From Lichenifustis flavocetrariae (lineage in GTDB: Bacteria > Pseudomonadota > Alphaproteobacteria > Rhizobiales > Beijerinckiaceae): a stretch of DNA of 64,000 nucleotides. Each line of letters opens with the position of its first letter. Positions within the stretch are counted from its first letter, which is position 1. The notes beneath the pieces are model-generated. The model searched no databases. It was not told the origin of the DNA and saw only the letters and a list, made by a program, of their open reading frames with translations. Location of the stretch: NCBI RefSeq assembly GCF_026130545.1, contig NZ_JAMOIM010000005.1:62001-126000 (forward strand), read 5' to 3'. Positions 1 through 64,000 of this stretch are shown in pieces. The translations under genes were made by a program, and so were the position numbers.

Positions 1-1
1 G

Positions 2-49
2 GCCGCCCCGGGTGTCACGATGGTCGAGAACGACCTGGCGGTCGTCTGA
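2..49 (+). CDS. 3' end of a possible upstream gene (partial)
   Basis: An open frame runs in from the left edge and ends at a TGA at 47-49, encoding about 15 residues ending in VENDLAVV. It is too short to identify or to prove coding. The 150 bases that follow, up to the phosphoketolase start, show no gene and presumably hold the promoter of the xfp operon. Confidence 0.25.
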   Translation, partial: AAPGVTMVENDLAVV

Positions 50-199
50 TCCGAAGCCCGGCAGTCTGGCTCATGCGGTGACGCAACGGTGCGACCGTCA
101 CCAAACCATCACGGACCGGTCGCGACGTTGCGGCATCATGGTCTCCATCGCGGCGCCGCTTCTGGCGAAGCCTGCCACCCGGTCGCAAGGATCGCCCCC

Positions 200-2605
200 A
201 TGAACGTTCACACTCCCGCCACGTTCGCCGCAGAGCCGCTCGCGCCGGACGAGCTTCGGCTCATGCAGGCCTGGTGGCGCGCCGCGAACTACCTGTCGGT
301 CGGCCAGGTCTACCTTCTCGCCAACCCCATGCTGCGCGAGCCGCTCACGATGGCGCATGTGAAGCCGCGCCTGCTCGGCCATTTCGGGACGACGCCGGGC
401 TTGAATTTCATCTACGTGCACCTGAACCGGCTGATCAAGGCGCGGGACCTCAGCATGCTCTTCATTGCGGGGCCGGGCCATGGTGCGCCGGGCGTGGTCG
501 CCAGCACCTATATGGAAGGCACCTACAGCGAGCTTTATCCAGAGGTCGCGCAGGATGAGAACGGCATGTGCAAGCTGTTCCGTCAGTTCTCGTTTCCGGG
601 CGGCATCCCGAGTCACGCCGCACCGCAGACGCCTGGCTCCATCCACGAAGGAGGCGAGCTCGGCTATTCCCTCGCGCACGCCTATGGCGCCGTGCTCGAC
701 AATCCGGGCTTGATCGCCGCCTGCGTCGTGGGCGACGGCGAGGCCGAGACCGGACCGCTCGCGGCGGCCTGGCACTCCAACAAGTTCATCAACCCGGCGA
801 CGGACGGCGCCGTGCTGCCGATCCTGCACCTGAACGGCTTCAAGATCGCCAATCCCACCGTGCTGGCCCGTATCTCACACAGCGAACTCGAAAGCCTGCT
901 GGTCGGCTACGGCCATACCCCGATCTTCGTCGAGGGCGACGACCCGGCGCTCATGCACCAGGCCATGGCGGCAGCCCTCGATACGGCGATCGCGGCGATC
1001 CACGAACTGCAGGACGCCGCACGGCTCGGTCGCGCGCATGGTCGGCCGCGCTGGCCGATGATCGTGCTGCGCAGCCCGAAAGGCTGGAGCGGACCCAAAA
1101 CCGTCGACGGTTTGAAGACGGAAGGCTCCTGGCGCTCCCATCAGGTGCCGATCAGCGACATGGGCAAGCCGGGCCATCTCCAAGCCCTCGAAGACTGGAT
1201 GCGAAGCTACAAGCCCGACGAGTTGTTCGACGAAACCGGACGATTACATGCGGAGATCGCCGCTCTTGCGCCCGTCGGCGACCGGCGCATGAGCGCCAAC
1301 CCCCATGCCAATGGCGGCGCGCTGATGCGCGCCCTGCATATGCCCGACTTCACGACCCATGCGGTGGCCGTGGTTCATCCCGGCGGAACGGATGGCGAAG
1401 CGACGGCGGTGATGGGTGGGTTCCTCCGCGACGTCATGCGTCTCAACGCCGAGACCCGGAACTTCCGCGTCCTCGGCCCGGATGAGACCGCATCGAACCG
1501 GCTGCAGGCGCTGTTCGAGGCGACCGGGCGCGATTGGGACGCCGCGACGGTCGCGGACGATGACGAGCACCTGAGCCCCGATGGCCGCGTCATGGAGATC
1601 CTTTCCGAGCACACCTGTCAGGGCTGGCTCGAAGGCTACCTGCTCACGGGCCGCCACGGTCTGTTCTCGTGCTACGAGGCCTTCATCCACATCGTGGATT
1701 CCATGGTCAACCAGCACGCCAAGTGGCTGAAGACCAGCCGCGAGGTCGAATGGCGCCGACCGATCGCCTCGCTCAACTACCTTCTCACCTCCCATGTCTG
1801 GCGGCAGGACCACAACGGCTCCAGCCACCAGGATCCGGGGTTCATGGATCACGTGGCCACCAAAAAGGCCGACATCGTGCGGATCTACCTGCCTCCGGAC
1901 GCCAACACGCTGCTGTGGGTGACCGACCACTGCCTACGCAGCTGGGACCGCATCAACGTGATCGTCGCGGGCAAGCAGCCCGAGCCACAATGGCTCGATA
2001 TGGATGCGGCGATCAAACATTGCGAGCGCGGATTGGGCATCTGGGAATGGGCCAGCAACGACCGCGGCGGCGCGCCCGACCTCGTGATGGCCTGCGCCGG
2101 AGATGTTCCGACACTCGAATGCCTCGCCGCCGTCGACCTGCTGCGCCAATACGCGCCTGACCTGAAGGTCCGTGTCATCAACGTCGTCGACCTTATGACG
2201 CTGCAATCGAAATCGCAGCACCCCCACGGGCTGCCGGAGGCCGATTTCGACGCTTTGTTCACGATTGACGCACCCGTGATCTTCGCGTTCCACGGCTATC
2301 CGGCTCTGATCCACCGGCTCATCTACAACCGCGCGAACAGCCACAACTTTCACGTCCACGGTTTTCAGGACGAAGGCACCACGACGACGCCTTTCGACAT
2401 GGTCGTTCTCAACAAGCTGGATCGATTCCATCTCGTGATCGACGCGATCGACCGGGTGCCCCATCTCAGTGCGGACCGCGCCTACGCCAAGCAGGCGATC
2501 CGCGACAAACTGGTGGAGCACTGGCGCTACATCGGCCAGCACGGAATCGACATGCCGGAAGTTCTCAACTGGCGGTGGCCAGCCGCCCACGAGATCCGGT
2601 CCTGA
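200..2605 (+). CDS. xfp: Phosphoketolase (xylulose-5-phosphate / fructose-6-phosphate)
   Basis: This is a thiamine-diphosphate enzyme that cleaves xylulose-5-P (and usually fructose-6-P) with phosphate to acetyl-phosphate plus glyceraldehyde-3-P or erythrose-4-P. The 801-residue length fits the family. Visible family motifs are GPGHGAPG near residue 93, the TPP/metal motif GDGEAETGP near 179, [11 protein letters not shown] in the middle and [12 protein letters not shown] near the C-terminus. The ATG at 200 is chosen because AAGGA lies about nine bases upstream; an in-frame start at 89 would add 37 Arg/Pro-rich residues that do not resemble the family. Acetate kinase follows, so acetyl-P can be turned into acetate plus ATP. 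The assignment is secure; the substrate preference (X5P or F6P) cannot be read from the sequence. Confidence 0.97.
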
Positions 2606-2827
2606 ATCATGCGTCTGGCCCACAGGTCATAGCCCCGGCGTCATGCGTAAGGGGTGATCGTCTGGCACGTCGTGCCCGAAGGCCTGCATCCGTGAAGCAA
2701 AAGCGAGATCGATCTTCAGGTCTCGGTCGTGTGGATCGAGACCCTGCCTACGCCGTTTGGTTCTACTGGGCGTTACGCGGCAAGGTGCGGGCCGACATGT
2801 TTCATCACTGCACGCCGGGTTCGCAGC

Positions 2828-4021
2828 ATGAGTGACCGCATCCTCCTAACCCTGAATCCAGGCTCGTCGTCGATCAAGCTCGGCCTCTTCGCCACCGATG
2901 AAGACGGGCCGAAGTCCTTTGGCAAGGGCGCGATCGATCTTCGTCAAGCGCCTCTCACCCTCCATCTCACCGAGCACGAGCGCACGACCGAGATCCCGTT
3001 GAAAGCAGATGTCACCGACGATCTTCACGATGTCATCGAAGAGACCTTCGGCTGGATCGCGCAGCATTTCGCTCGCGCCGATCTCGCGGCCGTGGGCCAT
3101 CGCGTGGTCCATGGCGGCGACCGTTTCGCGGGGCCGGCCCGGATCACGGAGGATACGCTCGCCGCGATCGAAGGCCTGATCCCCCTGGCACCGCTGCATC
3201 AGCCGCAGAGCGTCCGTCTGATCCGGGCGGTCCGGCACTTGCGGCCCACCCTTCCCCAGGTCGCCTCCTTCGACACAGCGTTCCACCGCACACAAAGTGA
3301 TCTCGTGCGCCGCTTCGCCATCCCGCGCGCGCTCTTCGATGAAGGCGTCAAGCGCTACGGCTTTCACGGCCTCTCGTTCACCTTCATCGCGGGAGAGCTC
3401 AAGCGGATCGCCCCGGACGTCGCCGCTGGCCGCGTGGTGATTGCGCATCTCGGCAGCGGGGCGAGCCTCTGTGGGCTTGAGGGCGGTCAAAGCCGCGACA
3501 CAAGCATGAGCTTTTCGACGCTCGACGGCATCCCCATGGCCACACGCCCCGGGGCACTCGACCCCGGTGTGCTCATTCATCTCGTCAAGACACGCGGCAT
3601 GAGCATCGAGGCCGTCGAGGACATGCTCTACCACAAGGCAGGCCTTCTCGGGGTCTCGGGCCTCAGTGCCGACACGCGCGAGCTTCTCGCCAGCCCGGAG
3701 CCTGCCGCCCGAGAAGCTCTGGATCTCTTTGCGTTCCGCATCGCACGCGAAATCGCCGCGACCGCCAATACACTCGGCGGCCTTGACGCGCTCGTCTTCA
3801 CCGCGGGAATCGGGGAGCATCAGCCGCAGGTCCGCGCCGCGATCTGCGACCATCTCGCCTGGCTCGGTGTCGCGCTCGATCCTTCCGCCAATGCCATGAG
3901 CGCGACGCACATCGCAGCGGCATCGGCAAAGATCGCCGTCTTCGTCATTCCGACCGACGAGGAACAGGTCATCGCCGACGAGACCCATGCGACCCTGCGC
4001 GACCAGGAAACACCGCCATGA
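2828..4021 (+). CDS. ackA: Acetate kinase
   Basis: It interconverts acetyl-phosphate plus ADP with acetate plus ATP in the cytosol. The 397-residue protein carries the family landmarks: LNPGSSSIK at the N-terminus, GHRVVHGGDRF, FDTAFHRT, GFHGLSF, HLGSGASL and FTAGIGEHQPQVR, then EEQVIADET at the end. The start at 2828 gives the usual N-terminus; an in-frame upstream start at 2729 would add 33 unrelated residues. It lies 222 bases after xfp and overlaps the next gene by an ATGA, so the ATPase is translationally coupled to it. In this context its job is probably to harvest the acetyl-P made by phosphoketolase as ATP, which would explain the lack of a nearby phosphotransacetylase. Confidence 0.97.
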   Translation: MSDRILLTLNPGSSSIKLGLFATDEDGPKSFGKGAIDLRQAPLTLHLTEHERTTEIPLKADVTDDLHDVIEETFGWIAQHFARADLAAVGHRVVHGGDRFAGPARITEDTLAAIEGLIPLAPLHQPQSVRLIRAVRHLRPTLPQVASFDTAFHRTQSDLVRRFAIPRALFDEGVKRYGFHGLSFTFIAGELKRIAPDVAAGRVVIAHLGSGASLCGLEGGQSRDTSMSFSTLDGIPMATRPGALDPGVLIHLVKTRGMSIEAVEDMLYHKAGLLGVSGLSADTRELLASPEPAAREALDLFAFRIAREIAATANTLGGLDALVFTAGIGEHQPQVRAAICDHLAWLGVALDPSANAMSATHIAAASAKIAVFVIPTDEEQVIADETHATLRDQETPP

Positions 4022-6633
4022 CCACCGCTGCTCCCCGCGCCGCAGTTGGGCTCGCCACCTTCTGGACGGAGACGCCCGAGGCGCTGTGCGCCACGCTCCA
4101 CTGCGGCACCGCGGGGCTAACGGCTGGCGATGCCGCGGTCCGGCTCGAGACCTATGGCCCGAACAGCGATGCCGAGGTCAAGCACACAAGCCTGCTCCGC
4201 GCCGTGGCCCACAGGCTCCTGGAGCCACTGTCGCTGATCCTTCTCGCGGCTGGCGTCGTGTCGATTGCCACTGGAGATGCGATCGGTGGATTGATCATCG
4301 TGACGATCCTGGCGCTCTCGATCGGCCTCGACACGGTGCAGGAGGGGCAGGCCGTCAAGGCCGCCGACCTGCTGCGCCGCTCGGTCGCCCTCAAAGCCGA
4401 GGTCAAACGCGACGGCGTCTTCAGCGACATCGATGTCGACAAGGTCGTGCCCGGCGATATCCTGCGCATCCGCTCGGGCGATATCATTCCGGCGGACGCG
4501 CTGATCCTCGACAGCACCGCCTTCGTGACCGGCGAGGCGGCGCTCACGGGGGAACCCTATCCAGTCGAGAAGCATGCTGGTCGCGTCACGGCCAAGACGG
4601 CCGGCGAAGCCTCGAACGCCGTTTTCCGCGGGGCGGTGGCGCAAGGCGGCGAGGCGACCGCGCTCGTCGTCAATACCGGCAAGGCGACCGTGTTCGGCGC
4701 CGCGGCCGCGGCGCTTGCCGAGGTGCAAACCCCATCTCCCTTCCAGCGCGATCTGCGCGAATATGGGCTCGTCACCGCGCGGCTCACGATGGCACTGGTC
4801 GTGATCGTCCTGGCGACACGGGTCTTCCTCGGACGCCCGGTCCTCGATTCGCTACTTTTCGCGGTCGCGCTCGCGGTCGGCCTGACCCCCGAGCTTCTGC
4901 CGATGATCACCACTGTGACATTGTCACGGGGAGCGATGCGGATGGCCAAGCGCAAGGTCATCGTCAAGCGCCTCGCCTCGATCCACGATCTCGGCGCCAT
5001 GACGGTACTGTGCACCGACAAGACAGGCACGCTCACTTCGGCTGCCATCACCCTGGCCCATAGTTTCGATCCGACCGGATCCGACGATCCGCGCGCGGCG
5101 AAACTGGGGGCAATCACGGCCGCCCTCAGCGGGGATCGCGGCGCACTCGACGCGGCGCTCATGCAGGGGTCCACGACGGCCGCCTCGGGGTGGACGCTCG
5201 CCGGCCGCCGGGCCTTCGACTTTTCCCGCCGGCTGGGGTCGGTTCTGGTCACCGGGCCGGAAGGTGTGCTGCTGATCGTCAAGGGCGCGCCCGAAGCGGT
5301 CCTGGCACATTGTACCGCCACGCGGAACGGCACGGCCATTGTGCCGATGGGGGCTAGTGAACGGCAAGGCGCCTCCGACAGGGTCGGCACGCTGGCGCAA
5401 GACGGCCTGCGATCCGTTGCCGTGGCGTCCCGTGTCTGGTCGGGGCCGACCCGTGAGATCGAGATGAGCGACGAATCGGCCCTGGTCTTCGAGGGCCTTT
5501 GCGCCTTTGCCGACCCGCCCAAACCGACCGCCAAAGCCGCCATCGCCCGGCTCGCGGCGGCGGGGATCAGGGTCAAGATCCTGTCCGGCGACGATCCGAT
5601 CGTCGTCAAGCGCCTCGCAGGTTTGGTCGGCCTGAATGCCGGGGCCGTGCTGTCGGGCGCCGATATCGCGGCGATGAGCGACGAGGCGCTGGCCGTGCAG
5701 GTCCGCACCGTCGACGCCTATGGACGTCTCGCGCCCGACCAGAAATCCCGCATCGTGAAGGCGCTCCAGGCCGGCCGCGAGATCGTCGGCTTTCTCGGCG
5801 ACGGCATCAACGATGCGCCCGCTTTGAAGCTCGCCGACATCGGGCTTTCGGTCGATGGCGCGACCGGCGTGGCGCAGGCTGCCGCCGACATGATCCTGCT
5901 CGACTCGGATCTCGCCGTCGTGGCGGATGGCGTCGAGGAAGGCCGGCGGACCTTCGCCAATATCCTCAAATACGTCCGCATGGGCGCGAGCTCGAATTTC
6001 GGCAATATGCTGTCCATGGCGGTCGCCTCGGTCGCGCTGCCGTTCCTGCCCATGCTGCCGACCCAGATCCTGCTCAACAACCTGATCTACGATTTCTCCG
6101 AGATCGGCATCCCGTTCGACGGCGTGCGGCCCGAGGCAACCGCGAAGCCGCAGGTCTGGGACATGAAGGGCATCATCCGCTTCGCGGCCGTGATGGGCCC
6201 CCTCTCGTCGCTGTTCGATTTCGCAACATTCGGGCTCCTGATCGCTGTGTTCCACGTTGCGCCCGAGGAATCCCGGACCACTTGGTTCCTCGAGAGCATG
6301 ATCACGCAGATCCTCGTCATCTTTATCATCCGGACCAACGGCCGCCCCTGGCGCAGCCTTCCGAGCCCCGCGCTCGCGGCATCTTCGCTTCTGGCCCTGC
6401 TGGGCGCGATGCTGCTGCCCTTCACGCCCGCCGGCGCCTGGTTCGGATTCCAGCTGCCGCCTGCCTCGGTGCTGGCGGCGACCGGCGTGATCGTCGTGGC
6501 CTATCTGGTTGCCGCCGAGCTGCTGAAACCGATGGCGATCGGCGAAGTCGGCCGCCGACTGCATTCTACCAGTCTGCGAAACCAGACTCCGACCGTCACC
6601 CCAAAGACTTCCTCGGCGTCGACGGCCGCTTAA
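4018..6633 (+). CDS. P-type cation ATPase, MgtA (P3B)-like
   Basis: An inner-membrane pump of 871 residues. The phosphorylated aspartate is D334 in CTDKTGTLT. The actuator loop has LTGEP, the M4 helix has LTPELLPMI (about residues 289-297) and the hinge has GDGINDAP (about 594-601). LTPE-LPM in M4 and the sequence just before DKTGT are typical of magnesium-translocating MgtA/MgtB pumps, and the length is close to the roughly 900 of that family. The start codon overlaps the ackA stop (ATGA), so it belongs to the phosphoketolase operon rather than to a metal-stress locus. I see no leader peptide or Mg-sensing leader. The transported ion is inferred (Mg2+ or another divalent cation) and could differ. 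Confidence 0.93.
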   Translation: MTTAAPRAAVGLATFWTETPEALCATLHCGTAGLTAGDAAVRLETYGPNSDAEVKHTSLLRAVAHRLLEPLSLILLAAGVVSIATGDAIGGLIIVTILALSIGLDTVQEGQAVKAADLLRRSVALKAEVKRDGVFSDIDVDKVVPGDILRIRSGDIIPADALILDSTAFVTGEAALTGEPYPVEKHAGRVTAKTAGEASNAVFRGAVAQGGEATALVVNTGKATVFGAAAAALAEVQTPSPFQRDLREYGLVTARLTMALVVIVLATRVFLGRPVLDSLLFAVALAVGLTPELLPMITTVTLSRGAMRMAKRKVIVKRLASIHDLGAMTVLCTDKTGTLTSAAITLAHSFDPTGSDDPRAAKLGAITAALSGDRGALDAALMQGSTTAASGWTLAGRRAFDFSRRLGSVLVTGPEGVLLIVKGAPEAVLAHCTATRNGTAIVPMGASERQGASDRVGTLAQDGLRSVAVASRVWSGPTREIEMSDESALVFEGLCAFADPPKPTAKAAIARLAAAGIRVKILSGDDPIVVKRLAGLVGLNAGAVLSGADIAAMSDEALAVQVRTVDAYGRLAPDQKSRIVKALQAGREIVGFLGDGINDAPALKLADIGLSVDGATGVAQAAADMILLDSDLAVVADGVEEGRRTFANILKYVRMGASSNFGNMLSMAVASVALPFLPMLPTQILLNNLIYDFSEIGIPFDGVRPEATAKPQVWDMKGIIRFAAVMGPLSSLFDFATFGLLIAVFHVAPEESRTTWFLESMITQILVIFIIRTNGRPWRSLPSPALAASSLLALLGAMLLPFTPAGAWFGFQLPPASVLAATGVIVVAYLVAAELLKPMAIGEVGRRLHSTSLRNQTPTVTPKTSSASTAA

Positions 6634-6721
6634 AGAAAATCTGGAGCGCACCGGCATCCGCGGGCCGCTCGACTTGCCGTTCGACAGTTCAAGGCCCGAG
6701 GCTATTATGACGGTCGAAAAA

Positions 6722-8349
<1,628 letters not shown>

Positions 8350-8541
8350 AGGGAGCGTGTTCCGGTGACGGCCACCGTCGCATTCAAACCGAGACAGGAC
8401 CCGAAAGGGACATTCCTGGGTCTCGCCATCAACGGCAAGAGACTGCGTTTCACTGAGAACGTCTTCTTTGAATTCCAGGACGCCAAGATCGTGCAAGTCT
8501 GGTTGGTGATCGACAAAGCCGCCATCGAAGCACAATTTTAG
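8350..8541 (+). pseudogene. Remnant of a SnoaL-like ester cyclase (C-terminal part)
   Basis: The frame after a stop at 8347-8349 reads through to a TAG at 8539-8541 and encodes about 63 residues. Its second half has the hallmarks of the C-terminus of SnoaL-like 'ester cyclase' proteins: GTFLGLAINGKRLRF, FFEFQDAKIVQVW, and the ending IDKAAIEAQF. The first half of the roughly 130-140-residue fold is missing, and no continuation is visible in any frame upstream. There is no Shine-Dalgarno sequence before the only possible start (GTG at 8365). I therefore read it as a gene relic rather than a working small protein. A truncated but expressed peptide cannot be excluded. Confidence 0.6.
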
Positions 8542-9003
8542 CCAGGTCAGCCTTTGGAATCACCGATTTGCTTGCCGACTCGGTCGAATGCTCTCGATGA
8601 TGCGACCCACCCAGCCTAGACGGTGAAGACAGAGGCAAAAACGCATCCAATATTTCTGCAGCATGCACAGAAAGCACGCTTGACGCGCCTAATAGTGGAT
8701 ATGTACCATCATCAGAATACATACCCGTGTTGTCGTTTCTCGCAGTTCGGAGAGACTTTCGTGTTGGCGTCATTTTCTTCCGCATTTCGAAACCGGCAAA
8801 ATGCGAGGTGCCAACTTTGGAAGCTTTGCTGACGAAAGATAGACCAGCTCCTGTACGGGTAAGTGAGGAGAGCTGCGGCGCGGGTCTTCGACCCCGAAAT
8901 CGTCATCGCATCTTCTTTGATGATAGCGAGACCGTGAAGTCTCCTCTTGCTATTTCTGCCTTCCAAGTCCGCGTAGCGGGCTTGATGTATAGGGAAGGAA
9001 GCC
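8542..9003. other. Intergenic region before the MarR gene
   Basis: This stretch has lower GC than its surroundings and no convincing gene. It contains a small inverted repeat (TATGTA at 8700-8705 and TACATA at 8718-8723), a nearby TTGACG at 8680-8685, and a better palindrome just before the MarR start that is listed separately. It most likely carries the promoter of the MarR/SDR/oxidoreductase operon. Confidence 0.45.
8964..8984. promoter_or_regulatory. Palindrome upstream of MarR, candidate autoregulatory operator
   Basis: CAAGTCCGC, a 3-base spacer, then GCGGGCTTG: nine-base arms with one mismatch, centred about 30 bases before the GTG start of the MarR-type regulator. MarR dimers usually bind 15-20 bp palindromes in their own promoter regions, so this is a plausible operator. 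The link is inferred from position and symmetry only. Confidence 0.4.
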
Positions 9004-9555
9004 GTGGCTCCGGTTGTCCCCGACGCGCTGAAACGCCGAAGAGCGATGCGGCAGCGCAATGCGGCTCAGGCCCCCAAAACGATCGATTACCAGAACATCG
9101 ACTTCGACATTTTTGGAACGTTGCTGAGTTTCTATGTTCGCACCGTCAATCTTCTGGTCAGTCGGGATTTGGACGAGCAGACGGTGCCGCTCGGCTTATC
9201 CGGTGGCACGGGGAAGATCTCGACCATTCTGTTGATCGGCGCCAATCCCGGCATTCGGCCCTCCGTGATCGCGCATTTCATCCGCAAGGACCGCTCGGCC
9301 ATGGGCAAGCTCCTGGACCAGATGGAGCGCAGCGGCCTCATCCAGCAGAAGGTGTCGCGGGTCGAACGCCGGGCGCGGGAACTCTATCTCACGCCCGAGG
9401 GTCAAGCCCTCGTGAGTCGGACCAGGGATCTGGTGCGGCGGCAGGACGACGAGTTCTTCGCGGCGCTCGATACGGCCGAACGCGCGCAGTTGCTCGGGCT
9501 TCTGCGCAAGGTTTACGAGACCTACCTGGACATGAATCCACACGCGGAGGAGTGA
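9004..9555 (+). CDS. MarR-family transcriptional regulator
   Basis: A 183-residue winged-helix regulator. The HTH region lies about residues 75-125 (RPSVIAHFIRKDRSAMGKLL as recognition part), followed by the wing and the LTPEGQALV segment typical of MarR proteins. A GTG start at 9004 is preferred because GGGAAGGAAG sits just upstream; an ATG at 9046 would give a protein 14 residues shorter. The N-terminal 20 residues are Arg/Ala rich and outside the fold. It is the first gene of a co-directional run (SDR, FAD oxidoreductase, ABC importer) and has a palindrome directly upstream, so local control of this cluster is likely. The ligand is unknown. Confidence 0.88.
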   Translation: MAPVVPDALKRRRAMRQRNAAQAPKTIDYQNIDFDIFGTLLSFYVRTVNLLVSRDLDEQTVPLGLSGGTGKISTILLIGANPGIRPSVIAHFIRKDRSAMGKLLDQMERSGLIQQKVSRVERRARELYLTPEGQALVSRTRDLVRRQDDEFFAALDTAERAQLLGLLRKVYETYLDMNPHAEE

Positions 9556-9583
9556 GCCCCCCTCCAGGAAGGAGCCGAGACCG

Positions 9584-10291
9584 ATGAGTGCCGAGGGGAC
9601 CGGTCGGGTCGTCATGATCTCGGGCGCGAACCGCGGCATCGGCGCCGCCATCGCGCGTCACCTTGATGCGAACGACTGGCAGCTCAGCCTGGGCGTAAGA
9701 TCGCCGACAGCCATGGACGTGCCGCCCGGCGGCAGCGATACGCTGGTGCAGGCTTACGATGCCCGTGATCGCGGCAGCCAGACGGCGTGGGTCGAGGCAA
9801 CCGTGGCGCGGTTCGGTCGGATCGATGCCGTGGTGGCCAATGCCGGCATCCTGATTCCGAAAAGCGTGATCGAGGCCGAAGACCATGAGATCGACGACGT
9901 CTACGAGGTGAACGTGAAAGCGCCGATGCGTCTTGTGCGCGCCGCGTGGCCCTGGCTCAGCGCGACGGGGTGCGGGCGGGTCATCAATGTGGTGTCGCTG
10001 TCGGGAAAACGGGTCGCCTCCGCGCAATCCGGGCTTTATGCGACAAGCAAATTCGCGACCCTTGCCTTGACCCACGCCATCCGCCAGGCGGGCTGGGACA
10101 AGGGAATTCGGGCGACCGCCATTTGCCCCGGCTTCGTCGCGACCGATATGGCGGCCGCCGCACCGGGCCGCCCGGATCAACTGACACAGCCCGACGATAT
10201 CGGCCGCATCGTCGCATTCGTGCTCGATCTGCCCAATACCGCGAGCGTTGCCGAAATCCCGATCAACTGGGCGCTTGAACCCGCTCTTTGA
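9584..10291 (+). CDS. SDR-family NAD(P)-dependent oxidoreductase
   Basis: A classical short-chain dehydrogenase/reductase of 235 residues. The cofactor motif SGANRGIG is at residues 13-20, NAG at about 86-88 (VANAGI), the catalytic serine in VVSLSGK, and the catalytic pair Y-x-x-x-K in YATSK. It starts 28 bases after the MarR gene behind a strong GGAAGGAG site and is followed by the FAD oxidoreductase. Its substrate is probably a hydroxy or keto intermediate produced from the compound taken up by the downstream importer; this is inference from position only. Confidence 0.9.
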   Translation: MSAEGTGRVVMISGANRGIGAAIARHLDANDWQLSLGVRSPTAMDVPPGGSDTLVQAYDARDRGSQTAWVEATVARFGRIDAVVANAGILIPKSVIEAEDHEIDDVYEVNVKAPMRLVRAAWPWLSATGCGRVINVVSLSGKRVASAQSGLYATSKFATLALTHAIRQAGWDKGIRATAICPGFVATDMAAAAPGRPDQLTQPDDIGRIVAFVLDLPNTASVAEIPINWALEPAL

Positions 10292-10324
10292 GCGCCCTCT
10301 GAAACCAAGTGGACCGCAGACACG

Positions 10325-11653
10325 ATGGGACCCCAAGTCGAATCCGTCATTCCCAATCCGGAGATGCCGACAGAAGCCGATGTCGTCATCATCGGCGGCG
10401 GCATCATCGGCACGAGCGCGGCGCTGTTCCTGGCCAAGCGGGGCGTCAAAGTCGTGCTTTGCGAGAAAGGTCACATCGCCGGCGAGCAATCGAGCCGCAA
10501 TTGGGGGTGGGTCCGCAAGGCGCGGCGCGACCCCCGCGAGATCCCGCTCATCGTCGAAAGCCTGCGCCTTTGGGAGCGAATGAACGAGACGGTCGGCGAC
10601 GAGACCGGCTTCCGTACCACCGGAACCGCCTTTGCGGTCGAGAACGACGCCGATGTGGCCCGCTATGAGACATGGCTCGAACACGCCCGTCCCTATCAGA
10701 TCGACGCCCGCATCATCTCCGGTAGCGAGTTCGACAAGCATGTGCCGGGGGGTGGCGGCCGCTGGAAAGCGGCTCTGTTTTGCGCCACGGACGGGCGCGC
10801 CGAGCCCCAGAAGGCGGCGCCGGCCATCGCCCGCGCGGCACAGCGGGCCGGGGCCGTGATCCTCACCGACTGCGCCGTGCGGGGGCTCGACCGCGCTGGC
10901 GGCCGGGTTGCGGCGGTCGTGACAGAGCGCGGGCGCATCCGCACCACGACGGCGGTGCTGGCCGGCGGGGCCTGGTCGCGCCGCTTCCTCAAGGATCTCG
11001 ACGTCACCCTGCCGCAGCTGAAGGTGCGGGCGAGCGTCATGCGCACAGCCCCACTCGAAGGCGGCCCGACCGCGGCCTTCTGGTTCGAGGGCGCGGCCTA
11101 TCGCAAGCGCCTCGATGGCGGCTACTCGATCGCCAACGGCTATGTGAATGTCGTGCCGATCGTGCCGGACAGCTTTCGCTTCGCCAAAGCCTTCTGGCCC
11201 GCCTTCATGAGTGAAAAGAAGGCGCTGAAGCTCCGGGTCGACCATCGCTTCGTGCAAGAGATGACGGAAGCCGCCCCCGTGCCGCTCGATCAGGTCTCGC
11301 CCTACGAGAAGGTCCGGGTTCTTGATCCGCCACCGGATCGCCAATTCAACCGCGAGGCCCTAGCCAAGCTCACGGCAGCCTTTCCGATCTTTGCCAAGGC
11401 CCAGGTCGTCCAGGAATGGGCCGGGATGATCGACGTGACCCCCGACGCCGTGCCGGTCATCTCGCCGGTCGACACCGTTCCTGGCTTGATCGTTGCAACG
11501 GGGTTTTCAGGCCACGGTTTCGGCATCGGGCCGGGTGCGGGCCGGCTCGTGGCGGATCTCGCCACCGGCGAGACGCCGATCGTCAACCCGCATGATTTCC
11601 GACTGTCGCGTTACAGCGACGGGTCCAATCCCCGGCCCATTGCCGGGATCTGA
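10325..11653 (+). CDS. FAD-dependent amine/amino-acid oxidoreductase (DAO family)
   Basis: A 442-residue protein of the DadA/glycine-oxidase/sarcosine-oxidase superfamily. The FAD-binding GGGIIG motif is at residues 24-29. It is followed by SSRNWGWVRKARRDP, a segment typical of one branch of uncharacterised DAO-fold enzymes. The C-terminus has ATGFSGHGFGIGPGAG, which closes the FAD site. It probably oxidises a C-N bond of an amino acid or opine-like substrate in the cytosol. It sits between the SDR gene and the binding protein of the importer, all in one direction with short gaps, so it should act on the imported ligand. The exact substrate cannot be told. Confidence 0.9.
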   Translation: MGPQVESVIPNPEMPTEADVVIIGGGIIGTSAALFLAKRGVKVVLCEKGHIAGEQSSRNWGWVRKARRDPREIPLIVESLRLWERMNETVGDETGFRTTGTAFAVENDADVARYETWLEHARPYQIDARIISGSEFDKHVPGGGGRWKAALFCATDGRAEPQKAAPAIARAAQRAGAVILTDCAVRGLDRAGGRVAAVVTERGRIRTTTAVLAGGAWSRRFLKDLDVTLPQLKVRASVMRTAPLEGGPTAAFWFEGAAYRKRLDGGYSIANGYVNVVPIVPDSFRFAKAFWPAFMSEKKALKLRVDHRFVQEMTEAAPVPLDQVSPYEKVRVLDPPPDRQFNREALAKLTAAFPIFAKAQVVQEWAGMIDVTPDAVPVISPVDTVPGLIVATGFSGHGFGIGPGAGRLVADLATGETPIVNPHDFRLSRYSDGSNPRPIAGI

Positions 11654-11713
11654 TCGCCAGCATGCCCGAACGCGGGCGGGGATCCCGCGTGATCTGAAAC
11701 AGGGGACGCCAGG

Positions 11714-13399
11714 ATGAACGACGATCGTCACACCACCTGCACCGCTTCGGCGGGAGGACCAAGCCGGCGCCGGCTTCTGGCGCTCGGAGCCTCGGCCGGC
11801 GCGCTCGCCTGGCTCGGTCCTCAGGCTGGCTGGATGGCACAAGCGCTGGCGGCGACGCCGCCCGCGAAGCCCACGGGCCAGGTCGTCATCGGGCTGTCGC
11901 AGGAGCCCACCGTGTTCCATCCCCTGCTCGTTCACATCGAGGTCGACGAGGCGGTCTATTTCAATCTGTTCAGTGCGCTCTGGCGCGTCGACCCCAAGGG
12001 CAATTTCGTGCCCGATCTCGTATCCGAGATCCCGACCGTGGAGAATGGCGGCTTTTCGGCCGACGGCCTCCACTGGCGCATCAAACTCAAGCCCGGCGTC
12101 AAATGGCACGACGGGACGCCCTTCACGGCCGAGGACGTCAAATACAATATCGAGCTGATCCAGAACCCGAAATTCCTGGCGGGGCGCAAGGCCGGACACG
12201 AACTCGTGCGCGACATCACGGTGGTCAGTCCGACGGAACTGACATGGCGCATGGACAAGCCTTACGCGCCCTATCCGGCCATCCTGTCCTGGACCTTCTT
12301 CGTACCGAAGCACATTTTCGAGAAGGAGGCCGACCCGAACAAGCCCGCCTTCGTCAACAAGCCGGTCGGCACCGGGCCGTTCACCTGGGTCGAGCGTATT
12401 CCCGGAGATCACATCACGCTTGCGGCCTATCCGGCCTATCATGGCGGCGGACCCTACCTCGAACGCCTCGTCATCAAATACGTCCCCGATCTGACGGTGC
12501 TCTACACGCAGTTCCAGACCGGCGACATCGACTATATCGGGCTGCAGGGCATCACGCCCGACCATTATGAGGAAGCCAAGGCCCTCGCGGACAGGGTGGT
12601 GACTCCGGTGCCGCAGGCCTTCATTGAGAATATCGGCCTCAACCTCGGCAAGCCTGTGTTCAAGGACCTGGCGGTTCGCGAGGCGCTCTACTGGGCCATG
12701 GACAAGAAGAGCATCATCGAACAGATCTATTACGGCCTGCCGACGCCGACCGAATCCTACCTGCCCATGCAATCCTGGGCCTACAATCCGGATCTGCCCA
12801 AGCAGAGCTACGATCCCGAGAAAGCCAAGAAGATACTCGACGACGCTGGATGGAAGCCCGGATCAGACGGCATCCGCGAGAAGAACGGCGTGCGGCTGGA
12901 ATTCACCAATTCCACCACGGCCGGCAACCATGTGCGCGAACAGGCCCAGCAATTGCTGCAGCAGAACTGGGCCGAGATCGGCGCCAAGATGACGATCAGC
13001 AACCTGCCGCCCGCGGTGATGTGGGGCGACTATTGGATGATGTCGAAATTCGACTCCGCCATGGTCGGCATCGACTTCATGGTCGGCCCCGACCCCGACG
13101 CGACCGACTTCTTCGCCAGCAAGTCGATCGGTGCCAAAGGCGGCGGCGGCCAGAACACCTGCCAGTACGAGAGCCCCGAAGTCGACGCCTGCCTGGCCGA
13201 GGGCGCCTCGACGGTCGACCAGGCAAAGCGTAAGGCCGCCTATCTGAAGATGCAGCAGCTGACCCGCCAGGACCTTCCCTACCTGCCGATCTTCCAATAC
13301 GCGATGGTTCAAGGTGTGAAGAGCAAGCTCCAGGGCTTCGCGCCAGACGTCAGCGTGCAGGAAAATTGCTACAATGCCAATACTTGGTATTGGGCGTGA
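11714..13399 (+). CDS. ABC importer substrate-binding protein, family 5 (peptide/opine type)
   Basis: A 561-residue periplasmic binding protein. The N-terminus has a Tat-like signal: SRRRLLALG at residues 17-25, followed by an Ala-rich hydrophobic stretch ending ALAA. The mature part has the family-5 features VIGLSQEPTVFHPL, KPGVKWHDGTPFTAEDVKY and the DKKSIIEQIYYG segment. The 107-base gap to the first permease gene contains a GC-rich hairpin, which fits the usual excess of binding protein over membrane subunits. It is followed by both permeases and both ATPases. Family 5 covers di- and oligopeptides, opines, nickel and some sugars; the oxidases on both sides make an N-substituted amino acid or peptide likely. 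Confidence 0.93.
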   Translation: MNDDRHTTCTASAGGPSRRRLLALGASAGALAWLGPQAGWMAQALAATPPAKPTGQVVIGLSQEPTVFHPLLVHIEVDEAVYFNLFSALWRVDPKGNFVPDLVSEIPTVENGGFSADGLHWRIKLKPGVKWHDGTPFTAEDVKYNIELIQNPKFLAGRKAGHELVRDITVVSPTELTWRMDKPYAPYPAILSWTFFVPKHIFEKEADPNKPAFVNKPVGTGPFTWVERIPGDHITLAAYPAYHGGGPYLERLVIKYVPDLTVLYTQFQTGDIDYIGLQGITPDHYEEAKALADRVVTPVPQAFIENIGLNLGKPVFKDLAVREALYWAMDKKSIIEQIYYGLPTPTESYLPMQSWAYNPDLPKQSYDPEKAKKILDDAGWKPGSDGIREKNGVRLEFTNSTTAGNHVREQAQQLLQQNWAEIGAKMTISNLPPAVMWGDYWMMSKFDSAMVGIDFMVGPDPDATDFFASKSIGAKGGGGQNTCQYESPEVDACLAEGASTVDQAKRKAAYLKMQQLTRQDLPYLPIFQYAMVQGVKSKLQGFAPDVSVQENCYNANTWYWA

Positions 13400-13445
13400 C
13401 GCGCGACGTCTGCTGACGTGTTCATGGTGGCGCCCAGGCTTTCTT

Positions 13446-13459
13446 CGCCCTCGCGGGCG
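13446..13459. repeat. Hairpin between binding-protein and permease genes
   Basis: CGCCC-TCGC-GGGCG with partly pairing flanks (TTCTT before, GAGAGAA after). It resembles the better palindromes at 33066-33095 and 45375-45402, which occupy the same position behind other binding-protein genes. Probably an mRNA-stabilising or attenuating stem-loop. Confidence 0.5.
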
Positions 13460-13506
13460 GAGAGAACTGTCTGTGGCGCTCCCGGGCATCGCAACAGGAG
13501 GACCCT

Positions 13507-14454
13507 GTGGCTTCCTTTCTCCTGAATCGCCTGATCCAGAGCGTCATACTGCTCGCGCTCGTCTCGGTGATCGGCTTCGCGGTACTGCATCTCGCACCCG
13601 GCGGTCCCCTGTCGCAATTCGCCCTGATCCCCGGCATGACCCAGGAGCAGCTGGCGCATATCGCCCATGAGATGGGGCTCGATCGGCCCCTGCCGCTGCA
13701 ATATTGGGAATGGGTCAGCCGCCTCGTCACGGGGGACTGGGGCCATTCCTACCGGGACAACCAGCCGGTATTGGCCATCATCTCGGGTCGCCTGCCGGCG
13801 ACGTTCGAGCTGATGCTGACCGCCATCGCGCTCGCCGTGCTGCTCGGTGTCACGGTGGGCGTGCTGGGTGCGGTCCGGCGCGGGTCTATCTTCGACAGCC
13901 TCGCCACCGTGGGCGCCATGGTGGCGCTTTCCATCCCGACCTTCTGGTTCGGGCTGATCGTCATCTACATCTTCGCCGTCAAGCTCGGCTGGCTGCCGGC
14001 CGGCAGCCGTTCCACGGTCGGGGACGGCTCGTTCAGCGATTATTTTCGCCATCTGATCGCCCCCGCGGTCGTGCTGGCACTCGTCGAGGTGGCGATCTGG
14101 AGCCGTTACATGCGCGGCGCCATGCTGGACGTGATCAGCCAGGACTTCATCCGCACCGCGCGAGCGAAAGGGTTGTCGGAAAAATCCGTGATGCTGCGCC
14201 ATGCCTTCCGCAACGCCCTGCTGCCGATGATCGAGCTGGCCGGCCTGGAACTGCCGACCCTGCTCGGCGGCGCCCTCGTGACTGAGACCGTCTTCACTTG
14301 GCCCGGCATGGGCCGGCTGTTTCTCGATTCGCTCGGCTATCGCGACTACCCGGTCGTCATGGGCATCCTGATGGTGTCGGCCGTGCTGGTGCTGATCGGG
14401 AGCCTGTTCGCGGATATTCTCAGTGCCGCGGCCGACCCCCGCATCCGCCTCTAG
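13507..14454 (+). CDS. ABC importer permease, DppB-like
   Basis: A 315-residue inner-membrane subunit of the family-5 importer. The N-terminus has the usual first helix (LLNRLIQSVILLALVSVIG) followed by the AP-GGP periplasmic motif. The conserved EAA loop is represented by DFIRTARAKGLSEKSV near residues 214-229. A GTG start is used, with AGGAGG at the ideal distance. It precedes the second permease by 16 bases. It should form the heterodimeric channel with the DppC-like subunit. Confidence 0.93.
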   Translation: MASFLLNRLIQSVILLALVSVIGFAVLHLAPGGPLSQFALIPGMTQEQLAHIAHEMGLDRPLPLQYWEWVSRLVTGDWGHSYRDNQPVLAIISGRLPATFELMLTAIALAVLLGVTVGVLGAVRRGSIFDSLATVGAMVALSIPTFWFGLIVIYIFAVKLGWLPAGSRSTVGDGSFSDYFRHLIAPAVVLALVEVAIWSRYMRGAMLDVISQDFIRTARAKGLSEKSVMLRHAFRNALLPMIELAGLELPTLLGGALVTETVFTWPGMGRLFLDSLGYRDYPVVMGILMVSAVLVLIGSLFADILSAAADPRIRL

Positions 14455-14470
14455 CCGGTAAGGAGACCGC

Positions 14471-15370
14471 ATGTCCTCCGCCACGGTCGCCGCCGCAGTC
14501 CTGCCGAACCGGAGATTGGCTGGTACCAGTCCGCGCAGCCGCGCCTGGGGCCGCTTCAAGCGGCACAGGTTGGCCATGTTCGGATCGGGCGTCATCCTGG
14601 TCCTCGTCTTCGCCGTGATCTTCGGACCGATGATCCTTCCCTTCGATCCGCTGCACATCGATCTGAGGCACCGCTTCGCGCCGCCTCCGGGCAATGGTCA
14701 TCTATTCGGCACCGACCAGCTCGGTCGCGACCTTCTGGTGCGGTTGCTCATGGCAGGGCGCATCTCGCTGACCATCGGCTTCATGGCCATGGTGGTGAGC
14801 ACGCTGATCGGCACAAGCGTGGGCGTCACAGCAGGCTATTATGGCGGATTGGTCGGCACCGTCCTGATGCGGATCGTCGATGCCGTGCTGTGCTTCCCGT
14901 CGGTCTTCCTGCTCCTGGCGCTCGCGGCCTTCATCAAGCCCAGCATCCTCACCATCACGCTGATCATCGCGGCGACGGGTTGGATGGAGGTCGCGCGCGT
15001 CGTGCAGGCACAGATCAAGGCCCTGCGGCATCGGGATTTCATCCTGGCCGCCGAGATGCTGGGGGCCTCGGGACGCTATGTCATGACGCGCGAATTGCTG
15101 CCCAATGCCGCCGGGCCGATCATCGTGGCCGCGACCCTGACGGTCGCCCGTGCCATCCTGGCCGAGGCCTATGTCTCCTTCCTCGGCTACGGCATCCAGG
15201 CGCCGACCGCGAGCTGGGGCAACATGCTGAACAATGCCCAACAATATCTGAACTCGGCCCCGTGGCTCGCGATCTTTCCCGGTCTGATGATCACGCTCGC
15301 GGTGACGAGCTTCAACTTCATCGGGGATGGGTTGCGCGACGCCCTCGACGCCCGCATGGATCTGACCTGA
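14471..15370 (+). CDS. ABC importer permease, DppC-like
   Basis: A 299-residue inner-membrane subunit. It has the DppC/OppC N-terminal region (FKRHRLAMFGSGVILVLV), then HLFGTDQLGRDLLVRLLMAG, a family signature before the core helices. The EAA loop is HRDFILAAEMLGASGRYVM. The start follows AAGGAGA closely. The stop overlaps the start of the ATPase gene (TGATG at 15368-15372), so the two are translationally coupled. Confidence 0.93.
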   Translation: MSSATVAAAVLPNRRLAGTSPRSRAWGRFKRHRLAMFGSGVILVLVFAVIFGPMILPFDPLHIDLRHRFAPPPGNGHLFGTDQLGRDLLVRLLMAGRISLTIGFMAMVVSTLIGTSVGVTAGYYGGLVGTVLMRIVDAVLCFPSVFLLLALAAFIKPSILTITLIIAATGWMEVARVVQAQIKALRHRDFILAAEMLGASGRYVMTRELLPNAAGPIIVAATLTVARAILAEAYVSFLGYGIQAPTASWGNMLNNAQQYLNSAPWLAIFPGLMITLAVTSFNFIGDGLRDALDARMDLT

Positions 15371-16400
15371 TGGGCGCGCCCGAGATCGCGACAGCGGTCC
15401 TCGATGTCCGCAACCTGTCGGTCGCCTTCGCGACCCATACAGGGCCTGTCGCGGCGGTCCACGACGTTTCGTTCACGGTCGCGCCGGGCGAAACCTTGGC
15501 GCTGGTCGGCGAATCAGGGTCGGGCAAGAGCGTCACGAGCCTGGCCGTGATGCGGCTCACGCCGCCAGCGCCCCGCACACGTCTCGACGGTCAGGCGCTG
15601 TTCCGCAGCCGTGACGGCACGGTCCGCGACCTTCTGGCGGTGCCGGAACGCGCGATGCGGGCGCTGCGCGGCAACGAGATCGCCATGATCTTCCAGGAGC
15701 CGATGACCTCGCTCAATCCCGTGCAGCGTGTCGGCGACCAGATCGCCGAGGCGGTCATGACCCATCGTCCCGTTGGGCGCCGTGAAGCGCTCGACCGGGC
15801 CGAACACCTGCTGGCCCGCGTCGGCATCTCCGATGCCCGCCGCCGGCTGGCCGCCTTTCCGCATCACCTGTCAGGAGGCATGCGACAGCGCGTGATGATC
15901 GCCATGGCGCTCGCCTGCGACCCCGCTCTGCTGATCGCCGACGAACCCACCACCGCCCTCGACGTCACGGTGCAAGCCCAGATCCTTGAATTGCTGCAGG
16001 ATCTGCAACGCGAGACCGGCATGGCCATCGTCTTCATCACCCACAATCTCGGTGTGGTGGCCGAGATCGCCGACCGCGTGATGGTGATGTATGCGGGTCG
16101 GATCGTCGAACAGGGCGAGGTCGGGCCGGTGATGCGCGCGCCCCTCATGCCCTACACACAAGGCTTGCTCCGCGCGGTCCCGACCCTCACGGTCTCCGAT
16201 GGTTTCGTCCCGCTCACCAGTATTCCCGGCACGGTGCCGAGCCCCACCGCCCTGCCCCCAGGGTGCGCGTTCGAGCCACGCTGCCCCTACGCGTTGCCGG
16301 GACTCTGCGACGCCACCACGCCGCCGCTCGATGATGCGTTCGACGGCCAGCAGGTACGATGTCTCCGCTGGGACGCCGTGGCGGCTTTGGAGGCGCGTCC

Positions 16401-16404
<4 letters not shown>
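15370..16404 (+). CDS. ABC importer ATPase, DppD-like
   Basis: A 344-residue cytosolic ATPase. Walker A is GESGSGKS, the signature is [10 protein letters not shown], Walker B is [12 protein letters not shown] and the H-loop is FITHN. The C-terminus has the Oligo_HPY region with [17 protein letters not shown] and cysteines spaced as in DppD/OppD. The ATG at 15370 overlaps the permease stop. A longer reading frame from 14890 runs through the permease gene and is not used. The stop overlaps the next ATPase start (ATGA). Confidence 0.94.
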
Positions 16405-17423
<1,019 letters not shown>

Positions 17424-17489
17424 GAAGGGCGGGCACCTCGTCACGTCTGTCGCGTCAGCCGCGTTCGCGGTCGAACCTGGAGAAGAGCC

Positions 17490-18812
17490 ATGCCGCGGTT
17501 TTCGCCTTTCGAGGATTCGCTTTGGTTCGCCACGGCTGCCCCTGCCCCCACGACCAGCGCCCTTGAGGGTCGCGTCGAGGCGGACGTCTGCATCGTGGGT
17601 GCCGGCTACACGGGCCTGACAACGGCACTGGAACTCGCCCGCCAGGGTGTCCGCGTGGTGGTGCTGGAGGCCCAGCAGGCCGGTTTCGGCGGGTCCGGTC
17701 GCAACGCGGGCCATTGTACGCCGACCTTCACGCATTACAGCCTACCGTCGCTTCGCAAGATGCTGGGGCAGCCCTGGGCGGAACGCCTCATCGCCCGGCA
17801 GACCCAGGCCAATACCAAAGTCTCGGCGATGATCAGGCGCTACCAGATCCAGTGCGAATGGCAGCAGAACGGATACGTCCAGGCGGCCTCGCGCCCGAGC
17901 GCCATCAAGGCGATCGAACAGAAGGTGCGGGACTACAATGCCGTCGGGGCCAAGACCCGCTTCGTCGACCGGGCGGAGGTCGAGGCCATCACGGGCAGCC
18001 CGCGCTTTTTCGGCGGCTGGTTCCATACCGAAGGCGGACACGTCAATCCGCTCGGCTACGCACGGGGCCTCGCCCGGGCCGTCATTCAGGAAGGCGGCAG
18101 CGTCTACACAAGTTCGAAGGTGACCGGGGTCGTGCCCGAGAGCGGACGCTGGTCAGTGCAGACGGGGACAGGGGCGGTTCTGGCCGACAAGGTCATCTTC
18201 TCGACCGGCGCCTATACGGTCGACGGATGGCCCAAGCTCGACCAGAGCTTCAAGATCATGCGCGTCTTCGTGGCCGCGACACAGCCGCTGAGCGATGAAG
18301 AACGAACATCCGTCCTCCCAGAGAACACGACCATTCACGACGGTCGCGGCGACATCTACGTCTACAAATACAATGCGGAGGGCCGCATCGTCGCGTCCAT
18401 GTTCCCGATGGGCGCACGCGGCCGCGACATGACCTACACCCACAAAGTCATGAGCGACCGGCTGAAATGGCTGCACCCGCAGATCAGGCAGGAGATCCGC
18501 TGGGAGTATTTCTGGTTCGGCGAGCTCGACATGCAGCACCGCACGATTCCGCGCCTCTACGGTCTCGCGCCAGGGGTCATTGCCTTGACCGGTTTGTCAG
18601 GTCGCGGGGTGCCAACGGGCAGCATGCTCGGAGGCATTCTCTCGGAATGGGCCATGGGGGTGCCGGACAAGGACCTGTCGCTCAAGATCGAGCCGCTGCA
18701 CAAAGCGCCGCTCTACATGAGCTACGGCCCGCAATTGACGCTCCGCTATTACCGCGCGATGGATTGGATGAAATCCAAGCGGGATGGAGCCCCGTTACCG
18801 CCCCACGCATGA
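17490..18812 (+). CDS. FAD-dependent oxidoreductase (PuuB/OrdL-like)
   Basis: A 440-residue DAO-fold enzyme. The FAD motif GAGYTG is at residues 37-42, followed by FGGSGRNAGHCTP, the segment characteristic of gamma-glutamylputrescine oxidase-like and related amine oxidases. The C-terminal FAD contact is LTGLSGRGVPTGSMLGG. It is the last gene of the Dpp-like importer operon and, with the oxidoreductase at 10325, makes two C-N oxidases per importer. It probably acts on the imported amine or a product of the first enzyme. The substrate is not deducible. Confidence 0.9.
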   Translation: MPRFSPFEDSLWFATAAPAPTTSALEGRVEADVCIVGAGYTGLTTALELARQGVRVVVLEAQQAGFGGSGRNAGHCTPTFTHYSLPSLRKMLGQPWAERLIARQTQANTKVSAMIRRYQIQCEWQQNGYVQAASRPSAIKAIEQKVRDYNAVGAKTRFVDRAEVEAITGSPRFFGGWFHTEGGHVNPLGYARGLARAVIQEGGSVYTSSKVTGVVPESGRWSVQTGTGAVLADKVIFSTGAYTVDGWPKLDQSFKIMRVFVAATQPLSDEERTSVLPENTTIHDGRGDIYVYKYNAEGRIVASMFPMGARGRDMTYTHKVMSDRLKWLHPQIRQEIRWEYFWFGELDMQHRTIPRLYGLAPGVIALTGLSGRGVPTGSMLGGILSEWAMGVPDKDLSLKIEPLHKAPLYMSYGPQLTLRYYRAMDWMKSKRDGAPLPPHA

Positions 18813-19057
18813 TCTTGGCGGCTTACTTTCGTCGAGAAACCGACCGTCAGCCACAAGACCTTGGCAGCGAGCCGGGCTCTTAAAGCCGTACGATCCTCTG
18901 CCCAAATGACCGCATCCTGGCGACCCACTATTCTTAGATGACGAGAGAAAGTGGAAACCGCTCCCGATTTCTTAGACTGGCTATTTCTCCCCCACGCTTC
19001 CTCGCCTTAGATGAAGGGCCGCGTCAGTATCGCGCGGCGCGAAGGAAGCGACGATCG

Positions 19058-19903
19058 ATGGCCGTTTTTCTGTGCACCGCATGCGGCACGTCTTTTCCTG
19101 AAGCGCCAGTACAGCCGGAGCGATGCCCGATCTGCGAGGACGAGCGCCAGTATGTGCCGGCAGCGGGCCAGGGCTGGACCACCCACCCAGCCTTGGAAGC
19201 TGACCACCGCAATGCGTGGCGCCTTCACGAACCCGGTCTCATGAGCGTGCAGACCGTTCCGACCTTTGCAATCGGCCAGCGTGCCTTCCTGCTGCGCACC
19301 CCGAGCGGCAACATCCTATGGGACTGCATCTCTCTCCTCGATCCGGCCACCGAGGAACTTGTCAGGGGGCTTGGCGGCCTCGCCGCCATCGCAATATCCC
19401 ACCCGCATTATTACACGACGGCGATGGATTGGGCCGCCACCTTCGATGCGTCACTGCACCTCCATGCCGCCGACCGCGCCTGGGTTGTTCGGCCCGACCC
19501 AAGGATCCGGTTCTGGTCGGGCGAGACGCTCGACCTTCTTCCCGGCGTCACGCTGATCCGCGCCGGTGGACATTTCGCCGGCGGCACCGCGTTGCATTGG
19601 GCCGACACGGCGGATGGTGCGGGCACATTGCTCCCCGGCGACATCGTGCAGGTTGCACCTGGCGGCCGGCGAGTCTCCTTCATGCGGAGCTACCCGAACA
19701 TGCTGCCCCTGCCGGCCACGGAGGTCCGGAGGATCGCCGCGCTGCTGGCACCCTGGCGCTACGCACGTATCTATGGCGTCTTTGCAGGTCTCGACGTGGT
19801 CCACGACGGACCCGCGATCGTCGCCCGATCGGCTGCGCGCTACGCGGAGATCCTGGAACATGGGTTGGATGCGGAAGCTGGTAGAGGTCTCGCACAGACC
19901 TAG
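19058..19903 (+). CDS. MBL-fold hydrolase-like protein with N-terminal CxxC pairs
   Basis: A 281-residue protein. The N-terminus has two cysteine pairs (C6/C9 in CTAC and C23/C26 in CPIC), suggesting a small zinc ribbon. The rest reads like the metallo-beta-lactamase fold: AIAISHPHYYT where HxHxDH is expected, then HLHAADRAWV, GGHFAGGTALHWA and LLPGDIVQV. The D and last H of HxHxDH are replaced by Y and T, so a normal dinuclear zinc site is doubtful. The start at 19058 follows GAAGGAAG; an in-frame start at 18938 adds 40 unlikely residues. It is separated by 245 bases from the operon before it and convergent with the next gene, six bases away. The function is unknown. Confidence 0.82.
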   Translation: MAVFLCTACGTSFPEAPVQPERCPICEDERQYVPAAGQGWTTHPALEADHRNAWRLHEPGLMSVQTVPTFAIGQRAFLLRTPSGNILWDCISLLDPATEELVRGLGGLAAIAISHPHYYTTAMDWAATFDASLHLHAADRAWVVRPDPRIRFWSGETLDLLPGVTLIRAGGHFAGGTALHWADTADGAGTLLPGDIVQVAPGGRRVSFMRSYPNMLPLPATEVRRIAALLAPWRYARIYGVFAGLDVVHDGPAIVARSAARYAEILEHGLDAEAGRGLAQT

Positions 19904-19909
19904 GTGTGT

Positions 19910-20683
19910 CTAACGCGCCGTGAGCCATCCCAAGAGATTGCGCCAGAGGGTCGCGTAGCCCGGCCAATCCACGAAGGTCTGTGGCAGCCAGTGCGGACCG
20001 ATGTCGGACGTCCAGACCGCCGTACGGCCTTGCCCGAAGGTTCCGGTGACGAGAAGCGGATGGCCGCCCTGGTCCTCCGGTAGCGTCGCAAGCACGTCGA
20101 CACCGGTGCCTGTCTTCAGCACGACCTCATTGGCCCCCAGCAGCACCGGCCAGTCTGTGCCGAGGCCCTGGAGCACGGGATGGTCGGCCGGGCCGACCAC
20201 TTTGGCTTTGAAGCCCTCGGGAATTTCCAGGCGATCGTCATAGGGCAGACAGGTCACCGGCAACGCCTCCTCGACGGCCGTGCGGCTCCAGCGAGCCTTC
20301 CCGTCAATGCCCTGAAAGGAAAAATAGCCACCGATCATGGCGAGGCCACCGCCCTGAGCGGTCCAGTCGCGCAGGAGCTTCAGGCGATTCGGATAGGTCT
20401 TGCCATGCAACCAGACATCCGGGTGCAGCAGGATCGAGTTGGCGCCGATGTCCGAGAGCAGGATGGCATCATAGGCCTTGAGGCCTTCGAGCGTGCTCGG
20501 CACGCCATTCACGGCCTCGTGCGCGGGCATGTAGGTGAGTTCGAAGGGGCTGTCCTTAAGGGCCGCGACGAGCGGTTCGGCGCCCAGGTGAAAAGTCACG
20601 CTGCCGAACTGGTCGAAGCCCTTGTAATGGGTCGCCGAACTCACCCAGCTTTCGCCGACCAGCAAGACTTTCTTCTTGTCCAT
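19910..20683 (-). CDS. Glutamine-amidotransferase-like protein (STM3548/COG5426 type)
   Basis: A 257-residue protein of the class-I glutamine amidotransferase/ThuA-like superfamily. Recognisable parts are KVLLVGESWVSSATHYKG at the N-terminus, YDAILLSDIGANSILLHP, GGGLAMIGGYFSFQG, and TFGQGRTAVWTSDIGPHW. No cysteine stands where a glutaminase nucleophile would be expected, so it may bind a sugar or act by another chemistry. The ATG at 20683 gives the family N-terminus; a longer frame from 20821 adds 46 residues of low complexity. It is the last gene of the sugar operon and follows BtpA by 37 bases. ThuA-like proteins often accompany sugar catabolism; the specific role is unknown. Confidence 0.8.
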   Translation of the reverse strand: MDKKKVLLVGESWVSSATHYKGFDQFGSVTFHLGAEPLVAALKDSPFELTYMPAHEAVNGVPSTLEGLKAYDAILLSDIGANSILLHPDVWLHGKTYPNRLKLLRDWTAQGGGLAMIGGYFSFQGIDGKARWSRTAVEEALPVTCLPYDDRLEIPEGFKAKVVGPADHPVLQGLGTDWPVLLGANEVVLKTGTGVDVLATLPEDQGGHPLLVTGTFGQGRTAVWTSDIGPHWLPQTFVDWPGYATLWRNLLGWLTAR

Positions 20684-20720
20684 CACACCTGTCCTTGAAG
20701 GTTCGGTTGCCCACGCATCA

Positions 20721-21560
20721 TCACCGTCCGGCGGCTGCCGCAAAGGCGCGCACGCGGGCGGGATCGGCCGGGTTCCACCAGACGCCGCCGTGCTTGAGCG
20801 ACGAGGCAACGATGACGCCATCGACGATGTCCAGGATGGCGGCGACGTTGTCGGCCGTCACCCCGCTCCCGACGAGCGTCGGCAGATGCGATGCCTGCTT
20901 GATCTGTCGGATGTAGCCGAGATCGGCCGCGTGGCCGGTCCGCTGTCCCGTGGCGATGATGGCGTCGGCGTCGAAGAACACGAGGTCGCGCACCAGTTCC
21001 TCGACCGCCCGGTCGCCCGTGATCGCATGCGCGCCATGTTTCACGTGAGCATCGGCAAAAATGCGGATTCCCTTGGCGCGCAGCCGGGCGCGGTAGCGCA
21101 TCGCCTTTGCGGCCTCGCCGTCGAGCAGCCCCTCGTTGGCCACATAGGCGTTCGCCCATTGGTTGACCCGGATGAAACCCGCGCCGCTCGCCGACGCGAT
21201 GGCGAGGGCCGGGATCGGCGCATTGGCCAGAACATTGATGCCGACCGGCTTGCCAAGCGTCAGACGGATGCGATCAGCCGCCACCGCCATATGGGCCGCC
21301 ACTTCGGGGCCGATGTCGTCCGGCTTGCTGAATGGCACGTCGCCATGGTTCTCGACGATGACGCCGTCGCAGCCGTTGTCCAGATAGGCGCGCGCATCGT
21401 CGAGAGCGCGGGTGTAGATGGCATCGACCCCCTCGTCGGCATAGCGCGGCGCGCCCGGGAGCGGCGCCAGATGGATGACGCCGATCAGCGCCTTGGGAGC
21501 GCCGAACAGGGCCATGATCGCATCGCCGGCAATGCCGGACACCGGCTTATCGTCGCTCAT
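20721..21560 (-). CDS. BtpA/SgcQ-family TIM-barrel protein
   Basis: A 279-residue (beta/alpha)8 protein. It has the family signatures ALIGVIHLAPLPGAPRY at the N-terminus, GCDGVIVENHGDVPF, GFIRVNQWANAYVANEG, ADAHVKHGAH and LPTLVGSGVTADNVA, the latter being a phosphate-binding-like loop. BtpA was named for a photosystem I biogenesis role in cyanobacteria, but homologues such as SgcQ lie in sugar operons. Here it overlaps the PfkB kinase gene by ATGA and probably acts on the phosphorylated sugar, perhaps as an aldolase or isomerase; this is inference. Confidence 0.9.
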   Translation of the reverse strand: MSDDKPVSGIAGDAIMALFGAPKALIGVIHLAPLPGAPRYADEGVDAIYTRALDDARAYLDNGCDGVIVENHGDVPFSKPDDIGPEVAAHMAVAADRIRLTLGKPVGINVLANAPIPALAIASASGAGFIRVNQWANAYVANEGLLDGEAAKAMRYRARLRAKGIRIFADAHVKHGAHAITGDRAVEELVRDLVFFDADAIIATGQRTGHAADLGYIRQIKQASHLPTLVGSGVTADNVAAILDIVDGVIVASSLKHGGVWWNPADPARVRAFAAAAGR

Positions 21561-22483
21561 GAGGCCTGCTTTCCAATGGGAGACCGCGCCAGGACCGCGA
21601 GTTCGGCCTCCGTCGGGCAAGACGCGAGAGCGCCCGAGCGGGTAACGGACCGGGATGCTGCCGCAACGGCCTGAGGCAAGGCCTCCGGCAGGTCGAGGCC
21701 TCGCAGCAGGGCCGCGACCAGCACCCCGCAGAAGACATCCCCGGCCCCTGACGTGTCGCACACCTCGACGCACGGGGCCTCAACGGCGATTGCCCCGCCG
21801 GACCACCAAGCCCGCGCACCCTGCCCGCCCAGAGTCACGACCAGATTCCCGACGCGGCGCTTGAGCATCGCTTTCGCTCCGTCCTCGACATCGGTCCGGG
21901 AACTCAGCGTGGCCAACTCGCTACGGTTCAGAACAAGAAGGTCGACGCAGTCCCACCCGATGTCTTCCACGGGAAAAAGCGGACTTGGGTTGAGGACCGT
22001 CATGGCCGAGCGAGCCTTGGCGGCGGCCAGGCAGGCCCGCGTCGTGGCGGCGGTCAGATTGCCTTGCAGAAGCACGATGTCGCCTGCTTGCAGGTGATCG
22101 GCGAACCCGTCCTGCAACGGATCGAAGGCCTGGGCACAGGCGATGGCGCTGACGATGGCGTTTTCACCGTCCTGCTGCACCAGGATCGTCGAACTGTCAG
22201 TGGGAAAAGCCAGGCCCGTGAGCATCGGCATGACGCGCGGATCCCGCGACAACACGATGAGGACCTTTTCGACGTCGTCGACCCCGACGGCCGCATAGAA
22301 AAGGACGTCGGCTCCCGCTCGGGCACTCGCCACAGCTTGGTTGAGGCCCTTGCCGCCCAGCCCCACGCGGCTCTCGAAAGCCACCGACGTCTCGCCGGGC
22401 CGGGGAAAATGCGGCACCACCAGGGTTGTGTCGAAACACAGGTTCCCGACGACGTGGACCCGGGCGGGGCGGTCCAAGCTCAT
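21557..22483 (-). CDS. PfkB-family carbohydrate kinase
   Basis: A 308-residue ribokinase-like sugar kinase. The N-terminal part has RVHVVGNLCFDTT and the glycine pair in VGLGGKGLNQAVASARAG. The C-terminal PfkB motif CDTSGAGDVFCGVLVA contains the catalytic aspartate of GAGD. It overlaps both neighbours by four bases (the phosphotriesterase-family gene upstream and BtpA downstream), so all three are translationally coupled. It probably phosphorylates the product of the hydrolase. The sugar is unknown. Confidence 0.92.
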   Translation of the reverse strand: MSLDRPARVHVVGNLCFDTTLVVPHFPRPGETSVAFESRVGLGGKGLNQAVASARAGADVLFYAAVGVDDVEKVLIVLSRDPRVMPMLTGLAFPTDSSTILVQQDGENAIVSAIACAQAFDPLQDGFADHLQAGDIVLLQGNLTAATTRACLAAAKARSAMTVLNPSPLFPVEDIGWDCVDLLVLNRSELATLSSRTDVEDGAKAMLKRRVGNLVVTLGGQGARAWWSGGAIAVEAPCVEVCDTSGAGDVFCGVLVAALLRGLDLPEALPQAVAAASRSVTRSGALASCPTEAELAVLARSPIGKQAS

Positions 22484-23547
22484 GTCGCGGCCGAGAACAC
22501 CCGGACGGGGTTCTCCTTCATCATGAGATCGATCGCGGCCCGGTCGAGACCGTGCCGTTTCAAGCGGGGCACGAAATGCTTGAGGATGTAGCCATAGCCA
22601 AAGCCACCGTAGCGGGTCAGCATGATCTTCAGGAACACGTCCTGGCTCATCAGCACGCGATGCCCGAAGCCTTTGTCGATCAATCCGCGAATAGCGCGGG
22701 CGTTCTCCTCGTCGGAAGGCGACTGCGCGTTCTGTGCGGCGTAGTAATAATCCATGCCAATCATGTCATATTCCAGGAAGGCGCCGCGTTTCGCGAGCGC
22801 CACCTGATAACCGGCGTCATGCCCACTCGGGTTCATGTGGCACAGCACCGTGTGATTGAGGTCGGCGCCCTCGCATTCGACGATGTCCAACACGTCATGC
22901 GCCAAGCGCTCCCAACCGGGCAGATGGATCGACAAGGGCACGCCGGTGATCCGCGAGGCTCGCGCGGCGGCGCGCAGCGACTTGCGCTCGGCGGTCGTGA
23001 AATCCTTACTGACGCCGACTTCGCCGATGATGCCCGCCATCACGTCGGGTTGCGTCGGCCCTCCGCCGACATCGTTGACGATGAAGGCAGTCGCCTCGTC
23101 GAGATCCATGCGGGTGAACCAGTCCGGATGCGACGCTTCGAGATAGAAGCCCGAGCCCATTACGACATTCAATCGGCTGCGCCGTGCAATGCGTTGCAGG
23201 GCCGCCGGATCACGCCCGATGCCGAGATTGGTCGGGTCGACCACCGTATCGCCGCCCAGTTCGTAATATTTTCCGAGTTCGCCCACAGCGACGTCGACGT
23301 CGAGCAGCAGGCAATTGTCGCGGCTGAGGAAAGGATTCATCCGCAATTCGCCGATGTCTTCCATGCTGACGGGCTTGTCGGACATCGCGAGTTCCGAGGC
23401 CGCGCAGGGGCAGTTCCACAGTTTCGAGGCATCGAGCAGGATATGCTCGTGCATCAGCGTCATCCCCATGCGCTCCACCGGAATCGGCCCATGCACCGTC
23501 ATTACGGTGCCACTCCTCACGCCGACGGGGACCAAGCTGGTGTCCAT
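22480..23547 (-). CDS. Phosphotriesterase-family metal hydrolase (probable sugar lactonase)
   Basis: A 355-residue amidohydrolase-superfamily TIM barrel. The metal-binding HEH is at residues 33-35. A bridging glutamate in IIGEVG replaces the carboxylated lysine of true phosphotriesterases. The later histidines are in SIHLPG and CHMNPSGH and the final aspartate in MSQDVF. The related enzymes with known activity are mostly lactonases. It starts nine bases after the permease gene stop behind GAGGAT. In a sugar operon with a kinase, hydrolysis of a sugar lactone or acyl-sugar is the best guess. A role in organophosphate breakdown is unlikely. Confidence 0.9.
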   Translation of the reverse strand: MDTSLVPVGVRSGTVMTVHGPIPVERMGMTLMHEHILLDASKLWNCPCAASELAMSDKPVSMEDIGELRMNPFLSRDNCLLLDVDVAVGELGKYYELGGDTVVDPTNLGIGRDPAALQRIARRSRLNVVMGSGFYLEASHPDWFTRMDLDEATAFIVNDVGGGPTQPDVMAGIIGEVGVSKDFTTAERKSLRAAARASRITGVPLSIHLPGWERLAHDVLDIVECEGADLNHTVLCHMNPSGHDAGYQVALAKRGAFLEYDMIGMDYYYAAQNAQSPSDEENARAIRGLIDKGFGHRVLMSQDVFLKIMLTRYGGFGYGYILKHFVPRLKRHGLDRAAIDLMMKENPVRVFSAAT

Positions 23548-23556
23548 GTGGAATCC

Positions 23557-24573
23557 TCAGCGCTTGCGGGCGGCGCCGCGGAAGATACGGAAGTTCATCC
23601 AGATCGCCACAAGGATGATGGTGCCGGTGACGATCGGCGTAAGAAACGGCGACAGGTGGGCCAGGATCAAGCCATTGCCGATGACTGCCACCGTCAGCGC
23701 GCCGAGCACGGTGCCGACCATCGTGCCGCGCCCGCCGAACAGGCTCGTGCCACCGAGCACCACGGCCGCGATCACATCGAGCTCGAAGCCTTGGCCGGCG
23801 TTCGACGAGCCGCTGCCGAGCCGTGCCGCGAGCACGACACCCGCCAGGGCCGCCATGGTGCCGGACAGCACGTAGACGAAGAGCGTCACGGCTTTGGTGT
23901 TGACGCCCGCGCGGCGCACCGCTTCGGCATTGGCGCCGATGCCGGTGACATAGCGGCCGAACGGCGTCTGGGTGAAAAGCACGAAGGCGAGAGCCACAAT
24001 GCCGGTTGCGATGATGGCCGGCACGGGCACACCAAGGAACCAGCCGCGCCCGAGTTCCACAAAGGAGAGCGTCGCTGGAATCGGGATGGAATACCCTCCC
24101 GTCGTCAGCAACGCGACGCCACGGATGACGCTTAGGCCCGCCAAGGTGACGATGAAGGCCGGGATGCCCTCATAGGCGACGAAAAAGCCCTGCAGCGCAC
24201 CGATCAGCCCCCCACAGGCAAGCATCAGCAGAACCACCAGAGCCCAGGGAATGCCGGCCTGGATCAGGATCGCACAGAGGGCGCTCACAAGCGCCAAGAT
24301 AGAACCGACCGACAGGTCGATGCCGCCCGTGGTGATCACCAGCGTCATGGCGGCCGCCACCATCAGCAACGGTGACGACTGCCGCAGGATGTTCAGGATG
24401 TTCGGAACGGACAGGAAGTCCTCGGTCGCGACCGAGAACAGCACGACGACGAAAACGAAGAAAACAGCGATCGAGCCGACCCCGCCATTGGCGAAGAAAC
24501 GGTCCTTCAGGCCACGCGGCCGCAGGCGCGTCGCGGGGGTCGGGACGCTCGAGATCTGCGCCGGGGTACTCAT
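23557..24573 (-). CDS. Sugar ABC importer permease (RbsC/FrcC-like)
   Basis: A 338-residue inner-membrane protein of the ribose/fructose/xylose (CUT2) type. Visible signatures are TGGIDLSVGSILAL, FVAYEGIPAFIVTLAGL, GANAEAVRRAGVN and the C-terminal DVIAAVVLGGTSLFGGRG. About eight to ten hydrophobic helices can be counted. The first 35 residues are polar. The start overlaps the ATPase stop by ATGA. A single permease gene implies a homodimer. Confidence 0.94.
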   Translation of the reverse strand: MSTPAQISSVPTPATRLRPRGLKDRFFANGGVGSIAVFFVFVVVLFSVATEDFLSVPNILNILRQSSPLLMVAAAMTLVITTGGIDLSVGSILALVSALCAILIQAGIPWALVVLLMLACGGLIGALQGFFVAYEGIPAFIVTLAGLSVIRGVALLTTGGYSIPIPATLSFVELGRGWFLGVPVPAIIATGIVALAFVLFTQTPFGRYVTGIGANAEAVRRAGVNTKAVTLFVYVLSGTMAALAGVVLAARLGSGSSNAGQGFELDVIAAVVLGGTSLFGGRGTMVGTVLGALTVAVIGNGLILAHLSPFLTPIVTGTIILVAIWMNFRIFRGAARKR

Positions 24574-25367
24574 GAGATCGCCACCCCTTCGGCCTGGGTG
24601 TTACGGGCCGAGCGTGCGCTGAACTTGCGTCCGACGATCAGGTCGACGACCTCCTCGACATTGGTGTCGGCAATCTGGCGCTCGGCAATGGCGCGGCCCT
24701 CATACATCACCTGGATGCGGTCGCAGACCAGGAACAGGTCCTGCAGCCGGTGGGTGATCAGGATGACGCTCACGCCCCGCGCGCTCACGGTACGGATTAG
24801 TTCAAGCACCGCCTCCACCTCGGCGACCGCGAGCGCAGCAGTCGGCTCGTCCATGATCAGGACCTTGGGGTCGAACGAGGCCGCGCGGCCGATCGCGATC
24901 GACTGACGCTGTCCCCCCGACAGGTTTTCGACGTGGACCGTGATGTCCGGCACCGAAATGCCCAGGCGCTGCAGCATCGCGACCGCATCGGCCCGCATCC
25001 GCCGCTTGTCGAGAAACGAGACGCCGAGGATACGCCGGCGCGGCTCGCGGCCAAGGAACAGATTGCCGGCGACATCCACCGTGTCGCAGAGCGACAGGTC
25101 CTGGTAGACCATCTCGACGTGGGCGGCGCGCGCATCGGCCGGGGAGGCGAAGCGGACTTCCCTGCCATCGATCTCGATGGTGCCATCTTCGGGCACCACG
25201 GCACCCGACAGGACCTTGCTGAGCGTCGACTTACCCGCCCCATTGTCCCCGACGAGGCCGAGGACCTCCCCAGGGGCGAGGTCGAGCGCGACATCGTTCA
25301 GCGTCTGGATCGTGCCATAACGCTTGGAGATCCCGCGCATGCGGACCCTGGGTATGGGGGCGGCCAT
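24570..25367 (-). CDS. Sugar ABC importer ATPase, single-domain (FrcA-like)
   Basis: A 265-residue ATPase with one nucleotide-binding domain: Walker A GDNGAGKST, signature NLSGGQRQSIAIG, Walker B VLIMDEPTAAL. Most CUT2 importers (RbsA, XylG) have two fused domains and about 500 residues; this half-length form resembles FrcA and should work as a homodimer. An excellent ACGGAGGTAGC ribosome site precedes the ATG. It lies 24 bases after the binding-protein gene. Confidence 0.94.
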   Translation of the reverse strand: MAAPIPRVRMRGISKRYGTIQTLNDVALDLAPGEVLGLVGDNGAGKSTLSKVLSGAVVPEDGTIEIDGREVRFASPADARAAHVEMVYQDLSLCDTVDVAGNLFLGREPRRRILGVSFLDKRRMRADAVAMLQRLGISVPDITVHVENLSGGQRQSIAIGRAASFDPKVLIMDEPTAALAVAEVEAVLELIRTVSARGVSVILITHRLQDLFLVCDRIQVMYEGRAIAERQIADTNVEEVVDLIVGRKFSARSARNTQAEGVAIS

Positions 25368-25391
25368 GCTACCTCCGTGTTCGGCTTGCTC

Positions 25392-26321
25392 TTACTTGAA
25401 CATGTCCCGGAACTTGTCGACATTGGCCTTGGTGACGATCGTCACCGGCACCTGGATGACAGGCTCGACCTTGCCGCCCTTCTTCAGGCTCTGCAGCGAC
25501 TCGATCGCCACTTTTCCCTCAGTATAGGGGTCCTGCTGCACCACCGCCGTGACCCAGCCCTCGTCAATCCCCTTGATGGCCTGGGCGGTCAAATCCCAGC
25601 CGAACACCTTGACCTTGTCCTTGCGGCCCGCCGTGTCGACGGCCGAGACGGCACCAATCAATTGCGGCTCGCCGGTCGCGTAGATGGCGTTCATGCTCGG
25701 ATTGGCGGTCATCAGGTTCTCGGAGGCCGTGAGCGCCACGTCCTGCACGTTCTGCCCGTCGACCGTATCGGCGAATGTCACGCCGCTGACCGACGCGGTC
25801 TTCTTGAAGCCATCGAGTCGCTGGTTCTGGATGAAGGAGTTGAGTGCGCCGACGATGCCGACCTTGGCCTTGCCGCCCATGTCTTTTTTCACGTAATCGG
25901 CGAAGAAGGTGCCGATATCTTCACCGGCCTTGGTGTTGTCCACCCCGACGAAGGCGACGTTGTCTCCTCCGGGGATCTGCGCGTCGACCGCGATCACCGG
26001 GATGCCAGCCTTTTTGGCATCGACAATGGCAGGCTTGACGCCGTTCACGTCGATCGCGACGAGCACGATGCCATCCACCTTCTGGGTGATGTAGGTCGCG
26101 ACCGCGTCGTTTTGGGCGCTCGGCACATTGTTGGCGTTGAAGATCACGAGCTTGTCGCCGGCCGCATCGGTGGCTTTCTTCGCCCCATCGTTGATCTGGT
26201 TGAAGAACAGGGCCTGCTGATTGATCGTCACCAACGCGTAGGTGGCGGCCTGGGCCGCGGATGCGCCCGAGGCCAAGAGGGCTGAGAGCGCAGCGCCGCG
26301 CAACATCATCGTCCGGTTCAT
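25392..26321 (-). CDS. Sugar ABC importer periplasmic binding protein (RbsB-like)
   Basis: A 309-residue protein with a Sec signal peptide (Arg near the start, then ALSALLASGASAAQA). The mature part is a family-2 sugar-binding (LacI-like) fold: YALVTINQQALFFNQINDGA, VDGIVLVAIDVNG, DAQIPGGDNVAFVGVDN, and an ending typical of CUT2 binding proteins. First gene of the minus-strand sugar operon, preceded by AGAGAGGGA and by a promoter with overlapping palindromes. The ligand is probably a monosaccharide or sugar acid/lactone. Confidence 0.94.
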   Translation of the reverse strand: MNRTMMLRGAALSALLASGASAAQAATYALVTINQQALFFNQINDGAKKATDAAGDKLVIFNANNVPSAQNDAVATYITQKVDGIVLVAIDVNGVKPAIVDAKKAGIPVIAVDAQIPGGDNVAFVGVDNTKAGEDIGTFFADYVKKDMGGKAKVGIVGALNSFIQNQRLDGFKKTASVSGVTFADTVDGQNVQDVALTASENLMTANPSMNAIYATGEPQLIGAVSAVDTAGRKDKVKVFGWDLTAQAIKGIDEGWVTAVVQQDPYTEGKVAIESLQSLKKGGKVEPVIQVPVTIVTKANVDKFRDMFK

Positions 26322-26377
26322 CGCGTGAAATCCCTCTCTACGACGGACCGCATCCCCCCGGAGCTACTCCGTCAGCC

Positions 26378-26406
26378 AACATTCAAGTCTCTTGAAAAAT
26401 TGTCAA
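26378..26406 (-). promoter_or_regulatory. Predicted sigma-70-like promoter of the sugar operon
   Basis: On the minus strand TTGACA (26406-26401) and AATGTT (26383-26378) are separated by 17 bases, about 57 bases before the RbsB-like start. The -35 is perfect and the -10 is weak. Both elements are embedded in the two palindromes described in the next entry. Confidence 0.5.
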
Positions 26407-26415
26407 GAACCTTGA
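26382..26415. promoter_or_regulatory. Two phased palindromes, candidate operators of the XRE-cupin regulator
   Basis: TTCAAG-TCT-CTTGAA at 26382-26396 and TCAAG-AAC-CTTGA at 26403-26415. Their centres are 20 bases apart (about two helical turns), so dimers could bind side by side. They cover the -35 and abut the -10 of the predicted promoter, which suits repression. They lie just downstream of the regulator gene and upstream of the operon it probably controls. Confidence 0.6.
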
Positions 26416-26421
26416 ACCTCA

Positions 26422-27003
26422 TCAGAAGGTTGGAGGTGTGTTCACCCAGAAGATGCTGGCAGGTTCATCCCCTGCGTTCCGGTACGCGTGCGGAAGTTCC
26501 GAAGAGAATACAAAGGAGTCACCCTGATCCAGCCAGAACGTACGGTCGTCCACTATCAGCTCGATGCGACCTCGCAGGACATAGCCCACCTCCTCGCCGG
26601 CATGCTGGATCGGCCCCGCGCTTTCCCCCCCGACCTCGATATGATGGATGTTGCACTGAAGCAGATGCCCGCTCGCATAGGGGATGATGCGCTCAAGACT
26701 GATACCTTCGCCCCGCCGCAGCGGATCGAGTGCGATCAGCGGCCGCGACCCGTGCCGGAAGATGATGCCCTCCTCGCCGTGGCTCTCTTCGAACATCCAA
26801 CCGATATTGATGCCGAGCGCCTGCACCAGGCGATGCAGGGTCGGCAGTGACGGCACGGCCTTTCCGTTCTCGTATTTCGACACGAGACTTTCAGAACAAC
26901 CGGCGGCTTCGGCCAAGGCTTTCAGGGTCAGGCCCCGCGTTTGCCGCGCCAGACGCAGCCGCAAACTCACGCCCGAGAAGGTCGGGGCGTCTTCGATGGA
27001 CAT
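26422..27003 (-). CDS. XRE-cupin transcriptional regulator
   Basis: A 193-residue protein. The N-terminal XRE/HTH_3 domain spans about residues 12-67 (LRLARQTRGLTLKALAEAAG, then SESLVSKYENGKAVPSLPTL). The C-terminal cupin spans about residues 110-190 (HHIEVGGESAG, EEVGYVLRGRIELIVDD, DSFVFSSELPHAYRN). This architecture (SutR/PuuR-like) usually senses a small ligand in the cupin. An in-frame GTG at 27024 is an alternative start; ATG 27003 is preferred on codon grounds, though the ribosome site is weak for both. It is transcribed in the same direction as the sugar operon, with the operator pair between them. Confidence 0.9.
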   Translation of the reverse strand: MSIEDAPTFSGVSLRLRLARQTRGLTLKALAEAAGCSESLVSKYENGKAVPSLPTLHRLVQALGINIGWMFEESHGEEGIIFRHGSRPLIALDPLRRGEGISLERIIPYASGHLLQCNIHHIEVGGESAGPIQHAGEEVGYVLRGRIELIVDDRTFWLDQGDSFVFSSELPHAYRNAGDEPASIFWVNTPPTF

Positions 27004-27398
27004 ATTGATGGATTCACTTCCCACACGGCGATCCGCCGTCCGTCAGCACGGGTTCTAGCGCAACTGGCGGGCAGACCCAACCGGTTCGCAGGATCATAGC
27101 TGTTTCATCGTTTGCCCTGATCAATCTCATTTAGCGGAGTGGGGAGATGTTGCGGAGCCTTCTTCGATCCCCTTCTATTTAACTCGGTGGCGTCGCCCTC
27201 GCTCTTCCCTGCCATTGGCACTCGCCACTTGTGCCCTATACATTTCCACATGCAGTTTGAAGTTCCGATGCGACGGCCAAGATCGGCGTGCTTCGACCCG
27301 AGTATCGGGTCACTCATCTCCTCCGTGCATCGCGCTCTCGACTGCGGTGTCACCCTGATCGCCCGCGCCGAAACCCTCCTGCCGAAAGTCATCTGAGC
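27004..27398. other. Intergenic region between divergent regulator and epimerase
   Basis: About 395 bases with no convincing gene; one short open frame on the plus strand (27139-27396) shows no family features. It must hold the promoters of the XRE-cupin gene and of the epimerase gene. No TTCAAG-type palindrome like that at 26382 was seen here. Confidence 0.5.
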
Positions 27399-28364
27399 AT
27401 GGCCCGCATCGTTCTGATCGGAGGCAGTGGCCATATCGGCACCTATCTGGTGCCTCGGCTGGTCGAGGCTGGGCATGACGTCATCAACGTCACCCGAGGC
27501 CAGCGGGCACCCTACCTGCCTCATGCGGCATGGCAGGCGGTCGAAACCGTCACGGCCGACCGCGAGGCCGAGGATCGGGACGGCCACTTCGCAACGCGTA
27601 TCGCGGCACTCAAGCCCGATATCGTGGTCGATCTCGTCTGCTTCACCGTCCCGAGCGCCCAGGCTCTGGCCGAGGCTCTGCACGGAAGCATCCAGCATTT
27701 CGTCCATATTGGTACGATCTGGGTGCACGGGCCGGCCAGCGTCGTACCCACGCCCGAGGAGGCGCCACGTCGGCCGTTCGGAACGTATGGGGTGCAGAAG
27801 GCGGCCATCGAGGCCTATCTGCTCGACCGCGCGCGTCGCGACGGCTTTCCGGCGACGATTCTCCACCCCGGTCATATCGTTGGCCGTGGCTGGGCGCCGC
27901 TCAATCCAGCCGGGCACTTCAACCCGCAGGTCTTCGCGGCAATCGCCCGGGGCGACACCCTGACGTTGCCGAACTTCGGCCTCGAAACGGTCCATCACGT
28001 CCATGCTGACGACGTCGCCCAGATGGTCATGAGAGCGGTTGGCAACTGGCGTGCCTCGACCGGGGAGGCTTTCCATGCGGTCTCGTCCGGGGCCTTGACG
28101 TTGCGCGGTTATGCCGAGGCGATGTTCCGTTGGTTCGGTCACGAACCGAACCTCGCCTATCTGCCGTGGGACGCCTGGGCGGCTGGGCAGGATTCCGAGG
28201 AAGCGCAGACGACCTACGAGCACATTGCCCGGAGCCCCAACTGCGCGATCGCCAAGGCGGAACGTATTCTGGGCTACGCTCCACGCTTCACATCTCTGGA
28301 GGCGGTGCAGGACGCCGTCCTGGCCCTGGACCTCCCTGGCTCCACGCCCGCGCTGCGGAACTGA
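27399..28364 (+). CDS. NAD-dependent epimerase/dehydratase family protein
   Basis: A 321-residue extended SDR. The N-terminal cofactor loop is GGSGHIGTYLV, then ADREAEDRDGHFATRI and DLVCFTVPSAQALAEAL. An Rossmann-fold middle part has HIGTIWVHG where the catalytic Ser/Thr is expected, and YGVQKAAIEAYLL gives the Y-x-x-x-K. ATG 27399 is chosen because it starts the fold directly; an in-frame frame from 27288 adds 37 residues. It stands alone between divergent and convergent neighbours and ends nine bases before the AraC gene stop. Probably a nucleotide-sugar or sugar epimerase/reductase linked to one of the flanking sugar systems. Confidence 0.88.
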   Translation: MARIVLIGGSGHIGTYLVPRLVEAGHDVINVTRGQRAPYLPHAAWQAVETVTADREAEDRDGHFATRIAALKPDIVVDLVCFTVPSAQALAEALHGSIQHFVHIGTIWVHGPASVVPTPEEAPRRPFGTYGVQKAAIEAYLLDRARRDGFPATILHPGHIVGRGWAPLNPAGHFNPQVFAAIARGDTLTLPNFGLETVHHVHADDVAQMVMRAVGNWRASTGEAFHAVSSGALTLRGYAEAMFRWFGHEPNLAYLPWDAWAAGQDSEEAQTTYEHIARSPNCAIAKAERILGYAPRFTSLEAVQDAVLALDLPGSTPALRN

Positions 28365-28373
28365 GAGACGATC

Positions 28374-29285
28374 TCACCGCATTGCGTTTCCCGAGCCGGA
28401 CCGCAGCGCGGATGAATACATGCCCGTCGTTCGGAATTCAGTCGGGCTGATCCCGAAGGTGCGGCGGAAAACTTTCGCGAAATAATTCGGATCGTCGAAG
28501 CCGCAGGCTTTCGCGACCTCGCCGATGCGTGTTTCGGCGCGGCCAAGCAGGCGGGCCGCCTGGGTCATACGTTCGCGCAGGATGAACTCGGCCGGCGGAA
28601 GTCCTTCCTGGGCGGTGAAGACCCGGGTAAATTGTGTGCGGCTCAGGCCTGCGAGTGCCGCGAGACCGGGAATGTCGAGCGGCTGCGCCAAGTGGGCGCG
28701 GATGTGGCGCACGATCTTCGCCACGCGACCGTCTCCGCCTGGCTCGGCCTCGTGACTGCGGAACAGCACATCGTCGTAGAGCGCCATCAAAGCCTCGTAG
28801 GCCATGGCGGAAATCATGCCCGGCGCCTCAGCCCGGCTTTCGATCAATCGCCGGCAGCAGCCGGCGAGATGTTCGATCGTGCGCTCCTGCAGGCGGAACA
28901 CGGGACCCGCCACGGCCAGGATGTCGCGCTGGATCGCCACGGCCTCCTGGCCGGTCGTCGAGAGCCAGAAATACTCCCACGATCCGCCCGCCTCCAGCCA
29001 GTAGCGATGGTTGTGCGGAACGATGACCAGCATGGTGTCCCCGGCCTCGAGCCGATAACGGCGGCGGCCGTAGAGAAGGTTACCAGCCCCCGCGACCGTG
29101 TGTTGGAGCACCGTGAAGGGGGTCTGTCCGCGTCGCAGTCCGTTCCAGTGATAGGGCTCGTCATGGCGGATTTCATAGCCGCAACTCGTCGGCATCGTGT
29201 GCAGCCGTCTCCGCCCGCGCGGCACCGAAACGGTGCTCATGACCGGTGCCAAGGCCTTGAGGAGAAGCAGTTCAGGATTACCCAT
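28374..29285 (-). CDS. AraC-family regulator (AgpT-like)
   Basis: A 303-residue activator. The N-terminal part is a cupin-like sensor (about residues 30-110: RLEAGDTMLVIVPHNHRYWL). The C-terminal pair of HTH motifs is at about residues 200-297, including DIPGLAALAGLSRTQFTRVF and IGEVAKACGFDDPNYFAKVF. ATG 29285 is preferred over an in-frame GTG at 29300, since AGAGGTGA stands at a workable distance. It is divergent from the GH4/ABC operon with about 100 bases between starts, the same arrangement as AgpT with the agp/melA genes of Sinorhizobium meliloti. Role as a sugar-responsive activator of that operon is inferred. Confidence 0.9.
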   Translation of the reverse strand: MGNPELLLLKALAPVMSTVSVPRGRRRLHTMPTSCGYEIRHDEPYHWNGLRRGQTPFTVLQHTVAGAGNLLYGRRRYRLEAGDTMLVIVPHNHRYWLEAGGSWEYFWLSTTGQEAVAIQRDILAVAGPVFRLQERTIEHLAGCCRRLIESRAEAPGMISAMAYEALMALYDDVLFRSHEAEPGGDGRVAKIVRHIRAHLAQPLDIPGLAALAGLSRTQFTRVFTAQEGLPPAEFILRERMTQAARLLGRAETRIGEVAKACGFDDPNYFAKVFRRTFGISPTEFRTTGMYSSALRSGSGNAMR

Positions 29286-29386
29286 GGAAGTACAAATCAC
29301 CTCTTGGGCCGGGTCTGTCCAGCGAGGTAAAGTTCTCGCAACAAGACAGCCGGAAAGGCCGCTTCGTCGAACAGAGGGAGAAGCCC

Positions 29387-30883
29387 ATGGCTGCGCGGCT
29401 GAAGATCGCGTTCATTGGCGCCGGAAGCGTCGGATTTACCCGCACGTTGGTGAAGGACATTCTCTGCGTGCCAGAGCTGCAGGAGGTCGAATTCGCGCTG
29501 ACCGATATCAGCGCCCACAACCTCGAGATGATCCGGACCATCCTGGAGCGGATCGTCGAAAGCAACGGCCTTCCGGCTCGCATCACCGCGACGACCGATC
29601 GTCGGGAAGCGCTCGACGGCGCGAACTACGTGATCAATTGTACCCGCATCGGGGGTCTCGAAGCCTTCGCGGACGACATCCGGATCCCGTTGAAATATGG
29701 CGTCGACCAATGTGTGGGCGACACGATCTGTGCCGGTGGCATCTTCTACGGCCAGCGCTCGATGATGGCACTGCTCGACTTCTGCCGCGACATCCGCGAG
29801 GTGGCACAGCCGGGCGCCAAGCTCCTGAACTACGCCAATCCGATGGCGATGAACACCTGGGCGGCGATTGACTCGGGCGGGGTCGACACGATCGGCCTGT
29901 GCCACGGGATCCAGCATGGCTGGGAGCAGATCGCCGAAGTGCTCGGCGCCAAGGACCCGAGGGAAGTCGAATACATCTGCTCGGGCATCAACCACCAGAC
30001 ATGGTACACCGATATCCGCTACCAGGGGCGGAGGATCGAACGCGACGAACTCGTCGCGGCCTTCGAGCGCCACCCGGTCTATTCGCGCCAGGAGAAGGTG
30101 CGGATCGACGTGCTGAAACGGTTCGGCGTCTACTCGACCGAAAGCAACGGACACCTTTCTGAATACCTGCCCTGGTATCGCAAGCGTCCCGACGAGATCG
30201 GCCGCTGGATCGATATGTCCCACTGGATCCACGGCGAGACGGGCGGCTATCTCCGGGTCTGCACCGAGGGGCGGAACTGGTTCGAAGAAGAATATCCGCG
30301 CTATCTCGAAGAAGCCGGTGAGCGCATCGATCCCGCCAAACGATCGCTCGAACACGGCAGCTACATCATCGAATCCCTGGAGACGGGCCGGGTGTACCGC
30401 GGCCACTTCAATGTGAAGAACAATGGCGTGATCACCAATCTGCCGGATGATTGCATCATCGAATCGACCGGCTTCGTCGACACGTTCGGGCTCAACATGC
30501 GGGCCGGCATCACCTTGCCGGAGGCCTGTGCGGCGACATGCCAAGCCTCGGTCAACGTACAGCGCATGTCCGTGAATGCGGCTCTCAAGGGCGACGTCGA
30601 CCTCCTGAAGCAGGCGGTCCTGCACGATCCGCTCGTCGGCGCCATCTGTTCGCCCGACGAAGTCTGGCAGATGGTCGACGAGATGCTGGTCGCCCAGGCG
30701 CACTGGCTGCCGCAATATGCCCACGCGATCGACGGCGCCAAGGCGCGCCTCGCCAAGGGCACGGTCAAGACGCGGGATTGGGCCGGCGCGGCACGCCAGC
30801 AGGTGCGCAGCGTCGCGGAAATGCGCGCCGCGCGCATCAAGACCGACGGCCGGCGGCAGCCCGACCAGGAAGTGGTGGCGTAA
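29387..30883 (+). CDS. GH4 glycosidase (alpha-galactosidase-like)
   Basis: A 498-residue NAD- and metal-dependent glycosidase of family GH4. The N-terminal dinucleotide motif is FIGAGSVGFTRTLVKDIL, then ALTDIS, NCTRIGG, NYANPMAMNTWA, the metal-site cysteine and histidine in CHGIQHG, and SGINHQTWY. GH4 enzymes open the glycosidic bond by oxidation at C3 and elimination, and include MelA alpha-galactosidase. The start follows AGAGGGAGAAG. It is the first gene of the importer operon and probably hydrolyses the imported disaccharide in the cytosol. An alpha-glucosidase or glucuronidase role is possible. Confidence 0.93.
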   Translation: MAARLKIAFIGAGSVGFTRTLVKDILCVPELQEVEFALTDISAHNLEMIRTILERIVESNGLPARITATTDRREALDGANYVINCTRIGGLEAFADDIRIPLKYGVDQCVGDTICAGGIFYGQRSMMALLDFCRDIREVAQPGAKLLNYANPMAMNTWAAIDSGGVDTIGLCHGIQHGWEQIAEVLGAKDPREVEYICSGINHQTWYTDIRYQGRRIERDELVAAFERHPVYSRQEKVRIDVLKRFGVYSTESNGHLSEYLPWYRKRPDEIGRWIDMSHWIHGETGGYLRVCTEGRNWFEEEYPRYLEEAGERIDPAKRSLEHGSYIIESLETGRVYRGHFNVKNNGVITNLPDDCIIESTGFVDTFGLNMRAGITLPEACAATCQASVNVQRMSVNAALKGDVDLLKQAVLHDPLVGAICSPDEVWQMVDEMLVAQAHWLPQYAHAIDGAKARLAKGTVKTRDWAGAARQQVRSVAEMRAARIKTDGRRQPDQEVVA

Positions 30884-30972
30884 ACCCGCCGCCTGGACGC
30901 ATGATGACAGCCGTACGGGCCCGAAGAGGCCGACGGTCAGCCGAATAATCGGCGACAAGGGAGAGAAAACCA

Positions 30973-33051
30973 ATGACGATCGTGGCTCCGCCGCTGCGTC
31001 CAGCGCGGCACCGTGTCCTGGCCGCCTCGACGGCGCTCGCGCTCATCTCGGGCACGGCCTCGGCCGACGGCCTGAAGGGCGCCGTGCCGCTTCAGGCCGC
31101 CCCGCCCATGCAGAGCGGCAAGACCACCAGCATCGACTACAAGGACCTGATGCAGGTGAGGACTCTGCCTGCCTACGCGGAGCCCGCCTGGGTCAGCGAC
31201 CTCGTCAAGGCCGGCAAGCTGCCTGCCGTGAAGGATCGCCTGCCGCCGGAGCCGGTCGTGGTGGACGTCACCAAATCGGCACCTGACGGCGTCGGCCAAT
31301 ATGGTGGGGTCATCCGCCACGTCTCCGGCTCAAGGCCGCAGGGCTGGAACTGGATGGCCGGCAACATCATGGCTTGGGGCGGCGTCGAGGAGATCATCGA
31401 CCAGTGCCTCGTCCGCAATGCGCCGGTGTGGATGCTCAGCAAGGAACATGTCGAGCCGCTGCCGCAGCTCGCTACCTCCTGGGACTGGAGCCCCGACGGG
31501 CATCAACTGACCATGCATCTCCTCAAGGGTGCCAAATGGTCGGACGGCCAAGCCTTCGGGGCCGACGACGTCATGTTCATGTGGGACGACAACATCTCCG
31601 ATCCGAAGGTGCCGGCTTGGGCACGCCCCGGCGTTTTCGGCGAGGGCACGACGTTGAAGAAGGTCGATGACGCGACCGTGCTCTGGACCTTCAAGGAAGC
31701 CTTTCCGGTCGCCACGATCTACCAGATGGGCTTCCAGAAGCTCTGCCCGGGGCCGGCCCACATCCTGAAGCCGCTGCATCCGAAGTACAATCCGCAGGCC
31801 ACCTACGACAGCTACATCAATGCCTTGAAGCCCGACCATACGCCCTGGGTCAGCATGGGGCCCTGGACGGTGACGCAGTACAAGCCCGACCAGGTGATGG
31901 TCATGCGGCGCAACCCCTATTTCTGGGAGGTCGACACCAAGGGCAACCAGCTGCCCTACCTCGACGAGGTGCAATACAAGCTCTCGACCTGGGAAGACCG
32001 CACGGTGCAGACCGTCGCGGGTTCGGCCGACTACGCCAACATGGAAGACCCTTCGATCTTCCTCGAATCGCTGCGGCGCGCCAAGGACCCGGGCTTCCCG
32101 GTGCAGATCATCTGGGGCCCGCGGGCCTACGACCATTCGCTCTATCTGAACATGTCGGACGTCTGCGGCGCCGATGATCCCCGTGACAAGGCGGTCCGGA
32201 CGCTGTTCCGCAATCTCGAGTTCCGCCGCGCCGTGACTCAGGGCATCGACCGGCAGGCGATCGGCCAATCGCTCGTCAAGGGCCCGTTCATCGCGCCCTA
32301 TCCGGGCGGCATCCATCCGGAAAGCCAGTTCGCCGATCCGAAGACCATCGTCTATTACCCTTACGACCTGAGCGGCGCCAAGGCGGCACTGGACATGCTC
32401 GGCTTCAAAGCAGGCGGGGACGGCATCCGCACCTGGCCGGCAGGCTCGGCCATGGCGGGCAAGCCGCTCGACCTCTACCTGACGCATCGCACGAGCTATA
32501 CGACCGACATCAACATCGCCCAGACGCTCGTCACCATGTTCCGTGAGATGGGCATCAACCTCGTCCTGCGGCCAACGACGGAAGACCTCACCCAGGTACT
32601 GCCGCAGTGCCAGTGGGATATCGCGCTGAACCGCGGTGACCGTGAATGGACGGCGCCGGTCATGCAGCTCAACTATATCGCGCCGCTCGACTGGAGCGGG
32701 CCCTATTGGCACCTCGGCACGGCCACGCAGGCCCAGAACCTGATGCCGCCGGAAAAGGAGATGCTGGGGCTTATCGACAAGATCCGAACCGAGCGGGATT
32801 CCGACAAGCGCAACGACCTGTTTCACCAATTCGACCACGTCTTCACGCAGAACGTCGAGACCGTGGGGCTCATCCAATATCCAGGCGCCATCCTGATCAA
32901 CAAGCGCTTCAAGAACGTGCCGCCGGGCTCGCCGATCTACGGCTACGGCTGGGGTGAGGACGGCATCATGCGGGAACGCCTTTGGGTTGCGGCGGAGGAT
33001 CAAGGCAAGGTGCCGGAACTGGGCGCCAAGACGCTACCAGGGGTGCAATAG
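30973..33051 (+). CDS. ABC importer substrate-binding protein, family 5 (AgpA-like)
   Basis: A 692-residue periplasmic protein, clearly longer than the usual 500-560 of family 5. The signal peptide has Arg residues then VLAASTALALISGTASA. Family regions include HLLKGAKWSDGQAFGADDVM, VMVMRRNPYFWEVD and FRRAVTQGIDRQAIG. The long form is the one seen in AgpA, the alpha-galactoside binding protein, which supports a sugar rather than a peptide ligand. A good ribosome site (AAGGGAGAG) precedes it. The gap to the permease carries a strong palindrome. Confidence 0.92.
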   Translation: MTIVAPPLRPARHRVLAASTALALISGTASADGLKGAVPLQAAPPMQSGKTTSIDYKDLMQVRTLPAYAEPAWVSDLVKAGKLPAVKDRLPPEPVVVDVTKSAPDGVGQYGGVIRHVSGSRPQGWNWMAGNIMAWGGVEEIIDQCLVRNAPVWMLSKEHVEPLPQLATSWDWSPDGHQLTMHLLKGAKWSDGQAFGADDVMFMWDDNISDPKVPAWARPGVFGEGTTLKKVDDATVLWTFKEAFPVATIYQMGFQKLCPGPAHILKPLHPKYNPQATYDSYINALKPDHTPWVSMGPWTVTQYKPDQVMVMRRNPYFWEVDTKGNQLPYLDEVQYKLSTWEDRTVQTVAGSADYANMEDPSIFLESLRRAKDPGFPVQIIWGPRAYDHSLYLNMSDVCGADDPRDKAVRTLFRNLEFRRAVTQGIDRQAIGQSLVKGPFIAPYPGGIHPESQFADPKTIVYYPYDLSGAKAALDMLGFKAGGDGIRTWPAGSAMAGKPLDLYLTHRTSYTTDINIAQTLVTMFREMGINLVLRPTTEDLTQVLPQCQWDIALNRGDREWTAPVMQLNYIAPLDWSGPYWHLGTATQAQNLMPPEKEMLGLIDKIRTERDSDKRNDLFHQFDHVFTQNVETVGLIQYPGAILINKRFKNVPPGSPIYGYGWGEDGIMRERLWVAAEDQGKVPELGAKTLPGVQ

Positions 33052-33065
33052 CCGTCGCAGGAACT

Positions 33066-33095
33066 CCCCTTCTGCCGCGCGAGCGGGAGAAGGGG
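33066..33095. repeat. Palindrome between binding-protein and permease genes
   Basis: CCCCTTCT-G-CCGC, loop GCGA, GCGG-G-AGAAGGGG: 12 of 13 arm positions pair. It is a close relative of the palindrome at 45375-45402 and of the weaker one at 13446. Likely an RNA stem-loop that protects the binding-protein message or lowers readthrough into the permeases. Confidence 0.6.
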
Positions 33096-33111
33096 ATACC
33101 GGAGCAACCGC

Positions 33112-34119
33112 ATGGTTTTCTTCCTCATCAAACGGATCCTCTCGGCGTTGGTCCTCGTGCTCGTGGTCAGCCTCGTGTCCTTCCTGCTCATCAAGGCGCC
33201 GCCCGGCGACTATGCCTCCACGGTCAAGGCTTCGGCGATCAGCCGCGGCGGCATGAGCGAGGCCGATGCCGAGCAATTGGCTCAGGCCACACGCGTCCGT
33301 CTCGGCCTCGACCGGCCCGTGATCGTGCAATATGCCCGCTGGATCGGCGGGATCGTCCTGCACGGCGATTTCGGCCCTTCGTTCCAGCAGAACGCCTCGG
33401 CCGGCGAAGTCATCGGCCGGCGGCTCTGGTACACGCTCGGCATCGCGCTCTGCTGCCATATCCTGGCAACGGTCATCGGCGTCAGCCTCGGCATCTTCGC
33501 GGCCGTCAACCAGCACCGCATCGGCGACACGGCCGCGACCGTCTTCGCCTTCCTGGGCATGACCATCCCGCGCTTCTTCCTGGCGCTGGTGATCCTTTAT
33601 GTGCTCGCCTTCGTGGTGCGCTCGCCCGCCATCGGCTCGCTCTTCTCGGCCGAGTACGTCCTGGCGCCCTGGAGTTTCGGGCGTTTCCTCGACCTCGTGC
33701 ATCACGTCTGGCCGGTGATCTTCATCGCGGCCTTCGGCGGCCTCGCCTACAACCTCAGGGTGATGCGGTCGAACCTGCTCGACGTGCTGCGCCAGCCCTT
33801 CATCGAGGCGGCCCGCGCCAAGGGGCTGCCCGAGCGAACCGTCATCCTGAAACACGCGGTGCCGAACGCCATCCATCCGCTCGTCATGTATCAGGGCGTG
33901 ATCCTCCCCTACATGCTGTCCGGCGAACTCGAAGCGGCGATTATCCTGTCGATCCCGACGATCGGGCCGCTGATGTATTCTTCGCTCATCAGCCACGACA
34001 CCTATGTCACGGCCACCATCTTCCTGATCCTCTCGGTGCTGCTCGTCGTCGGCAACCTCATGGCCGACATCGTGCTCGGCCTGATCGATCCGCGTGTCCG
34101 CGAAGGAGCCCACGCATGA
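33112..34119 (+). CDS. ABC importer permease (AgpB/DppB-like)
   Basis: A 335-residue membrane protein. It begins with the standard first helix (FLIKRILSALVLVLVVSLVS), then APPGDYAS, and has the EAA loop PFIEAARAKGLPERTVI. Compared with DppB it carries an additional periplasmic segment around RSPAIGSLFSAEYVLAPW. The stop overlaps the next permease start (ATGA), so both channel halves are coupled. Confidence 0.93.
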   Translation: MVFFLIKRILSALVLVLVVSLVSFLLIKAPPGDYASTVKASAISRGGMSEADAEQLAQATRVRLGLDRPVIVQYARWIGGIVLHGDFGPSFQQNASAGEVIGRRLWYTLGIALCCHILATVIGVSLGIFAAVNQHRIGDTAATVFAFLGMTIPRFFLALVILYVLAFVVRSPAIGSLFSAEYVLAPWSFGRFLDLVHHVWPVIFIAAFGGLAYNLRVMRSNLLDVLRQPFIEAARAKGLPERTVILKHAVPNAIHPLVMYQGVILPYMLSGELEAAIILSIPTIGPLMYSSLISHDTYVTATIFLILSVLLVVGNLMADIVLGLIDPRVREGAHA

Positions 34120-35273
34120 CGATGGTGCCTCTCGTCGAGCCCCATCTCGAAGACCCGACCGACACGAGCCTCGCCCTTACCAAGTCGTTGCCTGCGGGTG
34201 CCCGGTCGCAAAGCTATGGCGCCATGGTGTGGCGGCGCTTCCGCAGCAATCGCACCGGCATGATCGGCGGCGTCCTCGTGCTGCTGCTGGTCAGTGCCGT
34301 GATCTTCGCGGATTTCCTCAGCCCCTACGATCCCGCTGCCCGTGACGGAAGCCAGATCTACATGCCGCCGCAGGCCGTTCACTTCGTCGGCGCGAGCGGC
34401 TTCGGGTTGCTGCCCTTCACCCACCCCATCAAGGCCGACGTCGATCCCGTCACCTTCGAACCCACGCTGTCGGAAGACGCCGTGACGGAATGCCGGCCCG
34501 CCCTGTTCGGTGCCGGCTGGTCCTATGATCTGTTCGGCCTGACGCTCGACCGCCATCTTCTGACGGCGCCGGAGGGTTGCCCCTTTCACCTCCTTGGGAC
34601 GGATCGCGATGGGCGCGACATGCTGGCACGGCTGCTGCAGGGCAGCCGCCTGACGCTCTTCATGGCCGCCTTCGTGGTCGGTGTCGCCACCCTGGTCGGC
34701 ACGGTCGTAGGCGTTGTCTCGGGCTATGCGCGCGGCGCGGTCGATCATTGGATTCAGCGCGTCGTCGAATTCGTGCTGGCGCTGCCGGAGCTGCCCTTCT
34801 ATTTCGCCCTCGTCGCCATCATTCCCCGCGACACCTCGCCCCTCAACGTGTTCCTGATGCTGGCCGCGATCCTGGCCTGCCTGAAATGGGCGCAGCTCGC
34901 CCGCGAGGTGCGGGGCAAGACACTGGCGGTCGGTGGCCTCGATTACGTGAAGGCGGCGGAAGCCGTGGGCGCGCGACCGAGCCGCATCGTGTTCCGTCAC
35001 GTGCTGCCGAACGTCATGAGCCAGGTGGTCGTCGCCACGACGTTGATGATCCCGTCGATCGTGTTGCTCGAAAGCTTTCTGTCGTTTCTCGGTCTCGGGG
35101 TTCAGCCGCCGCTCATCTCCTGGGGCCTGCTGCTCAACGCGGGGCAGGATCTGCAGACGCTCGGCTCCTACCCTTGGGTGCTCTCGCCCATCGGCGCGAT
35201 CCTGATCACCGTCCTCGGCTTCAACATGCTGGGTGACGGGCTGCGGGATGCGATGGACCCCTACCATAGTTGA
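34116..35273 (+). CDS. ABC importer permease (AgpC/DppC-like) with periplasmic insertion
   Basis: A 385-residue membrane protein, about 85 residues longer than typical DppC. The extra part lies between the first helix (GVLVLLLVSAVIFADFLSPY) and the conserved LLGTDRDGRDMLARLLQG, at about residues 70-160, and contains two cysteines (TECRP and EGCPF). The EAA loop is DYVKAAEAVGARPSRIV. The ATG at 34116 overlaps the preceding stop; the frame extends far upstream through the other permease but that part is not coding. The insertion may contact the unusually large binding protein; this is inference. Confidence 0.92.
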   Translation: MTMVPLVEPHLEDPTDTSLALTKSLPAGARSQSYGAMVWRRFRSNRTGMIGGVLVLLLVSAVIFADFLSPYDPAARDGSQIYMPPQAVHFVGASGFGLLPFTHPIKADVDPVTFEPTLSEDAVTECRPALFGAGWSYDLFGLTLDRHLLTAPEGCPFHLLGTDRDGRDMLARLLQGSRLTLFMAAFVVGVATLVGTVVGVVSGYARGAVDHWIQRVVEFVLALPELPFYFALVAIIPRDTSPLNVFLMLAAILACLKWAQLAREVRGKTLAVGGLDYVKAAEAVGARPSRIVFRHVLPNVMSQVVVATTLMIPSIVLLESFLSFLGLGVQPPLISWGLLLNAGQDLQTLGSYPWVLSPIGAILITVLGFNMLGDGLRDAMDPYHS

Positions 35274-35283
35274 GGACGACGCG

Positions 35284-36906
35284 ATGACCACGCCATCCAA
35301 GCTCCTCACCGTCGACAATCTGTCCGTGCACTTCAAGCGCGACGAGCACATCGTGCAGGCCGTCGACGGCCTGTCCTTCGCGGTCGAGCGCGGCGAGATG
35401 CTGGCGGTGGTGGGCGAGTCCGGTTCGGGCAAATCTGTCACGGCACGCGCCATCATGCGGCTGCTGCCCCGCACGGCGACGCTCGGCCCCGACAGCCGCA
35501 TCAGCTTCGCCGGCACCCGGATCGATAGCGCGACCGAAGGCCAGATGCTCGGCATCCGGGGCAAGCACATCGCCATGATCTTCCAGGAGCCGATGTCCTC
35601 CCTCGATCCGATCTACCGTATCGGCGACCAGATCTGCGAAGGCATCGTTCGGCACCAGAAGCTCACAAAGAAGCAGGCCATGGCACAGGCCTTGAGCCGC
35701 CTGAAGGAGGTGCAGATCCCCGATCCCGAGGCGCGGCTTCAGCAATATCCGCATCAGCTTTCGGGCGGCCAGCGCCAGCGTGTGATGATCGCCATAGCGA
35801 TCGCCAACAACCCTGAGCTGTTGATCGCCGACGAGCCCACCACGGCGCTCGATGTCACGGTGCAGGCCGAGATCCTTCGGCTGATCCGCGCATTGCAGCG
35901 CTCGCACAACATGGGGGTGATCATGATTACCCATGACCTGACCGTCGTGAAACGCGTGAGCGACGCGGTATGCGTGATGCGGCTCGGCAAATTGCGGGAA
36001 TCGAACCGTACCGCCGCACTCTTCGCCTCTCCGCAGGACGGCTATACCCGAACGCTGCTCGCCGCCGAACCGAAGGGCCGACCGCGCCCGGTCCCGGCCG
36101 AGCGCCCGGTGGTGCTCGATGTGGCCGATGCCCGGCTCGACTACGTGCTCTCGACCGGCGGCTTCTTCTCGCGCCGCAAGGGCCGGACGCTCGCGGCGCT
36201 CGACGGCATCAGCGTGCAGCTCCGCAAGGGCGAGACACTCGGGGTCGTGGGAGAATCCGGTTCGGGCAAGTCGACACTCGGCAAGCTGATCCTGCGTCTC
36301 CTCGACGTGAGGGGAAGCGGCAGCGTCGTCTGGTGCGGGGAACACCTTGAAAACAAGACCCGCGAAGAGATGCGCCCGCTGCGCCCGAAGCTGCAGATCG
36401 TCTTCCAGGATCCGTTCTCGTCGATGAACCCGCGCTTGAGCGTGCGGCAGATCGTGGAGGAAGGACTGATCGTCAATGGGATTGGAACGTCGGCGCGGGA
36501 CCGTGAGGCGCGCGTCTGCGAGGCGTTGAGCGATGTCGGACTCGACCCCAACGTTCTCAACCGCTTCCCGCATGAGTTCTCGGGTGGGCAACGCCAGCGC
36601 ATCGCCATTGCCCGGGCCGTGGTGCTCCGTCCGGACTTCATCGTGCTGGACGAGCCGACCTCGGCGCTCGACCTGTCGGTGCAGGCGCAGGTCATCGACC
36701 TCCTGCGTGCGCTTCAGGAGCGCTACGACCTCACCTATCTGTTCATCAGCCACGACCTCAAGGTGGTGCGGGCGCTTTGCCACAATGTCGTGGTGATGAA
36801 CCGCGGCCGCATCGTCGAGAGCGGCCCGACCGACACGATCATGGACCACCCGACCGAGGACTACACGAAGCGGCTCGTGCGCGCCGCCTTCGAGGTGGCG
36901 GCGTGA
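35284..36906 (+). CDS. Fused ABC importer ATPase, two nucleotide-binding domains (AgpD-like)
   Basis: A 540-residue ATPase that merges DppD- and DppF-like halves. Domain 1: Walker [10 protein letters not shown], signature [10 protein letters not shown], Walker [13 protein letters not shown]. Domain 2: [38 protein letters not shown]. The linker, at about residues 250-290, is short and lacks the cysteine-rich Oligo_HPY tail of the separate ATPases. The start at 35284 follows GAGGACG; an upstream in-frame start lies inside the permease. One polypeptide therefore supplies both sites of the importer. Confidence 0.94.
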
Positions 36907-36922
36907 CCTGACAAACCTCTTA

Positions 36923-37016
36923 CCGTCGTGACCGGGCCTGTCCCGGTCATCCAGGCGAGCGCGTCGACCTCCCCGGCCGCGAGCGTGGATGCCCAGCACA
37001 GGCTCGGGCAGGACGG
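36923..37016. repeat. Long imperfect palindromic element (REP-like)
   Basis: The left end CCGTCGTGACCGGGC and the right end CTCGGGCAGGACGG mirror each other, as do GTCATCCA and TGGATG nearer the middle. The left arm itself holds a perfect hairpin, GACCGGG-CCTGT-CCCGGTC (36930-36948). Elements of this design are common between genes in Hyphomicrobiales. It lies between the ATPase and the second GH4 gene and could weaken readthrough. Confidence 0.55.
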
Positions 37017-37046
37017 TCTTTTTCTTTCAGCGAAGGATCAACTCCC

Positions 37047-38393
37047 ATGACCAAGATTGCCATGATCGGGGCCGGCTCGACAGTGTTCATGAAGAACCTC
37101 GTCGGCGACATCCTGCAGGACAAGCGCCTGAAACAGGCCGAGATCGCCTTGATGGATATCGACGAGAAGCGCCTGACGGCCTCCGAAGCCGTGGCCCGCA
37201 AGCTCGTCGAGCAGCTCGGTGCCAAGGCGACGATCAGCAAGACCACCGAGCGCCGGCGCGCGCTGGCGGGGGCCGACTACGTGGTTCTGATGATCCAGGT
37301 GGCCGGCTACAAGCCCGGCACGGTGACGGACTTCGAGGTGCCGAAAAAATACGGCCTGCGACAGACGATCGCGGATTCGCTCGGCATCGGCGGCATCATG
37401 CGCGGCCTGCGCACGGCGCCCGTGCTGATCGACATCGCGAACGACATGCGTGAGCTCTGCTCCAAGGCGCTGATGCTGCAATACGTGAACCCGATGGCGA
37501 TCAACTGCCGGGCCTTGTCACGCCTGGCGCCCGACATCCGCACGGTCGGTCTCTGCCATTCGGTGCAGAACACCACTGCCGAACTCGCGGAAGACATCGG
37601 CGTGCCGGAAGACGAGATCGTCTCGCGCTGCGCCGGCATCAACCACATCGCCTTCTTCCTCGAATTCGAGCGGCTGATGCCCGACGGCACGCGGCAGGAT
37701 CTTTATCCCAAAATCCGCGAGGTGCTGGCCAAGGGCACGATGCCGAAGACCAACCGGGTGCGCTACGAGCTCTTCAAGCACTTCGGATATTTCGTCACCG
37801 AATCCTCCGAGCATTTCGCCGAATACGTGCCGTGGTTCATCAAGCGCGATCGGCCGGACCTCATCAAGAAATTCCATATCCCGCTCGACGAATATATCAG
37901 CCGTTGCGAGAAGCAGATCAAGAACTGGGACAAGCAGGAGCAGACACTTCTGTCCGGGGGCAAGATCAAGGTGAAGCGAAGCCATGAATACGCGGCGCGC
38001 ATCATGGCGGCCGAACTGACCAACGAGCCCACCGTCATCAACGGCAACGTGGCGAACCATGGCTATATCGAGAACCTTCCCGAGGGCGCTTGCGTCGAGG
38101 TGCCGTGCCTCGTCGACCACAACGGTATCCAGCCGACCCGCATCGGCCGCCTTCCGGTGCAGCTCGCGGCCCTGATGCAGACCAACATCAACGTTCAGGA
38201 ACTGACGGTTGAAGCCATCGCGACCGGGCGTCTCGATCACCTCAAGCAGGCCGCCATGATGGACCCGCATACGGCCGCCGAACTGTCGATGCAGGAAATC
38301 GCCGATCTCGTCGACGACCTCATGAAGGCGCACGGCAGTTGGGTGCCGTCGATGCGCGAGACCGCACAGGAGTTCCTGCGCGCTGCGGAGTAA
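37047..38393 (+). CDS. Second GH4 glycosidase (alpha-galactosidase/alpha-glucosidase-like)
   Basis: A 448-residue GH4 enzyme. Motifs: MIGAGSTVFMKNLVGDIL for NAD binding, ALMDID, MIQVAGYKPGT, YVNPMAINCRAL, metal-site CHSVQNT and AGINHIAFFLEFER. It is only distantly similar to the first GH4 protein of the cluster, so the two are paralogues of different subfamilies, not a recent duplication. Two such enzymes around one importer suggest two linkages or a series of oligosaccharides. GAAGGA lies before the start. It is the last gene of the operon. Confidence 0.92.
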   Translation: MTKIAMIGAGSTVFMKNLVGDILQDKRLKQAEIALMDIDEKRLTASEAVARKLVEQLGAKATISKTTERRRALAGADYVVLMIQVAGYKPGTVTDFEVPKKYGLRQTIADSLGIGGIMRGLRTAPVLIDIANDMRELCSKALMLQYVNPMAINCRALSRLAPDIRTVGLCHSVQNTTAELAEDIGVPEDEIVSRCAGINHIAFFLEFERLMPDGTRQDLYPKIREVLAKGTMPKTNRVRYELFKHFGYFVTESSEHFAEYVPWFIKRDRPDLIKKFHIPLDEYISRCEKQIKNWDKQEQTLLSGGKIKVKRSHEYAARIMAAELTNEPTVINGNVANHGYIENLPEGACVEVPCLVDHNGIQPTRIGRLPVQLAALMQTNINVQELTVEAIATGRLDHLKQAAMMDPHTAAELSMQEIADLVDDLMKAHGSWVPSMRETAQEFLRAAE

Positions 38394-38471
38394 GGACCCT
38401 GGACCGCTTCACGCGATCCCCACCATCAACTGGGAGCGTGAGCGTAGCGGCACCGACCGCCATAGGGCCGT

Positions 38472-38507
38472 CCTGACAGCCGGCGAGGCCTGAAGGCGGC
38501 CGTCAGG
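38472..38507. terminator. Possible hairpin terminator after the GH4 operon
   Basis: CCTGACAGCCG and CGGCCGTCAGG form an 11-base stem with one mismatch and a 14-base loop, about 80 bases after the last GH4 stop. There is no T-run, so intrinsic termination is uncertain. Confidence 0.25.
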
Positions 38508-39377
38508 GATTTGAAACCGCGCGAACTTGACCTCCGGCTTCTCATTTCCCGACAACATCCGAGCCGATGCGGATCGGAAATCCGGAGCAGCGCAAAACCG
38601 AGCGCCGACGCGTCGCGCTGATGCGATGTCGGTTCACCAATCGGGGTCTCTGGCCCGCCCGGCGAGGCGAGGCGAGCCTCTCTCGCCTGGACCAGATACG
38701 CGTCCGCCTCGCGCCGCAGTGTCGTGGAATGTCGATCGTCGTAAGCGCTACCGGCAAGGGTATTCGGAAGAGCCGCGACCGCGACACCTGCCTCCTTGAG
38801 CAATTCGATGGCGCGCGTGACTGTCGTAAGCGCGTGGGAGGAATTTTTCATGATGCAAACCTACGCGAAGCAATGCCGGATCGTGCCCCGGATGCGCATT
38901 CCGGTCCAGACGAGTATCCTGCCGGTGGATAGACAGTGGATAACCACAATGCACTCAAGTCGGCGCCGCTGCATTCGCACGCGTTTTGACGGCGTTCCCG
39001 TTATGTTTCACGCGGTACGGGAGAGCGGTCCGGCTTGGTTGAGACCATGCGACCGGCGCCGCCCAATCTGGAAAGACGGCGCCGGCTTACGCCAGCATGG
39101 CAAGTCAACATGCGGCGGAAAATGGAACAGCATTTCTCGCGGCTCGGCATCCCCCGATCGGGTGAGTGCCGTTCTTGTGTCATCGGGAGTCCGCAATGCG
39201 CTCAAGATTCGGCCTGCTCGCAAGGCAACAGCCTGCGCTTCGGTATGCCGTCCACGGCCACTGGATCCTTCACGGACTGGTCATCCCGACATCGGCCGCG
39301 AGCGAAAAGAACCGGTAGGCGTTTCGCGAGACAGCCTCGTCCTGGCTCGACAAAGCCGCCATCTCCGGCAGCTTTCG

Positions 39378-39397
39378 TCACGCCTCATCCGGCGTGA
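39378..39397 (-). terminator. Possible hairpin terminator at the end of the large minus-strand operon
   Basis: TCACGCC-TCATCC-GGCGTGA, a perfect seven-base stem that begins two bases past the stop of the last gene (39399). No T-run follows on the minus strand, so it may be a 3'-end protecting hairpin rather than a classical terminator. Confidence 0.35.
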
Positions 39398-39398
39398 A

Positions 39399-40595
39399 TC
39401 ACGCAAAGGTCTCGGCGAATTGCGACCAGTGGCGGGCGAGGTAGTTGTATTCGTCCATGGTCGTGTTCCACACGTTGATGTGCTCGGCCCGCTGCCAGTA
39501 GGAGCCACCGGGACGCGATGTGCCGGCCGCCACCATCGGGCGACCGTCGATGCCCGAGATATCGACGGAGGCAGCCTTGCCGCCGTACCAATAGTCCCAT
39601 TCGGCCGGCATCATGGCGTTTCGCACAGGTCCCGGGACCGACATATAGAAGCCCTGCCGCGCCAAGAGGGCCCCGGGTTGTCCATCGAGCCACCAATTGA
39701 GATAGCGATAGGCGGCATCGAGAAGCGGTCCGCTCAGGCGCGACGACAGGCACATGCCGCTGTGCCAGGCCCGATAGCCCTCGCGCGGGACGGCTTCGAT
39801 CACCGCGCGCCCGGCCTGCCGCAGCCGTGCCGCACCGGGCGACCACATGCTGCCGATGCCGGCGCGGCCCGCCAGCATCGCATCGGCCGCCTGCTGGGCG
39901 GTTTGCCACAGGCCGGCGAACATTCCCTCTTTCCTGCGGGCCCACAGCAGGGCCATGAGGGCGTCGATCTCGGCTATCGTCATATTGCCGATATCCTGGA
40001 AGCCGATTTCGCCGCGCGCCTCAAAGGCGAGCGCCGCGTCAAAGACGCCGATCCCCGGCTCGTCCACAAGAAACAGCCGGCCCTTCACCTCCGGATCGAA
40101 CAGCCAGGCCCAGCTGACCTCGTCGACCGCGCGGCTCGCGAACAGATCGGGCGCATACGCGAAGGCGTCGAGATTGTGCACCGTCGGCAACATGCTGATG
40201 CGGGACGTCTCGCGCTCGGCGAGCGACAGGTCGGGCTGGACATAAAGCATGCGCACCGGGTTCTCGCCACGCCCGAACGAGGCGAGCGGACTGATCCGCC
40301 CCTGCGTGGTGAGCGGGCTCATCTCCGGCCAGCGCGTGATCCGCGCGAGCTCGATCGGCTGGATCGCCCGCCAGAACCAGACGATGTCCAGGTTGTGAAA
40401 GCACTGGTCGTAGATGTCGAAACTGTCAGGCTCCAGCGCCGCCTTGCGCTGCGCCGACATGAAATCGAGCACTTCGAAGGACAGCGAGAGGCCGAGCTCC
40501 TCCTCGGCCATGCGGCGCAGGGGCTCGATCAGCGTGATCTCGGTCCCGAGCACGCGCAAATGCGGACGGGAGTCGCCCATGCCGCGTGCTCTCAC
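39399..40595 (-). CDS. Binding-protein-like protein of the PotD/spermidine type, without signal peptide
   Basis: A 398-residue protein with the extracellular solute-binding family-1 (polyamine) fold: LRVLGTEITLIEPLRRMAEE, YAPDLFASRAVDEVSWAWLF, MLAGRAGIGSMWSPGA, EGYRAWHSGMCLSS. It resembles the binding protein at 45535 in its last third (YWQRAEHINVWN against AAHVAYWHQW). The N-terminus has no hydrophobic signal sequence. The GTG at 40595 is chosen because it overlaps the stop of the CobW gene (GTGA); an ATG at 40580 is five codons inside. Either it stays in the cytosol, for example as a ligand sensor, or it lost its export signal. Last gene of the operon. Confidence 0.85.
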   Translation of the reverse strand: MRARGMGDSRPHLRVLGTEITLIEPLRRMAEEELGLSLSFEVLDFMSAQRKAALEPDSFDIYDQCFHNLDIVWFWRAIQPIELARITRWPEMSPLTTQGRISPLASFGRGENPVRMLYVQPDLSLAERETSRISMLPTVHNLDAFAYAPDLFASRAVDEVSWAWLFDPEVKGRLFLVDEPGIGVFDAALAFEARGEIGFQDIGNMTIAEIDALMALLWARRKEGMFAGLWQTAQQAADAMLAGRAGIGSMWSPGAARLRQAGRAVIEAVPREGYRAWHSGMCLSSRLSGPLLDAAYRYLNWWLDGQPGALLARQGFYMSVPGPVRNAMMPAEWDYWYGGKAASVDISGIDGRPMVAAGTSRPGGSYWQRAEHINVWNTTMDEYNYLARHWSQFAETFA

Positions 40596-41611
40596 GCCGC
40601 CGCCATCGGAGCACGGGCAGGCTTGAGACCGAAGGCCTGCATCGAACGTTCGATCAGAGCGGGGTCGAGGCCGCGGGTGATGAAGACGAGGCGGGAGCGG
40701 CGATCATCAGGATTGGGCCAGGCCGCCAGGTGGGTCGGCACATGCACCAGTTGCTGCACGCCGTGGATGGCCACCGGCGTCTCCGAGCCCTCGACGTTGA
40801 GCAGACCCTTGACCCGCAGGATGGCGCTGCCGTGCCGATTGAGCAGCATGGTGAGCCAGAGACCGAACAGCGTCCAGTCGATCGACGCCTCGAAGACGAG
40901 AGCGAAGGAGGCGATGGCCGCAAGATGCGCGGGCGCAGCGAGATCGGGTGCCGCGACGCAGCGGAACCCTTCGAGAGCCGTTGTCAGCGCCGGTCGATCG
41001 CTCAGCAGCGCAGTGGCATCGAGGGGATCGGTGGCGGCACGGTGGAGGGGCGCATCGGGATTGAGCGCCCGCAAAGCGTCGATCGTGGCATCCGTCGTGG
41101 CTGTGTCGGCGAGGTCCGTCTTGGTCAGGACGAGACGGTCGGCCACGGCCGCCTGGGTGACGCTTTCCGGCTGACGAGCCAGTTGATCGCGACCGTTCAC
41201 GGCATCGACCGTGGTGACGACCGCGCCCATGCGGAAGTGATGCTTCAACACGGGATCGGCCGTGATCGTGGCGATCACGGGTAGCGGATCGGCAAGGCCT
41301 GTCGATTCCACCACGATGCGGCGAAAGGGCGGCACCTCGCCGCGCGCGCGCTTCGAGTGCAGCGCCTTGATGGCCTCCGCCAACTCGCCCCGGATGGTGC
41401 AGCAAAGACACCCCGAGGACAGCAGCACCATCTGGTCGTCGATACGGTCAAGCAGGTGATGATCGAGCCCGACTTCACCGAATTCATTGATCAGGACAGC
41501 GGTGTCACCGAGGGCGGGGTCCTTCAGGAGGCGGGCGAGAAGCGTCGTCTTGCCGGAGCCGAGGAAGCCGGTGAGGAGGATCACGGGGGTGAAGTCGGGA
41601 TAGTCGCTCAT
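40592..41611 (-). CDS. CobW/COG0523-family metal-binding GTPase
   Basis: A 339-residue G3E P-loop GTPase. The P-loop GFLGSGKTT is at residues 15-23, the metal-binding CxCC in GCLCC at about 68-71, the switch-like ESTGLADP further on, and the guanine motif TKTDLAD. The C-terminal CobW domain includes LRVKGLLNVEG and HGVQQLVHVP. Family members deliver zinc, cobalt or nickel to client metalloenzymes. The start overlaps the small CxxC protein gene by ATGA and the stop overlaps the next gene by GTGA. Clients could be the metal-dependent deacetylase of the same operon; this is inference. Confidence 0.93.
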   Translation of the reverse strand: MSDYPDFTPVILLTGFLGSGKTTLLARLLKDPALGDTAVLINEFGEVGLDHHLLDRIDDQMVLLSSGCLCCTIRGELAEAIKALHSKRARGEVPPFRRIVVESTGLADPLPVIATITADPVLKHHFRMGAVVTTVDAVNGRDQLARQPESVTQAAVADRLVLTKTDLADTATTDATIDALRALNPDAPLHRAATDPLDATALLSDRPALTTALEGFRCVAAPDLAAPAHLAAIASFALVFEASIDWTLFGLWLTMLLNRHGSAILRVKGLLNVEGSETPVAIHGVQQLVHVPTHLAAWPNPDDRRSRLVFITRGLDPALIERSMQAFGLKPARAPMAAA

Positions 41612-41934
41612 GCGCGCCGCTCCAGCCTCGCGAGCAGACCCGGATCGAGCGGGTCGACCGGCCGGCCGAGCAGCTTTTCCGCTGCCGCCCAAAGGTGGCT
41701 CAGGTTGTCGACGAGCTCCGTCTTGCCGGTTCGGGTCGACAGCTGGAAGGCCGTGCCCTGCCAATCCGACAGCCCCAGCCCGAAATGGCCGAGGATGCGA
41801 TTGGCTTCGGTGACGCGCCGGGCGCGCTCGCGGCGGCGTTCGAGCGGGCTCGTGTTGCGCGTGAAGGCGCCGGGCCGTGCATGGGCGTCGGCCCAGTGCT
41901 CCGACCCGCCGAGAACACCGCAGAGCGCACACAT
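41608..41934 (-). CDS. Small conserved CxxC protein coupled to CobW
   Basis: A 108-residue protein of unknown function. It begins with MCALCGVLGG, a CxxC pair right at the N-terminus, followed by a basic helix (LERRRERARRVTEANRIL) and a region TAFQLSTRTGKTELVDNL. There is no transmembrane segment. It sits three bases after the deacetylase stop and overlaps the CobW gene by four bases, so the pair is made together. The terminal cysteines could bind metal and present or accept it from the GTPase. I cannot assign a family. Confidence 0.75.
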   Translation of the reverse strand: MCALCGVLGGSEHWADAHARPGAFTRNTSPLERRRERARRVTEANRILGHFGLGLSDWQGTAFQLSTRTGKTELVDNLSHLWAAAEKLLGRPVDPLDPGLLARLERRA

Positions 41935-41937
41935 GGG

Positions 41938-42819
41938 CTATTTATGGCGCGGGGAGCGCTTGGCGAAGTCGTCGGCCATCTCGTTCATGGTGACGAATCT
42001 GACGCCCGCGTGCGAACTCATATGCTCGTAGAGGCGCTCCAGCATCATCAGAACGTGGGGTCGACCGGAGACATCCGGGTGGATGGTCATCGGAAACACG
42101 GCGTAGTCATATTCCTTGTAGACCCAGTCGAACTGGTCCCGCCACATCTGCTCGATATCGCGCGGGTTGACGAAGCCGTGGCTGTTCGGCGCCTTCTTGA
42201 TGAACATCATCGGCGGCAGGTCATCGAGATACCAGCTCGCCGGAATCTCGATGAGGTCCGTCTCCTGGCCGCGCTTCAGCGGCACCATCCATTCGGACGG
42301 CTTCTTGGAATAATCGATCTTGGTCCAGCTATCGCCCACCCGGACGTAATAGGGCTGATGGTCGTGGTGCATCAGCGAATGGTCGTATTTGATGCCGCGT
42401 TCGAGCAGCAGCTCGTTGGTCACGGTCGAGAATTCCCACCAGGGCGCGACATAGCCGGTCGGTCGTTTGCCCGAGAGTTGCGTGACGAGATCGATGCACT
42501 TGTCGAGGATCTCGGTTTCCTGCTCGCGCGTCATCGCGATCGGGTTTTCATGGGTGTAGCCATGGATGCCGATCTCGTGGCCTGAATCAGCCACCGCCTT
42601 CATTTCCTTGGGAAAGGTCTCGATCGAGTGGCCGGGGATGAACCAGGTGGTCTTGATGCCGAGCCTGTCGAACATTTTCAGCAGGCGCGGGCTGCCGACT
42701 TCGCCGGCGAACAGGCCGCGCGAGATATCGTCCGGCGAGTCCTCGCCACCATATGAGCCGAGCCAGCCCGCGACCGCGTCGACGTCGACGCCGAAGCCGC
42801 ATAGAATTTCCTTGGCCAT
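41938..42819 (-). CDS. Polysaccharide deacetylase family protein (PuuE-like)
   Basis: A 293-residue NodB-fold hydrolase. The catalytic aspartate is in [13 protein letters not shown], the metal-binding HxxxH in [11 protein letters not shown], and the substrate loop is [10 protein letters not shown]. The general appearance (no signal peptide, [15 protein letters not shown] before KTTWFIPGH) resembles cytosolic amidohydrolases such as allantoinase PuuE and peptidoglycan-unrelated members, not cell-wall deacetylases. A strong GAAAGGA site precedes the ATG. In an operon with an amidase and Pot-type transport it probably hydrolyses a cyclic or linear amide. Confidence 0.9.
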
Positions 42820-42865
42820 TGTGGGTCCTTTCCTCTCAGCCGTGTTGTGTCCGGTCCCCTGCTCT

Positions 42866-44257
42866 TCAGCGCGGATCGGTTTGGTGCGTCGCGTCCCGGA
42901 TCACGGGTTCGGCCGCCAGGGCCGTCGCGAGCAGATGGTCATCGCGGCCCGGGCCACCCGACAGCAGGAGAGCGGTCGGCAGGCCCGACGCGTCGAAGCC
43001 GGTCGGGATCGAGACGCCGCACCAATCGAGAAAGTTACCGATGAGCGTGTTGCGCAACGTCTTGAGGTTGGTTGCGACGAAGAGGTCGTCATCGGCTTCG
43101 AGCGCCGCGATCTTGGGCGCAACATGCGGCACCGTGGGAAAGGCGATCAGCGTGCTGCCGTCGAAAATGGGAGCCAATTCGGCGATCATCTGTGGGCGTG
43201 CCGCGCGAATCGTGGCCTCGGCCGCGGCCCCGATCGCGGCTCCCGCCCTGAGACGCGCGACGACACGGCGGTCCATGCGGTGAGGCGCCTCCGTGGCGAG
43301 GCGTTCCTTGTGAAGATCGTAAGCCTCCAAGGCCGCCAGGGCGCCGTGCTTGGCGCTCAGCGCCAGGACCGCGTCGAGTGATGGCAGGACGCGGCGGTCG
43401 ACAATCGCCCCAGCCAGAACCATGCGGGCGAGCGCCGCTTCGAAATTCTGCGCAACGGCGGGCTCGATCCCGTCCCAGATCACATTGGTTGGCACGATCA
43501 GCCGCAAGCCTTTCAGGCTGCCGCGACGAAGATCGGGGGCCGCGAGGCCGCGCGCCGCCGCATCCACCAGAACCGCATCGACGACGCTGCGACACAGCAC
43601 GCCCGCCGTGTCGAGCGTCCGCGACAGAGGGAAGCCGCCCGCTAGGGGCCAACGGCCGCCGGACGACTTGTAGCCGATCACGCCGTTGAAGGCGGCCGGG
43701 ATGCGGACGGAGCCACCCGTGTCGGAGCCGATGGCAATCGGCACGAGACCTAGCGCCACCGCGACGGCGGAGCCCGACGAGGACCCGCCAGGCGCACGCG
43801 GCTCGTCACGGCTCCACGGATTGACCGGCGTGCCGTAGTGCGGATTGAGGCCGAGCCCCGAATAGGCGAATTCGGTCATGTTGACCTTGCCGACCGTGAC
43901 CATGCCGGCCTCGGCCAGCCGGGTCACCAACGCCGCATCCGCGTCCGCCGCGCCATCGTCGAGCACGAGCGAGCCTGCACGGGTCACTTCGCCTTGCAGG
44001 TCGAACAGGTCCTTCCAAGCGACCGGCACACCGTCAAGGAGGCTCAGCGGACGTCCATCACGGTGCCGCACAGCGGAGGCTGCGGCTTCGCGCCGCGCAC
44101 GCTCAAGCATGGTGGCGGTGAAGACGGCCTTGTCGGGACAATCCGCGATGCCCTTCAGCGTCGCATCAGCGACGGCCACGGCATCGACCGTGCCGGCCGC
44201 CAGGACGGCAGCGATCTGCAGGGCCGAGCGGCCGGTGAAGTCAGGCGCACCGGTCAT
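42866..44257 (-). CDS. Amidase (amidase-signature family)
   Basis: A 463-residue amidase. The Ser-cisSer-Lys triad is visible: lysine in [11 protein letters not shown], and the signature block [14 protein letters not shown] followed by [17 protein letters not shown]. The family hydrolyses many amides, including carbamates, allophanate and indole-acetamide. It starts inside the stop of the ATPase gene (ATGA at 44254-44257). Substrate probably the compound transported by this operon or its deacylated product. Confidence 0.92.
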
Positions 44258-45348
44258 GCGGCCACCGGGATAATCGTCGCCTTGGCGGCATCCCAGGACA
44301 CGCGCACTGGCGACCCCGCCGGGAAGCCATTCGCGTAATGCTCCATGTGACCTTCAAGTGCAACGGACTGGCCGCCCTCGACCAGGAGTTGGAAGCGGAT
44401 GATCGGCCCGACCACGTCGCGGCTCTCGATGCGCGCATCGAGCGTGTTGCCAACACCGGCAGAGGCCCCTCCGCCGATCGGCAGCATCGTAAAGGCTTCG
44501 GCCGGCACCACGAGAGCCGCTGCGGCGCCGGGCGCGATCTTGCCTTCGGGCACACCGCGGAAGCGGCCATGGGTGGTCTGCACCTCGCCAAAGCCGTCGT
44601 TCGCCGCCGTCAGCGTACCGGGCAGGATCGTATTGCGACCGATGAACTGGGCCACGAAGCGGCTCTTCGGCCGAGTGTAGAGGTCGCGCGGGGTCGAGAT
44701 CTGCTCGATGCGGCCGTTGCTCATCACCACGATGCGATCCGACATCGTGAGCGCCTCGGACTGCGCGTGCGTGACGAAGATGAAGGTGATGCCGAGGTTG
44801 ATCTGCAGGAGCTTGAGCTCGGCCTGGATCGCCTTCCGCAGGTTCGCGTCGAGGGCGCCGAGCGGCTCGTCGAGCAGCAGGATGTCGGGCTCGACCACGA
44901 GACCCCTGGCGAGCGCGATCCGCTGACGTTGCCCGCCCGAAAGACGGTCGGGCCTCTGGTCGGCGATATCGGTCAAGCCAAGGGTATCCAGGATACGCTC
45001 GACCTTGGCATCGCGTTCCCGCTTCGCCATGCCTTTCACGTCGAGCCCATAGCCGACATTGCGCCGTACGCTCATGTGCGGAAACAGGGCATAGCTCTGG
45101 AAGATCATCGAGGTGGGCCGGCGCTCCGGCGGCAGATCATTGATCCGCTTGCCCTTGATGAAGATGTCGCCGATCGTGATGTCCTCGAACCCTGCGATCA
45201 TGCGCAAGGTCGTCGACTTGCCGCAGCCCGACGGGCCCAGAAAGGCGATGAACTCCCCCTTCTCGACATTCAGGTTGAAGTCGATCACGGCCGGCGCGCC
45301 ATTGTCGTAGGTCTTGCCGACGCCGATCAGTTCGAGGTCATGGGGCAC
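44254..45348 (-). CDS. ABC importer ATPase, PotA-like (first copy)
   Basis: A 364-residue ATPase of the polyamine/iron/sulfate type. Walker A is GPSGCGKST, the signature [14 protein letters not shown], Walker B LLLDEPLGALD, and the C-terminus has a TOBE-like domain (FIGRNTILPGTLTA). No ATG is available; GTG 45348 is used, while an in-frame TTG at 45360 would add four residues. The operon has a second ATPase of the same class at 50119, and the two probably form a heterodimer or serve alternative states. Confidence 0.91.
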   Translation of the reverse strand: MPHDLELIGVGKTYDNGAPAVIDFNLNVEKGEFIAFLGPSGCGKSTTLRMIAGFEDITIGDIFIKGKRINDLPPERRPTSMIFQSYALFPHMSVRRNVGYGLDVKGMAKRERDAKVERILDTLGLTDIADQRPDRLSGGQRQRIALARGLVVEPDILLLDEPLGALDANLRKAIQAELKLLQINLGITFIFVTHAQSEALTMSDRIVVMSNGRIEQISTPRDLYTRPKSRFVAQFIGRNTILPGTLTAANDGFGEVQTTHGRFRGVPEGKIAPGAAAALVVPAEAFTMLPIGGGASAGVGNTLDARIESRDVVGPIIRFQLLVEGGQSVALEGHMEHYANGFPAGSPVRVSWDAAKATIIPVAA

Positions 45349-45374
45349 GTTCGTTCTCAATCACTCTCGGGCAT

Positions 45375-45402
45375 CCCTTCTCCCCAGCGAACGGGAGAAG
45401 GG
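45375..45402. repeat. Perfect palindrome after a binding-protein gene
   Basis: CCCTTCTCCC, loop CAGCGAAC, GGGAGAAGGG: ten-base perfect stem. Together with the element at 45501 it occupies the gap between the binding-protein gene and the downstream ATPase gene, as at 33066. Confidence 0.6.
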
Positions 45403-45500
45403 AATGGACGCGTTATACCAAGCTTCATCAGATTCGACCGGCCACCCTTCGCCCGCTTGCGGCGACGGCCTTCACACATCTCAGCTGAGCTTCCCGGCAT

Positions 45501-45525
45501 TCCCCTCTCCCTTGTGGAGAGGGGA
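45501..45525. repeat. Second perfect palindrome after the same binding-protein gene
   Basis: TCCCCTCTCC, loop CTTGT, GGAGAGGGGA: ten-base perfect stem that starts ten bases beyond the binding-protein stop at 45535. Likely a 3'-end protecting or partially terminating stem-loop. Confidence 0.6.
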
Positions 45526-45534
45526 GAATCGGCA

Positions 45535-46770
45535 TTAGGCGCTCAAAAACTCGTCCCACTTCTGGATGACGAGATCGTACTGGTCGGGCCACTGATGCCA
45601 GTAGGCCACGTGGGCGGCGCGCTCGGTCAGCGAGCCGCCGTCGCGCAGATCGCCTTCCTTGATGCCGCGCTCGCCCGCCCCCTTCCAGGGCTTGCCCTCG
45701 TACCAGAAGGCATATTTGTCAGGGTTCATCACCTTCTGGATATTGGTCGATGGTGAGTAATAGCCTTGCTCCGACACCGTGATGCCCGGCTCGCCCGACA
45801 GCCAGAAGTCGGCATAGCTCGCGACAGCATCCTTGTTGGGTGTGCCGGCCATCATGGCCGGGCCGATCGCCCAGGCGCGGTAGCCTTCCTTCGGCACCGC
45901 ATATTTGCAGGCTTTCCCTTGCGCCTTGACGGCCATGACGGCCGGCTGCCAAGCGTCGCACACGACCATCTCACCCGACGCAAGCAGGTTCACGAGTTCG
46001 CCGAAATCACCCCACAGCGCGCGGAACTGCCCGTCCTTCTTCTTGGACACCAGGAACTTGGCCCCCTCCTCGACTTCTTCCTTGGTGGGGTTGCCGGGAT
46101 TCTTCACGTCGAGCAGTTTCAGGGAGGTCATGGCCAACAGGGCCTGGCCGAAGGCGATCAACGGGTCGGTGTTGAGGCCGGACTTGCCCTTGAATTTGGG
46201 GTCGAAGATGGCTGTCCAGGTGTTGGCCTCTTCGGCGCTCAGCACATCCGGATTGTAGCCGATCGAATCGTAGTTATAGACGGCAGGCACCATCCAGAGC
46301 TTCGTCTGGGCATCGTCGGCCCAGATCTGCCCGACGATTTGCGCCGACTTGTCCCATTTCGGACTGGGCTTGGTGAAGGTCTCTCGGATATTTGCCCAGT
46401 TCTTAATTGAAGCGACTGGAACCGCCTCGATATTGTTGGTCTGTACAACGGCCGGCAAGCGCTCGCCGATGGTCTCCCAGCAGTCGTAGTCCTTCGATCC
46501 CGACAGGATCTTGGTCTGCGCATCCGGGAAGGTCGCGGCCGTCCCGGAGGTCGAGCCGACACCCGAGGCTTTCTTGAAGTCGGCCAGGATGCGGTCCTGC
46601 ACGGTGACGCTGAGGCCGATCGTGCGCAACTGCTCCTTGGCGAGGTCGCCCGCCGCCGCATAGGCGCGCGTCGAGGAGAGGAACGGCGTGCCGCCCCCAA
46701 GCGCCAGTGCCATGGCGCCCGCCGTGCCTTTCAGCAGCGTGCGGCGGTCGAGATCAAGCTTGTCGATCAT
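45535..46770 (-). CDS. ABC importer binding protein, PotD/extracellular family 1
   Basis: A 411-residue periplasmic protein with a Tat-like signal (LDRRTLLKGTAGAMALALGG at residues 7-26, cleavage probably after RAYAAA). The mature part has GTAATFPDAQTKILSG, YDSIGYNPDVL, LASGEMVVCDAWQPA, EGYRAWAIGPAMMAG and an ending with AYWHQWPDQYD. This is the binding component of the Pot-type importer encoded around it. Its ligand is probably a cationic or amide nitrogen compound. Tat export suggests folding before export. Confidence 0.93.
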   Translation of the reverse strand: MIDKLDLDRRTLLKGTAGAMALALGGGTPFLSSTRAYAAAGDLAKEQLRTIGLSVTVQDRILADFKKASGVGSTSGTAATFPDAQTKILSGSKDYDCWETIGERLPAVVQTNNIEAVPVASIKNWANIRETFTKPSPKWDKSAQIVGQIWADDAQTKLWMVPAVYNYDSIGYNPDVLSAEEANTWTAIFDPKFKGKSGLNTDPLIAFGQALLAMTSLKLLDVKNPGNPTKEEVEEGAKFLVSKKKDGQFRALWGDFGELVNLLASGEMVVCDAWQPAVMAVKAQGKACKYAVPKEGYRAWAIGPAMMAGTPNKDAVASYADFWLSGEPGITVSEQGYYSPSTNIQKVMNPDKYAFWYEGKPWKGAGERGIKEGDLRDGGSLTERAAHVAYWHQWPDQYDLVIQKWDEFLSA

Positions 46771-46806
46771 TGGTTCCAGCTCCCGTTCGATGATTGATGA
46801 TGCGTC

Positions 46807-47556
46807 TCAATAGCGGCCGACCAACAGTCCCCCGTCGACCACGATGACCTGACCCGTGAGGTAGCGGGCCGCATGCGAGGCGAGGAAAAGTGCCACATCG
46901 GCGATCTCCTCGGGCTCACCGATCCGCCCCATGGGGATGAAGGCGCCGGCCGCTTCCGCACCCGCCGGCCCCAACGAATGCTCCTCCGACAGCAATTGCG
47001 CGGTGCGGATGTAGCCGGGCGCGATGCCGTTCACGCGGATGCCCGATTTCGCGAGTTCCACGGCCAAGCCCCGCACGAGACCGACAACGCCGGCTTTGGC
47101 GGCCGAATAATGAACGTGCTCGTCCCAGCCATAGGCGACCCCCATGATCGACGAGAGACAGATGATCGAGCCCTTGCCGGCCCGCTTCATGCCAGGGACG
47201 GCGGGACGGATGACGCGCAACATGCCCTTGAGGTCGATGTCGAGCGTGGTGTCCCATTTTTCGTCGGTCAATTTGTCGAGCGGCACGCGATGCGCGATAC
47301 CTGCATTGGCCAGGATGCAGTCGAGCGCACCGAAGCGATCTTCGACATCGGTGACGATCCGCTCGGCCTCTTCGGTCGAGCGCACATCGAGCTTGTGGAA
47401 TTCGGCCTGGCCTCCAGCCGCTAAGATCTGGTCCACCACACCCTGGCCGGCGTCGAGGATGTCGGTGACGATGACGCGGTAACTGGCTTTGGCGAAGCTC
47501 AGCGCCGCCGAGCGACCAATGCCGATCCCGGCGCCCGTAATCAGAACTGTCGGCAT
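46807..47556 (-). CDS. SDR-family oxidoreductase (first of two)
   Basis: A 249-residue classical SDR: TGAGIGIG at residues 7-14, NAG in ANAGIAHR, catalytic serine in CLSSIMG, and YSAAK. The start at 47556 begins the fold; an upstream in-frame start at 47601 adds 15 residues. It lies between the other SDR gene and the binding protein. Two adjacent SDRs of different sequence suggest successive oxidations of a hydroxylated substrate. Confidence 0.92.
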   Translation of the reverse strand: MPTVLITGAGIGIGRSAALSFAKASYRVIVTDILDAGQGVVDQILAAGGQAEFHKLDVRSTEEAERIVTDVEDRFGALDCILANAGIAHRVPLDKLTDEKWDTTLDIDLKGMLRVIRPAVPGMKRAGKGSIICLSSIMGVAYGWDEHVHYSAAKAGVVGLVRGLAVELAKSGIRVNGIAPGYIRTAQLLSEEHSLGPAGAEAAGAFIPMGRIGEPEEIADVALFLASHAARYLTGQVIVVDGGLLVGRY

Positions 47557-47584
47557 GGTGTTCCTCCGAGGAAGAATGCGATAC

Positions 47585-47599
47585 GGCCGCCCCGCGGCC
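47585..47599. repeat. Hairpin between the two SDR genes
   Basis: GGCCGC-CCC-GCGGCC, a perfect six-base stem in the 79-base gap. Possibly an RNA processing or pausing site; no T-run. Confidence 0.4.
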
Positions 47600-47635
47600 A
47601 CCTCAGCATGAAGATCGGTGTGAAGCGATCTGGGC

Positions 47636-48373
47636 TCACAGCATCACGTCGCCGGAATTCGGCCCAAGCGTCTGGCCGACGTAGATCTTCGCGTCATCGG
47701 AAGCCAGGAACGAGACGGTGCCGGCAATATCGTCGGGCTCGCCGAAGCGGCCGAGCGGCAATTCGGCCGCCTTGGCGCGGCGCCAGTCTTCCGACAGGGC
47801 CCGGACCAACGGCGTGTTGATCGGGCCGGGCGCCACGGCGTTGACCCTGACGCCTTGCGCACTGACCTCGCGGGCGAGCGATTTGGTGAGGCCGATGATG
47901 GCCGCCTTGGCGGCGCTGTAGTGGACGAGCTCAATCCCGCCGATCTGGCCCAATTGCGACGCCATGTTGATGACGGCGCCCCGCCCCCGCTCCAGCATGC
48001 CGGGCAGCACGGCGCTCGTGCAGAGGAATGTGCCGCGCACATGGACCGCGAATATGCGGTCGAAATCGGCCGGGGTGAGGTCGGTGAAGCGCGCCTGATG
48101 CACGAAGCCGGCATTGTTGACCAGCACCGCGCAGGGGCCGAGTGTTTCGGCGAGCCTGGCCAGCGCCGCGACATCGGCCTCGCTCGACACGTCGCCGCCG
48201 ATGGCCTTGGCGGTGCCACCCGCGCTGACGATCGACGCGGCGGCCGCGTCGGCCCGATCGGCCACAAAATCGTTCACCACGACTGCGAAACCATCGCGTG
48301 AGAGCCGTTGGGCGACCGCGAGGCCGATGCCAGAGCCTCCGCCGGTGATGATTGCCACACCCTTGTCGGCCAT
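47636..48373 (-). CDS. SDR-family oxidoreductase (second of two)
   Basis: A 245-residue classical SDR: TGGGSGIG near residues 10-17, NNAGFVHQ, INMASQLGQIGG with the catalytic serine, and YSAAK. The start overlaps the permease stop (TGATG at 48371-48375). It shares the general fold but not the detailed sequence of the SDR at 46807, so it probably has a different substrate in the same pathway. Confidence 0.92.
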   Translation of the reverse strand: MADKGVAIITGGGSGIGLAVAQRLSRDGFAVVVNDFVADRADAAAASIVSAGGTAKAIGGDVSSEADVAALARLAETLGPCAVLVNNAGFVHQARFTDLTPADFDRIFAVHVRGTFLCTSAVLPGMLERGRGAVINMASQLGQIGGIELVHYSAAKAAIIGLTKSLAREVSAQGVRVNAVAPGPINTPLVRALSEDWRRAKAAELPLGRFGEPDDIAGTVSFLASDDAKIYVGQTLGPNSGDVML

Positions 48374-49218
48374 CAGGCTTCCTCCTGCACGAGCACGCGC
48401 TGGGCGCGGCGGACCGACAGGCTCATCAGGATCGCGTAGATCCCGAGGAGCGCGAGCGAAAACAGGGTGGTCAGCACCCCGAAGGCGAAGATGTTCGGAT
48501 GGATTTCAACCGCGAAAGTCCCGTAGATCGCGAGCGGCAACGTCAGGTCGCGGCCCGAGGCGAAGAGCGTGCGGGCGAATTCGTCGTAGGAGAGCGTGAA
48601 GCAGAACAGCATCGCCGAGAGCACCCCCGGGAAGATCAGCGGAAACGTCACCTTGCGGAAGGTGCGGCCGGGCGGAACACCGAGTGACCAGGCCGCCTCC
48701 TCGATCGTTGGGTCGAAGCGGTTGAAGATCGCCAGCATCACGAGGAATGCGAACGGGAAGGTGTAGACCACGTGCAGCACGAAAGCCGTGCCCCACCAGT
48801 GCCGGTCGATCCCGAAGCTGTTGGCGAGCAGCGCCGTGCCGAGACCGACCAGAACCCCCGGCACCATCATGCCGAGCACGATGAGGTAGAAGACGAATCC
48901 AGAACCGGTGAATTTCTGCCGAAAGGCCTGGGCCGACATGACGCCCAGCACCGTCGAGACCACGGTGGTCATCAGCGCGAGCGCGAGAGAGCGGACAAGG
49001 CCGTCGCTGATCGGCAGCGGCGCGATACGCGAGGGCGGATTGAGGCCGAAAAGGTCGCGATACCAATAGGTCGACCATTCGACGATGGGGAATTGCGGGC
49101 CGCCCTCTGGTCCCGATTGGAACGACAGAATCGCGAGGACGAGCAGCGGCCCATAGAGGAAGAGAAGGAACAGGGCCGTGTAGACCGCGAGGATCGGCTT
49201 CAGGACGGGCGCATGCAT
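48373..49218 (-). CDS. ABC importer permease, PotC-like
   Basis: A 281-residue membrane protein of the polyamine/Fe-type importer. It starts with ILAVYTALFLLFLYGPLLVL and has the EAA-like loop TIEEAAWSLGVPPGRTFRKV. Four to six further hydrophobic segments are visible. It lies four bases after PotB and overlaps the SDR gene. Confidence 0.93.
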   Translation of the reverse strand: MHAPVLKPILAVYTALFLLFLYGPLLVLAILSFQSGPEGGPQFPIVEWSTYWYRDLFGLNPPSRIAPLPISDGLVRSLALALMTTVVSTVLGVMSAQAFRQKFTGSGFVFYLIVLGMMVPGVLVGLGTALLANSFGIDRHWWGTAFVLHVVYTFPFAFLVMLAIFNRFDPTIEEAAWSLGVPPGRTFRKVTFPLIFPGVLSAMLFCFTLSYDEFARTLFASGRDLTLPLAIYGTFAVEIHPNIFAFGVLTTLFSLALLGIYAILMSLSVRRAQRVLVQEEA

Positions 49219-49222
49219 CGGC

Positions 49223-50122
49223 TTAGAGCTCCCGCTTGAGATCGACGAGGCGCAACAGTGCCGCCACCACCACGCCCATGATCACCGTCAGCACCACACC
49301 CGCTACCGCCGCGAAGGCCCATTTGAGCGAGCCGACCTGGGTGACGATGATGTTGCCGAGCAGGTTCACCTTGCGGCCCGACAAGGCCGCCGCGGTCGCA
49401 AACTCGCCCAGCACCATCACGGAGACGAAAATCGCGCCCACCACCACACCCGGCAGGCTCAAGGGAAAGATGATGGTCCGGAAGATGCGTCCGAAACCCG
49501 CACCAAGGTCGCGTGCGGCCTCGATCAGGCTCGGGTCGATGCGGCCCAGCATGAAGGCGATCGGGCCCACCATGAAGACACAGTAGATCTGCGTCATGCC
49601 GATCACGACGGAGAGTTCCGTGAACAGCAACGCGTCGATCGGCTGCGAGACGATGTGCAGGTGCTGGAGGATGATGTTGATCGCCCCTTCCTTGCCGAGC
49701 ATAGGCCGCCAGGCCAGCACGCGGATCAGGAACGAGGTCCAGAAGGGGATGACGCAGAGCACGAGAAGCGCCGTCGCGGTGGTCTTGTTGCGGACGAAGA
49801 GACCGACGAACAGCGCCGTCGGATAGCCGACCAGCAGGGTCGCGGCCAGGACGATCAGCCAGATGCGAACCGTGGTCCAGAGCGCGCCGAGATAGGTGTC
49901 GCTGGCGAAGAACGTCTGCCAGCTCTTCGTCGTGAGGATCGGCTCGATCTTGAAGGTCGTCTGCGTCCAGAACGAGACATAGACCATCATCAGGATCGGC
50001 AGCACCAAGAACAACAACATCCAGATCACGCCGGGCGCGATGAGCAGATAAGGTGTGCGGCTGCGCTTGTTCGACGACGCCTCGGCGGCGGCCGTCGCTG
50101 TGGTCGTGGGAAGGGCCGTCAT
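49223..50122 (-). CDS. ABC importer permease, PotB-like
   Basis: A 299-residue membrane protein. After a polar N-terminus, the first helix is YLLIAPGVIWMLLFLVLPIL, and the EAA loop is SLIEAARDLGAGFGRIFRTI. The start overlaps the ATPase stop (ATGA at 50119-50122), coupling channel and motor. With the PotC-like subunit it forms the transmembrane channel. Confidence 0.93.
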   Translation of the reverse strand: MTALPTTTATAAAEASSNKRSRTPYLLIAPGVIWMLLFLVLPILMMVYVSFWTQTTFKIEPILTTKSWQTFFASDTYLGALWTTVRIWLIVLAATLLVGYPTALFVGLFVRNKTTATALLVLCVIPFWTSFLIRVLAWRPMLGKEGAINIILQHLHIVSQPIDALLFTELSVVIGMTQIYCVFMVGPIAFMLGRIDPSLIEAARDLGAGFGRIFRTIIFPLSLPGVVVGAIFVSVMVLGEFATAAALSGRKVNLLGNIIVTQVGSLKWAFAAVAGVVLTVIMGVVVAALLRLVDLKREL

Positions 50123-51240
50123 GCCCGGGCTCCGGTGCCACGCGCCAGGATCAGCGCATCGTCGACCTTCCAGGTGAGATCGTAGGAGCGGCCCGGCTCG
50201 AAGACTTGCGGGTCACGGTGGCTCAGATGGTTTTCCACCGTGATGACGGCACCGCTTGGAAGCTTGAAGAACGAAGTGATGGAAGGCCCCGAATATTCGC
50301 TGGCCACGAAGGTCACGGGCAGGCGCGGTCCTTCGTTGGGTCCTTGGGCGGGGGGTGCCACCTCGATCAGATCCTGCCGCAACGCATAGATCTCAGCCCC
50401 TGCCGGGCCGATCTGGGCACAGGGGAGCAGGCGCCCCTCGGTCGCGAAGCCACGTCCCTCCACGCGGCCTTCGATGAGGTTGTAGCAGTTGAGGAAGCGC
50501 GCCACCCGGGCATCGAGCGGCCGCGTATAGACCTCATCGGGCTGGCCGATCTGGGCGATGCGACCCTGGTCGAGCACGATGACCTGGTCGCCCATGGCGA
50601 GCGCCTCCGTTTCGCTGCCTGTCACGTGCAGGAACGTCACCCCGAGCCGCTCCCGGATGCGGCGCAGTTCGCCACACATGCGGCTGCGCAGGTTGGCGTC
50701 GAGCGCGCCGAGCGGCTCATCGAGCAGCACGAGTTGCGGTTCCGTGACGAGCGTGCGCGCCAGGGCCACACGCTGGCGCTGGCCGCCGGAGATCGCGGTC
50801 ACGGCGCGCCCCTCGAGTCCCGAGAGACCCACGAGCTCGATCATGGCCCGCACCTTGGTGTCGATGGCACGGGCGTCGAGCTTCACGCCCGGCGCATTCT
50901 TCAACCCGAAAGCCACGTTGTCGACCACGCTCAGATGCGGGAAGAGCGCGAAATTCTGGAACACGAAACCAATGGCGCGACGGTGAGCGGGAACCTCGTT
51001 GACCGGCTTGCCTTTGAGCGTGATCACGCCGCGATCGAGCGTCTCGAAACCGGCGATCGTCCGCAGCAGAACCGTCTTGCCGGATCCGCTCGCACCCAGG
51101 AGCGCCACATAGGCATTGTCGGGAACCGTCAGTGAGACGTCGTCGAGGGCCACCTTGGCGCCGTAGAACTTGCTGACCCGATCGAGCCGCAAAACCGAGC
51201 CGCCGACCGCTCCTTCGTTCCGCCCCGTCTGCGAAGCCAT
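50119..51240 (-). CDS. ABC importer ATPase, PotA-like (second copy)
   Basis: A 373-residue ATPase and the first gene of the operon. Walker A is GASGSGKTV, the signature [14 protein letters not shown], Walker B LLDEPLGALD, with a TOBE-like C-terminus. The ATG at 51240 is chosen; upstream in-frame starts to 51279 are possible, one of them (GTG, in GDVSLP) closer to GGGGAG. Normal PotABCD operons have one ATPase; this one has two different ones at opposite ends of the transport block. Confidence 0.92.
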   Translation of the reverse strand: MASQTGRNEGAVGGSVLRLDRVSKFYGAKVALDDVSLTVPDNAYVALLGASGSGKTVLLRTIAGFETLDRGVITLKGKPVNEVPAHRRAIGFVFQNFALFPHLSVVDNVAFGLKNAPGVKLDARAIDTKVRAMIELVGLSGLEGRAVTAISGGQRQRVALARTLVTEPQLVLLDEPLGALDANLRSRMCGELRRIRERLGVTFLHVTGSETEALAMGDQVIVLDQGRIAQIGQPDEVYTRPLDARVARFLNCYNLIEGRVEGRGFATEGRLLPCAQIGPAGAEIYALRQDLIEVAPPAQGPNEGPRLPVTFVASEYSGPSITSFFKLPSGAVITVENHLSHRDPQVFEPGRSYDLTWKVDDALILARGTGARA

Positions 51241-51432
51241 AGGCAAAGACACGTCTCCCCTGCGCCCGATCGGCGACAAGGCAGACGCTATGAGAAACGT
51301 CTTTTGTGCGCAAGTTCACTTTGTGTGCTTCTCACGCCAAAGTTTTCGGCAGTGATTAGAAGAACAGCAACATGCCAATTGCGGCCTATACAGCTCTTTT
51401 CAGCCTCCTGTCCCGCGTCTATCGTGTACAAA
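51241..51432. promoter_or_regulatory. Divergent promoter region of the 12-gene operon and its regulator
   Basis: 192 bases between divergent starts. It contains TGAGAA (51291-51296) and TTCTCA (51329-51334) as an inverted repeat around a direct repeat TTTGTGCGC/TTTGTGTGC (51303 and 51320, 17 bases apart). Just before the regulator start stands TCGTGTACAAA, which is loosely like GntR-type sites. These are candidates only. Confidence 0.35.
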
Positions 51433-52464
51433 ATGCACTTACCTGCTCCTCTCGCCTCACCGGAAAGCCCGGTTCCCCAGCCGGTCGGCCCGCAGCAGAA
51501 GCTTGCGAGGCGTTACGCCCTGGTCGAGCGTGTCCTGCGCGCCAACATCGCCCGTAAGCACCTGCCGGAGGGGCTCGTGCTGCTGGAAGCGCCGCTCGCG
51601 GCCGTGCTGCAGACGAGTCGGGCTCCCGTCCAACGCGCGCTGCTGCGGCTTGAAGAGGATGACCTCATTCATCGCTTCGAAGGCCGCGGTTTTCTCGTCG
51701 GCAACGCGGCAAGCCGTGTGCCGCCCCTTCGCACCGACGTGCGGGACATCGGCCTCGTCGTCTCGGACGAGGTGGACGAGGCACTGCAGACCCGCAACTC
51801 AGGCGAATGGATCGTCGCCGACCTCGAACAGGCGGTCTCGGCCTGTCTGGTCTTCGGCGAGTTCCGCATGGTGGAGGCCGAAGTCGCGTCCCACTACAAC
51901 GTGAGCCGGACCGTCATCCGCGACGTGCTCGGCCGTCTTCAGGAGCGCGGCCTCCTGCGCAAGACGCAGAGTTCACGATGGATCGCCGGGCCGCTGACCG
52001 CCCATGCCCTCAAGGATTGCTACGACCTGCGCAGTATTCTGGAGCCGCCGGCGCTCCTGTCCGCCGCGCCGAAAGTGGATCGCGCCGCGCTCCTGCATCT
52101 GCATGGCCAGATTTCGGGCAGTCCATCGGCTCACGCGGACGCCGCGGCACTTTTTGGTGGATTCCTGGACCTCTGCGTCACCACGGCCCCAAACACGGCG
52201 CTCGGCGCCATGGTGCGGCAGAACATGAGTGTGCTCGACGCGGCCACCCGCTCGCTCGCTCGCCTCGGCCTGCCGCAGGACGATGCCGCGCTCACTGAGC
52301 TCCGCATGACCGTCGAACTTCTCCTCAACGGGTCGGCCGCAGCCGCGGCCGAATGGTGGCGCGATCACCTGAAGGCCGCCTGCCGCCGCAGCATCGCCCA
52401 GTTGAAGATCGTAGCCATCATCGCGCGGCCGAACAGCATCCCCCCTTACCTCGTCGCCGTGTGA
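51433..52464 (+). CDS. GntR-like regulator with two winged-helix modules
   Basis: A 343-residue protein. An N-terminal GntR-like wHTH lies at about residues 24-85 (YALVERVLRANIARKHLPEG, then LAAVLQTSRAPVQRALLRLE and HRFEGRGFLVG). A second wHTH follows at about residues 130-180 (VEAEVASHYNVSRTVIRDVL, GRLQERGLLRKTQSSRW). A helical C-terminal part (about 190-340) looks like an FCD-type effector domain (LKDCYDLRSILEPPALLSAA). A tandem of two wHTHs in one chain is unusual for this family. The start at 51433 lacks a clear ribosome site. Divergent from the Pot-type operon and co-directional with the cyclase gene; probably controls both. Confidence 0.85.
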   Translation: MHLPAPLASPESPVPQPVGPQQKLARRYALVERVLRANIARKHLPEGLVLLEAPLAAVLQTSRAPVQRALLRLEEDDLIHRFEGRGFLVGNAASRVPPLRTDVRDIGLVVSDEVDEALQTRNSGEWIVADLEQAVSACLVFGEFRMVEAEVASHYNVSRTVIRDVLGRLQERGLLRKTQSSRWIAGPLTAHALKDCYDLRSILEPPALLSAAPKVDRAALLHLHGQISGSPSAHADAAALFGGFLDLCVTTAPNTALGAMVRQNMSVLDAATRSLARLGLPQDDAALTELRMTVELLLNGSAAAAAEWWRDHLKAACRRSIAQLKIVAIIARPNSIPPYLVAV

Positions 52465-52493
52465 AACGCGGCCATGTCACAAAGGAGCACCCG

Positions 52494-53189
52494 ATGCCCG
52501 TCATCGATCTCAGCCTCACCGTCGAGGACAACATGCCGGCCCATAAGCTGTTTCAGCGGCCGGTGCTCGCCACCCATCTGACGCATGAAAGCAGCAAGGC
52601 TCTCGGGCTTGGCGTGCCCGGCGACGCCATGACGTTCCAGACGAATTTCATCGCAATGCTGGATCATGTCGGGACCCACGTGGATGCCTTCCGGCATGTC
52701 GGGCCTCAAGGCGCCTCCATCGACGAGATGCCGCTCGACCTGTTCTTCGGCAAAGCCGTCTGCTTCGACCTGCGCCACATCCCCGACCTCGGCGACATCC
52801 AAGCCGCCGATATGGATGCGGCCGAGGCCAAGGCCGGCATCAAGGTCGACGGCCATATCGTGCTGCTCTGCACGGGTTTTCACGCCCGCAACTACCCCTC
52901 GCTCGATTCCGTCTGGAAGAACCCGCTGCTGACGGTGGAAGCCACGCAATGGCTCTTCGACCGCGGCTCCAAGATGCACGGCGTCGAGGGTCCCTCGACC
53001 GACAAGCCCACCGACAACATCTTCGCCCAGCACCGGCTCTGCCGCGATCTCGGCATCAGCCATTGGGAATGGCTGGTCAATCTCGAGGCGCTTCTGGGCC
53101 AGGGAGAATTTCAGTTCTTCGGGGTGCCGATCAAGTTCAAGGGCGGCTCTGGCTCACCGGTGCGTGCCTTTGCGATCGTGGGTGAGTGA
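52494..53189 (+). CDS. Cyclase-family hydrolase (kynurenine-formamidase-like)
   Basis: A 231-residue metal-dependent hydrolase of the 'cyclase' family. The HxGTHxDxxxH metal motif reads DHVGTHVDAFRH near residues 60-71. It starts with VIDLSLTVEDNMPAHKLF and ends with GGSGSPVRAFAIVGE. Known members are arylformamidase KynB and isatin hydrolase, which open amide or lactam bonds. Start ATG 52494 follows AAAGGAG. It follows the regulator by 29 bases, in the same transcription unit, and its chemistry fits the amidase and deacetylase of the divergent operon. Confidence 0.9.
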   Translation: MPVIDLSLTVEDNMPAHKLFQRPVLATHLTHESSKALGLGVPGDAMTFQTNFIAMLDHVGTHVDAFRHVGPQGASIDEMPLDLFFGKAVCFDLRHIPDLGDIQAADMDAAEAKAGIKVDGHIVLLCTGFHARNYPSLDSVWKNPLLTVEATQWLFDRGSKMHGVEGPSTDKPTDNIFAQHRLCRDLGISHWEWLVNLEALLGQGEFQFFGVPIKFKGGSGSPVRAFAIVGE

Positions 53190-53218
53190 GGGTCGGCGAA
53201 GCGAGCACCGACGGCCGT

Positions 53219-55153
53219 CTATTTCGGCGGAAGAAAGTAGAAATCCTGGCGCGAACTCAACGAGCCGTAGCTGAAAGGCATCTGGTGGTGGTCGGTCGCG
53301 TCGAGGACGTCATCCCGCACCGTGTCAAACAAGCGCCGGACTTCGAGACCCGGCGTGCGAAGCTCTTTCAGAAAAGCCGCCGCGAAGGGACTATGATCGG
53401 TATTGCCATCTTCGGCCGTGTCCGCGGCGCGGGTTGCGAAAACCACCATCGTCCCGGAATCTGGCTCGACGCTTTTCAGGCCTCGGTTGATGGAGCGGCT
53501 GATGCCAGCAGTCCGCTGCATGTGCGCCACAAACGGGTTGTTGCGACAGGCGTCGAGCAAAACGAGGCGAAGCTTGCCGGCGCCAGCAACCGCGTTCTCG
53601 ATGCGATCGAGCGTGATCGCCTCATCGTCGACGTCGCGGTCGTTCGCGAGGTGAGCGTCGACCGGAATGAGATAATTCCGGCCGCCCATCTCCAATCCAT
53701 GGCCGGCGAAATACACGAGAGCCCAATCGCTCCGATCCGCGTCGGTCTCGAACTCACGCAACGACGCCACCATCTGCGCCTTGGTGGCGTCGACCGCCAT
53801 GGTGACGACGAAGCCTTCGTTTCGCAAAGCGGCCGCGATGCTCTCCGCATCGCGTTTGGGGTTCGGCAAGGCCTCGACGGCTGAATAATCGGAATTTCCG
53901 AAGACAAGGGCGACACGTCGTTCGTCGCCAGCTCCTGTCGGGAGTGAAGTGGCCACGGCCGTTGGCGGAGCGACGATGGCCGGCGACGATTCCGTGCCCT
54001 GTGGGTTCGCGGCGATCATGTGCTCAATGCGGGCAATGTTGGCGCTCGCATCGAGATCGTCGGGAACCAGTTTGTGCATCTTTCGAAAATCCGAAACCGC
54101 ATGCAGGAGATCGCCCTTGGCCTCGTAAGCCTTGCCACGATTCTCGAAGGCATCGGCAAAGGCTGGATTGAGTTCGATCGCCTTGCTGTCATCGGCAATC
54201 GCACGGTCATGGTCCCCCTTGGCCTCCTCGACGTCGCCCCGATTGCTGAAAGCGAGCGCGTAGGTCGGATTGAGCTCAACCGCCTTGCTGTCATCCGCAA
54301 TCGCGCGATCTAACTCACCCTTGCCCTCATAGGCTTTGCCGCGATCAATATAGGCACCAGCAAATGTCGGGCTCAGTTCAATCGCCCTCGTGAAATCCGC
54401 TATGGCATTGTCGAGTGCGCCCCTCGATACATAGGAAATGCCGCGATTGTTGTAGGCGACTGCGTTCTGTGGATTGAGCTCGATCGCTTTGCTCTCATCG
54501 GTGATCGCACGGTCGTGGTCCCCCTTGGCCCCGTAAGCCGCGCCTCGGTTCCCATAAGCGAGGGCCAGGGTTGGATCGACCGCGATCGCCTTGGTAAAAT
54601 CGACGATGGCGCGATCGTAGTCGCCTTTGGCACCGTAAGCCTTACCCCGGTTGTTATACGCATCGGCAAAGCGTGGATTGAGGTCGATCGCCTTGGTGTT
54701 ATCGGCGATCGCACGGTCTCCATCGCCTTTGGCCTCGTAGGCGATGCCGCGATTGTGGTAGGCGACCGCAAACGTCGGGTTGAGTGCGATGGCTTGGTTG
54801 AAGTCCGCGATGGCGCGATCATGCTCGCCCTTCGCCTCGTAATCGAGGCCCCGATTGCCAAACGCGATGGCATAGGTCGGGTTGAGTTCGAGAGCCTTGT
54901 TGTCGTCCGCGATGGCGCGATCGAACTCGCCCTTCGCATAATAGGCGCTGCCACGGTTGTCATAGGCGATCGCAAGGTTGCCGGGTTTGACGGCTTTTCC
55001 CCTCGCGATGAAAGACGTGCAGCCTGAGATCCGACGTTCAACGCCGAGCGACACGCAATCGCTCAGCGCTTTATCTGACGCGAAGGCGGGCGGGAGCAGC
55101 GCCATGATCGCGAGGGTGAAGACTGAGGCACGTAACGCGCGATGCTTCACCAT
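53219..55153 (-). CDS. Secreted TPR-caspase (peptidase C14) protein
   Basis: A 644-residue protein. The signal peptide is residues 1-26 (HRALRASVFTLAIMALLPPA). Nine tandem 34-residue TPRs lie at about residues 62-367, with repeats such as AYNNRGKAYGAKGDYDRAI. A linker rich in Ala/Pro/Thr follows, and then a caspase domain from about 412 to the end. The catalytic His485 is in YFAGHG and Cys536 in LLDACRNNPF. The long frame to 55354 is not used since ATG 55153 gives the signal peptide. It is convergent with the cyclase gene and stands alone; no partner toxin or immunity gene is seen. Bacterial caspase-like proteases cleave after Arg/Lys in known cases; target unknown here. Confidence 0.93.
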   Translation of the reverse strand: MVKHRALRASVFTLAIMALLPPAFASDKALSDCVSLGVERRISGCTSFIARGKAVKPGNLAIAYDNRGSAYYAKGEFDRAIADDNKALELNPTYAIAFGNRGLDYEAKGEHDRAIADFNQAIALNPTFAVAYHNRGIAYEAKGDGDRAIADNTKAIDLNPRFADAYNNRGKAYGAKGDYDRAIVDFTKAIAVDPTLALAYGNRGAAYGAKGDHDRAITDESKAIELNPQNAVAYNNRGISYVSRGALDNAIADFTRAIELSPTFAGAYIDRGKAYEGKGELDRAIADDSKAVELNPTYALAFSNRGDVEEAKGDHDRAIADDSKAIELNPAFADAFENRGKAYEAKGDLLHAVSDFRKMHKLVPDDLDASANIARIEHMIAANPQGTESSPAIVAPPTAVATSLPTGAGDERRVALVFGNSDYSAVEALPNPKRDAESIAAALRNEGFVVTMAVDATKAQMVASLREFETDADRSDWALVYFAGHGLEMGGRNYLIPVDAHLANDRDVDDEAITLDRIENAVAGAGKLRLVLLDACRNNPFVAHMQRTAGISRSINRGLKSVEPDSGTMVVFATRAADTAEDGNTDHSPFAAAFLKELRTPGLEVRRLFDTVRDDVLDATDHHQMPFSYGSLSSRQDFYFLPPK

Positions 55154-55539
55154 GATGGCCTCCTGGCAGCAGCCGTCCCTTGCTACGCCATAGTGAGCCG
55201 GTCTCGCATGGCCACGCAACAACTGGTTTGGTTCTGGCGGTTGGTCACTGCGGGACGAACCGGTGATGTTTCCAAGCCGACGAGTACGAAAGTGGGTCCC
55301 CGTGAAGGAAGAAAATGCGTCCCTCAACCCGACGGCGCGGCAAGGTGATCGCATGGGAGGCAGAGCACCACGCCGTCATTGCGAGGCGGCAACGCCGCCG
55401 TGGCAATCCATGCAGCGCGGAGGCCTGGATCGCCATGCTTCGCTCGCGACGACAGGCCATAGGCAAAATTGAAGCGATCCAAGAGCAAAATTCTACCGCC
55501 CTTCCTGCGCGAGGGCGGGATTTCACTTCGGTTCCAGCG
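55154..55539. other. Intergenic region between the caspase gene and the pxp operon
   Basis: 386 bases. The right half holds the palindromic element listed next. The part near 55154-55370 must carry the minus-strand promoter of the TPR-caspase gene. I see no gene. Confidence 0.5.
55375..55453. repeat. REP-like palindromic element
   Basis: The element begins GTCATTGCGAG and ends CTCGCGACGAC (9 of 11 mirrored). Inside are a perfect hairpin GGCGGC-AAC-GCCGCC and mirrored TGGCAATCCA and TGGATCGCCA. It is the type of element dispersed in Bradyrhizobium-like genomes. A relative lies at 59056. Confidence 0.6.
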
Positions 55540-56520
55540 CTATCCTGGCCCCAGCAGTCCCCGCACGGCCTCCAACGTCGCCTGCCGTTCCCGTCGGGCC
55601 GCCAGCGCTTCCGCCATCGTGACCGGCACGAACTGGATCTTGGAATGCGGCTGGAGTTGGCCGATGAAATCCATATCGGCGGAGATCACGGTGCCGAGCA
55701 TGAAATAGCCGCCGCCCGAGACTGCGTCGCGGTGAAGGACGATCGGCTCGGTGCCGCCGGGCACTTGGATGGACCCGTAGGGATAGCAGCTGTCGACGAT
55801 ATTGCTCGGGTCGGAACCAGCCCCGAAGGGCGGCGTGCGCTCGACGAAGGTGAGGGGCTGGCCGCCGCGGAAGCGGTAGCCAATGCGGTCGGCTTCGGGC
55901 GCGACCTTCCAGGTGTCGCGGAAGAAGGCATCGGCCGAACCCTGCGTGATGCGGTGATGGTAGAGGCCCGGAACGACGCGCAGAGTCGTGGTCGGGATCG
56001 CACCGCGACGAAGCCCCTCAGGCACCGTGCGGCCGGGCACGCCCGCACCGGCTGGAGCGCCGAGCGCCAGTTCGTCACCAGCCTTCAAAGCGCGCCCCTC
56101 GAATCCGCCAAGGGCGCCCAGCGCATAGGTCGAACGGCTGCCGAGCACGAGCGGCACATCAATGCCACCCGCGACCGCGAGATAGGCGCGGGCGCCGCGC
56201 TTGAGAAAATCGAAGGCGAGTGTCTGGCCCGCCTTGATGGCGAAGCTCGTCCACCCGGCCTGCGGCACGCCGTCGACTTTCGGGGGCAGTTCCGCGCCCG
56301 TCACGGCGACCAGCGCGTCGGCGGTGAACAGGAGCTCCGGCCCCATGAAGACACATTCGAGCGCCGCCGCAGCCTCGTCGTTGCCGACCAGCAGGTTGGC
56401 GCAGCGCACCGCGAACCGGTCCATGGCGCCCGAAAGTGGGATCCCGACATCGTAGTAGCCGGGCCGGCCGAGGTCCTGCACCGCGGTGGCGAGACCCGGT
56501 TTGACGACCTTAATGGCCAT
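55540..56520 (-). CDS. pxpC: 5-oxoprolinase subunit C / biotin-dependent carboxyltransferase-like
   Basis: A 326-residue protein of the PxpC/KipA (AHS2) family: MAIKVVKPGLATAVQDLGRP, then YYDVGIPLSGAMDRFAVRCA, LGGFEGRALKAGDELALG and EPIVLHRDAVSGGGYFMLG. With PxpB it forms the carboxyltransferase-like part that in E. coli (PxpABC) cleaves 5-oxoproline to glutamate with ATP. Here the gene overlaps pxpB by 11 bases and ends the minus-strand operon. Its conserved association with a biotin carboxylase and carrier is of interest (see findings). Confidence 0.93.
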   Translation of the reverse strand: MAIKVVKPGLATAVQDLGRPGYYDVGIPLSGAMDRFAVRCANLLVGNDEAAAALECVFMGPELLFTADALVAVTGAELPPKVDGVPQAGWTSFAIKAGQTLAFDFLKRGARAYLAVAGGIDVPLVLGSRSTYALGALGGFEGRALKAGDELALGAPAGAGVPGRTVPEGLRRGAIPTTTLRVVPGLYHHRITQGSADAFFRDTWKVAPEADRIGYRFRGGQPLTFVERTPPFGAGSDPSNIVDSCYPYGSIQVPGGTEPIVLHRDAVSGGGYFMLGTVISADMDFIGQLQPHSKIQFVPVTMAEALAARRERQATLEAVRGLLGPG

Positions 56521-57385
56521 GGAGCACTCCTTCGAGCGAGTGGTTGTAGGCGGTCGGGTTTTTCGAGAACTCGCGCAGGTCGAAGGTGACGGGGCGGATC
56601 AACGGGTCGAAGCGGCCGGCGTCGACGTCGCGCACCGCCTGGTCGTAGCCCTCGCGGTCGACCGCCTTGTAGCGGACGATGTCGCCTGGCTTGAAGAAGG
56701 TCATGGCTTCGCGAAGATATCCGACCTCCTGCTTCGGGTCGTAGATCGGCATCGGCGTGATGCCGAACATCTGGTAGCCGCCCGCGCCGCGCACGGAATA
56801 GATGGCGCCGAAACAGCCACCGTGCCCGACCGTGAGTTTCGGCGTATCGGTGCGGGGCCGCAGATATTTGGGCGTCTCGATCTGCCGCGCGCGCTCGACC
56901 ATCTGGTAGAGAAACGGCAGGCCCGCCACGAAGCCGACCATGGAGACGAACCAGGGCGATCCGGCATGGGCGGCGATGAAGTCGGTGACGTTCGGGTACC
57001 CGTTGATCCGGGCGGCGTAGTCGAGATCGGTGCCGGTCGGGTCCTGGTGACGCTCGCGGAAGCGCATCAGGGTCTCGTGTGTCCAGGGGTCGTTATACAG
57101 AACCGGCATCTCGACGATGCGGGTCTTCAGCACCGGCTCGGCTTGGCCGCTCGCGGCCTCCAGGGCCTGGATTTCCCGAAGCAGGTCGTCCGGCGCGATG
57201 ACGTCGGGGTTGAATTTCACCTGGAAGGAGGCGTTGGCCGGGCAGATCTCGGTGACGCCCTTGATGCCAGCCTCTCGGATCGCCTTGCACAGGAAGAGGC
57301 TTTTGAAGAAGGCGTCGAGCGACATGGCTTCGTCGACCTCGACGAAGATGTGCTCGTCACCGCCGAAGGAATAGCGTGAGGTCAT
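56510..57385 (-). CDS. pxpB: 5-oxoprolinase subunit B
   Basis: A 291-residue protein of the PxpB/KipI (AHS1) family. It has YSFGGDEHIFVEVDEAMSL, VKFNPDVIAPDDLLREIQAL, FIAAHAGSPWFVSMVGFVAG, GGCFGAIYSVRGAGGYQMFG and FFKPGDIVRYKAV. It is longer than the roughly 220 residues of E. coli YbgJ, mainly by its N-terminal and middle parts. The ATG at 57385 overlaps the biotin carboxylase stop (ATGA). It acts in the cytosol with PxpC. Confidence 0.93.
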   Translation of the reverse strand: MTSRYSFGGDEHIFVEVDEAMSLDAFFKSLFLCKAIREAGIKGVTEICPANASFQVKFNPDVIAPDDLLREIQALEAASGQAEPVLKTRIVEMPVLYNDPWTHETLMRFRERHQDPTGTDLDYAARINGYPNVTDFIAAHAGSPWFVSMVGFVAGLPFLYQMVERARQIETPKYLRPRTDTPKLTVGHGGCFGAIYSVRGAGGYQMFGITPMPIYDPKQEVGYLREAMTFFKPGDIVRYKAVDREGYDQAVRDVDAGRFDPLIRPVTFDLREFSKNPTAYNHSLEGVLHGH

Positions 57386-58767
57386 GGCGCAGCGCCTCCT
57401 TGGGATGGGCCTTCGAACGATGCGGTGGGAAGCCAGCCTTCCAGCCAACGGGTGTGAACGCGGCCGGCCGCGACGTCCGGGTCGCGGGCCAACGCCATGT
57501 GGAGCGGCACGGTCGTCTTGAGGCCCTCGACCTGCAACTCGGCGAGCGCGCGGCGGAGGCGCAGCAGCGCACCCTCGCGCGTGTCATCCCACACGATCAG
57601 CTTGCCGAGCAAGGAATCGTAGAACGGCGGCACGGTGTAACCGGTGTACAGCATCGTGTCGAAGCGCACCCCGAAGCCGCCGGGCACGGTCAGGCCCGAC
57701 ACCGTGCCGGGATTGGGCATGAAGTCGCGCGCGGCATCCTCCGCATTGATCCGGACCTCGATCGCATGACCGCGCAGCACGATGTCGGATTGCTTGAGCC
57801 CAAGCGGCTCGCCGCCGGCGATGCGGATCATCGCGCGGACGAGATCGATGCCCGTGACCATCTCGGTCACGGGATGTTCGACCTGGATGCGGGTGTTCAT
57901 TTCAATGAAAAAGAACTCGCCGCTCGCATCGTCATAGAGATATTCGAGCGTGCCGGCGCCACGGTAATGGCAGGCCTCGGCCAGCCGCACGGCCGAGGCG
58001 CAAAGCGCCGCGCGAACGTCGTTCGGCAAGGCACGCGCCGGGGCCTCCTCCCATACCTTTTGCCGACGGCGTTGTAGCGAGCATTCGCGCTCGTACAGGT
58101 GGACCGCGGTGCGGCCATCGCCGAGCACCTGCACCTCGACATGCCGGGCGCGGGGCACGAAGCGTTCGAGATAAAGGGAACCGTCCCCGAAGGCCGAGCG
58201 TGCTTCCTGGCTCGCCTGAGGCAGGAGGGTCGCGAGCTCGTCGGCGTCTTGGGCGACGCGAATGCCGCGCCCGCCGCCGCCCGCCGCCGCCTTGATCATC
58301 ACGGGATAGCCGATGGCCTCGGCCAGCGCCGGGGCCGTCGCGAGATCCGAGATCACCCCATCGCTGCCGGGCACCACCGGCACGCCTGCGGCTTGGGCGC
58401 TGGCACGCGCCGCCGCCTTGTCGCCCATGGTGCGGATCGTCTCCGGCGTAGGCCCGATGAAGACGAGGCCGGCGGCCTCGACGGCTTCGGCGAAACCGGC
58501 GTTCTCGGCCAAAAACCCATAGCCAGGGTGGATCGCATCCGCGCCCGTGTCGCGGGCGGCCTGCAGGATGGCATCGATCTTGAGGTAGGATTTGACCGGA
58601 TGAGCCGGGCCGATTTCCACCGCCTCGTCGGCCAGCCGGACGGCAAGCATATCCGCATCGGCCTTGGAATAGACCTGCACGGTCGCAAGGCCGAGGTCTT
58701 GCGCCGCCCGGATGATGCGGACCGCGATCTCGCCCCGGTTGGCAACCAGGATTTTTCTGAGCGCCAT
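57382..58767 (-). CDS. Biotin carboxylase (AccC-like)
   Basis: A 461-residue ATP-grasp enzyme: VANRGEIAVRIIRAAQDLG at the N-terminus, IMKAAAGGGGRGI-type glycine-rich loop (KAAAGGGGRGIR), RRRQKVWEEAPA, and EMNTRIQVEHPVTE. It carboxylates biotin on a carrier using bicarbonate and ATP. The carrier gene lies four bases upstream and pxpB overlaps its end, so this is not the fatty-acid AccBC pair by context. It probably supplies carboxybiotin to the PxpB/PxpC proteins. Confidence 0.94.
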   Translation of the reverse strand: MALRKILVANRGEIAVRIIRAAQDLGLATVQVYSKADADMLAVRLADEAVEIGPAHPVKSYLKIDAILQAARDTGADAIHPGYGFLAENAGFAEAVEAAGLVFIGPTPETIRTMGDKAAARASAQAAGVPVVPGSDGVISDLATAPALAEAIGYPVMIKAAAGGGGRGIRVAQDADELATLLPQASQEARSAFGDGSLYLERFVPRARHVEVQVLGDGRTAVHLYERECSLQRRRQKVWEEAPARALPNDVRAALCASAVRLAEACHYRGAGTLEYLYDDASGEFFFIEMNTRIQVEHPVTEMVTGIDLVRAMIRIAGGEPLGLKQSDIVLRGHAIEVRINAEDAARDFMPNPGTVSGLTVPGGFGVRFDTMLYTGYTVPPFYDSLLGKLIVWDDTREGALLRLRRALAELQVEGLKTTVPLHMALARDPDVAAGRVHTRWLEGWLPTASFEGPSQGGAAP

Positions 58768-58771
58768 CCGC

Positions 58772-59014
58772 TCAGGTCTCGATGTCGAGAAGCGGCTGGC
58801 CCGCCATCACGGCATCCTCGTCCTCGACGTGAAACTGCTTGATCGTGCCCGCGATTTCGGCCGTGACGGGCGTGAAGGACTTCATCACCTCCACGAGGCC
58901 AAGCGTATCACCGACCGAAACAGCATCGCCCTCGCCCTTGAAGGGCGGCTGATCCGGAGCCGGGCGGCGGTAGAAGGTTCCCGGCAGGGGGCACGCGACG
59001 GTGGTGATGGCCAT
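58772..59014 (-). CDS. Mini biotin carrier protein (BCCP-like)
   Basis: An 80-residue biotinyl domain only, with no Pro/Ala linker. The biotinylation lysine is K45 in VEVMKSFTPV; the usual motif is EAMKM, so positions after the lysine differ. MAITTVACPLPGTFY at the N-terminus and AGQPLLDIET at the end match the BCCP fold. GAGGGACC precedes the start. It lies 144 bases after bioY, with a palindromic element between. Confidence 0.92.
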   Translation of the reverse strand: MAITTVACPLPGTFYRRPAPDQPPFKGEGDAVSVGDTLGLVEVMKSFTPVTAEIAGTIKQFHVEDEDAVMAGQPLLDIET

Positions 59015-59055
59015 TGGTCCCTCGTGTCGGTTAAAGCAATTGTATGCTGACGGTC

Positions 59056-59136
59056 GTCATCGCGAGCGAAGCGCGGCGATCCGGCTCCCCGGCGCTGCAT
59101 GGATTACCACAGCGGCTTCGCCGCTTCGCACTGACC
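59056..59136. repeat. REP-like palindromic element inside the bioY-BCCP gap
   Basis: Begins GTCATCGCGAG as does the element at 55375, and contains the perfect hairpin AGCGGC-TTC-GCCGCT at 59111-59125. It separates bioY from the carrier gene and may process the message. Confidence 0.55.
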
Positions 59137-59158
59137 GAGCAGGGTCGGTGAAAAGCGC

Positions 59159-59707
59159 TCAGGCGCGCTTCATTTGCGTGGCGGCTGTAAGCAGCGCGAG
59201 TTTCAGGGCTTCACCGATCAGAAAGGGTGTGAAGCCGACCGCCACCGCCTTCTCCCAACCGAACAGAGCAGCGAGCCAGCCCACGCCGAGCACGAAGATG
59301 ACCGCGTCGGCGAGCAGAAAGGCCGTGAAGGCCGAGAGAGGCTTCGCGAGCCATCCCCGCCGGGCCGCAAGCCCTGCCGCAAACGCGGCCGGCACATAGC
59401 CGAGGAGATAGCCACCCGTGGGACCCGCCAGGACGGCAAAACCGCTGCCGTGCGCGAAGACCGGAAGCCCGCACAGCCCTTCCAGGAGATAGGCCATCAG
59501 CGTACCGACCGCCACCGCCGGCCCAAGCATCGCGCCGAGCCCGAGCACGGCGAGCGTCTGCAAGGTGATCGGCACCGGCCAGAACGGCACGGCGACATGG
59601 GCGGCAAGCGCCAGAAGCCCCGAGCCGCCGACGACACAGGCGAGGGTCCGGAGGACGTGGCTCGACGGCCTGACGTTTGACGGCTGGAGAGTTTTCGAGA
59701 GCGACAT
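59159..59707 (-). CDS. bioY: Biotin transporter BioY
   Basis: A 182-residue membrane protein, the substrate-specific (S) component of biotin uptake. Hydrophobic helices include VLRTLACVVGGSGLLALAAH, LQTLAVLGLGAMLGPAV and the family segment AGPTGGYLLGYVPAAFAAGL. ATG 59707 is preferred because AAGGA is nine bases upstream; ATG 59716 would be too close to that site. No bioM/bioN genes are near; solitary BioY proteins can transport biotin by themselves or with shared ECF modules. First gene of the pxp operon and divergent from LysR. Confidence 0.94.
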   Translation of the reverse strand: MSLSKTLQPSNVRPSSHVLRTLACVVGGSGLLALAAHVAVPFWPVPITLQTLAVLGLGAMLGPAVAVGTLMAYLLEGLCGLPVFAHGSGFAVLAGPTGGYLLGYVPAAFAAGLAARRGWLAKPLSAFTAFLLADAVIFVLGVGWLAALFGWEKAVAVGFTPFLIGEALKLALLTAATQMKRA

Positions 59708-59794
59708 GCGTGTCATTCCTTCGGCGGCGACAGCGAAACGTAAGCGGAGCTTGCCACGGAGACGGCCGATGTAAAATAGAATTCCCCGCAGAGT

Positions 59795-59815
59795 GGTATC
59801 GAGTGAGTGGATACC
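59795..59815. promoter_or_regulatory. LysR-type box between bioY and lysR
   Basis: GGTATC-N9-GATACC: a perfect six-base inverted repeat with the ATC-N9-GAT core of LysR-family binding sites. On the minus strand it lies upstream of a TATTTT -10-like element (59778-59773), overlapping the expected -35, which suits LysR activation of the bioY-pxp operon. Confidence 0.55.
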
Positions 59816-59838
59816 TCGGTCAGGAGCTTTGAGGCCGC

Positions 59839-60771
59839 GTGAGCTTTTCGCTGAAGCAGATCCGACACTTTCTGGCGGTCGCCGACGCTGGGCAGATCAG
59901 CCGGGCTGCCGTCGAGCACAATATCTCACAGTCGGCCCTGACGGCGTCGATCCAGCAGTTGGAGGCGATCCTCGGCGGCCCGTTGTTCGAACGGCGGTCG
60001 AACGGCGTGATGCTGACCCATGCGGGACTGCGCTTCCTGCCGCTTGCCCGGAAGGTGATCAGCTCCTGCAACGAGGCTTTGGCCGTCTCAGGTGAAATCC
60101 CGCGCAAGGTGCAAGGACGACTCGCGATCGCGCTGACCTATACGGTTGCGGGCTATTTCCTGACGCCGCTGCTGCTGCGTTTCCGCCGCATCTTCCCCCA
60201 TGTCGAATTCACTCTGCGGGAGGCCGCGCGTAGCGCGATCGAGCGGGATCTGATCGGCGGTAGCGGTGAGATCGCGCTGCTGCTGACCTCCAACGTCACG
60301 TCCGATCCGCGGCTCGCCTCCAAGACCCTGTTCCGTTCGGCGCGCCGGCTTTGGGCGCCAGCCGATCACCCGCTTCTGCAGGGCGAGCGCGTGGGCTTGG
60401 CAGACATCGCCGCCTATCCGTATGTGGCGCTCACGGTCGACGAGGCGCTGAACACCGCCTCGCGCTATTGGGACATCGCGGGGCATCGCCCCAAGATCCT
60501 TTTCGAAACCTCCTCGGTGGAAGCGGTCCGTTCGATGGTGGGCGCGGGGCTCGGCGTCACCATCCTGTCCGACATGGTCTACCGGCCCTGGTCGATCGAG
60601 GCACAACGTATCGACACTCGGGACATTGCCGATCCGGTGCCGACCATGGATGTCGGCGTCGTCTGGCTGAGAGACGAGGCGATGACGCCGGCCGCAAGGG
60701 CCTTCGTGGATTTCATGCAGGGCGCCTTCCAGGCAACCGAAGAAGCAGTGCGCATCCCTTCCTCCGCGTGA
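59839..60771 (+). CDS. LysR-family transcriptional regulator
   Basis: A 310-residue LysR protein. The N-terminal wHTH is at residues 3-61 (IRHFLAVADAGQISRAAVEH, then QSALTASIQQLEAILGGPLF). The rest is a periplasmic-binding-like effector domain (LAIALTYTVAGYFLTPLLLR, VEAVRSMVGAGLGVTILSDM). It starts with GTG after GAGG. It stands between the two arms of the pxp locus, with LysR boxes in both flanking intergenic regions, so it probably controls both. The inducer may be 5-oxoproline or biotin-related; this is inference. Confidence 0.92.
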   Translation: MSFSLKQIRHFLAVADAGQISRAAVEHNISQSALTASIQQLEAILGGPLFERRSNGVMLTHAGLRFLPLARKVISSCNEALAVSGEIPRKVQGRLAIALTYTVAGYFLTPLLLRFRRIFPHVEFTLREAARSAIERDLIGGSGEIALLLTSNVTSDPRLASKTLFRSARRLWAPADHPLLQGERVGLADIAAYPYVALTVDEALNTASRYWDIAGHRPKILFETSSVEAVRSMVGAGLGVTILSDMVYRPWSIEAQRIDTRDIADPVPTMDVGVVWLRDEAMTPAARAFVDFMQGAFQATEEAVRIPSSA

Positions 60772-60798
60772 GCGGGAGAAAACGGGTTTGCGGCTGAT

Positions 60799-60813
60799 AT
60801 CGATTCCCCTGAT
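60799..60813. promoter_or_regulatory. Possible second LysR-type box upstream of pxpA
   Basis: ATC-N9-GAT, about 88 bases before the pxpA start, matching the core of the box at 59795-59815 but without its outer bases. It lies next to a degraded copy of the palindrome family (CTCCGC-GTGA-GCGGGAG near 60763-60779). Confidence 0.35.
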
Positions 60814-60900
60814 GGCCAACCGCCGACAATCCGATTTGACCTCGCGCCTTCCTCGGTCATCGTAGGCGCCCATCAGCACCCCGCATCGAGGAGGCATTCG

Positions 60901-61626
60901 ATGGCCATTGTTCTCAATTGCGACATGGGCGAGGCCTTCGGGCTCTATCGCTGCGGCGACGACGAGGGGATCATGCCGTTGATCCATGTCGCCAACGTCG
61001 CTTGCGGCTTCCATGCGTCCGATCCCAGCGTCATGCGCAAGACGGTCAGGCTTGCCAAGCAGCATGGCGTCAAGGTCGGCGCGCATCCTTCCTTCCCGGA
61101 TTTGCAGGGGTTTGGGCGGCGCGAGATGAAGATGGGGCATGACGAGCTCGTCGCCTGCATCGTCTATCAGGTGGGAGCGCTCAAAACCTTCCTCGATCTG
61201 GAAGGCATGCCGCTCAACCACGTGAAGCCGCACGGCGCGCTCTATGGTGCCGCCAGCCGCGACGCGACTGTCGCGGGCGCCATCGCCGAGGCCGTCGCGC
61301 TCTTCGGTGTGCCGGTCATGGGCATGGCCGGAACGGTTCACGAGGAGGTCTATAAGGGCGGCGGCCTTGCCTTCATTCCCGAATATTACACCGACCTCGA
61401 CTATACCGACGAGGGCAAGTTGATCATCACCCGTGAGCACGAGGCCAAGGACCCCGACGAGGCCGCGCGACGCGCCGTCCGCGTGGCCAAGGAGGGCCTC
61501 GCCACTTCGATCAACGGCAAGGATCTGCCGATGCGGGCGGAGTGCTACTGCATTCATTCCGACACGCCGACCGCGGTACCGCTCGCCAAGGCCGTGCGCG
61601 AGGCCCTCAAGCCCTGGCTCGCATGA
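60901..61626 (+). CDS. pxpA: 5-oxoprolinase subunit A (LamB/YcsF family)
   Basis: A 241-residue protein: NCDMGEAFGLYRCGDDEGIM, NVACGFHASDPSVMRKTVRL, GAHPSFPDLQGFGRREM, and VKPHGALYGAASRD. PxpA with PxpB and PxpC hydrolyses 5-oxoproline (pyroglutamate) to glutamate. Here it is split from pxpBC and transcribed divergently, on the other side of lysR. GGAGG precedes the ATG. The stop overlaps the start of the next gene (ATGA). Confidence 0.94.
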   Translation: MAIVLNCDMGEAFGLYRCGDDEGIMPLIHVANVACGFHASDPSVMRKTVRLAKQHGVKVGAHPSFPDLQGFGRREMKMGHDELVACIVYQVGALKTFLDLEGMPLNHVKPHGALYGAASRDATVAGAIAEAVALFGVPVMGMAGTVHEEVYKGGGLAFIPEYYTDLDYTDEGKLIITREHEAKDPDEAARRAVRVAKEGLATSINGKDLPMRAECYCIHSDTPTAVPLAKAVREALKPWLA

Positions 61627-62201
61627 TCCTGTTGAACGGGCCGAACACACCGTTCGGCCGCATGGCACTCGTGACTGCTCTGGAACTCGGCGTCAGCGTC
61701 GAGAACCGCGTGATCAGCGTGGGGTCGGCCGAATGGCTCGACGCCCACAATCCCCTGCGGCAGATCCCCACGCTTCTGCTCGAAGACGGCGACGCGTTGT
61801 TCGACAGCCGGGTCATCTGCGGCTATTTCGCTTCGCTCGCGCCCGGGGTCGATCTCATTCCAACCGACCTCAAGGTCGCGACCCGCTGGGCCCTGGTGCT
61901 CGGCCTGATGGAGGCCGGCGTCGCCCGCCAGATGGAGCGTATGCGTCCCGCGGGCGAGCAAAGCCCCGGCGTCATCGCGGGTCTCGAGCGCCGGATCGCC
62001 CGAACTCTGGCGCGTCTTGAAACGGAAGCCGATATAATCTGCGCCGAAGCTTTGCGGATCGACCGGATCGCGACGGCGGTCGCGCTTTTTTATATCGACT
62101 TCCGCTATCCGCATGATTGGCGCGAGGCAGCTCCGCGCCTCGCCCGATGGGTGGAGAGGGTCGGGGAACGACCCGCCATGCTTGCCACCCAGCCGCGCTG
62201 A
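61623..62201 (+). CDS. Glutathione S-transferase-like protein
   Basis: A 192-residue protein. The N-terminal thioredoxin-like domain has LLNGPNTPFGRMALVTALEL and ENRVISVGSAEWLDAHNPLR, with the cis-proline and QIPTLLLEDGDALFDSRVI. The C-terminal domain is helical (IDRIATAVALFYIDFRYPHD). Its first residues follow the pxpA stop by ATGA overlap. Glutathione turnover gives 5-oxoproline through gamma-glutamyl cyclisation, so a GST in a 5-oxoprolinase operon is logical, though the substrate is unknown. The longer in-frame reading from 61542 lies inside pxpA. Confidence 0.88.
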   Translation: MILLNGPNTPFGRMALVTALELGVSVENRVISVGSAEWLDAHNPLRQIPTLLLEDGDALFDSRVICGYFASLAPGVDLIPTDLKVATRWALVLGLMEAGVARQMERMRPAGEQSPGVIAGLERRIARTLARLETEADIICAEALRIDRIATAVALFYIDFRYPHDWREAAPRLARWVERVGERPAMLATQPR

Positions 62202-62365
62202 ACTCTGAAGTCCGGAGATTGCGCGATGCGGCGACGTCGCCGAGGGGACAACGCCGACGACATCGACCGCCACGCTTGGCCCGCGCTGACGGGCGCAATC
62301 CCGGTTTCCGTGCGAGCCGGAACCCCTTAAGACAATGGCGTGAAAACTTTGCGGCTGATCGGGTG

Positions 62366-63430
62366 ATGTACGAACCGGCGCTCGGCGATGCTGCACGACT
62401 TCTGGCGACACCACCGCCCGCGATCAGCGCGGAGGATGCCGTCGTGGTCCTGCGCGACCACTACGGCCTCAAAGGTCGACTCCAGCCTCTCTCCGGTGAG
62501 CGGGACCGCAACTTCCGTGTGGAGCCGGACGGGCATATCCCCTGCGTCCTGAAGTTCTACAACGATGCCGACGATGCCGAGACGCGCGACTTCCAGCATG
62601 GTGCTCTTCTTCATATGGCGCGTGCCGGTGTCGGATGCGCCGTCCCGCGGCTCATCCCGACCATCACCGGCCATCCCGAATGCACGCCCGAGATCGCGGG
62701 CCGCATGCAGCCCGCGATCCTCCTGTCCCTCCTGCCCGGTGTGGCGCCACATACGAGTGATGTGACTCCGGCTCTGCGGCACAATCTCGGCCGATCCGCC
62801 GGCACGCTTGGCCTCGCGCTGGCAAGTTTCGCGCATCCGCGCTCGCGCCGCGTCCTCCTGTGGGACCTGATGCAGGTGGACCGCCTCCTGCCGATTGCCG
62901 ATGACATCGAAGACGCGTCAGACCGCGCCTCACTTGTGGCCCTGATCGAGCGCTTCGTCCGCGATATCAGGCCCCAGGCCGAGTCCCTGCCACGCCATGT
63001 CATCCACAATGATCTCAGCGGCAGCAACGTCCTTCTCAGCGAGACGGATCCGACGATGGTCGCCGGCATCATCGACTTCGGCGACATGGTCGAGGCACCC
63101 CGCATCAACGACATCGCAATCCTGGCGAGCTATTTCATCGGCAGCAGCGATCCTCTCGCGGCCATATGCGAGGTGATTTCCGGCTATGACACGGTCGCAC
63201 CACTGTCCGTTGCCGAGGTCGCAGCCGTCTATGAGGCCGTTCTGGCGCGCGTCATGACCCGCATCCTGCTCAACCGCTGGCGGGCCGGGCTTTTTCCGGA
63301 AAACCGCGCCTACATCCTGCGCCATGCCGAGGCCGCCGGGCATCTGATGAAATGGTTCATTCACCGCGACGCGGAGGCGGACCGCTCGGCTCTCGTCCAA
63401 CGCTGTCTCGGCCGAAGAATCACGCCGTGA
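62366..63430 (+). CDS. Phosphotransferase of the APH (aminoglycoside/hydroxylysine kinase-like) family
   Basis: A 354-residue kinase-fold protein. The nucleotide-binding lysine is in VLKFYNDAD, the catalytic loop is HVIHNDLSGSNVLL and the metal-binding DFG-like part is GIIDFGDMVEAPR. Together these resemble the hydroxylysine/choline-kinase-like branch. The ATG at 62366 has a weak ribosome site (GGGTG); a longer in-frame reading from 62117 overlaps the GST gene. It stands 165 bases after the GST gene and may be a separate unit. Substrate unknown; antibiotic resistance is not suggested by the sequence. Confidence 0.85.
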   Translation: MYEPALGDAARLLATPPPAISAEDAVVVLRDHYGLKGRLQPLSGERDRNFRVEPDGHIPCVLKFYNDADDAETRDFQHGALLHMARAGVGCAVPRLIPTITGHPECTPEIAGRMQPAILLSLLPGVAPHTSDVTPALRHNLGRSAGTLGLALASFAHPRSRRVLLWDLMQVDRLLPIADDIEDASDRASLVALIERFVRDIRPQAESLPRHVIHNDLSGSNVLLSETDPTMVAGIIDFGDMVEAPRINDIAILASYFIGSSDPLAAICEVISGYDTVAPLSVAEVAAVYEAVLARVMTRILLNRWRAGLFPENRAYILRHAEAAGHLMKWFIHRDAEADRSALVQRCLGRRITP

Positions 63431-63575
63431 TGCCCGAACCGGCCTATCGCACCCTCTACTGAGAACCGCTTCACCCAGTACGGCGGAGGAAACCGTCCTC
63501 TCATGGAAGAGAAGCGCTTCGTTTCGATTGACAGCCGAGTAGGTGAGAGCCGACCCGGCACGCCATCGCGGCCGC

Positions 63576-63849
63576 CTATTGGTGCCCGCCGCCGACCCAG
63601 GATACGCGCCACACCGTGTTGTTCCCGTCTTCGAAGACGAGAAGAGCGCCATCCTGCGCGACCGCGATCCCGACAGGACGACCCCAGACCGATTGGTCGT
63701 TCACGACGATGCCCGTCCGCATGACACAGGCTGAAGCGCGCCTCGAACAAGGCTCGACCGCGCGCAGCATCCGGTGGCGTTTGCGCAACGGCGCCGTTCA
63801 TGGCGACGAGGGAGGCCGCGGCTAGAAAACCGCCCGCGACGATAGTCAT
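63576..63849 (-). pseudogene. Relic of a cytochrome c / PQQ-dependent sugar dehydrogenase
   Basis: The N-terminal part (from ATG 63849) has a signal-like segment and ARGRALFEARFSLCHADG, where a CxxCH haem motif has lost its first cysteine (F-S-L-C-H). In another frame, ending at a stop at 63576-63578, the sequence VWGRPVGIAVAQDG, then ALLVFEDGNNTVWRVSWVGG, matches the C-terminal end of PQQ sugar (sorbosone-type) dehydrogenases. The two parts meet near 63720 through a frameshift. The hundreds of residues that belong between them are gone. Clearly inactive. Confidence 0.65.
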
Positions 63850-64000
63850 CCTCGCTCAGATCACGTCGCCAAGCCCTCACGAATCTCGACGCTAATCGCT
63901 GTTGAATCGCAAGGTGAACCCACAAAGGTCTGCCCCAGTTCCGCCAGCCGACACTGGCCGGCGTGCGAGCAACGGGCTGCGGCCAAAAAAAAGCCGCCCG
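63850..64000. other. Window end, no gene seen
   Basis: 151 bases without a coding frame of note. The last 28 bases contain a GC-rich inverted repeat around an A-run (63983-63992) that could be a stem-loop, but it is cut by the window edge. Confidence 0.35.

What the first reader, a model, noticed from the sequence alone, without database searches (positions are those of the whole stretch)
19910..27003. Uncharacterised sugar or sugar-lactone pathway: importer, PTE-type hydrolase, PfkB kinase, BtpA, amidotransferase-like protein
Eight minus-strand genes are linked by overlaps or very short gaps. Seen: CUT2 importer genes, a phosphotriesterase-family enzyme with HEH and a glutamate bridge, a PfkB kinase, a BtpA/SgcQ TIM barrel and an STM3548-type protein. 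Known: these families occur in sugar operons, and PTE-like enzymes of this type are often lactonases. Inference: import of a sugar lactone or acyl-sugar, hydrolysis, phosphorylation, then cleavage or isomerisation by BtpA, whose enzyme activity is generally not established.
Basis: partly seen in the sequence, partly recalled or inferred. Interest (0 to 1): 0.72.

Follow-up and report, generated by a model that had tools for sequence, protein, structure and literature searches.

The report
Conserved unexplained sugar-conjugate breakdown operon
A block of eight bacterial genes looks like a complete but still unidentified route for importing and breaking down a modified sugar, probably one carrying a nitrogen-linked group, and it matters because it gives a good handle on two enzyme families whose chemistry is unknown.

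Summary
In detail: eight minus-strand genes, 19910-27003, families as named. It is a real operon. Of 80 related loci, chosen by BtpA similarity, 74-80 hold each of the seven other genes, 70 in one order, and 59 add an M20 carbamoylase-family amidase. A paired operator, TCAAGnnnCTTGA, sits before the binding-protein gene (26383-26395 and 26403-26415); at least one copy is in 74 of 75 such gaps.

The lactone reading is weakly supported. M20 amidases, TenA-family proteins and the PTER amidase as a relative point rather to a nitrogen-linked, ribose-like substrate. Binding protein and kinase keep part of the ribose pocket but change other contacts throughout, so plain ribose is unlikely.

The clearest general result concerns BtpA. 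Of 17 BtpA genes in 299 Pseudomonadota genomes, 16 lie within 3 kb of a PfkB or FGGY kinase; the other sits beside a PTS. Its model matches phosphate-binding barrels. BtpA therefore probably acts on the phosphorylated sugar. Substrate and BtpA reaction remain unknown. The Salmonella RikA locus shares three of the families and is also unassigned (PMC13432705). Verdict: real, conserved, uncharacterised; an unusual variant of a known kind.

The parts
26422..27003 (-). HTH (XRE/PuuR-like) plus cupin regulator, likely the local repressor
   Evidence: Pfam HTH_3/HTH_31 and Cupin_2; homologue in 74 of 80 related loci
26403..26415 (.). operator copy 1, TCAAGnnnCTTGA, overlapping a TTGACA -35-like hexamer
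   Evidence: 2 sites in the 64 kb window against 0.06 in shuffles
26383..26395 (.). operator copy 2, 20 bases away, between -35-like and -10-like hexamers (hexamers by inspection)
   Evidence: at least one copy in 74 of 75 regulator-to-binding-protein gaps, two copies in 40
25392..26321 (-). RbsB-like periplasmic binding protein
   Evidence: Peripla_BP_4; closest solved chain 5hsg, E 4.7e-102
24570..25367 (-). half-size ABC ATPase of the importer
   Evidence: ABC_tran, one stretch; best NCBIfam models AlsA/YtfR/RbsA, matched over one half
23557..24573 (-). RbsC-like permease
   Evidence: BPD_transp_2; ribose permease model best but below its cut-off
22480..23547 (-). PTE-family binuclear metal hydrolase
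   Evidence: PF02126; closest chain 3k2g, then 3rhg and 9efa; metal-ligand positions H33, H35, E176, H208, H237, D303 conserved wherever aligned
21557..22483 (-). PfkB-family sugar kinase
   Evidence: PF00294; the position aligned with RbsK E143 is N
20721..21560 (-). BtpA/SgcQ-family phosphate-binding TIM barrel
   Evidence: PF03437 and TIGR00259 above cut-offs; model pLDDT 84, closest folds PRAI, HisF, HisA, TenI, TrpA
19910..20683 (-). GATase1_like (STM3548-type) protein, role unknown
   Evidence: PF07090 387.6 bits; closest chains 2gk3 and 3soz

Best explanation
A locally regulated catabolic operon. The binding protein and importer take up a ribose-like sugar that carries a substituent, most likely through an amide or other C-N bond. 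The PTE-family enzyme hydrolyses that bond (inferred). PfkB phosphorylates the sugar (inferred from family and neighbours). BtpA acts on the phosphorylated sugar, by isomerisation or bond cleavage in the manner of PRAI, HisA or TrpA, to give a pentose phosphate (inferred). Many relatives add an M20 carbamoylase-family amidase, some a TenA protein, for the nitrogenous part; the window operon does not. The HTH-cupin protein probably represses the operon at the paired operator. The role of GATase1_like is unknown. Shown here: gene content, conservation, operator, kinase association, fold class. Not shown: substrate, order of steps, any activity.
For: Conserved gene set in 80 loci, 70 with one order of the eight genes, and the same parts rearranged in distant genomes (L132, L122) and on rhizobial plasmids. 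M20 amidase in 59 of 80. TenA in three plasmid loci and in L122, where it occupies the place of PTE. Kinase within 3 kb of BtpA in 16 of 17, against 25 such kinase matches in the 7.5 Mb own genome. Phosphate-barrel fold. The binding protein keeps positions aligned with RbsB F15, F16, D89, R141, D215, Q235 but has A, A, G where ribose binders have N13, R90, N190, in 76 of 76 (roles recalled). E. coli sgcABCEQX, which contains SgcQ, is induced on nitrogen-containing carbon sources (PMC13343008, passages).
Against: No substrate or activity is known for any of the eight proteins. M20 is missing near the window operon and in 21 of 80 loci, only 3 of which end too early to show it; the closest copy elsewhere in the genome is 39% identical. 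The closest PTE relatives are uncharacterised (3k2g, as far as I know) or, from recall, an esterase on test substrates (Pmi1525). The PTER residues that hold the acidic amine part are not conserved here. E. coli sgc mutants had no growth defect on 190 carbon sources. The 80 loci are close relatives picked by BtpA similarity and are not independent.
Confidence: 0.4

Rival explanations
1. Sugar lactone pathway: PTE opens an imported aldonolactone, PfkB phosphorylates the acid, BtpA processes it.
For: A phospho-furanose lactonase model is among the three weak NCBIfam matches of the PTE (78.6 bits, cut-off 630); many PTE-like enzymes are lactonases (search listing).
Against: Beyond the eight genes and M20 no gene recurs in more than 10 of the loci (those rarer genes were not identified), so no aldonate-processing partner recurs. 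Among the 60 of 128 chains listed, PTER-related 9efa ranks third, above the PHP and lactonase-type chains.
Confidence: 0.15
2. Catabolism of a nucleoside-like N-ribosyl compound: 5-phosphorylation by PfkB, then BtpA releases or rearranges the phosphoribosyl amine, while PTE, M20 and TenA dismantle the base.
For: PRAI and HisA, among the closest folds, act on phosphoribosyl amines (recalled); another BtpA gene of the same genome sits in a block with a Bmp/PnrA-type importer, SIS protein and PfkB; the sgc paper places nucleosides in its groups C/D and discusses inosine with group D, where sgc is induced.
Against: Fold similarity cannot fix the reaction; equivalence of PRAI/HisA catalytic residues was not tested; 8 of the 17 BtpA places have FGGY kinases, which usually take open-chain sugars (recalled).
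Confidence: 0.15
3. N-acylated amino sugar: PTE or M20 deacylates, PfkB phosphorylates, BtpA deaminates or epimerises as SIS-type or NanE-like enzymes do.
For: NanE is among the fold matches (rank 28); SIS domain beside BtpA in L019; M20 deacylases recur with GATase1_like.
Against: No NagA- or NagB-type gene in the operon; kinase and binding protein are ribose-like, not hexosamine-like.
Confidence: 0.15
4. Accessory ribose use, as with RikA: the kinase makes ribose 5-phosphate and the rest is incidental.
For: RikA (STM3547), from a locus with GATase1_like and PTE, is a ribose kinase (PMC13432705, abstract and passages).
Against: The position aligned with RbsK E143 is E in the RikA-like E. albertii protein but N in 79 of 80 operon kinases; ribose contacts of the binding protein are changed in 76 of 76; the authors themselves suspect an unknown substrate.
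Confidence: 0.05
5. Salvage of a thiamine- or pyrimidine-derived compound, given TenA and an M20 enzyme as in base-degraded thiamine salvage (recalled).
For: TenA in L006-L008 and L122; both TenA and M20 in L007.
Against: No TenA match passed the filter in the 80 loci or near the window operon; the three aligned TenA proteins contain no cysteine, whereas classical TenA uses one (recalled); best thiaminase model 50.3 bits against a cut-off of 130.
Confidence: 0.05

Closest known systems
Salmonella STM3547-3550 (RikA locus)
   Same: PfkB kinase, GATase1_like (STM3548) and PTE together; substrate also unassigned (PMC13432705, abstract and passages)
   Different: DMT-family transporter instead of an ABC importer, no BtpA in the described set; the E. 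albertii relative of the kinase keeps the RbsK glutamate
E. coli sgcABCEQX
   Same: BtpA/SgcQ protein with a sugar-phosphorylating system and a zinc hydrolase (M42 in the like locus L121)
   Different: PTS importer and pentulose-phosphate epimerase; no PTE, PfkB or GATase1_like found in L121
rbs ribose operon
   Same: RbsB- and RbsC-like importer parts and a ribokinase-type PfkB
   Different: half-size ATPase, altered ribose contacts, extra hydrolase, BtpA and GATase1_like, HTH-cupin regulator
PTER, N-acetyltaurine hydrolase
   Same: PTE family, same metal-site pattern with glutamate, third best solved sequence
   Different: R204, R233 and H300 of mouse PTER correspond to W212, P240, F305 here (my mapping through 9efa)

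Membership tests
CUT2 (RbsABC-type) sugar importer | Peripla_BP_4 binding protein and BPD_transp_2 permease | tested here: met
CUT2 (RbsABC-type) sugar importer | double-domain ATPase of about 500 aa | tested here: not met
   265 aa, one ABC_tran stretch; matches one half of the RbsA/AlsA models
Ribose-specific RbsB | ribose contacts incl. N13, R90, N190 (residue roles recalled) | tested here: not met
   A, A, G at these positions in the window and 76 of 76 loci
Ribokinase (RbsK) | TIGR02152 or PRK11142 above cut-off | tested here: not met
   181.1 against 299.65 and 154.9 against 341
PfkB kinase | PF00294 and catalytic aspartate in DTSGAGD | tested here: met
PTE family | PF02126 with HxH, bridging E, H, H, D metal ligands (roles recalled) | tested here: met
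PTER-type N-acyl amine hydrolase | R204, R233, H300 substrate contacts | tested here: not met
   W212, P240, F305; residue list from PMC11374699 section 6
Phospho-furanose lactonase | NF045706 above cut-off | tested here: not met
   78.6 against 630 bits
BtpA/SgcQ family | PF03437 and TIGR00259 above cut-off | tested here: met
   247.7 against 30 and 228.1 against 153.4 bits
Photosystem I biogenesis BtpA | NF045918 above cut-off | tested here: not met
   200.7 against 400 bits
Glutamine amidotransferase | GxCxG nucleophile elbow with catalytic cysteine (recalled) | tested here: inconclusive
   the stretch that I take for the elbow reads GGY without cysteine in 12 aligned sequences (by inspection); the PF07090 name does not imply activity
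BtpA as phosphosugar enzyme | activity on a phosphorylated sugar | not testable with these tools
   supported only by fold and neighbourhood

The most novel reading that the evidence does not exclude
BtpA/SgcQ is a widespread, unrecognised enzyme of phosphorylated N-glycosides, and this operon degrades an N-ribosyl cyclic ureide, such as a modified or damaged nucleoside: PTE acts as the ring-opening amidase, the M20 enzyme as the carbamoylase, PfkB as the 5-kinase, and BtpA frees or rearranges the phosphoribosyl part in a PRAI-like reaction.
Probability: 0.12. Interest if true: 0.78.

Novelty: new variant of a known kind. Interest (0 to 1): 0.55.

Why it matters
BtpA/SgcQ and GATase1_like are conserved families with, as far as I know, no established reaction. 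A compact operon with a dedicated binding protein, hydrolase, kinase and operator gives a direct way to find their substrate. The near-constant pairing of BtpA with sugar kinases turns an annotation that still recalls photosystem I into a testable claim about phosphosugar chemistry. The operon is common in the rhizobial records fetched, several of them plasmids, so its nutrient may matter in soil or on plants.

Tried and rejected
Plain ribose use: thought unlikely because of the changed contacts in binding protein and kinase. PTER-like N-acetyltaurine or N-acetyl-beta-alanine hydrolysis: thought unlikely because three substrate contacts differ. Photosystem BtpA: below the model cut-off. Glutamine amidotransferase: no cysteine at the elbow as I read the alignment. 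A structured RNA at Rfam gathering scores or a tRNA in the window: none found. Profile comparison of BtpA with GATase1_like gave nothing. The promoter scan found no sigma-70 match at its thresholds in 19800-27200, so the -35/-10 assignment rests on inspection and on likeness across loci. A first guess at the operator, CTTGAn6TCAAG, was absent in all 75 regions.

Papers: BtpA + phosphotriesterase + PfkB, 0 papers; SgcQ or BtpA, 218 papers of which 40 were listed, mostly other meanings of BtpA; PTE + ribokinase + TenA + binding protein + operon, 1 unrelated; the sgc genes, 4; BtpA family + ribokinase + ABC transporter + Rhizobium + PTE, 6, none about this operon by title and abstract start. Searches (20 of 72 listed; 8) were about PTE lactonases and ThuA-like proteins.

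Dropped rows: three BtpA matches below the Pfam cut-off. In one search, 25 of 36 rows were partial matches inside frames of about 675-760 aa; the other 11 rows are the 10 genomes counted, one gene being in two pieces. In layouts, tblastn pieces covering less than 40-45% of the query were dropped. The ORF caller missed several genes, so counts come from tblastn. In two of the 80 loci (L060, L062) GATase1_like lies outside the operon, on the other strand. In one search the SIS query carried an internal stop from a guessed end; the SIS statement rests on Pfam.
Full report
What is there. The window holds eight minus-strand genes at 19910-27003. Pfam and NCBIfam confirm the families: HTH-cupin regulator, RbsB-like binding protein, ABC ATPase, RbsC-like permease, PTE-family hydrolase, PfkB kinase, BtpA and GATase1_like. 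Three junctions overlap by 4 bases and three have gaps of 9, 24 and 37 bases. The 100-base gap after the regulator carries the control region. The ATPase is half the length of the RbsA-type models.

Conservation. These are close relatives (BtpA 71-83% identical), nearly all Hyphomicrobiales by their titles, so they are not independent. By tblastn, of 80: BtpA 80, GATase1_like 80, PTE 79, PfkB 79, permease 78, ATPase 77, binding protein 76, regulator 74, M20 carbamoylase-family amidase 59. In 70 of 80 the eight genes stand in the order regulator, binding protein, ATPase, permease, PTE, GATase1_like, PfkB, BtpA, with M20 after BtpA where present. Of the 21 without M20, three end within 1.3 kb of BtpA. 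The window has GATase1_like last and no M20 nearby; among the loci with both intergenic and gene data only L039 (Lichenibacterium ramalinae) shares that order. The best M20 homologue elsewhere in the genome is 39% identical.

Less biased test. In an even sample of 299 Pseudomonadota genomes, 14 had BtpA over the Pfam cut-off, at 17 places. In the same sample 10 genomes had a GATase1_like gene over its full length, one of them in two frames. In 5 of these 10 it lies within 8 kb of BtpA. Distant versions keep the parts in other arrangements: L132 has the other seven functions with a LacI-type regulator in place of the HTH-cupin protein; L122 has LacI-type regulator, importer, TenA, BtpA and PfkB, and the same genome has importer, PTE and GATase1_like on another contig, L147. 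All 10 GATase1_like genes lie beside matches to RbsABC-type importer genes, and in three of the five without BtpA nearby an M20 protein follows (L148-L150).

BtpA and kinases. At 16 of the 17 BtpA places a PfkB or FGGY kinase starts within 3 kb; the 17th, L121, looks like the sgc operon, with a PTS permease (EIIC-GAT), an M42 hydrolase and a ribulose-phosphate epimerase. Kinase calls rest on Pfam for most and on tblastn for the rest; eight are FGGY. The own genome has 16 PfkB and 9 FGGY matches in 7.5 Mb, so by my arithmetic about 2-3% of positions would have one that near. All three BtpA genes of the genome do. M42 hydrolases stand beside BtpA in L121, L123 and L125.

BtpA structure. An AlphaFold2 model from 24 sequences has mean pLDDT 84.1 and pTM 0.86; residues 136-138 and the N-terminus are below 50. 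Its best PDB matches are PRAI (4aaj, E 2.8e-9), HisF, HisA/PriA, TenI, TrpA, ribulose-phosphate epimerase and ThiE, with NanE further down, the phosphate-binding TIM barrels. TM-scores on the query are about 0.5-0.6, so this gives the class, not the reaction. No solved chain is a sequence relative at better than E 0.05.

Substrate clues. The closest solved binding protein is 5hsg; I did not look up its ligand. Against ribose binders, positions aligned with RbsB N13, R90 and N190 are A, A and G, and F214 is W, in 76 of 76 loci, while F15, F16, D89, R141, D215 and Q235 are kept (residue roles recalled, mapping mine). The kinase keeps the ribokinase positions D16, K43, N46 and the catalytic D, but RbsK E143 is N in 79 of 80 and T in one; the RikA-like protein of E. 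albertii has E. Both proteins therefore look ribose-like but altered. The PTE enzyme is nearest 3k2g, then Pmi1525 (3rhg), then PTER-related 9efa. PTER hydrolyses N-acetyltaurine (PMC11374699: passages and section 6 read) and N-acetyl-beta-alanine (PMC13311154: abstract read). Its R204, R233 and H300 are W, P and F here, so an amidase is possible but hardly on that substrate. The M20 enzyme belongs with carbamoylases. TenA proteins occur in L006-L008 and L122.

Control. TCAAGnnnCTTGA occurs twice in the window, both in the regulator-to-binding-protein gap. It is present in 74 of 75 such gaps (74 loci plus the window; L020 lacks it), twice in 40; base shuffles give 0.01 of 75. Of 127 sites in 1.40 Mb of loci, 112 lie in this gap. 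The LacI-regulated L006, L007 and L132 lack it; L008 and L122 have one site each, away from the promoter by position. The own genome has 11 sites against 6 for the reversed control, and only the operon has a pair, so it looks like a local switch. That the HTH-cupin protein binds it is inferred.

Literature. RikA (STM3547) is a ribose kinase; its locus holds STM3548 (GATase1_like), a DMT transporter and STM3550 (PTE), and the authors leave the substrate open (PMC13432705: abstract and passages). E. coli sgcABCEQX is induced on nitrogen-containing, slow-growth carbon sources, and sgc mutants had no growth defect on 190 carbon sources (PMC13343008: passages). The searches, and the 40 of 218 papers listed, showed no paper on the PTE-PfkB-BtpA operon; subscription journals are mostly not held.

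Judgement. The lactone idea is possible but has little support from the neighbours. The best reading is catabolism of a ribose-like sugar with a nitrogen-linked substituent, with BtpA acting after phosphorylation. Every enzymatic step is inferred.

Noticed in passing
G000:C92:593105-593863 and C74:144780-145535 (L018, L019): Two further BtpA genes in the same genome: one beside an FGGY kinase with an M20 protein 4 kb off, one in a block with SIS, PfkB and a Bmp/PnrA-type importer.
   Followed up: partly
L005:7774-8952 and L012:7749-8963: PfkB kinases fused to a LacI-type or DeoR-type DNA-binding domain beside GATase1_like, suggesting kinase-based sensing.
   Followed up: no
L132 (G178:C11:346604-347339): GATase1_like is split over two frames in this genome, a likely frameshift.
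   Followed up: no
L013 (Agrobacterium fabrum pTi): GATase1_like lies directly after the trb conjugation genes and near a hydantoinase/oxoprolinase pair, SIS and fructoselysine-kinase-like genes (annotation).
   Followed up: no
L122 and L147 (same genome G249): The operon appears split in two importer loci, one with TenA, BtpA and PfkB, the other with PTE and GATase1_like.
   Followed up: partly
18938-19903: Plus-strand ORF convergent with the operon, without a Pfam match at E 1e-6.
   Followed up: no
L148, L149, L150: GATase1_like with RbsABC-type importer genes and an M20 protein, without PTE or BtpA matches in the fetched stretch.
   Followed up: partly
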